The notes under the pieces are model-generated. The model was not told where the DNA came from and searched no databases. It saw only the letters and a list, made by a program, of their open reading frames with translations. From positions 1 to 28,061 of the IMG/VR virus record IMGVR_UViG_3300017781_000089: a stretch of 28,061 bases of DNA, one strand, 5' to 3'. This document shows positions 1 through 28,061 of the stretch, piece by piece. Position 1 is the stretch's first letter; each line of letters begins with the position of its first letter. Source of the DNA: a virus. Made by a program: the position numbers and the translations under genes.

Positions 1-2
1 AT

Positions 3-3000
3 GCTGAACTTAAAAATATATCAGAACGTGCAGAACATTTCTTAGAATATTTTGGCAGCAAAGAAGGTTCGCCTAAAGGATTTTTAGAAGGATTAGCAAA
101 ACAATATAAAAATATATCATTAGAAATAGACCCATTTAAATACTATAATAAAAAAGATGTAGTGACTATGTTGCGTAGATTTAATCTTGAATTAGCAAAT
201 AATCCTTTATTGAAAGACCTTGATATTCTTGATACGTATTCTACGTTATTATCTCCAAAAGAACTAGACTTGATGATAGAGTCGGATGCTTTTGTGTATC
301 AACGTGCACAAGATGTTATAGGGATGCAATTAGCTATTAATCAAGCTGGTAAAGTTATTGACATTATGACACGCAATGGTATATCTCAAGAAAAAGCTAC
401 AAGAATTATGTCTGATATGGTAAAGAAAACATACGATATCAAACAAGATAGCTATGAAAGAAATAAAGAATTTAAAGAAAAAAGAACTAACAATATTAAT
501 AGATATATTTTCTTACATAAACAAGCCATTAAAGATGCTATAACAAAACTAGGGGGTGGTGCTAAATTAAAAGAAGTATTTAGAAAAGAAATAGACACTG
601 CTTACGATTTCTCTTTAATCGCTAATCCAATATCTAAAGATGGTATGAAAAATAGAAAAGAAATGAAATTTGCTGAAATAAATCAAAAAGAAATTAAAGA
701 ACAAATTAAAAAAATTAATGAAGAAGTAGAAACCTTAGGAGATAGACAATCAACACCAAGGTTAGAAAAATTGTATTCACAGTTGAATTACAAAATCGGT
801 AGATATAGTGGTCGTGTAGACTCTGTGATGCAAAGTCCTTTGGTTGAACCAAGTAGTATAAAAAAGTTTTATGCGTCTATGGACAAATTATTTGATATGT
901 CTAAAAAGATTAAATCAGATGAAACACCTAATGCAGTTAAAGAAGGTAGAGGCGTTGAAGAGGTTATTGCAAAAGAACGTACAAGCAGAGCAGACCAAAT
1001 AGAACAAACTACTACAGATTTAATAGAAGCTATGCCAGTAGTTGATGGAATTAAAATAGATTTAGAAAAAACAAAAATGGATATATTAAGTAAAAAAGAT
1101 ATTAATCCTATAGACATAGAGTTTTTAAATACCATGGAGATTATTAAAGACCGACCTGGCTATATAGATTATATAGGTAATATGTTTTTAGAATTTCAAC
1201 AAAACTTTTTAAGCAAAGCTGGTAAAGTTAATGAAGTTGAATTAAGAGATTTGCAATTATTTAATAAATATTTAAAAGATTTAATGGGTGCAGAAGGTAG
1301 CATTTTTAAACAAATTGAAAAAAGTAAAAAAAATGACGGACCAAAAGGTAAACATCACATCTTATTTTTTGGACAAGCAGAAAAAGCTATGCGTTCTGAT
1401 ATACAAAAAAGATTAACAGATGTTATGGTAACAGATAAAAATGGTAATGTTGCTAAGGTTAGTTTAAAAGTTCCCACTACTACACTAACTAAAAATTTAG
1501 AAGCTGCTAGATTTTTTCACAGATTAGACAATAGATTAAAAGTTGTAATACAAGAACGTATGCAAGAAGAGTTCAAGTTTTTAAATAAAGATGATGCAAA
1601 CATACAACGTGGTGATTTTGATGCAATATTTACTGCTGTAGTTTTTGAAAAACAAATGCGTTTGTATGATATACAGCAAAAAATTACAGACCAAGGTTCA
1701 AGCAAAATAAATGATGCTGAGCAATATGTTTATTCAGAATATAAAAAGTCTCAAAAAGTTTTAAAAAAATTAAAAGATAGTAATACTATTTACAAATTAA
1801 TAGACCCTAAAGTTAAAGGAGAGTTTAAAGATACTACTCCACAAGAATTGTTTAATCGTATTGATAAATCAATTACTACATTACTTACACAGGTTAAAAA
1901 TGATATTATTGTAAGTAAACATCCTCTTATAAAAGATATTTTAATTAAAGAAGGTAAAAAGGTTAATGAATTTAAACCTGAAAAAGAATTAACTAAAGAT
2001 GACCCTGGATTTGAAATACAAGAATTAAATAAATTGTTATTAGATAAAAATGGAATTATGAGTGACATGAGTAAAGTGGATATACTTTATAAAAAACTTT
2101 TAGAAACTGAAGTGTTAGACCCTCTTAACATTGTAAACAAAATGTTTTCATTAACTGATGCTAGATATATTGAATACCAAAAAGGTGTTAGTGATATGAT
2201 AATAGAAAAATTTCCAAATATAAATTTACAAAAATTAAATAAATCTCAAGTAAAATTAATTAAAGAATATAAAAAGTTTTTAGAGGAAGTGTATCCTTAC
2301 GAAAAAAATATATCTATTGGTAGATTTGAATCACCAGATGGTATGGTTAGAGATTATTTTCCACAATTAGGACAATATAATATTAAAAGTAATTGGCCTA
2401 AACTTAAAGAATACGTTGAAAATAATATTGAAGGATATAGAAAAGGAATTGTTAGCTCTAAAGATTTACCTGGTAATTTAAGAAGACAATACGACACTGG
2501 TTTATTAAGTTTTCCTGCAGCTAAAGCATTAGCAGTAGAAGCACGTAGACAAATGCTAGATAGAATGCGTATTACAGGACTTTCTGGTGACCTTGCTACT
2601 TCGGAAGTAGCTAATTCATCTATATTGAGTACAAGACCACAAAACTGGTTACAACAAACTACTGGTAATTTAAAATCAAGAAGTGCAGATTTTATGCCTT
2701 TTTATGACACGAGTGTAAATGCTTTAGATATGTATATGGGTTCTGTGTATAGAAATTATATTGACGTAGTAAGAAATATTAGAGTAGATAATAATATCAG
2801 AAGATTTGAAAAAGAAAAACCATTTGGTGAATTTACACCTAATTGGTCTGCTTATATGAGAGATGCACACAACAATATAGCTGGATACCCTTCTTTACGT
2901 AACTTTGACTTACATGGTATTAAACAAAAAGAATTAAGTACTATTAATCGTTACATTGAATCTGATTTAGATTTTGTAAAGATGAAAGCAACAAATGTAG

Positions 3001-4601
3001 AAAAAAGATTTTTACAAGATATGCAAGAACAATTAGGACTTACTGCATTGCAGCAACATAAAATATTACAAGAAATTAAAAAACCAGGTAAACAATTAAT
3101 GGGTCCAGAATTAACTAAAGAAGCATTAAAAGAAAACTATAAAGAATTAGCACAATCTAAAAATGTAAATAAAATAAATAGGTTTGGTACTGCATACCAA
3201 GTGTTTAGTGATGAAGCTTTAGTAAATGTAGCAGAACGTTTTAATGATGCTTTTGGTGGTAACTTATTTAAAAATGCACCTAAAGAAGGTAAAGCTAGAA
3301 GATTTTATTTAGCTAATAAATTCAAAAACTTCAGCACACTTGAAGGTAAATTTGAAATGTTATCATTACTATCTCACCCTAAAACAGCTATTACTAATTT
3401 TTATGGTGGTTTTACAAATACCATATCTGATGTTGGTTGGGAAGCATTTAGACAAGCTTCTTCTTCTAAGTGGCTGTTAAGTAATGCTTTTCCAAACGCT
3501 GAGTATTTTTCAGTAAATTCTAAAGGTAAAAGAATTAAACAACAAATAAAAAGCAAAGAAGATATCAATAGATTTATGGCAGAACTTGGTGTATTTGAAG
3601 ACATGTTTATACAGGAAGCATTTTATTCTAGTAGACTATCTAAGATAAATAGTAAACGTTTCTTAAATGAACTAGCAAGAAGATTGAATGGTAAAATTAA
3701 AGAAGGTGAACTATCACTAGAAAATGAAGCAAATTATAACAAAGTACAAAAACAAACATTAAAAGAAGTAGCTAAAGAGTTTGGTATTCTTGACAATGTA
3801 GTTGAAAAAGGTGCTTTTTTTATGAGACGTTCTGAAATGATATTACGTAGTACTACTTGGTTAGCTAATTACATACAAGGTAGAAATTTATTTATTAGAG
3901 ATATGGGTGTTGATTTAGCTTTTAATGACCCTATGTTATTAAACTATGCAAGTAAAGGTGTTAAAGCTTCTCAGTTTATTTATCATGCTGCAGAAAGACC
4001 TAATTTTAGTAATACATCTTTAGGTAGAGTTATGACACGTTTTCATCCCTATGCTTGGAATAGTATTAAAAGAAGAATTGATATATATAAAGGTGCTGGA
4101 TATGAATCTTGGAAAGGTGGATTATCTACACAAAAAGCACAACGTCAATTTACTGCAGATGTTATGGCACTATCATTAGCAAGTATATTTACTGCTAGTA
4201 TATTTGAATATGCATTATCACCACCTATGTCTTGGATGCAAGATACAGCATCATTAATCTTTGGTGATGAAAAAGCAAGAGATAGAGCTTTCTTTAGTCA
4301 ATATCCTATACCAGCATTAGCACCATTAAGTATTGTAACGCCACCTATTGGTCGTTTTGTATTATCACCATTAACAAGTATTATAAATGGTAATTGGGAT
4401 GATTTCTATAATTATCAATTATATACATATTTCCCATTTGGTAGATTAGGAAGAGATTTATCTAGAACTGCTAAGTCTCCTGCTATGTTTTTAGACTTTA
4501 TGACTGGTATTCCTCAACATCAAATACATTCTTATACAAGAGATATGATTTCTGACTATAATCAAGTAATTGATGAAGAAGAAAACACAGAATTAGATTA
4601 A
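3..4601 (+). CDS. Giant internal virion protein (5'-truncated by window edge)
   Basis: The reading frame is open from base 3 through the stop at 4601, so at least 1,532 residues are visible and the true start lies left of the window. The Met at 162 is therefore probably internal. The protein is rich in Lys, Glu, Asn and Ile, with long charged helical stretches likely to form coiled coils over its first two-thirds. Near the C terminus there is a more hydrophobic segment with many Pro and aromatic residues (PPMSWMQD, then QYPIPALAPL). Very large proteins of this kind lie after the tail genes in many podoviruses. There they are internal core or ejection proteins that follow the DNA into the cell. 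I see no clear lysozyme or protease motif. Its strand matches the structural operon at the right end of the window. The role is inferred from size, composition and context. Confidence 0.6.
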   Translation, partial: AELKNISERAEHFLEYFGSKEGSPKGFLEGLAKQYKNISLEIDPFKYYNKKDVVTMLRRFNLELANNPLLKDLDILDTYSTLLSPKELDLMIESDAFVYQRAQDVIGMQLAINQAGKVIDIMTRNGISQEKATRIMSDMVKKTYDIKQDSYERNKEFKEKRTNNINRYIFLHKQAIKDAITKLGGGAKLKEVFRKEIDTAYDFSLIANPISKDGMKNRKEMKFAEINQKEIKEQIKKINEEVETLGDRQSTPRLEKLYSQLNYKIGRYSGRVDSVMQSPLVEPSSIKKFYASMDKLFDMSKKIKSDETPNAVKEGRGVEEVIAKERTSRADQIEQTTTDLIEAMPVVDGIKIDLEKTKMDILSKKDINPIDIEFLNTMEIIKDRPGYIDYIGNMFLEFQQNFLSKAGKVNEVELRDLQLFNKYLKDLMGAEGSIFKQIEKSKKNDGPKGKHHILFFGQAEKAMRSDIQKRLTDVMVTDKNGNVAKVSLKVPTTTLTKNLEAARFFHRLDNRLKVVIQERMQEEFKFLNKDDANIQRGDFDAIFTAVVFEKQMRLYDIQQKITDQGSSKINDAEQYVYSEYKKSQKVLKKLKDSNTIYKLIDPKVKGEFKDTTPQELFNRIDKSITTLLTQVKNDIIVSKHPLIKDILIKEGKKVNEFKPEKELTKDDPGFEIQELNKLLLDKNGIMSDMSKVDILYKKLLETEVLDPLNIVNKMFSLTDARYIEYQKGVSDMIIEKFPNINLQKLNKSQVKLIKEYKKFLEEVYPYEKNISIGRFESPDGMVRDYFPQLGQYNIKSNWPKLKEYVENNIEGYRKGIVSSKDLPGNLRRQYDTGLLSFPAAKALAVEARRQMLDRMRITGLSGDLATSEVANSSILSTRPQNWLQQTTGNLKSRSADFMPFYDTSVNALDMYMGSVYRNYIDVVRNIRVDNNIRRFEKEKPFGEFTPNWSAYMRDAHNNIAGYPSLRNFDLHGIKQKELSTINRYIESDLDFVKMKATNVEKRFLQDMQEQLGLTALQQHKILQEIKKPGKQLMGPELTKEALKENYKELAQSKNVNKINRFGTAYQVFSDEALVNVAERFNDAFGGNLFKNAPKEGKARRFYLANKFKNFSTLEGKFEMLSLLSHPKTAITNFYGGFTNTISDVGWEAFRQASSSKWLLSNAFPNAEYFSVNSKGKRIKQQIKSKEDINRFMAELGVFEDMFIQEAFYSSRLSKINSKRFLNELARRLNGKIKEGELSLENEANYNKVQKQTLKEVAKEFGILDNVVEKGAFFMRRSEMILRSTTWLANYIQGRNLFIRDMGVDLAFNDPMLLNYASKGVKASQFIYHAAERPNFSNTSLGRVMTRFHPYAWNSIKRRIDIYKGAGYESWKGGLSTQKAQRQFTADVMALSLASIFTASIFEYALSPPMSWMQDTASLIFGDEKARDRAFFSQYPIPALAPLSIVTPPIGRFVLSPLTSIINGNWDDFYNYQLYTYFPFGRLGRDLSRTAKSPAMFLDFMTGIPQHQIHSYTRDMISDYNQVIDEEENTELD

Positions 4602-4624
4602 ATATACCATTAATACCAGTTTTA

Positions 4625-4695
4625 GCTTTAAACACATACTACAATAAACTATCTATATTTAGGCGATACTTATGTCGAATAATTTATTTTAAAGC
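4625..4695. terminator. Inverted repeat in the convergent intergenic region (possible bidirectional terminator)
   Basis: The gap 4602-4708 lies between a rightward gene and a leftward gene that converge. GCTTTAAA at 4625-4632 is complementary to TTTAAAGC at 4688-4695. A second pair, AATAAA and TTTATT, nests just inside. The arms are AT-rich and the loop is long, so this is a weak terminator candidate supported mainly by its position. I see nothing else in this gap. Confidence 0.3.
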
Positions 4696-4708
4696 CTTGT
4701 AGCCCTAT

Positions 4709-5098
4709 TTAAATGGACTGTTTTTCTACGATTCTTAAATTTTCTATCAATCTTTCTATATTTACAAGAATTCCTAGCGATGTGTTATTATCACCACCAC
4801 GAACTTTATCTACTGCTAATCTACTTTTTACTAAATACTTTAAAGTCTTTTTTAATAACTCTGTATCTATAACTATCATGCAGCCTTCTTGTATTTTATA
4901 TACCCAAGTTTTAGCTTTGGTAGTTGCAAGACCAGATTGTTTACCTCTAGATTTATATTCAATATATATATTACCAGTCTCTATTGTTTTTCTATCGCTT
5001 TTTATTTCAACAGTAGAATCTTTTACTATTTCAGCAAATTCTGTTTCTGCTTTATTTCCAAATTTTAAATCATATTGAAAATCTGAATTATACTCCAT
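4709..5098 (-). CDS. PD-(D/E)XK nuclease-like protein
   Basis: A 129-residue protein with the layout of a small restriction-endonuclease-like fold. Acidic residues near Glu18/Glu20 are followed by VEIKSDRK (residues 30-37, a beta strand carrying E-x-K). Next come TGNIYIEYKS (41-50) and a Ser/Gly/Thr-rich loop, then KTWVY. Similar small proteins are common in phages and are usually left unnamed. A role in DNA processing or host DNA degradation is plausible. The start overlaps the 3' end of groES by 11 bp, so the two are probably translationally coupled. It is the last gene of the leftward operon. Fold assignment is by motif only, and the active site is not certain. Confidence 0.5.
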   Translation of the reverse strand: MEYNSDFQYDLKFGNKAETEFAEIVKDSTVEIKSDRKTIETGNIYIEYKSRGKQSGLATTKAKTWVYKIQEGCMIVIDTELLKKTLKYLVKSRLAVDKVRGGDNNTSLGILVNIERLIENLRIVEKQSI

Positions 5099-5348
5099 CT
5101 TCTAAAACCAGAAGTATATTTTGCTGTCTCATAATAATATATTCTATTTTATCTATTTCCTGAACAACAAATCCAGGACCAAACAAAACCTTGTCACCAA
5201 TATTTAATTCTTCTGCTTTACTACCCATAGCTACTACTTCACCAACGTTTTCTTTTATAGCTACGTCTGTTGTTAGAATAATACCTGCTTCTGTTTTATT
5301 TTCTCTACTTTGTTGTTTTATTACTACTTCATCTCTTAATGGTTTCAT
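5088..5348 (-). CDS. groES: GroES-like co-chaperonin (Cpn10)
   Basis: An 86-residue protein matching Cpn10 along its length. The N-terminal strand is MKPLRDEVVIK. A mobile loop follows (about residues 14-27) with the hydrophobic tripeptide IIL at 23-25, equivalent to the IVL of E. coli GroES that docks on GroEL. Then come VGEVVAMG, the NIGDKVLFGPG turn, and a closing strand near ILLVLEDG. It is about 11 residues shorter than E. coli GroES, and the roof loop between VAMG and NIGDK looks shortened. Phage co-chaperonins such as T4 gp31 work with host GroEL to fold the capsid protein. No GroEL is present here, so host GroEL would be required. The Shine-Dalgarno AAGGAG lies at 5353-5358, directly after a structured RNA (5361-5507) that may control it. 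Confidence 0.92.
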   Translation of the reverse strand: MKPLRDEVVIKQQSRENKTEAGIILTTDVAIKENVGEVVAMGSKAEELNIGDKVLFGPGFVVQEIDKIEYIIMRQQNILLVLEDGV

Positions 5349-5360
5349 CTTATCTCCTTT

Positions 5361-5507
5361 TTATTCCCCTTCGTTATCTAATTTAGTGCCAACCAATTAG
5401 CAATACGATAGCTTTGCAAAAAATCTCTCACTTAATCGATAACCATTAACTAAGTAAGCGTGGACCTAACCACTCGGCTCCTTACACCGCACTGTGAAGG
5501 GGAATAA
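5361..5507 (-). promoter_or_regulatory. Multi-branched structured RNA leader of groES
   Basis: On the leftward transcript, bases 5507-5496 and 5372-5361 form a perfect 12-bp closing stem (UUAUUCCCCUUC with GAAGGGGAAUAA). Inside it are further helices. GUAAG/CUUAC encloses GUGG-UUAGGU-CCAC. CUUA-G-UUAAU pairs with AUUAA-G-UGAG across an 8-nt loop. GCAA/UUGC forms a small helix, and CUAAUU/AAUUAG closes an 11-nt loop. The element starts 9 nt after the stop of the preceding small gene and ends 2 nt before the AAGGAG of groES. That is the position of a cis-regulator of translation or a processing element. The arms do not resemble a known riboswitch that I recognise, and there is no U-run for a terminator. 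Confidence 0.65.
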
Positions 5508-5516
5508 TCTATTTAT

Positions 5517-5654
5517 CTAATTAAACATCTCGTGTATCTTCTCTAACATATTTTTAATAATCTTATGTTCTCCCTCTGATACCCAGGGAGCTTTTTTGAA
5601 ATTAAGTAATGCTGACCTTAATATCAATAACTCTTCTTTGTTGAATTTAGTCAT
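5517..5654 (-). CDS. Small conserved-looking phage protein, 45 aa
   Basis: A short ORF reading MTKFNKEELLILRSALLNF... to ...KIHEMFN, followed by TAG. It fills the space between the 76-residue gene and the groES leader and overlaps the former by 8 bp. The predicted protein is almost wholly helical, with a helix (residues 6-20), a Pro-Trp turn (APWVSEGEH) and a second amphipathic helix (31-44). This two-helix pattern is common in tiny phage-encoded proteins of unknown function. Coding is supported by clean amino-acid composition and the tight overlap. Function is unknown. Confidence 0.6.
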   Translation of the reverse strand: MTKFNKEELLILRSALLNFKKAPWVSEGEHKIIKNMLEKIHEMFN

Positions 5655-5877
5655 CACAACACTCACAATTCCCTACTCTGGGTTGAAAACTATCATGTGA
5701 ATCTTCTGATGCTCTAAGTATTTCATCATCTGACTTACCAGCATTCTCAAATTTATAAAGTATATCTACCAATGTATCTTCATCTATATTCTTTACTATA
5801 CGTTTTACAGATACAAGCTGCGATATTCCTTTCATCAATTCTGCAATCTCTTTACTTGTCAAGCTTGCTTGTGCCAT
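5647..5877 (-). CDS. Unknown small protein with Cys-rich C terminus
   Basis: A 76-residue protein, predicted helical over residues 5-60 (SKEIAELMKGISQLV, then DEDTLVDILYKFENAG, then DDEILRASED). It ends in a short Cys cluster, CECCDD. The start is well supported by AAGGAG 7 bases upstream of the ATG, and the gene overlaps the end of the nuclease gene by 26 bp. The terminal Cys residues could bind a metal or form a redox or tethering site, but nothing identifies a function. It belongs to the replication operon by position. Confidence 0.65.
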   Translation of the reverse strand: MAQASLTSKEIAELMKGISQLVSVKRIVKNIDEDTLVDILYKFENAGKSDDEILRASEDSHDSFQPRVGNCECCDD

Positions 5878-6187
5878 CTTTTATCTCCTTCATCATTTTT
5901 ATCCATCTTTCTAGTGGCATTATTATTAACGCTTCTTTCCTATCCATTCTAGTAACAACACAATCTACATCATCTCCATGAAAATCAGGGTATAGCCATT
6001 GTGCTACTTTTTTCTTTCTTTTTGCTTGTATGGTAACATCTTCTACAAGAACATCAACAACCTCACTAAAACCTAGCGACCTTCCATCAGAAGCATAGGC
6101 TCTCTTTGCTGAGAGCCCTGCTTCCTTAGACTTGTTGACGATTTCTCGTTCAAGTGTATTACCACGTATCTTATTAGGATGCGTCAT
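5852..6187 (-). CDS. Holliday-junction-resolvase-like endonuclease
   Basis: A 111-residue protein with the pattern of archaeal-type Hjc/PD-(D/E)XK resolvases. RGNTLEREIVN (residues 8-18) supplies Glu13. KRAYASDGRS follows, then the catalytic-type strand SEVVDVLVED (Asp45) and QAKRKK (54-59), giving the Q-x-K signature. The C-terminal half contains DCVVTRMDRKEALIIMPLERW, a strand-helix unit typical of the fold's end. Resolvases cut branched DNA made during recombination-dependent replication and clear it before packaging. It sits in the same operon as Erf-type, SSB-like and helicase genes. Its start overlaps the 60-residue gene upstream by 14 bp. The family call is from motifs only. Confidence 0.6.
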   Translation of the reverse strand: MTHPNKIRGNTLEREIVNKSKEAGLSAKRAYASDGRSLGFSEVVDVLVEDVTIQAKRKKKVAQWLYPDFHGDDVDCVVTRMDRKEALIIMPLERWIKMMKEIKDGTSKLDK

Positions 6188-6356
6188 TGTTCCACAACCT
6201 AACCGTGAATGATAACTCTATGGGTCCAATACCAAACATGAATCCAAAGTGTTGTCCTTCCAAATTCTGATATGAAACACCAATATGAAATATCCAAAGT
6301 AATGTTATCTTTTGCATCATAATGTGTTCATTATCAGTTGTCCTTATTTCTATCAT
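6174..6356 (-). CDS. Unknown small protein, 60 aa
   Basis: The ATG overlaps the stop of the primase-helicase as ATGA (4 bp), and the gene's end overlaps the resolvase-like gene by 14 bp, so it is embedded in a tightly packed operon. The protein is rich in aromatic and hydrophobic residues (LLWIFHIGVSYQ, then FGFMFGIGPIELSFTV). This suggests alternating beta strands or a membrane-associated segment rather than a classical single helix. There is no recognised domain. The packing supports a real gene; the function is unknown. Confidence 0.55.
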   Translation of the reverse strand: MIEIRTTDNEHIMMQKITLLWIFHIGVSYQNLEGQHFGFMFGIGPIELSFTVRLWNNDAS

Positions 6357-8134
6357 AATAACTCCTTAAAAGTCATAGTTTCAAAGTCAAATGCACACGT
6401 CATTTCAAAGCGACCTTCATCTCGTGATTTCTCACTACATATGATTCTTGCTCTTTCATCACGTTTACCTTTAACCATTAAAACTTTATCTGCTTTCTGT
6501 ACAATGTTAGTACTACCCTTTAATGAATGCAAGGATATGGTATTGCCTGCTGCAGATACTTTGTTTACGTGGTGCACAGCAAACACAATTATATTGTGCT
6601 TTTGTGCCATTTCTTTTAATGCACCTATGACCATATTCTGTCTTTGAATCTCACCATCAAATCTATCTACGTGTACCTCATCAGTAGTATCTACTACTAA
6701 TATGTTAGGTTCGTGTAGTGCAACAACTTTACGTATTGCTTCTATTTCTGGTGCTACTGTCATTAACTTAATATGTCCTAGCATATGTTCAAATGTAATA
6801 TCTGGGTCTGCTTTAAACTGGTCATAAACCCAATGTTCATTTTGATTCGTTGCAATCTGTATGAATCGTCTGAATGTTAAATGTTCATGCATTTCTAAAG
6901 ATAGGAAAAGCGTTTGCTTATCTATCTTCGTTACTATGTTTTGAACAAATGCTGATTTACCCATACCTGTATCACCAGAGAACACGACTAGTTCTCCAGG
7001 TTTAATAATATAATCAGGTGTATTCCATATATCAGCTAAATTAACAGACATTTTAGTCATATCATTTGCAATGTATGCTTTAAATGCATCTTCTAATTCG
7101 TTTACATCTCTAATCTCTAAGGTATAATCCTTACGTTTAAAGTGTATACATTTAGGGTCACAATATTCTGCCATAATTACATCTTGACATCCATATTGGT
7201 AGTTCCCATCGTAGATATTACTTGTGCTTCTTATTATTTCTTCATCATCTAAGCTGCCACTACCCCATTGTAACATACCATTTAAGGCAACTACATAAGG
7301 AATACCAGCTCGTTTATAACTACTAGCCATACGCATCAACTTCATATTACGTGAACCTTTAGTGGGTCCTTCATTAAATACGTGTTGCATACAAGTTACT
7401 ACTGATGTAGTATCTGTTTGCCTATAGTTAGAATTAGTTACTGCTTCTGATGTAGATACAATAAGATGTTGTAAGTAAGGTTCTACTTCACTATCCTTAT
7501 TTAATGTATCATACCAATTATCTTCTACCCATTTATCTTCATAAACAGGTTTACTTTGTGCCATTTCACATACGTTTTCATAAGTCAAATTCCATATTAA
7601 ATCATAAGGAATAAAAACTTTATATAATTTAGTTTTGGTATTTAAACTCCAAGGTGCTCTAATGATACGTGTTTTATCAAAGATACTATCTGCAAATGAT
7701 AAATGTTCTTTCATAGTGAGTTTTACTTTTTCGTGTAAAACTCTGCTAGGTTGAAAGCCAAATACATTTAATAGTTCTATATGATATCCAGTACCACTAA
7801 ACCATATGTTAACGTGTGATTTATCTATACCTAGTTCATCTATTTCTTTTAGACATTCTAGTAGATAAGGTTGAAATTGGTCATCAGGAATGTTTCCTTT
7901 ATCAATATCTAATATTATTTTATCAATATAGGTAAGACCATCAAATCCTTTAACACTTTTATGTTGCTCTACATAATCCTTAAGAGTTTCATCAAATGCA
8001 TAATAACTTTTATACATTTCTCCACTCCAAGCATTACTACGAACTATGGTGTTATATTCCTCAATGGTCCCAACTTGATTTCTGTTAGATACACTACCTC
8101 GAATAATTTCGACTATAGCTTCTCTATTTTCCAT
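6353..8134 (-). CDS. Fused AEP-type primase and DnaB-like replicative helicase
   Basis: A 593-residue protein with two parts. The N-terminal half has the three archaeo-eukaryotic primase (AEP) motifs. The first is IILDIDKG with Asp76 and Asp78. The second is FSGTGYH at 112-118, the S-x-H nucleotide-binding motif. The third is a DKTRIIRAPWSLN block at 153-165. A Cys/His group (Cys316, Cys325, Cys329, His331) may bind metal. The C-terminal half is a RecA-fold helicase domain with Walker A GDTGMGKS (387-394), Walker B ILVVD (478-482), a FAVHHVNK motif (518-525) and a late Arg-containing SEKSRDEGRF segment. It would both prime and unwind at the fork, replacing separate host DnaG-type and DnaB functions. 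The start overlaps the preceding gene by 22 bp. This is a strong assignment for both domains. Confidence 0.85.
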   Translation of the reverse strand: MENREAIVEIIRGSVSNRNQVGTIEEYNTIVRSNAWSGEMYKSYYAFDETLKDYVEQHKSVKGFDGLTYIDKIILDIDKGNIPDDQFQPYLLECLKEIDELGIDKSHVNIWFSGTGYHIELLNVFGFQPSRVLHEKVKLTMKEHLSFADSIFDKTRIIRAPWSLNTKTKLYKVFIPYDLIWNLTYENVCEMAQSKPVYEDKWVEDNWYDTLNKDSEVEPYLQHLIVSTSEAVTNSNYRQTDTTSVVTCMQHVFNEGPTKGSRNMKLMRMASSYKRAGIPYVVALNGMLQWGSGSLDDEEIIRSTSNIYDGNYQYGCQDVIMAEYCDPKCIHFKRKDYTLEIRDVNELEDAFKAYIANDMTKMSVNLADIWNTPDYIIKPGELVVFSGDTGMGKSAFVQNIVTKIDKQTLFLSLEMHEHLTFRRFIQIATNQNEHWVYDQFKADPDITFEHMLGHIKLMTVAPEIEAIRKVVALHEPNILVVDTTDEVHVDRFDGEIQRQNMVIGALKEMAQKHNIIVFAVHHVNKVSAAGNTISLHSLKGSTNIVQKADKVLMVKGKRDERARIICSEKSRDEGRFEMTCAFDFETMTFKELL

Positions 8135-8373
8135 CCTTTTACCCTCTTATCACTTTCTTTAAATTCTACAAGTCTTATTCCAGCTAACTCTAAAGTGTTA
8201 CCTTCACGTAACTTTCTAAATCCTCTAGAATAAGTACTTGCACTATGTAACTTTTGATGAGCTAATTTACCATACGTTGGTACTTCTGTCTCTAGGTTAT
8301 AAGAATAAAACCAAGGGTCAGTACTACTAGCACGGCTTTTTATCCAACTCATAAGTATTGATGAAACTGACAT
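8113..8373 (-). CDS. Small basic protein, possibly DNA-binding
   Basis: An 86-residue protein whose start overlaps the SSB-like gene's stop as TAATG, directly upstream of the primase-helicase. It contains a Ser/Arg-rich helical stretch (about residues 42-56, SASTYSRGFRKLREG). This is followed by a short strand pair (LELAGIRLVEF) and a basic tail (KRVKGWKIEKL). The arrangement is compatible with a winged-helix or helix-turn-helix unit. Its place between SSB-like protein and helicase suggests a role in loading or origin recognition. This is inference; no family is recognised with certainty. Confidence 0.55.
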   Translation of the reverse strand: MSVSSILMSWIKSRASSTDPWFYSYNLETEVPTYGKLAHQKLHSASTYSRGFRKLREGNTLELAGIRLVEFKESDKRVKGWKIEKL

Positions 8374-8912
8374 TAAAATGGCATTCCATCGCTAGAAGAT
8401 TCATTGTTAGTAGCTCTGCCACCAAATTTTTCTTCTACCATAGTTTCTTGTGGTGATTGAAAGTTCTTAGGATAGCCTTTAGCTAATTGAGCTTTGAACT
8501 TTTCTTCTAGCTTATCTGTATCTTCAAGTGAAGATAAGACTCCCCAAGTAGCTCTTTTATATTTACCTGTTGAAGCATAATTAATACAAGCTACATTTTT
8601 ACCAACTAGAGTATCTACGTTTGCTTCACCAATGTCTGATACATTCATATCTCCACCAGCTGCTAGGAATAATGTATTTAAGTCTTCAGGGTATGAAAGA
8701 CCTGTTACTACCCCTGCTACATCTTTATCAAAGTTTTGATTGACAAAGCAAGTGTAATTGTATCCATTACTTATATCTTCTAGTTTAATTCTAATTGAAC
8801 AATCATTGTATTGTGAATCAATTTGTTCAATCTCCTGTATTACACATTTATTAATAAAGTAGTTTTTCATTGTTCCACCACTTTGTTCTGCTTTAGTTCC
8901 TGTTATAGCCAT
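8373..8912 (-). CDS. Single-stranded-DNA-binding-like protein
   Basis: A 179-residue protein with a strand-rich N-terminal half that could form an OB fold (ISNGYNYTCFVNQNF, KNVACINYASTGKYKRATWGVLSS). It has a low-complexity linker and ends in SSSDGMPF. A C-terminal acidic tip ending in Pro-Phe is the hallmark of bacterial and phage SSB proteins, where it recruits partner enzymes. It lies between the Erf-type annealing gene and the helicase, with a 1-base stop/start overlap (TAATG) on both sides. These overlaps imply coordinated synthesis with its partners. The OB fold itself is inferred, so the call rests mainly on the tail and context. Confidence 0.6.
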   Translation of the reverse strand: MAITGTKAEQSGGTMKNYFINKCVIQEIEQIDSQYNDCSIRIKLEDISNGYNYTCFVNQNFDKDVAGVVTGLSYPEDLNTLFLAAGGDMNVSDIGEANVDTLVGKNVACINYASTGKYKRATWGVLSSLEDTDKLEEKFKAQLAKGYPKNFQSPQETMVEEKFGGRATNNESSSDGMPF

Positions 8913-9466
8913 TATTTAGCTCCTTTATTTTTAGTTAATGATTCAAAGTATTCTGTACTTTGTTGGACTTTTAGTTTGGTATCAAAGAATCCTGCACCAC
9001 GCTTTTGTTTATAACGTAATACATCTTCATCTGATAGTATTCCTGAATTAGCTAGCTTGTCCATAGCTTCTAATGATTTTATAGTAGGATTAATGACTTT
9101 TTGTTTTGCTTTAGCATTATCTACTTCTTCTTTACTAGCAATAGCAAAGTCACCACCAAAGCCTGCAAATGCTAATGCACGACCTACAGCTGATGTCTCT
9201 CCGTTTTCTAGTGCTGATGTTTTGTTTACAAATCCTGTATTATCACGTTCAGCTGCATGACCTACATAAACCCATTCTGGTTCTTGTATTGGATTTGGTA
9301 TTACTGTTGCTTTTACAACATACTCGTTACAAGTTTCTCCTGTAGGTGAATCAATAATTTGATTAACACTTACAAGTTCTGTTTGTATTGAGGCTTGTGG
9401 AAACTCATCTGCGAATGCGATAAGTCTGTCTTTTACTTCGGTATATTCTTTACCTTTGAACTTCAT
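8912..9466 (-). CDS. erf: Erf-type single-strand annealing recombinase
   Basis: A 184-residue protein with the Erf-family signature block at about residues 79-113: FVNKTSALENGETSAVGRALA, then AFAGFGGDFAIASKEEV. The block is preceded by a beta-rich core (NEYVVKATVIPNP, EWVYVGHAAER). P22 Erf and relatives are ring-forming proteins that anneal complementary single strands. They support circularisation and recombination-dependent replication. The length is close to P22 Erf (about 200 residues). It heads the cluster with an SSB-like protein, helicase and resolvase-like nuclease. The ribosome-binding site AAAGGAG is preceded by a TAA-repeat tract and a 20-bp hairpin at 9487-9533. Confidence 0.8.
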   Translation of the reverse strand: MKFKGKEYTEVKDRLIAFADEFPQASIQTELVSVNQIIDSPTGETCNEYVVKATVIPNPIQEPEWVYVGHAAERDNTGFVNKTSALENGETSAVGRALAFAGFGGDFAIASKEEVDNAKAKQKVINPTIKSLEAMDKLANSGILSDEDVLRYKQKRGAGFFDTKLKVQQSTEYFESLTKNKGAK

Positions 9467-9486
9467 ATAAGTTCTCCTTTATTATT

Positions 9487-9533
9487 ATTATTAGATTAGC
9501 AAGTTACATATAATAACTCACTAATCCAATAAT
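9487..9533 (-). promoter_or_regulatory. 20-bp intergenic RNA hairpin upstream of erf
   Basis: In the leftward transcript, bases 9533-9514 pair with 9506-9487 without interruption (20 bp, 7-nt loop). Three pairs are G.U wobbles that would be A.C mismatches on the other strand, at 9493/9527, 9500/9520 and 9501/9519. The hairpin begins 4 nt after the preceding stop codon and ends about 10 nt before the Shine-Dalgarno of erf. There is no U-tract after it, so a processing, stabilising or translational role fits better than termination. Confidence 0.65.
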
Positions 9534-9537
9534 TAGT

Positions 9538-9927
9538 TTATCTTTTAGGTTCGTATGAGTTTAAGAAAATAACTGTTTGATATAGTATATAGAAAAATAC
9601 ACCATTTATAGAAACTATTTCTTTCTTTAACTTTTCATCATCACCTTCGTACTGCTTTAGTTTTAATGTTAATGATGATAGATATACTGCTGCATCACAT
9701 AATTCTTCGTATGCTTCTAATCCCATATCTCTACCATCACTTTCTTCTATTGGTACTTCTTCACCATAGCGTTTAGCACCAACATCTAATCTACTAGCAA
9801 TGTCACCAACTAATCTATCTGTTATAAAGTGTCTGTTCTTGACTCTCTTTTCAGAATCTAGTGCTTCTCTTACCATCATTAAATTTGATTTTATGTTTTC
9901 TAAGATTCTATAATTGTTTGTAATCAT
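9538..9927 (-). CDS. MazG-like / all-alpha NTP pyrophosphohydrolase-like protein
   Basis: A 129-residue, mostly helical protein. The central segment has RYGEEVP (53-59), SDGRD (63-67) and EAYEELCDAAVYLSSL (71-86). The EE-x-x-D arrangement in an amphipathic helix (Glu74, Glu75, Asp78) recalls the metal-binding helix of all-alpha NTP pyrophosphohydrolases such as MazG. Phage members are thought to adjust nucleotide pools or alarmones during infection. The C-terminal helix (GVFFYILYQTVIFL) is unusually hydrophobic. The start overlaps the upstream stop as ATGA. The second EE-x-x-D element seen in full MazG domains is not obvious, so the call is tentative. Confidence 0.45.
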   Translation of the reverse strand: MITNNYRILENIKSNLMMVREALDSEKRVKNRHFITDRLVGDIASRLDVGAKRYGEEVPIEESDGRDMGLEAYEELCDAAVYLSSLTLKLKQYEGDDEKLKKEIVSINGVFFYILYQTVIFLNSYEPKR

Positions 9928-10136
9928 ACCTTAGCTTCCATAAACCATTTGTAAGCTTCACTTTTTCCAGGACCTTGTACACCTTTTGGTAATATTTTTC
10001 CTGCTTCTATAAGTTCAGCTTCTGTTATTATTCCTCTTCTTATCATTCTTATTGCAACAGCATAATCTTTTCTAGATAATCCTCTGCAATGCACTTTACC
10101 ACTTCCTGGTCTTAATGCTTCTTGTTTTTCATTCAT
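9924..10136 (-). CDS. Unknown small basic protein, 70 aa
   Basis: The gene is bounded on both sides by 4-base ATGA overlaps. The N terminus is basic and Gly-rich (RPGSGKVHCRGLSRKD). The remainder is predicted helical (YAVAIRMIRRGIITEAELIEAG), then a GVQGPGKSEAYKWFMEA tail. The YAVAIRMIRRGIITEAELIEAGK part has the look of a small two-helix DNA-binding or adaptor module, but no family is recognised. Tight packing with the neighbouring genes supports coding. Confidence 0.6.
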   Translation of the reverse strand: MNEKQEALRPGSGKVHCRGLSRKDYAVAIRMIRRGIITEAELIEAGKILPKGVQGPGKSEAYKWFMEAKV

Positions 10137-10579
10137 GCTCTACTCCCGTCTAATATGGCAATATATTTATCTTTATTGCCGTTACATTCTTCTATTATTT
10201 GCTCTTCCCATTCAGAATATCTTAATGGATAATCAAAACTATCGCAACAATCTGAAGTATACTCTTCATACTTTGGCCATATAATATTATCTAAAGATAA
10301 TATTGGTATACTATTTTCATATCCAGAATGATTCATTGGTATAAATGCACTTTCAAATACATTTTCACTACCACAATAGTTGCATACCCACATATCGTCC
10401 ATATCCTTGCTTTCAGATTCGTGTGTATTGTCGAATTTATCAAGTTCTTCCCAAGTTTCCGCATTATCGTAGTCATCAGTATCTATTGATTTTTTTACTA
10501 ATCCTGTTTTAAATACGATATTGTTTTTGTTTAATGGTCCTTCGTGTTCTATACTCCATGTTTTATCTTCATTCATCAT
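10133..10579 (-). CDS. Unknown protein with putative zinc-binding Cys pairs
   Basis: A 148-residue acidic protein. CNYCGS at residues 66-71 is a zinc-knuckle-like C-x-x-C, and a later CCDS (111-114) could supply the second Cys pair, with Cys132 as an extra. Spacing between the pairs (about 42 residues) is long but possible for a treble-clef or ribbon fold. Two ATGs occur in tandem. The second (10576) is 7 bases after AAGGAG and may be the better start. The gene overlaps the preceding one by several bases and the following one as ATGA. Function is unknown. Confidence 0.6.
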   Translation of the reverse strand: MMNEDKTWSIEHEGPLNKNNIVFKTGLVKKSIDTDDYDNAETWEELDKFDNTHESESKDMDDMWVCNYCGSENVFESAFIPMNHSGYENSIPILSLDNIIWPKYEEYTSDCCDSFDYPLRYSEWEEQIIEECNGNKDKYIAILDGSRA

Positions 10580-10811
10580 CTCTCTCCTTACTGTTAATTC
10601 TGAATTGTTCTATCCAGCTATCTTTATATCTAGGTGCAAAACTAACATCGTTAAACCACCACCAACCTCTACCATATATCTTGTAAAAGTCTTCACGTTC
10701 TTGTATTCCTTTTTTGCTCCAAGGGTCTACACTTTTGAAGTTATTTAATCTTTCTTGAAAGTTTTTATTACTTACAATAGGATTAAAGTTTTTGTCATAT
10801 GATTTATCCAT
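10569..10811 (-). CDS. Unknown small protein, 80 aa
   Basis: I place the start at 10811 (MDKSYDKNFN...), not the in-frame ATG at 10835. At 10811 the ATG overlaps the previous stop as TAATG, a junction used repeatedly in this operon, and GGAG sits 5 bases upstream. The protein is charged and carries an unusual aromatic cluster, YGRGWWWFNDVSFAPRYKD (residues about 47-65), which suggests a ligand- or protein-binding surface. No domain is recognised. Confidence 0.6.
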   Translation of the reverse strand: MDKSYDKNFNPIVSNKNFQERLNNFKSVDPWSKKGIQEREDFYKIYGRGWWWFNDVSFAPRYKDSWIEQFRINSKERDDE

Positions 10812-11182
10812 TACAACTCCGCATTCATATAACAAGAACCATCTCGTAATACTTGTTCATGTATTTTTTTACCAAGCTCTAATCTTGCATACCATACTAG
10901 CAAATCGTGTGTAGCTTCTTCATTTACATTTAACACTTCTGACAACTGTTTATTACTATATGAATGTTTACCACTAAAGAACTTATTTATTTTAGTCAAA
11001 TGACCACGTAATTGTTGTTTACATCTTTTAAGTCCTTGTTCAATTATATCCATATCAGAATCATCTATATAATAGTCTATAAAGCTTGTATTTGGTTCCA
11101 TACCAAAGAACTCACCATCATCTGATGATTGTATTCCAAACCAAAATTTACCTTCTATATCTCCACTATAATATCTTCCCAT
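10811..11182 (-). CDS. Conserved-type phage protein starting MGRYYSGDI, unknown function
   Basis: A 123-residue protein. The N terminus MGRYYSGDIEGKFWFGIQSS followed by DDGEFFG is a recurrent opening in small phage and bacterial proteins of unknown function. The rest is helical: DMDIIEQGLKRCKQQL, then NKFFSGKHSYSNKQLSEVLN, then ATHDLLVWYARLELGKKI. It is the first gene after the structured gap 11183-11462. The ribosome-binding site AAGGAG is preceded by a TAATAATAATAATAA tract. Assignment to a family is from memory of the N-terminal pattern only. Confidence 0.65.
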   Translation of the reverse strand: MGRYYSGDIEGKFWFGIQSSDDGEFFGMEPNTSFIDYYIDDSDMDIIEQGLKRCKQQLRGHLTKINKFFSGKHSYSNKQLSEVLNVNEEATHDLLVWYARLELGKKIHEQVLRDGSCYMNAEL

Positions 11183-11217
11183 TTTATATTCTCCTTATTT
11201 TATTATTATTATTATTT

Positions 11218-11303
11218 ATTATGGTGCTTGTAATCAGTACTAACAATTTATGTTATGTTAGTTTATACGTATTGTTATTCAGGCAATATACAAACACCAT
11301 AAT
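11218..11303 (-). promoter_or_regulatory. Structured RNA leader with 15-bp closing stem
   Basis: Bases 11303-11289 pair with 11232-11218 on the leftward transcript: 15 bp, with one G.U at 11227/11294 that would be a C.A mismatch on the plus strand. Inside are two hairpins, UAUUG/CAAUA and ACUAACA/UGUUAGU. The element ends 35 nt before the next start codon. Its arms share no sequence with the other intergenic stems. Confidence 0.6.
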
Positions 11304-11309
11304 CTTATT

Positions 11310-11360
11310 CAGAACTGAGGTAGCTTTACACGTGCTCAATCTATCGCTACCTCTATTCTG
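11310..11360 (-). promoter_or_regulatory. Long intergenic hairpin
   Basis: CAGAA-CT-GAGGTAGC (11310-11324) pairs with GCTACCTC-TA-TTCTG (11346-11360) around a 21-nt loop. On the leftward strand one of the two interruptions becomes a G.U pair, leaving a single A.A mismatch in 15 positions. It stands 6 nt from the next stem (11218-11303), forming a tandem structured array. There is no adjoining U-run on the leftward transcript. Confidence 0.6.
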
Positions 11361-11365
11361 ATTCA

Positions 11366-11458
11366 AGTCACTCAATATCCCCTTTTGTGATTAGAGATGG
11401 ATATTATACTTCTTCACTCTTACACTCTACAATGCAATTAGGGACCTGTAATGTGACT
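11366..11458 (-). promoter_or_regulatory. Third structured element in the 11183-11462 gap
   Basis: AGTCAC (11366-11371) is complementary to GTGACT (11453-11458). An inner stem AATATCC (11374-11380) pairs with GGATATT (11399-11405). The outer stem starts 4 nt after the stop codon of the upstream gene. These stems are shorter than those at 11218-11360, so confidence is lower. No ORF with a credible ribosome-binding site lies in the 280-base gap. Confidence 0.4.
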
Positions 11459-11462
11459 AATT

Positions 11463-11873
11463 TTACCAACTGCAACGATATGTAATCGTATTACCTTTGG
11501 CTAACTCTGTTTGTGCAAACTCTACAAATTCTAAATCCTGTTTTTTGTAGTAATTTGCACTATCTTCTTGAAACTGATGTCCCCAAAAGAATCCACCGTC
11601 ACAAAAGTATTCTATGTAACTAGTATCAATAGCCTCTTGTAGTCTATTAACATCTTCTTTATCTAAAGTTACTTCTGTGAAATGATGTACTTCTTCTGGT
11701 TCTGCATCTTGGTGTTGACGATGATAAACTTCTTGCATAAACATGTGCAATCTAGCGTGTTTACGCCACGAATATGGACCAAAGTCCTCATATGTTTTAG
11801 GTTTACCTTTATCATCTTTAAGATGACTCCATTCCATTTGCATCCATTTACCTGCTGATTGGTCTAATCCCAT
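11463..11873 (-). CDS. Conserved-type MGLD protein of unknown function
   Basis: A 136-residue protein opening MGLDQSAGKW. It has a central WRKHARLHMFMQEVYHRQ motif and, near the end, FCDGGFFWGHQF followed by a charged helix and a short final strand, NTITYRCSW. Small proteins with an MGLD start, an early R/K-H-x-x-LH segment and a GFFWG/GFFFG motif recur in phages and have no established function. The start overlaps the preceding region by a single base. The long structured gap follows its stop. The family resemblance is from pattern recognition, not a search. Confidence 0.6.
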   Translation of the reverse strand: MGLDQSAGKWMQMEWSHLKDDKGKPKTYEDFGPYSWRKHARLHMFMQEVYHRQHQDAEPEEVHHFTEVTLDKEDVNRLQEAIDTSYIEYFCDGGFFWGHQFQEDSANYYKKQDLEFVEFAQTELAKGNTITYRCSW

Positions 11874-12142
11874 TATAACACCTCATTTTCATTGTTTACA
11901 TTAGGTTCACCAATGTCTATTTTATCTTGTTGATGTTTATCGTATTGTAATTCTGCTAGTTCTATTTCTAAGAGTTTAACTTCTTCATCAAACTCTTCGT
12001 GCATACCTTCATAATCTAATACGAAATTACCATTTTCATTAATAACACCAAAGATACTATGTTTATTTAGATACAGGCAATACGACTGCCCTTTACGAGC
12101 AGCCACATTCCTTATAGCTGTATCTAACAACTGTCTATCCAT
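11873..12142 (-). CDS. Unknown small acidic protein, 89 aa
   Basis: The start overlaps the upstream stop as TAATG. The N-terminal half contains YCLYLNKHSIFGVINENGNFVLDYEGM, which reads as a small antiparallel sheet. The C-terminal half is an acidic helix (EEFDEEVKLLEIELAELQ) likely to form a coiled coil. There is no recognised domain. Position suggests an early accessory factor. Confidence 0.55.
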   Translation of the reverse strand: MDRQLLDTAIRNVAARKGQSYCLYLNKHSIFGVINENGNFVLDYEGMHEEFDEEVKLLEIELAELQYDKHQQDKIDIGEPNVNNENEVL

Positions 12143-12828
12143 TAGTTAATTAGTTCACCTGTATTAGCATCAACAGCTGGTGATGCATTGCGTCTTTGTA
12201 GCTGAGCTTTTAACTCACCAAACATAAATGACATATATGCATCATCTGTCATACCATCGTTATTAGAATGAATAGTATCCATTTGGTTCTTAACAAACAA
12301 CTCTACATCAGATGAATGTATGTCTAGTGATTCATCGTACATATAAACTAGTGTTATATCGTCAAGAGGTTCTACTAAATCAGATTCAATAGAAGTCCAG
12401 TCAATACTATTGTCTGAACTTTCTACATACCAATCAAAGTCTCTTGCACCTTCAGCTATATCGTCGTGAAATATTTCTTCATCAACTTCAAACTCATCGT
12501 CATTGAATGCAACTTCATTTAGATTATCGATTGCTATTGAATTAGCACTTACATTTAAATCATATGTTTCAAACTCAATCTCTACATTTGATTGTACATC
12601 AACTTCGTTGTTTACATACAAATCTTTTGCACTATTCCTTTCGGTATAGTCTAGTAATTGTGTAAACCCATTAAAGATGTTTTCTGCATTCATTTCTCTG
12701 GTATTTAATCTGTATAGATTACATAGTTTCCAGTATAGAAAGAATTGTCTTGATACATCTTTGATGTTTGACCCACTTTGTGTGTCGTTTTTATTTATGA
12801 AATACATAGCTCTATCTATTTTAGCCAT
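12142..12828 (-). CDS. Highly acidic protein of unknown function (possible DNA mimic)
   Basis: A 228-residue protein with about 48 Asp/Glu against about 15 Lys/Arg. The charge is concentrated: residues 72-179 hold about 33 acidic residues and a single Arg. The N-terminal part (residues 1-70) is more ordinary and slightly basic (SRQFFLYWKLCNLYRLN). The C terminus has a short helix, ELKAQLQRR. Phage proteins with such charge can imitate DNA and block restriction or other DNA-binding defences, but acidic composition alone does not show this. The ribosome-binding site is AAAGGAG after a TAA-repeat tract. It is coupled downstream by a TAATG overlap. Confidence 0.6.
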   Translation of the reverse strand: MAKIDRAMYFINKNDTQSGSNIKDVSRQFFLYWKLCNLYRLNTREMNAENIFNGFTQLLDYTERNSAKDLYVNNEVDVQSNVEIEFETYDLNVSANSIAIDNLNEVAFNDDEFEVDEEIFHDDIAEGARDFDWYVESSDNSIDWTSIESDLVEPLDDITLVYMYDESLDIHSSDVELFVKNQMDTIHSNNDGMTDDAYMSFMFGELKAQLQRRNASPAVDANTGELIN

Positions 12829-12862
12829 TTTATTCTCCTTTATTTATTATTATTATTAATCT
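12829..12862 (-). promoter_or_regulatory. TAA-repeat tract preceding a strong ribosome-binding site
   Basis: On the leftward strand the upstream stop codon runs into TAATAATAATAA, then AATAAAGGAGAATAAA and the ATG at 12828. Nearly the same arrangement occurs before the starts at 11182 and 9466. The tract is unstructured and rich in stop codons. It may serve as a clean ribosome landing site. Confidence 0.5.
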
Positions 12863-13197
12863 AATAGAGCCATATATGCTTTTGCATTATTGTCTCTAAA
12901 CCAATTCAACCCATCACGAACCATTTGTATTAATCTGTTATTTTGTTCGTATCCAGGCATCATTTGTGCGCCCATTATCACTGAGTAGACACTTTCTTCT
13001 ACTGGTGATAATAAATATTGTTCTCCACTAAATGGATTTCTTACATTAAGCATTTCATTACCTTTTTCTAAGAACATAAGTTCTCTTACATCGAATGGAA
13101 ACTTAGTGTATTGTCTGTCGGATGTTATTTCTGTTCCATTAGTATCTATGTATACTATATTGTCTACTTCTCTACCATCTTCATTTTTATTTATCAT
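12856..13197 (-). CDS. Unknown protein, 113 aa
   Basis: The start overlaps the previous stop as TAATG. The N-terminal half reads as a small beta module (NIVYIDTNGTEITSDRQYTKFPF, then FLEKGNEMLNVRNPFSGEQYLLSP). The C-terminal half is helical (ESVYSVIMGAQMMPGYEQNNRLIQMVRDGLNWFRDNN). This layout of a modest beta unit and a helical tail is seen in assorted small phage proteins, but no family is recognised. It is probably an early gene by position. Confidence 0.6.
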   Translation of the reverse strand: MINKNEDGREVDNIVYIDTNGTEITSDRQYTKFPFDVRELMFLEKGNEMLNVRNPFSGEQYLLSPVEESVYSVIMGAQMMPGYEQNNRLIQMVRDGLNWFRDNNAKAYMALLD

Positions 13198-13424
13198 TAT
13201 CTATTCCTTTCTGCTAAATCCATTGCATTGTCATATGCTTGATTAGCTAGTGTTTGTTCGAATTCCTCGTAATATAATCTATATATTTCGTCATCATTCT
13301 TATTGTAATATACGACATATATAACATCATTTACAAGTTGTTTTTCTATTCTATTGACATCTTCACCATACATAAATTGTATAGTATTAATTATTGTTTC
13401 GTCATTTATTGGAAACTTATCCAT
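13197..13424 (-). CDS. Unknown small acidic protein, 75 aa
   Basis: First gene after the 13449-13516 hairpin. The ribosome-binding site AAAAGGA lies 8 bases before the ATG. The protein has a possible strand pair (DVIYVVYYNKNDDEIYRLYYEEF) flanked by helices. It is rich in Tyr, Asp and Asn. Function is unknown. Confidence 0.55.
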   Translation of the reverse strand: MDKFPINDETIINTIQFMYGEDVNRIEKQLVNDVIYVVYYNKNDDEIYRLYYEEFEQTLANQAYDNAMDLAERNR

Positions 13425-13448
13425 ATTATTATCCTTTTTATTTTGAGT

Positions 13449-13516
13449 GATAGAGTGGGAAAAAGAAAACCCTTTTTCTAAGTCAACTTAAGGGACAAAT
13501 AAAATCCCACTCCATC
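13449..13516 (-). promoter_or_regulatory. 12-bp intergenic stem with internal hairpin
   Basis: Bases 13516-13505 pair with 13460-13449 on the leftward RNA (GAUGGAGUGGGA with UCCCACUCUAUC). One G.U lies at 13452/13513, an A.C mismatch on the other strand. Within the 44-nt loop, CCCUU pairs with AAGGG around a UAAG-UUGA-CUUA mini-hairpin. It begins 10 nt after the upstream stop and ends 24 nt before the next ATG. It is followed by A-rich rather than U-rich RNA, so it is not a typical terminator. Confidence 0.6.
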
Positions 13517-13526
13517 TGTTATATTT

Positions 13527-13877
13527 TTATCTTAATTCGTATTGCATATTAAATGATATAACAACTGTGCTATCTTCCTTGACTATTTCATCTAGGATAT
13601 CTTGCACATCATCACGCATCTGCTCTACTGATTTTTTCTTGATATCAATAGTGTCTTCAATAACTTTGTATTGTAGTTTGATATCTTCTTGAACTGCTAC
13701 CTTTTCTTCTGGTGTTAGTTCTGGTGACTCAGGTATCTCACTTTTAATAACCTTTTCAGGTGTGTAATTTGATATCTGAGTAGTATTCTTTACAGGTTTA
13801 TATGTGGCTGTAACCCACATTACATATGCTACTAACGAACACGCTAGTAACATTAAGTATGTTTTATATCTATTCAT
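13527..13877 (-). CDS. Membrane-anchored protein with coiled-coil tail
   Basis: A 116-residue protein. MNRYKTYLMLLACSLVAYVMWV gives a short basic N terminus and one membrane segment (about residues 6-26). A hydrophilic region and a charged helix (about 52-98, EEKVAVQEDIKLQYKVIEDT and on) follow, likely a coiled coil outside the cytoplasm. LLAC resembles a lipobox, but hydrophobic residues continue after the Cys, so an uncleaved anchor is more likely. Candidates are a superinfection-exclusion factor, an inner-membrane spanin-like protein or a small inhibitor. Its location in the early operon favours an effect on the host envelope or on other phages. The start overlaps the 56-residue gene upstream. 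Confidence 0.6.
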   Translation of the reverse strand: MNRYKTYLMLLACSLVAYVMWVTATYKPVKNTTQISNYTPEKVIKSEIPESPELTPEEKVAVQEDIKLQYKVIEDTIDIKKKSVEQMRDDVQDILDEIVKEDSTVVISFNMQYELR

Positions 13878-14040
13878 TGTTCAATTCCTTTCTACTTGGA
13901 TTGTATTTTATATGTTTTGTAACAGAGGTTTTCATTGGTTCCCCTTTACGATTTTTCTTACCAGTGACAGTAGTTTGCACTACAACCATTTGTGTTCTGT
14001 TCTTATTGCTTTTAGATATTACTTTTGTTTCTTCTTTCAT
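13870..14040 (-). CDS. Small basic protein, 56 aa
   Basis: A short ORF starting MKEETKVISKSNKNRTQMVV and ending RKELNNE, with AAAGGA 8 bases before the ATG. It overlaps the membrane-protein gene by 8 bp, as expected for coupled phage genes. A central VVVQTTVTGKKNRKGEP segment suggests a beta hairpin with a basic turn. Its leader and first six codons (MKEETK) match those of the gene starting at 14536, pointing to duplication of a start region. Function is unknown. Confidence 0.6.
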   Translation of the reverse strand: MKEETKVISKSNKNRTQMVVVQTTVTGKKNRKGEPMKTSVTKHIKYNPSRKELNNE

Positions 14041-14060
14041 TTTGTTTTCCTTTGTATTGT
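14023..14060 (-). repeat. Ribosome-binding/start cassette, copy A
   Basis: ACAATACAAAGGAAAACAAA followed by ATGAAAGAAGAAACAAAA. It is nearly identical to the cassette at 14519-14559 and shares its first part with 14270-14299. Here it drives the 56-residue gene. Confidence 0.6.
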
Positions 14061-14064
14061 TATA

Positions 14065-14178
14065 TTATTTATCGGGCTCTACTAAGGCTTTTCCTATAGG
14101 TAATTCGTAGAGCATATACTCTTTAGTATTTACGACCAGGTGCCCAATGCCTAATGTTGGGTGTTCTTCAGACTTCAT
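14065..14178 (-). CDS. Possible 37-aa protein
   Basis: An ORF reading MKSEEHPTLGIGHLVVNTKE and ending IGKALVEPDK, then TAA. It has natural composition, an in-frame stop just upstream of its ATG, and fills the space before the 56-residue gene. Upstream of the ATG is only a weak AGAGAG. Coding is plausible but not proven. Confidence 0.45.
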   Translation of the reverse strand: MKSEEHPTLGIGHLVVNTKEYMLYELPIGKALVEPDK

Positions 14179-14257
14179 CGCTCGTTATCTCTCTTTTTAA
14201 ACTATATTAAGCAAGGCTGCACTTTTTGTAAAGCTAAGTTTAAACTTCTTTGAGTCC

Positions 14258-14299
14258 CTAAAATGCTAGTTTCATTTTATTTCTCCTTTGTATTGTTTA
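14258..14299 (-). repeat. Ribosome-binding/start cassette, copy B, with five-codon ORF
   Basis: AAACAATACAAAGGAGAAAT, then AAAATG at a start at 14275, encoding only MKLAF before TAG (14258-14275). This copy has the strongest Shine-Dalgarno of the three (AAAGGAG) but no gene after it. It could be the relic of a deleted gene or a leader peptide. The following 14179-14257 holds AGTTTAAA/TTTAAACT arms (14237-14244 and 14196-14203) and no other gene. Confidence 0.5.
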
Positions 14300-14536
14300 T
14301 TTAAATAGTCTTAAAGTTACTTCTTCAATATAAAAATGTTCTTTTATTCGTATTTCCCATTTATCTGTTGCAAGGTTATAATATTTGTAATCAAGTAATA
14401 ATTCTTGAGTTTCTTTAGAATTATACCATTTATCAAAATCGTCAGTTGTTGCTAAATAATCAGGGTTTTCTTCATTATATAAATCTCCTGTAAAATAACT
14501 AGCGTATATATTATACAATTTTGTTTCTTCTTTCAT
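14297..14536 (-). CDS. Unknown small acidic protein, 79 aa
   Basis: Starts MKEETKLYNIYASYFTGDLY. It is rich in Tyr, Asp, Glu and Lys, with possible strands at the N terminus and near EIRIKEHFYIEEVTLRLF. The ribosome-binding site AAAGGA belongs to the repeated start cassette shared with the 56-residue gene. It is separated from the upstream gene by the 16-bp stem at 14573-14639. There is no recognised family. Confidence 0.55.
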   Translation of the reverse strand: MKEETKLYNIYASYFTGDLYNEENPDYLATTDDFDKWYNSKETQELLLDYKYYNLATDKWEIRIKEHFYIEEVTLRLFK

Positions 14537-14559
14537 TTTATTTTCCTTTGTATTGTTTA
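14519..14559 (-). repeat. Ribosome-binding/start cassette, copy C
   Basis: AACAATACAAAGGAAAATAA and AATGAAAGAAGAAACAAAA. It matches copy A through the first six codons (MKEETK) and copy B through the Shine-Dalgarno region. Confidence 0.6.
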
Positions 14560-14572
14560 TTTGTTATAGAAT

Positions 14573-14639
14573 TAAGAGTTACCTTTATCATCTAGTTCAG
14601 TATAATATATCTATCATACCTATATAAAAGTAACTCTTA
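14573..14639 (-). promoter_or_regulatory. 16-bp intergenic stem with inner hairpin
   Basis: Bases 14639-14624 pair with 14588-14573 on the leftward RNA: 16 bp, with one G.U at 14583/14629. Inside, GUAUGAU and AUUAUAC form a 7-bp hairpin with a 6-nt loop (14600-14619), also with one G.U. On the plus strand both would be A.C mismatches. It begins 11 nt after the upstream stop codon and is followed by A-rich sequence. Confidence 0.65.
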
Positions 14640-14650
14640 TCTCTATTGCT

Positions 14651-14854
14651 TTAGTATTTATTCAACATATCATAATGCGTTTGTAATTGCTCTGCTGTAT
14701 CGACTGTAAAATACCAGTTCTCAAGCACTCTTGCACTACATTTTCTTTGATTAAAGTTGAATCTTTTTCTACCATATTGGATATTGTATTTAATATTACA
14801 TCTTTCTATCCAATAGTTTTTATTCTTAATATTAAACTCGTGTTCTTTTATCAT
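14651..14854 (-). CDS. Unknown small basic protein, 67 aa
   Basis: A short protein rich in Lys, Arg, Asn and Tyr (YNIQYGRKRFNFNQRKCSARVL), ending in a helix, TAEQLQTHYDMLNKY. The middle reads as basic strands followed by a helix, so nucleic-acid binding is possible. The ribosome-binding site is a weak AGAGAG. The gene lies between two structured gaps. No family is recognised. Confidence 0.5.
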   Translation of the reverse strand: MIKEHEFNIKNKNYWIERCNIKYNIQYGRKRFNFNQRKCSARVLENWYFTVDTAEQLQTHYDMLNKY

Positions 14855-14893
14855 TATTACTCTCTTTCTTTATTTTGTTTTAGTATTAGCTGT

Positions 14894-14913
14894 GCTAGCT
14901 CTTTTCAGCTAGC
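14894..14913 (-). promoter_or_regulatory. GCTAGCT hairpin
   Basis: GCTAGCT (14894-14900) and AGCTAGC (14907-14913) form a 7-bp stem with loop GAAAAG on the leftward RNA. It lies 39 nt upstream of the ATG at 14854. It is the last of three structures in the 14855-15099 gap. Confidence 0.5.
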
Positions 14914-14931
14914 TACAATGATTTATTATTT

Positions 14932-15030
14932 AATTAAAACACTCAAGTCTTTCAACTATCGGATTCTCGGTTTATTTACAGTAGGTTCCAGTAGTTACTA
15001 TTCAACCTATCTATTTCGAGTGTTTTAATT
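14932..15030 (-). promoter_or_regulatory. 13-15-bp closing stem of a structured intergenic RNA
   Basis: AATTAAAACACTC (14932-14944) is fully complementary to GAGTGTTTTAATT (15018-15030). On the leftward strand it extends by a G.U (14945/15017) and an A-U pair. The loop contains TAGGTT/AACCTA (14982-14987 with 15004-15009) closing a further small hairpin. Confidence 0.6.
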
Positions 15031-15052
15031 CTATTACATTTTTTTACTTGTA

Positions 15053-15099
15053 GTGTATAAAGATGTATGGTGCCACGAATGACACCACACATAATACAC
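15053..15099 (-). promoter_or_regulatory. 19-bp hairpin with UUCG loop directly after a stop codon
   Basis: On the leftward RNA, 15092-15080 and 15075-15063 form 13 bp capped by UUCG. Two wobbles are present (15067/15088 and 15073/15082). GUGUAU/AUACAC (15099-15094 with 15058-15053) adds 6 bp beyond a small internal loop. It starts at the base next to the stop codon of the 110-residue gene. The downstream sequence is A-rich, not U-rich, so it is unlikely to be an intrinsic terminator. Confidence 0.65.
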
Positions 15100-15432
15100 T
15101 TATCCCTGGTATGTGGCGTTACCCACAAGAGAGATGCTACCTTGATATGATACATATGTTATACCATTTCTAGCTGTAATCTCTTTATAGTCAACTTGAT
15201 TCACACATAGTTGTCTACTTGCTAACAGTTCATTCATCTTAGCTAAACATATCGCTTTATCAGTAGCATTATTCTGTACCGCTACATCGTTAATCTTATC
15301 AATTGATATGAGATTTCTTACACCAATCTGTTCTTTGCTTAAGCGTAATGATTGCCACACTTGTTTCGTTACATTATACCATAATGCTTTGAAAGAGTAG
15401 TTAGCGATATGTTCTGTATTAGATTGTTCCAT
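15100..15432 (-). CDS. First gene of the leftward operon, unknown function
   Basis: A 110-residue protein. The N-terminal segment contains a Trp/Leu-rich helix (KALWYNVTKQVWQSLRLSKEQ). The middle is helical (DKAICLAKMNELLASRQLC), and the C terminus is beta-like (YKEITARNGITYVSYQGSISLVG). The ribosome-binding site AAAGGA lies in a context (AACAATATAAAGGA) that resembles the repeated start cassettes downstream. As the promoter-proximal early gene it may be highly expressed and act on the host, but no family is recognised. Confidence 0.6.
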   Translation of the reverse strand: MEQSNTEHIANYSFKALWYNVTKQVWQSLRLSKEQIGVRNLISIDKINDVAVQNNATDKAICLAKMNELLASRQLCVNQVDYKEITARNGITYVSYQGSISLVGNATYQG

Positions 15433-15658
15433 AATATTAGTCCTTTATATTGTTTAAGTTAATCAAAGTAAGAGGGGATAGTTCACTCACCCCTACACGA
15501 TAAGTAATTATCAACTAAAGATAGATTTTCAACGAAAGTAATAAATTTAAACCAGAATAAGGGGGGAGTGGATTTCATATATATCACTCACTCGCAATCT
15601 AATCCTATTTTTCAACTCGACTATTGACTTTAAATAAAAAATTCCCGTAAATTACAGG
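15433..15658. promoter_or_regulatory. Divergent early/late control region
   Basis: A 226-base gene-free stretch between the diverging leftward and rightward operons. It holds AGGGG/CCCCT arms (15473-15477 and 15490-15494) and a GAGTG/CACTC pair (15566-15570 and 15585-15589). TCACTCAC is repeated in direct orientation at 15483-15490 and 15584-15591, close to G-runs each time, which could be a pair of operator sites. A rightward promoter lies at its right end. A convincing leftward -35/-10 pair was not found by eye. Confidence 0.5.
15624..15653 (+). promoter_or_regulatory. Rightward sigma70-like promoter, possibly giving a leaderless mRNA
   Basis: TTGACT (15624-15629), an 18-base A/T-rich spacer ending CCCG, then TAAATT (15648-15653). 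The same arrangement recurs at 18491-18520. A start of transcription about 7 bases past the -10 would fall at the ATG at 15659, leaving no room for a Shine-Dalgarno. Confidence 0.55.
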
Positions 15659-15844
15659 ATGAGACGTAAAAAAAAATTTTTGGAAAAATTAGATAAATCT
15701 ACTGGAAAGTGGATTGAGGTTCCAATTAGCGAAGCAAATGAAGAAATGCTACGTATTTACGAGATTATGGATGCTGAGTTAGAAATAGCAACAATAGAAG
15801 AAGCAATGAAACTAGGAGTGTACGAGAAAAAAAATAAAGATTAG
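15659..15844 (+). CDS. Unknown small protein, 61 aa, possibly leaderless
   Basis: First gene of the rightward operon. The N terminus is strongly basic (MRRKKKFLEKLDKSTGKW), followed by an acidic helix (ANEEMLRIYEIMDAELEIATIEEAMKLGVY) and a Lys tail. There is no usable Shine-Dalgarno (ACAGG abuts the ATG), and the predicted transcription start is at or next to the ATG. A later start at the internal Met is possible but has no better ribosome-binding site. No family is recognised. Confidence 0.5.
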   Translation: MRRKKKFLEKLDKSTGKWIEVPISEANEEMLRIYEIMDAELEIATIEEAMKLGVYEKKNKD

Positions 15845-15847
15845 TCC

Positions 15848-15922
15848 CTATTAGCTTATTTAATACGGTAAGTATACCTACGTACTAATTAGCTATTAGC
15901 TTATCTTATTAGATTATCTTAT
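15848..15922 (+). repeat. Short AT-rich imperfect repeats in the 15845-15945 gap
   Basis: CTATTAGCTTAT occurs at 15848-15859 and 15893-15904. It is followed by a variant, CTTATTAGATTAT (15905-15917), with a period of about 12-13 bases. The gap holds no other gene. A protein-binding or spacer role is possible. Confidence 0.4.
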
Positions 15923-15945
15923 TTATACCCTACATTAGGAGAAAC

Positions 15946-16164
15946 ATGAAAAAGGCTAAGAACAAACTAAGTTACAAGCAGATGCTATCTATCTTAACAG
16001 GAATGGATAAACAGATACAAGAGCAACAAATGATAGTATTCAACGTAGATAAACTATTACAGGAGTACATAGACTTTAAAGAAGAGACGGAACCTTTTAA
16101 AAAATTTTTAGAAAAAAAATATAAGGCTAATGATAAAGATAACAAAGAAACTAAAGAAAAATGA
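15946..16164 (+). CDS. Unknown small coiled-coil protein, 72 aa
   Basis: The ribosome-binding site TAGGAG lies 4 bases before the ATG. The protein is highly charged and almost wholly helical, with heptad-like spacing in QMLSILTGMDKQIQEQQMIV, then a continuous helix to a Lys/Glu tail. It sits immediately before the small terminase gene, overlapping it by 35 bp, so it may assist packaging or simply be coupled. Function is unknown. Confidence 0.6.
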   Translation: MKKAKNKLSYKQMLSILTGMDKQIQEQQMIVFNVDKLLQEYIDFKEETEPFKKFLEKKYKANDKDNKETKEK

Positions 16165-16924
16165 CTTCCAACCTATGGACTATCCAGTCTATAAGAAGGA
16201 AGAAGCAGACAGTAATGGCTTAAAGTATAAGCATTGGAACGCTGCAAAGGAAGGTGAGTATGGGTTATCAGACGATGGCTATGTTGCTGAGTGCATCTAT
16301 CGCAAGGCATATGGAGAAAAAGTGGAATATACCTACCCCTACGGTAGACAATGGCTTAGTGCCTGGAGCAAACTGGAGTTTGAGCCGCATTATAGGTCTA
16401 ATAATTTTAGTACTGTGTCTACTAAGAGCTATAACGACTTAGAAGTAAAGAAAAAGGGTGCAGATATAGCTATGGATGCGTATGTAGCGTACAAAATAGC
16501 AGGATTACAGCCAGATTGGGCTAAAATAGGTACATTGTACCGCCCAGACCAAGATAATCCCGTTATTGCAGCTAAAAGATTATTTAAAACTAAACAGGTA
16601 AAGAAGATGATACAGGATAAACTAAAAGATATTTTAATTGATAGAAAGATTGACGAAGGATTTGTATTAGACGTTATTAAAGACGCTATTGAGGTGGCAA
16701 AGGTAAAAGAAGACCCAGGCAATATGATTCGTGCCGCCAAGGAGCTAGGTGATTTCCTAGATATGAAACCTAAGGTAACAGAAAAGACTGATACCCTAGA
16801 AATAGATATGTCACATCAAATAGCTAATTCATTTGAAAAGCAGACTAAGAAACTAAAAGCAACACAAACAAGACAACTTGATGAAGAAACAGATAAAGAT
16901 AACGGGCAAGAAGAACAATCTTAA
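16130..16924 (+). CDS. terS: Small terminase subunit (TerS)
   Basis: A 264-residue protein just upstream of the large terminase. A central helical region (about residues 110-180) contains a helix-turn-helix-like stretch, AGLQPDWAKIGTLYRP, followed by ARRLF-like helices (NPVIAAKRLFKTKQVKKMIQ). The C-terminal part is a long charged helix likely to mediate oligomerisation. Small terminases bind the packaging site on the genome and form a ring that controls the large subunit. The start at 16130 has AAGG about 6 bases upstream, while an internal ATG at 16174 has no ribosome-binding site. Identity rests on position and domain layout, since TerS sequences vary widely. Confidence 0.7.
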   Translation: MIKITKKLKKNDFQPMDYPVYKKEEADSNGLKYKHWNAAKEGEYGLSDDGYVAECIYRKAYGEKVEYTYPYGRQWLSAWSKLEFEPHYRSNNFSTVSTKSYNDLEVKKKGADIAMDAYVAYKIAGLQPDWAKIGTLYRPDQDNPVIAAKRLFKTKQVKKMIQDKLKDILIDRKIDEGFVLDVIKDAIEVAKVKEDPGNMIRAAKELGDFLDMKPKVTEKTDTLEIDMSHQIANSFEKQTKKLKATQTRQLDEETDKDNGQEEQS

Positions 16925-16994
16925 CGAGTTCATAGCTGTATTACTAGCTGTGGCAGAAGATTGGGGTATTACCGTTACAATTAAGGAAGACTAA
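16881..16994 (+). CDS. Possible 37-aa protein between terS and terL
   Basis: A short ORF in another frame that starts inside the 3' end of terS (44-bp overlap). It reads MKKQIKITGKKNNLNEFIAV and ends WGITVTIKED, and its stop overlaps the terL ATG as TAATG. It covers all of the otherwise empty space between the two terminase genes. The middle (NEFIAVLLAVAEDWG) is a neat hydrophobic helix. There is no clear Shine-Dalgarno, so expression would depend on coupling from terS. Confidence 0.5.
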   Translation: MKKQIKITGKKNNLNEFIAVLLAVAEDWGITVTIKED

Positions 16995-18484
16995 TGGACA
17001 ACAAGAAGATGTTGTTAGAGATGCAACAGGATATGTTATTATTCGGTCGTATGGTGATGCCTAATATGTTTAGTAGTGAATCTCCACCATTTCACTACGA
17101 TTTAACTAAGGCATTGCTAGACCCAGACGATAAACAGATAAATATTATAGCACCACGTGGACACGCAAAGAGTTCGGTGGCTGCTGGTATTTATCCTTTA
17201 TGGCACTTGATGTTTACTCCTGGTGTTAAAGTAATTGTGTTAGTGTCTCGAACGCAAGGTCACGCCACCAAGCTATTAGGTACTATTAAAGATGTGTTAG
17301 ATTACTCTCAGGAGTTTAGACACTTCTTCGGGTACTGGGGAATGCAGTCTGCACGCAAGTGGACAAACAATGAAATAGAATTAAAAGATGGCAGCTTAAT
17401 TATTTGCAAAGGTACAGGACAACAGATACGTGGAATCAAACACGGAAATCAACGACCTACTCTTTTAATATTAGATGACCCTGAAGATGAAAACAATACT
17501 AAGACATCAGAAGCTATGGAGTATAACTTACGTTGGTTACTACAATCTGGTGTTCCATCCCTTGACCCACTAAGTGGACAGATATGTGTTATTGGTACTC
17601 CTCAGCACGAACGTTGTCTCGTAGAGACATTAAAAGAAATGAAAGGTTGGAATACGTTAGAGTTTAGACCTGACTTAGAAAATAAAGTAGCTCTATGGCC
17701 TGAGGTTTGGGGTATCGACAAGCTTATACAAAAGAAAGAAGAATTAGAAAGTATCAATCGACTATCTGTATTTTACAGGGAATACCTGTGTCAGATTGTT
17801 GGTGATGAAGATAACTTGTTTAGGAAAGATGACTTTCAATCTTGGGAAGGGTTTGTCGAAAAAGATGAGCAAGGGTTGTCAACTCTCGTTCTGACGAACC
17901 TAAATGGTGAGGAAGTAGACGAGAGGAGACCTGTAAATATTTTTACAGGAGTCGACCCTGCATCCAGTACGAAAAAAGGTGCAGACTTTTCTGTTATATT
18001 TAATATTGCAGTAGATAAAGACTTTAATAGGTTTATACTTCCATACTTTAGAAAAAGAGCTACCCCACTAGATTTAGCTGATGCTATCATAAATAACTTC
18101 AAACAATACAAAAGTACTAAAACTCGTATTGAATCTGTTGGATATCAAGAGATGTTACGTCAATATATTAAAGAACAAGCAGAACAATTAGGTATGTTTA
18201 TACCTGGACTAGAGATAAAAGAGAATCCTCGTACTTCTAAGAATTATAGATTAGAAAGTTTGCAGCCTATCTTTGCAAACAAAAAAGTATACATTCAATC
18301 TAATATGCAGGCATTTAAAGACGAGTTGTTGTTGTACCCACGTGGTAAACATGATGATTTACTTGATGGTTTTTTCTATGCAAACAAAAATTGCTATAGA
18401 CCAGCACATCAACAATCAGAAAAGAAACAACAGCAAGAAGAGTGGTATACAAGGAAAAAAGCTAAGTCTTGGAAGTTATTTTAA
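16994..18484 (+). CDS. terL: Large terminase subunit (TerL), ATPase-nuclease
   Basis: A 496-residue protein, normal for TerL. The N-terminal ATPase has an atypical Walker A APRGHAKS at residues 53-60 and Walker B LLILDDPED at 157-165. A coupling motif, CVIGTPQH (198-205), follows. The C-terminal RNase H-like nuclease starts TGVDPASSTKKGADFSV (Asp321, Asp331), with further acidic residues at Glu380 and in HDDLLDGF (453-460). TerL powers DNA translocation into the prohead and cuts the concatemer. It follows terS and a small coupled ORF and precedes the portal gene, as in most tailed phages. This is a firm assignment. Confidence 0.93.
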   Translation: MDNKKMLLEMQQDMLLFGRMVMPNMFSSESPPFHYDLTKALLDPDDKQINIIAPRGHAKSSVAAGIYPLWHLMFTPGVKVIVLVSRTQGHATKLLGTIKDVLDYSQEFRHFFGYWGMQSARKWTNNEIELKDGSLIICKGTGQQIRGIKHGNQRPTLLILDDPEDENNTKTSEAMEYNLRWLLQSGVPSLDPLSGQICVIGTPQHERCLVETLKEMKGWNTLEFRPDLENKVALWPEVWGIDKLIQKKEELESINRLSVFYREYLCQIVGDEDNLFRKDDFQSWEGFVEKDEQGLSTLVLTNLNGEEVDERRPVNIFTGVDPASSTKKGADFSVIFNIAVDKDFNRFILPYFRKRATPLDLADAIINNFKQYKSTKTRIESVGYQEMLRQYIKEQAEQLGMFIPGLEIKENPRTSKNYRLESLQPIFANKKVYIQSNMQAFKDELLLYPRGKHDDLLDGFFYANKNCYRPAHQQSEKKQQQEEWYTRKKAKSWKLF

Positions 18485-18490
18485 TAATCC

Positions 18491-18520
18491 TTGACAAATA
18501 TAAAAAAAATCCCGTAATTT
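18491..18520 (+). promoter_or_regulatory. Rightward promoter, second copy of the TTGAC-N-CCCG-TAAWTT motif
   Basis: TTGACA (18491-18496), an 18-base A-rich spacer ending CCCG, and TAATTT (18515-18520) lie just after the terL stop. It closely matches the sequence at 15624-15653, including the CCCG directly before the -10. Transcription would start near 18527, about 9 bases before the small ORF at 18536. It would transcribe the portal and capsid genes. Confidence 0.6.
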
Positions 18521-18535
18521 CACTGTACTACATTT

Positions 18536-18688
18536 ATGGATAAAAACAAGTACTTTCTTAGTTTTAACGATTTTATTAATAAACTAGATACATTAGATAA
18601 GGTAGAAGTACCGAAGGGTTATAAACAAATAAATGCCAAAAAAGATTCAAAACAGAGTTCAAAGCACAAGAACGCAAGGAAAAGATGA
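18536..18688 (+). CDS. Possible 50-aa protein overlapping portal start
   Basis: An ORF starting MDKNKYFLSFNDFINKLDTL and ending SSKHKNARKR. It begins just after the predicted promoter and ends 56 bp inside the portal gene in a different frame. The N-terminal half is a plausible amphipathic helix and the tail is very basic. There is no Shine-Dalgarno, so it would be translated from a very short leader, as proposed for 15659. Coding is supported by the start position and composition in its non-overlapping part. It could instead be untranslated leader for the portal. Confidence 0.45.
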   Translation: MDKNKYFLSFNDFINKLDTLDKVEVPKGYKQINAKKDSKQSSKHKNARKR

Positions 18689-20954
18689 CTTAGAGTTTGT
18701 CTTTGATTACAATACTGGTGATGTTAATCAGGTAGAAATACCCGAATCAGTTCAATTAACTAGAGAGCTATTTCACGATTATAAGAGTGCTAGAGAGTTA
18801 TGGGCTCAAAAATTTCAAGAATCTGTAGAATTTAGAGCAGGTGCACAGTGGACAAATGAAGAACGTGACATACTAGAATCACGTGGTCAAGCACCAATAG
18901 TTGTAAATAGGATACACCCTATTGTGGAAACAGCTAAGTCACTACTCACATATAACTCTCCTCAGTTTCGTAGTACGGGTAGAGAAGATTCAGATAGAGA
19001 TACTGCTAAAGTATTTTCTGATTTATTTCAATATATTTGGCAAATATCATCAGGAGACGAAGAATTAAAACGAACTATTGATGATTACTATGTAGGAGGA
19101 ATGGGAGTTCTTCAAGTGTATCAAGACCCAGATGCCGATATGGGTAAGGGTGAAGTTTATATAAAGTCTATAAATCCTTTAGATGTGTACATAGACCCTA
19201 ACTCTAAAGATACGTATGCAAGAGATGCTGCTCATATCTTAATTACATCATATATGACAGACGAACAATCTATGCAAATTTATCCTGAGTTTACTGATAT
19301 TATTGAAAACTCTGCAATGCATCCAGATGAATCAGATGACTATCCAGTTACTAACTTAGCAGCCACAGAAGGACAATTATTTGCTACTGATGGAACTGAA
19401 ACTGTACATACTAGAAGACAGTTTATAGAAAGATATACTAGAGAAAGACATTCGTACTATAATTGTTACGAACCTTTTTCTCAACAAGAATTTTTATTTG
19501 ATTACGAAGAGTATAGTGAATATTTAAATAAAGTTTATATGAAAGTTAAAACAATTAAAGGTGAAGAAATTATACTTTTTGAGGAAGAGTCCGTTGAAGA
19601 AATGTATAAAGTTATTGAGTCTACTGGTCCTTTATTTCATTATGAGTTACCAGACCCTCAATACGACCAACAAGGTCAACCTATTCCACAACAACCAATA
19701 AGAGTTCCTGGAGAAGAAGATGAAAATTCTATACCAGGTAGTACTACTATTTTAATTCCAATGTCTGTACAAGAGTTAGAAGGTATGGGTGAAATTAATT
19801 GTAATGAAATAGAAGAGTGTAGAGTAAAACAAGTTGTTACTGTAGGAGATAAATTGTTGTATGAACGTTTGATGCCTATTGAAAATTATCCTATTATCCC
19901 ACTTATGAACGTACATCACAGAAACCCGTTTCCTGAGTCTGATGTAAGATTATATAGACCTTTGCAAGAATATATTAATAAAATTCGTTCATTAATAATT
20001 GCGCATGCAAGTACAAGTACAAATGTAAAATTGTTAATTCCTAGAGGTTCTGCAGATTTAAATCAAATAGAACAAGAGTGGAGTAAAGCAGGTACTAGTG
20101 TTATAGAGTTTGATGCAGAACTAGGTGCACCGATTGTTGCTGGCCCAGTCCCACTACCTAATGAGTTGTATAAAAATGAAGCTGATGCTAAGTATGACTT
20201 AGAATATGGCTTTGGTATATTTGAACTTATGCAAGGTAGTGCTAAAAGTGCGCCGTCTACTTATAGAGGAACTTTAGTTGTAGATGAATTTGGCCAGCGT
20301 AGAATTAAATCAAGAAGAGATGACATAGAGGGTATGTTAAATCAAGTAGCAAAAGTAGCTATCCCGTTAATACAGCAACTATATACAGAAGAAAAAGTTA
20401 TTAGACTTATACAGCCTAATGGAGACGAAAAAGAACAAAGATTTAATTATTATAAAGAAATGGAAAACGGAGACGTAAGACGTTTCCACGACCTTGGTGC
20501 TGGTAAATATGATGTGGTAGTAATTTCTGGTTCTACTTTACCTACAAATAGAATGGCTCTGTTAAACACTTATATGGAAATGTATAAGATGGGATTAATC
20601 GACCAAACAGAAGTATTGAAGAAATCAGAATTAATAGATGTAGATGGTGTATTAGAAAGAAGTGGACAAATGAAACAAATGATGCAACAAATGCAAGCTA
20701 TGGAACAAGAATTGAAAAAGGTCAAAGGAGACCTGCAAACTGCTTCTCGTGAAGAGATTCATGCTAAGAAGCGTTTAGAAGTAGAAAAATTCAGTGGAGA
20801 TTTAGATAAAGTATCTAATCGTGCTGATATGGCAACCACGCTTTATAAAGCAAGGTTGAACGATGCAAAACAACAGTTAATGAACTCTAATATGGAAGAT
20901 GCCGAATCTCAAATTGATATATTTGAGCCTATGCAAGACGATTCAGAGAGTTAA
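18633..20954 (+). CDS. Portal protein, P22-like
   Basis: A 773-residue protein, slightly longer than P22 portal (725). The early APIVVNRIHPIVETAKSLLT block and the downstream YYVGGMGVLQVYQDP and INPLDVYIDPNSKD patterns are characteristic of portal proteins in podoviruses. A DVVVISGSTLPTNR segment follows late in the protein. The C-terminal 100 residues are a long Gln/Met-rich coiled coil (MKQMMQQMQAMEQELKKVKG). In P22 the equivalent barrel extends into the capsid. The portal forms the dodecameric DNA channel at one vertex and binds the terminase and the tail adaptor. The next gene starts 12 bases after its stop. Confidence 0.88.
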   Translation: MPKKIQNRVQSTRTQGKDDLEFVFDYNTGDVNQVEIPESVQLTRELFHDYKSARELWAQKFQESVEFRAGAQWTNEERDILESRGQAPIVVNRIHPIVETAKSLLTYNSPQFRSTGREDSDRDTAKVFSDLFQYIWQISSGDEELKRTIDDYYVGGMGVLQVYQDPDADMGKGEVYIKSINPLDVYIDPNSKDTYARDAAHILITSYMTDEQSMQIYPEFTDIIENSAMHPDESDDYPVTNLAATEGQLFATDGTETVHTRRQFIERYTRERHSYYNCYEPFSQQEFLFDYEEYSEYLNKVYMKVKTIKGEEIILFEEESVEEMYKVIESTGPLFHYELPDPQYDQQGQPIPQQPIRVPGEEDENSIPGSTTILIPMSVQELEGMGEINCNEIEECRVKQVVTVGDKLLYERLMPIENYPIIPLMNVHHRNPFPESDVRLYRPLQEYINKIRSLIIAHASTSTNVKLLIPRGSADLNQIEQEWSKAGTSVIEFDAELGAPIVAGPVPLPNELYKNEADAKYDLEYGFGIFELMQGSAKSAPSTYRGTLVVDEFGQRRIKSRRDDIEGMLNQVAKVAIPLIQQLYTEEKVIRLIQPNGDEKEQRFNYYKEMENGDVRRFHDLGAGKYDVVVISGSTLPTNRMALLNTYMEMYKMGLIDQTEVLKKSELIDVDGVLERSGQMKQMMQQMQAMEQELKKVKGDLQTASREEIHAKKRLEVEKFSGDLDKVSNRADMATTLYKARLNDAKQQLMNSNMEDAESQIDIFEPMQDDSES

Positions 20955-20966
20955 CAAGGAGATAAA

Positions 20967-21836
20967 ATGGAAGAAAAAACAATGGACAAAATAGATGAGC
21001 AATTAGTAGAAGGCATTACGACTGAGCCAACTATTGATTCGGGAGACATTTTTAACGAAATATTTGGACAAGCACAAGAACAGGTTGCACCTGTTAGCCA
21101 ACAAGTAGTACAAAATGAACCTGCTGATACTCAGACTATTGAGGAACCAAAGAACGACCCTGACCAGTTTCAATACTGGCAAAGTCAAGCAGATAAACGT
21201 GCAGCAGAAGTAGATATGTTGAAATCGCAAATGGCCGAAGTAATGACCAGGGTGAGTCAACCTGCAGAAGCAGCACCAGTAGAGAAGGAAACAGCTTTAG
21301 AAAAACCTGTTAAACCATCAAAGCCTGCCGACTTCGACCGTTCTGAAGCTTTAACCGACCCTGATAGTGCATCAGCAAGGTATTTAGCCAAGCAAGAATC
21401 TTATTTGGAATCTATGTCAGAGTATGTAGCAACTTCAAATGAAAGAGTCATGCAAACGATGACAAAACAACAACAACAGCAAGAAGCTGTAGCAAGGGAC
21501 CAAAAGGTGTTAACAGACTTACAGTCTAATTACAACTACACTCCTGAGCAAGCTAATGATTTTGTTGCTCAAATGTCATCACCAGATTCATTATCGTTAG
21601 ATAATTTGGTGCAACTTCACCAGTTGAAAATGAACAATGGTTCACAACAGGTTACACAGATAACCCCAGAAGCTCAACAGAAAGCTGCAGTGATGAATCA
21701 ACGTAATGAAAAGCTAAGTATACCGAAACCTATCGGAGTCCAGGCAGGAGCTAGTGACCAGTCGCCAACTAAAAACATAGAAGATAAAATGATGGATTCA
21801 ATGATTGGAAATTTCAATAAACGCAATCCATTTTAA
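20967..21836 (+). CDS. Capsid scaffolding protein
   Basis: A 289-residue, acidic, low-hydrophobicity protein between portal and major capsid genes, the standard site of the scaffold gene. It is Gln/Glu-rich with extended disordered N-terminal sequence and a central coiled coil (YWQSQADKRAAEVDMLKSQM; MQTMTKQQQQQEAV). The C terminus is KNIEDKMMDSMIGNFNKRNPF, a short amphipathic helix with basic residues of the sort that docks scaffold on the coat protein. Scaffolds direct prohead assembly and are then removed. The ribosome-binding site is AAGGAG, 7 bases before the ATG. Identity is from composition and position. Confidence 0.75.
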   Translation: MEEKTMDKIDEQLVEGITTEPTIDSGDIFNEIFGQAQEQVAPVSQQVVQNEPADTQTIEEPKNDPDQFQYWQSQADKRAAEVDMLKSQMAEVMTRVSQPAEAAPVEKETALEKPVKPSKPADFDRSEALTDPDSASARYLAKQESYLESMSEYVATSNERVMQTMTKQQQQQEAVARDQKVLTDLQSNYNYTPEQANDFVAQMSSPDSLSLDNLVQLHQLKMNNGSQQVTQITPEAQQKAAVMNQRNEKLSIPKPIGVQAGASDQSPTKNIEDKMMDSMIGNFNKRNPF

Positions 21837-21852
21837 TTAAGGAGAAGGCAAA

Positions 21853-23298
21853 ATGGCACAAGACACAAACGGAGTATTCTCACCTAGTATTGGTGTAACA
21901 CCACAAGGTGTTTCTATTAACGATACTAGAAGAGTATTCAATTTCGGTGAAAGAGTAGCTGAATTAAATCCAGCTGCTTCGCCTTTCTTCGCATACTTAT
22001 CTAAAATTGCTAAGAAACCTACAGATGACCCTGTATTTAAATTCTTAGAAAAAAGACATCAATGGCAACGTAGAAACTTTTTTGTAGACGGCTTAATTGA
22101 GCATGCTGCAGGAGGAAGTCCTACACAAGCTACTTTTAACTTAGTTAAAGCAGACGACCAAATTGATGTAGATTACGATATTTATGGAAGAAAAGCAGGA
22201 GGACCCTATAAGGCAGAATTCGTAACAGCAGGACAGATGATTGCAATCGAAGGATTGTTAGACGCTGCAGCTGGTGCAGGTTCCGATAAAAACCTTATAG
22301 TGTACTATAGAGTAACAGACTCAGTTCAAAACTCAGCAGACACAGGCTTATCAGCTGAATTTGTTAAAGCTATTGAAACTGGTGTTGAAAACGGCGTAAT
22401 GGACGTAACAACACTAGCAAGTGGAGACAAAATTGTACACGCAGACAATGTAAAGGGCCAAGTAATTGGTTCTGCATGGGCTGAAGGTGATACAGCACCT
22501 GATGGATGGAAAGATGAGTTTTATACAAGAGAAGGATATTGTCAGATATTTAAAACTGCAGTACCTCTATTCTCTGGTACATCTTTAGCTACACGCTACA
22601 GAGGTGACGCAAACGAATACATGAGAGTATATCAAGAGAAACTTATGGAACATAAGATGGATATTGAGAATGCTTTACTATTCGGTTACGGTGAGGTGAA
22701 TGAAAGTTCAACAGCACAACAAAGAAAAACATGGGGTATCTTACCTTTTACAGAAGTATACGGAAAAGTCAAAAGCTTTACTTATGCTTCATCAGGGTAC
22801 GATGACTTCGTAGATGCTATGTCAGATATTTTTGATGCAGAATCTGGTGCAGGTGGTAGTAAAATGGTACTTGCTTCACGTTCAATCATGAACTGGCTTA
22901 ACAAACTTGGTGGTACTTCTTTCTTAGGAAATACTATGGCATCAGGAGTAGGAACATCTGCAGCAGGTGTACCAACATCCTCACCATACGGTGTTTCTTT
23001 AGATAAAGGACAATCACTATTTAATGGTGTTAACGTAACACAAGTAGATACCTTATACGGTACTCTTAACTTTGTTATGGAACCACTATTAAGAGGTCCT
23101 TGGGCAAACCACGCTATTGTTGTTGATTTAAACAACGTAGCTTACAGACCACTAGCTGGTAATGGTGAGTCAAGAGATACTCAAATATTAACTAACATCC
23201 AAAATAACGATGTAGACGGAAGAAAGGACATGATTCTTACAGAAGCAGGTCTTGAAATTCAACTTCCTGAAACACACGCTATCTTGAAATTTAGCTAA
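21853..23298 (+). CDS. Major capsid protein
   Basis: A 481-residue protein after the scaffold gene, with a strong ribosome-binding site (AAGGAG). The N-terminal region FNFGERVAELNPAASPFFAY, then LSKIAKKPTDDPVFKFLEKR, is typical of marine podovirus-like coat proteins. The middle and end contain alternating beta segments and a hydrophobic stretch (NFVMEPLLRGPWANHAIVVDLNNVAYRPL) compatible with the HK97 fold. Codons are more regular and more GC-rich at places than in the early genes, as expected for the most abundant protein. A strong hairpin (23310-23333) follows its stop. Phage GroES in this genome may help fold it. Confidence 0.85.
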   Translation: MAQDTNGVFSPSIGVTPQGVSINDTRRVFNFGERVAELNPAASPFFAYLSKIAKKPTDDPVFKFLEKRHQWQRRNFFVDGLIEHAAGGSPTQATFNLVKADDQIDVDYDIYGRKAGGPYKAEFVTAGQMIAIEGLLDAAAGAGSDKNLIVYYRVTDSVQNSADTGLSAEFVKAIETGVENGVMDVTTLASGDKIVHADNVKGQVIGSAWAEGDTAPDGWKDEFYTREGYCQIFKTAVPLFSGTSLATRYRGDANEYMRVYQEKLMEHKMDIENALLFGYGEVNESSTAQQRKTWGILPFTEVYGKVKSFTYASSGYDDFVDAMSDIFDAESGAGGSKMVLASRSIMNWLNKLGGTSFLGNTMASGVGTSAAGVPTSSPYGVSLDKGQSLFNGVNVTQVDTLYGTLNFVMEPLLRGPWANHAIVVDLNNVAYRPLAGNGESRDTQILTNIQNNDVDGRKDMILTEAGLEIQLPETHAILKFS

Positions 23299-23309
23299 TA
23301 GTTGAATAC

Positions 23310-23333
23310 GGGGGAGTTGCAATATACTCCCCC
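23310..23333 (+). terminator. Strong GC hairpin after the major capsid gene
   Basis: GGGGGAGT (23310-23317) pairs with ACTCCCCC (23326-23333): 8 bp around an 8-nt loop, 11 bases past the capsid stop. No long U-run follows (AAAGAATTTTAAAC), so it may be a partial terminator or a 3'-end stabiliser that keeps capsid mRNA abundant. Confidence 0.55.
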
Positions 23334-23363
23334 AAAGAATTTTAAACTAAAAAGGAGAATACA

Positions 23364-23657
23364 ATGGCAAATCCAGCAGTATTATTAAGAGGTGCAAAGA
23401 TGTTATCTAAAACACCTATGGGTAAAGCAGCAACAAAGAAAGTGGTAAATGTTTTAAGAGGAATAAGAAAACAAGGTAAATTGATTCCATCAAAATATAA
23501 ACAGGGCGGTAAAGGACCAGGAGCTACTACTAGAACTACGAAACCTGCAGAAGTAAGCAAGTCTTACGGTCAACAGCAAACAAGTACAAATAATTTGATG
23601 AGAGACCCAATGACAAAGAAGATGGATGCAACTAAATTATATAAAAAAGTAAAGTAA
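23364..23657 (+). CDS. Small basic structural-region protein, 97 aa
   Basis: A 97-residue protein, very basic (many Lys/Arg) with a disordered Gly/Thr/Gln-rich middle (YKQGGKGPGATTRTTKPAEV). The N terminus (NPAVLLRGAKMLSKTPMGKA) could be a short amphipathic helix. It lies between the capsid gene and a connector gene that follows with its ATG directly after the stop. A minor capsid, decoration or DNA-associated role is possible. The function is not recognised. Confidence 0.6.
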   Translation: MANPAVLLRGAKMLSKTPMGKAATKKVVNVLRGIRKQGKLIPSKYKQGGKGPGATTRTTKPAEVSKSYGQQQTSTNNLMRDPMTKKMDATKLYKKVK

Positions 23658-24473
23658 ATGAGTATTAAAACACAAATAGAAGCATACACTGGTGACATAG
23701 ATAGTCCAGACATTACTGCACAAGCAACCCAATTTGCAAAAGACGGTGTAAGATATATTTATTCTGTAGTGTTGACTAACCCTGAAATGGGAGAAAGATT
23801 GTCAGCTAATACAAACTTAAATACTGCATCACCAACATTGCCACTGACAAATGTAATGTCATTAGATTACGTTCTTAGAAATGACGGTGCTATTGATAGA
23901 CCTTGTATTGAGGGCGAACCTTCTATGGCAGGAGCATATCTTGACCCAGATAGTTTACATAGAGGAACTATAACTAGTCCTGTATACTACATTAAAAATA
24001 ATGTATTAACTATTGTACCTGCACCTGTAGATGCACAACTTGGTAAAGTAGGGAGTGTAACACCAGATACTACATTTACTTTAGATAATGAATACACTGC
24101 TTTAACAGGATTATTACCAGAACTGTATGTAGGTGTTACATTGTATGCAGCAGGAATGGTATTACTAACTAAAATGAATGCTATTGGAAAACCTACAGAT
24201 ATAAATTTAACAACTATTGCAGCTTCTGCTAGTGTTGATACAGAGGGTGATAGAGTAGATATTACTAAATGGTTTAACATTGTTGGTGATTATATACAAG
24301 ATGAAGATGTAGAACTAGCATCTGCTTATTTGTCAAAGATAAATGCATATTTACAAAATTATCAAATGGAATTAGCTGGAGACCAATCACAATACCAACA
24401 GTATGAATCTCAATACGTGAAAGTTAGTCAGTCCTTAATTGCATTTTTAGAACCTTACATGGGTGGAGCTTAG
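23658..24473 (+). CDS. Probable head-tail connector protein
   Basis: A 271-residue protein in the head-tail joining position. The N-terminal half is helical (DITAQATQFAKDGVRYIYSVV), then comes beta-rich sequence (LPLTNVMSLDYVLRNDG, then SPVYYIKNNVLTIVPAP). The second half has helical segments (VGVTLYAAGMVLLTKMNAIG; VELASAYLSKINAYLQNYQM). Adaptor-type proteins with a helical core and an inserted beta part are common after the coat gene in podoviruses. Its ATG directly follows the preceding stop, and its own stop is 2 bases before the next ATG. Assignment is by context and layout, and a tail-tube role is an alternative. Confidence 0.5.
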   Translation: MSIKTQIEAYTGDIDSPDITAQATQFAKDGVRYIYSVVLTNPEMGERLSANTNLNTASPTLPLTNVMSLDYVLRNDGAIDRPCIEGEPSMAGAYLDPDSLHRGTITSPVYYIKNNVLTIVPAPVDAQLGKVGSVTPDTTFTLDNEYTALTGLLPELYVGVTLYAAGMVLLTKMNAIGKPTDINLTTIAASASVDTEGDRVDITKWFNIVGDYIQDEDVELASAYLSKINAYLQNYQMELAGDQSQYQQYESQYVKVSQSLIAFLEPYMGGA

Positions 24474-24475
24474 TT

Positions 24476-24754
24476 ATGAAATTACAACGAATGATAGATA
24501 TGGTTAAAAAACATCATCCAGAACTTGGTAATGTTGAAATTATTGAAATGTTAAATCAAGCATCTGATGAGTTTTGTCAAAGAACTTTATTGTTAGATGA
24601 AGCTACACAATTTACTACAGTAGCTGGACAAAGATATTACGGATTAAAAGATGGTATATTAGAAATTAAATCGGTTGACTTGCAAGACGAAAGTGGTAAC
24701 CATGTTACTATAAAGCGTTTATCAGGAAGACCAAAGTATAGGGATATAGACTAA
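24476..24754 (+). CDS. Head-tail adaptor, N-terminal half (apparently split gene)
   Basis: A 92-residue protein. A helix (LQRMIDMVKKHHPELGNVEI, then IEMLNQASDEFCQRT) is followed by a beta unit, FTTVAGQRYYGLKDGILEIK, then SVDLQDESGNHVTIKRLSG. This is the opening of adaptor proteins of roughly 200-240 residues found in many phages. The sequence stops at RPKYRDID, at the point where such proteins continue. The next ORF supplies the missing second half, in a frame shifted by +2, with a TAATG stop/start overlap. The pair therefore looks like one adaptor expressed as two coupled proteins. Confidence 0.55.
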   Translation: MKLQRMIDMVKKHHPELGNVEIIEMLNQASDEFCQRTLLLDEATQFTTVAGQRYYGLKDGILEIKSVDLQDESGNHVTIKRLSGRPKYRDID

Positions 24755-25197
24755 TGTCAAATAATTATTCAAGAGTATATAATAAATCGACAAAAGAAAA
24801 TGTATGGTGGATTGAAAGAGATTCTATAGGATTAGCTTTATATGACCCGTTAGCAAGCGAAGTTAAAAGATTTACTAGTTTAGCATCTGCTTTAACAGTA
24901 ACACTATTTTACCATAAAAAAGCAGACCATTTTGGTAGACAAATAGCATTAGATGGTACAGTTACTGACACTACCAACGCTTCTAACTTGATGGATGAAA
25001 CAAATGATTTGCCAGAACAATTTCATCAATACTTAGTAGATAAAGTTATACAATCTGGATATGAACAAAAACCAGAGATGATTCAGTTAGCAGGATACTT
25101 TGAAAGAAAATTTGAAAAAGGAATTAAAGAAGGTAAGACTTATAAGAATAGAAATAGAATTAGTGGAACTAGACACGTAAGGCAGTCTAGTTACTAA
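24754..25197 (+). CDS. Head-tail adaptor, C-terminal half (apparently split gene)
   Basis: A 147-residue protein. WWIERDSIGLALYDPLASEV and the later strand SALTVTLFYHKKADHF fit the middle of the adaptor family. LPEQFHQYLVDKVIQSGYEQ and the helical continuation fit its C-terminal helix. The start is the ATG inside the previous stop (TAATG), so translation is probably coupled. No frameshift-type slippery sequence is evident at the junction. It overlaps the next gene the same way. The role would be to seal the portal to the tail. Confidence 0.55.
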   Translation: MSNNYSRVYNKSTKENVWWIERDSIGLALYDPLASEVKRFTSLASALTVTLFYHKKADHFGRQIALDGTVTDTTNASNLMDETNDLPEQFHQYLVDKVIQSGYEQKPEMIQLAGYFERKFEKGIKEGKTYKNRNRISGTRHVRQSSY

Positions 25198-25499
25198 TGG
25201 CTAAAACATGGAGAACAGGAGAGTTTGGATTAACTTCGTTTGATAATCATAGTTTATTATTTGACGAATTAATACAGCACTTTAATGATAACATAAATGA
25301 GAATTTCTCAGACATCGCTATTTTATCTGACATTGGTACTCAAGACATGGGAGTTATTTCTGATGTTAGTACAACAGATATGGGTAAAGACAATACAGGT
25401 TATAATGATATTGCCTTATCAGGTAGTAATATATATACCGATATTGCTAAGTCTGCTACACCAGTTTCTGGTTACGAAGATAGGATAAAAAATACATAG
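25197..25499 (+). CDS. Small tail-region protein with DMG repeats, 100 aa
   Basis: The start overlaps the adaptor stop as TAATG. The N-terminal part (TWRTGEFGLTSFDNHSLLFDELIQHFNDNINENFSDIA) is helical. The rest contains repeated short units: ILSDIGTQDMG, VISDVSTTDMG, then NDIALSGSNIYTDIA. The regular D-I/V-T-T/Q-DMG pattern suggests a small repeat fold. It lies between adaptor and fibre genes, so a tail or fibre-attachment role is plausible. There is no recognised family. Confidence 0.5.
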   Translation: MAKTWRTGEFGLTSFDNHSLLFDELIQHFNDNINENFSDIAILSDIGTQDMGVISDVSTTDMGKDNTGYNDIALSGSNIYTDIAKSATPVSGYEDRIKNT

Positions 25500-25508
25500 G
25501 AGATAATT

Positions 25509-25766
25509 ATGGGTGGAAGTTTAACTAGTCCAAATAAGATTAAAGATGTATATAAAAAATTAGTTTTTTATGATGATAATAAATTAAAAACAGACAATGG
25601 AACTGCTGACGTTATTATAACTAATGCAGATAATTTCTCGTCAGATATTGTAGCAGGAACAGGAATTTCTACAGCAGAATCTGGTGGACAAACAACAATA
25701 AGTGTAAAAGACGCAGATGTTCTTTTGCAAAACGAAAACATAGATGGTGGCGAATACACTGTTTAA
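25509..25766 (+). CDS. Small tail-fibre-like protein, 85 aa
   Basis: A ribosome-binding site, AGGAG, lies 7 bases before the ATG. The sequence contains DNFSSDIVAGTGISTAESGG, then QTTISVKDADV, a linker motif seen in phage fibre proteins (the VAGTGI...TTISV type). A very similar VVAGNGLTGGGQTTATLAL motif is found in the last fibre gene here. It may be a small fibre part, a fibre chaperone or a fragment of a longer fibre. Acidic and Asn-rich composition fits fibre domains. Confidence 0.5.
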   Translation: MGGSLTSPNKIKDVYKKLVFYDDNKLKTDNGTADVIITNADNFSSDIVAGTGISTAESGGQTTISVKDADVLLQNENIDGGEYTV

Positions 25767-25778
25767 AAAGGGGATAAA

Positions 25779-26555
25779 ATGGCTAATATTTTACAAATAA
25801 AAAAGAATGCATGGAACACTGTTTCTGCTGGAGCTCCAACTGCCGATACATTAGCTTTTGGTGAATTAGCTTGGGATACAGCTGGAAAAACACTATACAT
25901 TGGAAGACAAACAGATAATGGTGGTACTACAGAAACAGTTAGAGTTATGCCTAACGCTTCAAGTAGTGCAGTTGGTGTAGCAAAGTTTAGTACTAACAAT
26001 TTTGTAGTTTCAGCACAAGCTGATGTACAAATTAAAACATATGGTATTGCTAGAGATGAGATAGCTTTAGATGCTATTGATGGAACTAGAATTGCAGATG
26101 ATGCAGTAGCTAGTGAGCATATTGCTGATAATGCAGTAGCTTTAGGAACGCAAACAACTGGTAATTATGCAGGAACAATAACAGGTACAACAAATGAAAT
26201 TGAAGTAACTGGTTCTGCTGGAGAAGGTACTGCTTATACTATTGGACTGCCGAATGATGTAACTATTGCTGGTAACTTAACTGTTCAAGGAGATACAGTA
26301 ACATTAAATACTGGTACTTTAACAGTAGAAGACAAGAACATAGTTGTTGCTAAAAACATAACAGCAAACCCTGCAACAGATTTAGGAGTAAATGGAGCAG
26401 GACTAACTATAGGTGCTAATGCATCTGCTCCAAGTTTAACTTGGATAAATAATGATGGTACAGATAGATTTCAATTTAATAAACCTGTTAGACTTACAAT
26501 AGAAAACAATGTAGACACTGGTTCTGTTTTAGATTTTGGTATATACGCTAACTAA
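25779..26555 (+). CDS. Tail fibre protein with repeated shaft units
   Basis: A 258-residue protein. The N terminus is a compact head-type module, ANILQIKKNAWNTVSAGAPT, then LAFGELAWDTAGKTLYIGRQ, like the attachment domain of several phage fibres (a GELAWD...LYIG pattern). A helical/beta repeat segment follows: DEIALDAIDGTRIADDAVAS, then EHIADNAVALGTQT, with short repeated IADDAVAS/IADNAVAL units. The rest is Thr/Gly/Ala-rich beta sequence. The protein is acidic with few Cys, typical of trimeric fibres. It precedes a larger fibre with a related N-terminal module. Confidence 0.7.
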   Translation: MANILQIKKNAWNTVSAGAPTADTLAFGELAWDTAGKTLYIGRQTDNGGTTETVRVMPNASSSAVGVAKFSTNNFVVSAQADVQIKTYGIARDEIALDAIDGTRIADDAVASEHIADNAVALGTQTTGNYAGTITGTTNEIEVTGSAGEGTAYTIGLPNDVTIAGNLTVQGDTVTLNTGTLTVEDKNIVVAKNITANPATDLGVNGAGLTIGANASAPSLTWINNDGTDRFQFNKPVRLTIENNVDTGSVLDFGIYAN

Positions 26556-26557
26556 TT

Positions 26558-28061
26558 ATGGCTAATAAGTTTTTAATTAAGAGAGGTGATGAATCACCTA
26601 ATGATTCAACAATAGATAATTATGAATTAGTTTATAATTACACTGATAACGAATTATGGACAAAGCATAATGGTTCTGTTGTTAAAATATCAAGTGGTAC
26701 TAACGGTACGGTTACTAATGTAGTAGCTGGTAATGGATTAACTGGTGGTGGTCAAACTACTGCTACTTTAGCTTTGGACTTTAGCCAACTTACAGATATG
26801 ACTGGAAATATTTCTGGTACTACTGAATTTATATTACAAAATGGAACAGTAGAGTCACGTAAAGCAGCTAGTGAAATAAAACTTACTGCTTTTGATGCAA
26901 CAGGATTTAGTATTTCGGGTGCAGTAGACACAAGCGGTACACCAATAGCTCAAGAATACGCTAGATTTACAGATGCTAATACTGTAGAAGGTAGAAGTGC
27001 TGCTGGTGTAAGAACTGATTTAGGTCTTGTTGTTGGTACTAATGTTCAAGCACAAGATGATTTATTACAAAATATAGCAGACTTTCCTACAAGCAGTTCT
27101 AGTAATGATGGTAAAGTAGTTACATATCAAGATTCAAATGGTTCGTTAGTATTGTCAACACCATCAGTTGGTACAATTACAAGCGTTACTGGAATGACTG
27201 ATAACAACGTACTAACTGCAAGTGGTAGCACTACTATTAGTGGTGAAGGCAGTCTTACTTTTAATGGTAGTCATTTAAAACTATTAGTAGATGGTGGTAA
27301 ATTTTTAGCAGGAGCTAACGAAGATGCTTACTTTATGCATTCTGGTTCTCACGGATGGCTAAATAACAGTACTGGTAATTTATATATCAGAAATCAAACT
27401 GACGATGGTCAAATCATAATGCAAACCGATGATGGTACTGGTAATACTACTACCTATATGAGTTTAAAGGGTAACGAGCAATTAATTAGATTTTTAAAAA
27501 GTACTAGACACAATGATGGTGTTGTAGGACAATTTGGTACTAGTGCTGATTTAAGAATTTATCACAATGCTAATGGTAATAGTAATATAGAAAATCATAG
27601 TGCAGATTTATATTTTACAGAATACACAGATGATGGAAGTATTTATTTTAGAAGTGATAATGGTTCAAGTGGAGTAGCGAATTATTTACAAATAGATGGC
27701 AATACTACAAATTTATTATTAACACCTCCCAGCAATATTACAAGAATTGCAAACGATGGGGGTGCATCTGATGAACCTAAATTACAACTTTATAGAAATA
27801 ATGCAGCTTATGGACAAGTACATTATGAACCAGGTGGTGGAAGTCCTTCAGGTTTACATCTTACAGATTTTAGAGATGATGCTAATAGTCATATAATTTT
27901 TAACACTCGTGGTGACAATGAAAGAATGCGAATTGAATCGGATGGAAAAGTCGGAATAGGAGTTGTATCACCACAACAAAAACTTCATATATTTCAAACT
28001 GAAGGTGGAGTTGGTGCAAAACACGCAACAATTAGATTAGGTGGATATTCTACAGTTGGTG
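26558..28061 (+). CDS. Tail fibre protein, 3'-truncated by window edge
   Basis: The frame from ATG 26558 is open to the right edge (501 codons visible). The N terminus ANKFLIKRGDESPNDSTIDN, with TDNELWTKHNG, parallels the head-type module of the preceding fibre. VVAGNGLTGGGQTTATLALD is a linker. The central part contains LRIYHNANGNSNIENHSADL, then YFTEYTDDGSIYFRSDNGSS, matching repeats common in marine phage fibres. Near the edge NERMRIESDGKVGIGVVSPQ, then QKLHI, resembles sequence that often precedes a C-terminal chaperone (S74-type) domain. That domain would lie beyond the window. There is no Shine-Dalgarno; the ATG lies 2 bases after the previous stop. Confidence 0.75.
   Translation, partial: MANKFLIKRGDESPNDSTIDNYELVYNYTDNELWTKHNGSVVKISSGTNGTVTNVVAGNGLTGGGQTTATLALDFSQLTDMTGNISGTTEFILQNGTVESRKAASEIKLTAFDATGFSISGAVDTSGTPIAQEYARFTDANTVEGRSAAGVRTDLGLVVGTNVQAQDDLLQNIADFPTSSSSNDGKVVTYQDSNGSLVLSTPSVGTITSVTGMTDNNVLTASGSTTISGEGSLTFNGSHLKLLVDGGKFLAGANEDAYFMHSGSHGWLNNSTGNLYIRNQTDDGQIIMQTDDGTGNTTTYMSLKGNEQLIRFLKSTRHNDGVVGQFGTSADLRIYHNANGNSNIENHSADLYFTEYTDDGSIYFRSDNGSSGVANYLQIDGNTTNLLLTPPSNITRIANDGGASDEPKLQLYRNNAAYGQVHYEPGGGSPSGLHLTDFRDDANSHIIFNTRGDNERMRIESDGKVGIGVVSPQQKLHIFQTEGGVGAKHATIRLGGYSTVG

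Follow-up and report, generated by a model that had tools for sequence, protein, structure and literature searches.

Ahead of the groES gene of an uncultured virus lies a stretch of DNA whose transcript can fold into a multi-branched RNA, and it raises the question of whether this RNA is a switch for groES or something the virus carries on its own account. The window, a 28-kb virus contig of 28,061 nucleotides, holds this element at positions 5361–5507. An earlier note, made from the sequence of the window, had considered it, of the structures there, the most like a riboswitch, a thermosensor or another cis-regulator, standing ahead of a gene whose host homologue is heat-regulated. Since the element stays in place when groES is absent, we take it for a probable independent RNA of the virus and not for a switch of groES.

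The structured RNA of the window

As groES lies on the minus strand, the RNA was read as minus strand, from 5507 to 5361. This orientation is also indicated by G-U pairs in helices P1, P2 and P3 across homologues; the opposite strand folds too (z −4.3), because a long stem must do so. The parts of the element are as follows.

5361–5507, minus strand: whole structured RNA, 147 nt, fold z −3.76, homologues in about 75 contigs
5496–5507, minus strand: 5′ strand of the closing stem P1, UUAUUCCCCUUC, 12-bp perfect pairing with 5361–5372
5361–5372, minus strand: 3′ strand of P1, GAAGGGGAAUAA, 12-bp perfect pairing with 5496–5507
5475–5489, minus strand: P2 hairpin, CGGU-GUAAGGA-GCCG, conserved AAGGA within the loop, covariation
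5460–5473, minus strand: P3 hairpin, GUGG-UUAGGU-CCAC, compensated versions in other homologues
5427–5458, minus strand: P4 hairpin, predicted fold, conserved loop AAUGGUUAUCG (5447–5437), letters read directly, alignment A9
5378–5400, minus strand: P5, CUAAUU/AAUUAG, enclosing the core UUGGUUGGC (5396–5388), which is conserved family-wide
5354–5358, minus strand: groES Shine-Dalgarno sequence AGGAG, 2 nt past P1, letters read directly

The inverted repeat that forms P1 is the sole long perfect pair of distant arms within positions 4600–6400. The closing stem is present as the earlier note described it, a perfect 12 bp whose end at 5361 stands 2 nt ahead of the Shine-Dalgarno sequence, which starts at 5358. 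The minimum free energy of the 147-nt RNA is −44.9 kcal/mol, equalled by none of 200 shuffles, and adding 84 nt of flanks weakens the fold z to −1.8. The single-sequence fold signal thus comes from the element itself and is of moderate strength; it is comparison that carries the case. All four internal helices proposed from the letters occur in the single-sequence fold, and comparison backs P2 (5489–5486/5478–5475), P3 (5473–5470/5463–5460) and P5 (5400–5395/5383–5378) in addition to P1; P4 is limited to the window's subgroup. How the helices nest is less certain, as the predicted minimum-energy arrangement, with CAGUGCGGU/AUCGUAUUG paired round the rest, would compete with P2.

Homologues in related viral contigs

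A search with groES returned 19 loci; in most of them the leader is similar, but P1 differs in sequence. About 80 further loci came from pattern scans and from using the adjacent RusA-like resolvase as a query, which retrieved L115–L194. About 75 related viral contigs carry homologous elements, with P1 stems of 9–29 bp, element lengths of about 80–180 nt and fold z values of −3.1 to −6.3. A recognisable element directly follows the replication operon in 71 of the 74 contigs with a close resolvase. The remaining three comprise a diverged copy that has P1–P3 (L153), a contig that ends inside the gap (L139) and a locus whose genome, G007, carries a translocated element (L149). Each contig searched whole yielded one convincing copy, except for the record of L137 and L235 (G015, 89,793 bases), in which two resolvase-plus-element loci lie about 44 kb apart and which may be a chimera or a join of two genomes.

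The covariance model R1 misses the window's own copy, in which a long insert separates P3 from P5, and scores its relatives L160 and L173 at 26–28 bits (E 0.016 and 0.008). We assign the window's copy to the family by its shared place, P1, P2, P3, P5, core and good subgroup alignment; its inner P1 is common to L160, L164 and L166.

In the collections searched, the family appears confined to one virus clade. A blastn search of the phage collection gave no credible relative of the element. Ten exact-motif matches in bacterial genomes were judged to be chance, as they fall mostly in open frames, with P1 scores that lie within or close to the null range and with weak covariance-model scores. Salinibacter phages with a 43% identical resolvase have merely about 10–30 nt after that gene, and hence no element. 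In two distant contigs with a 41% resolvase (L189 and L192, 3850–3990), a P1-like stem surrounds AAATATGCGGTTGGCGCTGATATT; it gives no match to R1, and is a possible remote member of the family.

Comparative support for the helices

The inner 10 bp of P1 pair in 43 of 43 distinct sequences (430 pairs, 409 Watson-Crick and 21 G-U), against 51% when partners are swapped. Since P1 was taken as the best stem, complete pairing is partly built in, and a random-site null was made to address this bias. P1 scores range from 23 to 56 with a median of 30, compared with a null median of 18 and a 99% point of 25.5; the null is exceeded in most cases, and the five lowest scores fall inside its tail. MAFFT misaligned P1, so the covariance model was built without it.

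For P2 and P3 together, 95.9% of cells in 48 model-aligned sequences are paired versus 77.7% after shuffling, with 82 double-change cells versus 22 and a score of 0.511 versus 0.197 that none of 500 shuffles reached. Sliding the alignment by one column cuts P2/P3 pairing to 37–53%. The alignment tested was itself fitted to the structure; the MAFFT seed alignment agrees on score and double-change cells. Within P2, 98.2% of cells are paired, four of the five pairs show double changes, and an independent swap test gives 11.6 with the own partner versus 1.6 with swapped ones. P3 changes from GUGG/CCAC to GUCA/UGAC in L164, and to CAGG/CCUG and GGGG/CCCC elsewhere. Judged by these comparisons, the element represents a structured RNA family with helices that covary beyond shuffled and slid controls.

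Inside this framework, the GGUUGGC core is retained in nearly all homologues, with departures in L117/L235, L154/L156, L179 and L153 (for example, GGUAUGGC), and the P5 stem varies by subgroup. A second, short architecture has no P2 or P3 and consists of the core UUGGUUGGCUACUAAAA, P5 and a P6 hairpin found in 11 distinct versions with the loop UUAGUC; its invariant segments ACUAA and UUAGU could form a pseudoknot. Another pseudoknot candidate, between the P2 loop and CCUU downstream of P3, was suggestive in single cases and was rejected, as own partners scored 10.2 and swapped ones 10.1. A helix competing for the 5′ strand of P2 is energetically preferred in subgroups A and B and weakly enriched (13.8 versus 12.1), which raises the possibility of a two-state fold that alternates between P2 and this helix.

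A closing stem of free sequence round a short conserved core recalls small ribozymes, and the ends of the element are inverted repeats. That it is a self-cleaving ribozyme, or a small mobile-element RNA with P1 as terminal inverted repeats, is nevertheless very unlikely: Rfam gives no ribozyme match, the single copy per genome and the single syntenic place are unlike a mobile element, and matches in bacterial genomes are at chance level only.

Genomic position and neighbouring genes

Three genes define the surroundings of the element in the window.

5088–5348, minus strand: groES/Cpn10, 86 aa, outside the RNA (Cpn10 PF00166 E=8e-15, phrog_3188)
5852–6187, minus strand: RusA-like resolvase of the replication operon, constant upstream neighbour (phrog_244 E=1.8e-7)
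162–4601, plus strand: convergent 1479-aa gene, constant neighbour on the other side

The element is placed in the gap between the replication operon, at its 3′ end, and the last late gene, which converges on it. The 1479-aa late protein has no PHROG or Pfam match, though it is conserved clade-wide; in tblastn searches its C-terminus matched downstream of nearly every element, the exceptions being L133, where the contig end is near, and the relocated copy L236.

What follows the element is far more variable. Downstream open reading frames fall into 12 clusters, and among the 61 elements with a callable frame groES comes next in 18 and other genes in 43. In 13 contigs, only 56–137 nt separate the element from the aligned C-terminus of the convergent gene, which leaves no room for a gene, as L235 shows directly; some elements are followed by a second structured RNA instead of a gene. 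Even within the window's subgroup, the next gene is groES, a phrog_13596-like gene, another gene or none; the phrog_13596-like gene resembles window positions 4709–5098 and is of the same family by eye. With the query used, groES was undetected in 18 of 29 element-bearing contigs, many of them 43–50 kb and not necessarily complete. Two close relatives of the window's RNA, in G010 and G011, have groES with another gene coming first. In G007, groES (14790–15038) has no element, which instead lies about 9 kb away at 24031–24115, before another gene. The element does not always precede groES, then, nor is groES accompanied by the element throughout: the element is bound to its genomic position, and its association with a heat-regulated gene merely reflects which accessory gene adjoins.

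Several further features were seen at these loci. In the genomes of L017 and L018 (G007:14790–15038), groES adjoins terminase genes, another place than in the window. A stretch like ATCAGCCACCGAAAAAA occurs just after the element, in several reading frames, in L173, L178, L180, L217, L219, L224, L228 and L235; it may be coding or a DNA motif. Just upstream of some variants there is an extra hairpin or inverted repeat (L180 at about 3080–3160, L178, and L235:1008–1042), and ahead of the relocated element, at L236:873–1007, AAAGCATATGAATACC and GGTATTTATATGCTTT form a long inverted repeat that, together with a T run, could be a terminator or another RNA. The second structured RNA, about 200–260 nt long, directly follows the element and has its own varying closing stem (L126:3348–3610, with fold z −5.05; L121; L147:3115–3310; L150; L154:3125–3325; L155:3375–3605; L196). 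It conserves AGUAAGUAAAGGCUAU and GAUAGAUGAUUAUACAUAGAAA, an exact motif present in 8 viral contigs and absent from the window, and in L008 and L013 it has no Rfam match.

Accessibility of the translation start

In most contigs, a Shine-Dalgarno sequence and a start codon lie within 11–20 nt of P1, as expected of a 5′ leader (a riboswitch, a thermosensor or an autoregulatory site) controlling groES or whatever gene follows, and groES is the next gene in 18 of the 61 elements with a callable frame. We consider such a leader unlikely. The genes that follow elsewhere are unrelated to groES, 13 contigs have none, and groES occurs by itself at L017/L018; a riboswitch leader would keep a consistent downstream gene or pathway, which we did not find among the 12 clusters.

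The predicted folds speak likewise. At 15 °C the Shine-Dalgarno sequence is predicted to be unpaired with a mean of 0.80 over 42 leaders, compared with 0.48 for shuffled leaders; at 37 °C the value is 0.88, and for the window it is 0.99 at 15 °C. An RNA thermometer would pair this site or the start codon in the cold and free it on warming, a pattern absent from these predictions. With its Shine-Dalgarno sequence predicted open, P1 would insulate the site rather than hide it, and a thermosensor or masking switch is unlikely.

A role at the end of the operon

The main rival is a serious one. The element may act in cis at the operon end, stabilising the replication mRNA at its 3′ end or, by put-like antitermination through RNA polymerase, governing read-through to the accessory genes, of whatever kind, and towards the convergent late operon. 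We regard this as a real possibility, less than probable. It accords with the constant place between the converging replication and late operons, with retention where no gene follows, and with the following Shine-Dalgarno sequence being kept open in prediction. A possible analogy is the put RNA of phage HK022, whose structure works on the machinery of transcription (PMC9378689). The put RNA does so in cis and on early transcripts, whereas our element stands at an operon 3′ end and lacks the promoter-proximal location that is the norm for put sites. The G007 copy, which has moved to a site flanked by two other genes and about 9 kb away from groES, also weighs against a cis role, as does the finding that no intrinsic terminator was called right after the element in L176, L179 and L157, although visual inspection of L176 and L179 shows a hairpin and T run downstream. 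Unrelated downstream genes often have their start codons 11–16 nt past P1, a spacing that could be a cis effect and that compact packing explains too.

Relation to known RNA families

The earlier note recognised no known class in the element, and Rfam 15 bears this out: at the gathering threshold there were no matches in the window and 15 loci, and permissive thresholds gave nothing credible, the best sub-threshold scores being far under the cut-off. No tRNA or tmRNA was found near the element. In the literature searched we found no description of it; the comparison covered Rfam families, and some published motifs, such as Ocean-VI (PMC2864571), stand outside Rfam.

GOLLD and ROOL are, like our element, structured noncoding RNAs from phages and metagenomes, of unknown function (PMC12286853). 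They are several hundred nt long, often lie by tRNA islands and form cages, whereas the window's element has 147 nt and matches neither Rfam model, and no tRNA lies nearby. PreS, a phage sRNA of about 88 nt, targets dnaN of the host and aids phage replication (PMC12197685); it too is a small RNA encoded by a phage, but an Hfq-dependent base-pairing one, whereas our element is conserved by fold and has long P1 stems. The manA and wcaG motifs, structured RNAs from marine metagenomes and phages (PMC2864571), have Rfam entries and occupy the 5′ UTRs of metabolic genes, and the element matches neither at gathering score; manA-II gave a sub-threshold fragment only, on the wrong strand. By these searches the family is new, within a broad kind, structured phage noncoding RNA, that is already known (PMC12286853, PMC12197685).

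Discussion

The RNA covaries in structure, is nearly universal in its clade and is independent of groES. For a near-universal, gene-independent and relocatable fold with conserved loops, a stand-alone RNA is the simplest reading. We thus favour a phage noncoding RNA that is self-contained, is released from the transcript of the replication operon and acts in trans, while judging the case for it to be evenly balanced. The RNA would come last in the replication operon, at its 3′ end, be transcribed with it and be excised, most likely at the long closing helix P1. Once free, it would act in trans on a partner from the host or the phage (RNA, ribosome or protein), to which it would offer two conserved unpaired motifs: UUGGUUGGC, displayed by the P5 loop, and AAGGA, displayed by that of P2. 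Accessory genes such as groES and small unknown genes come and go between the RNA and the convergent late operon. Counting against action in trans, the position is conserved (one relocation in about 75), as a cis role also predicts. No promoter or terminator of the element's own could be shown. A scan of the window for sites complementary to the core gave nothing beyond chance.

The element is kept or traceable in 74 of 74 close relatives examined, which indicates an important viral function. Its description adds to the known RNAs a strongly covarying structured family absent from Rfam, and corrects its reading as a groES leader. Tentatively, it may be a new class of noncoding RNA, near-essential across a clade of uncultured viruses and acting in trans while the genome replicates or the host is taken over; the GGUUGGC core would be the centre of at least two architectures, P1-P2-P3-P5 and, where P2 and P3 are missing, P1-P5-P6.
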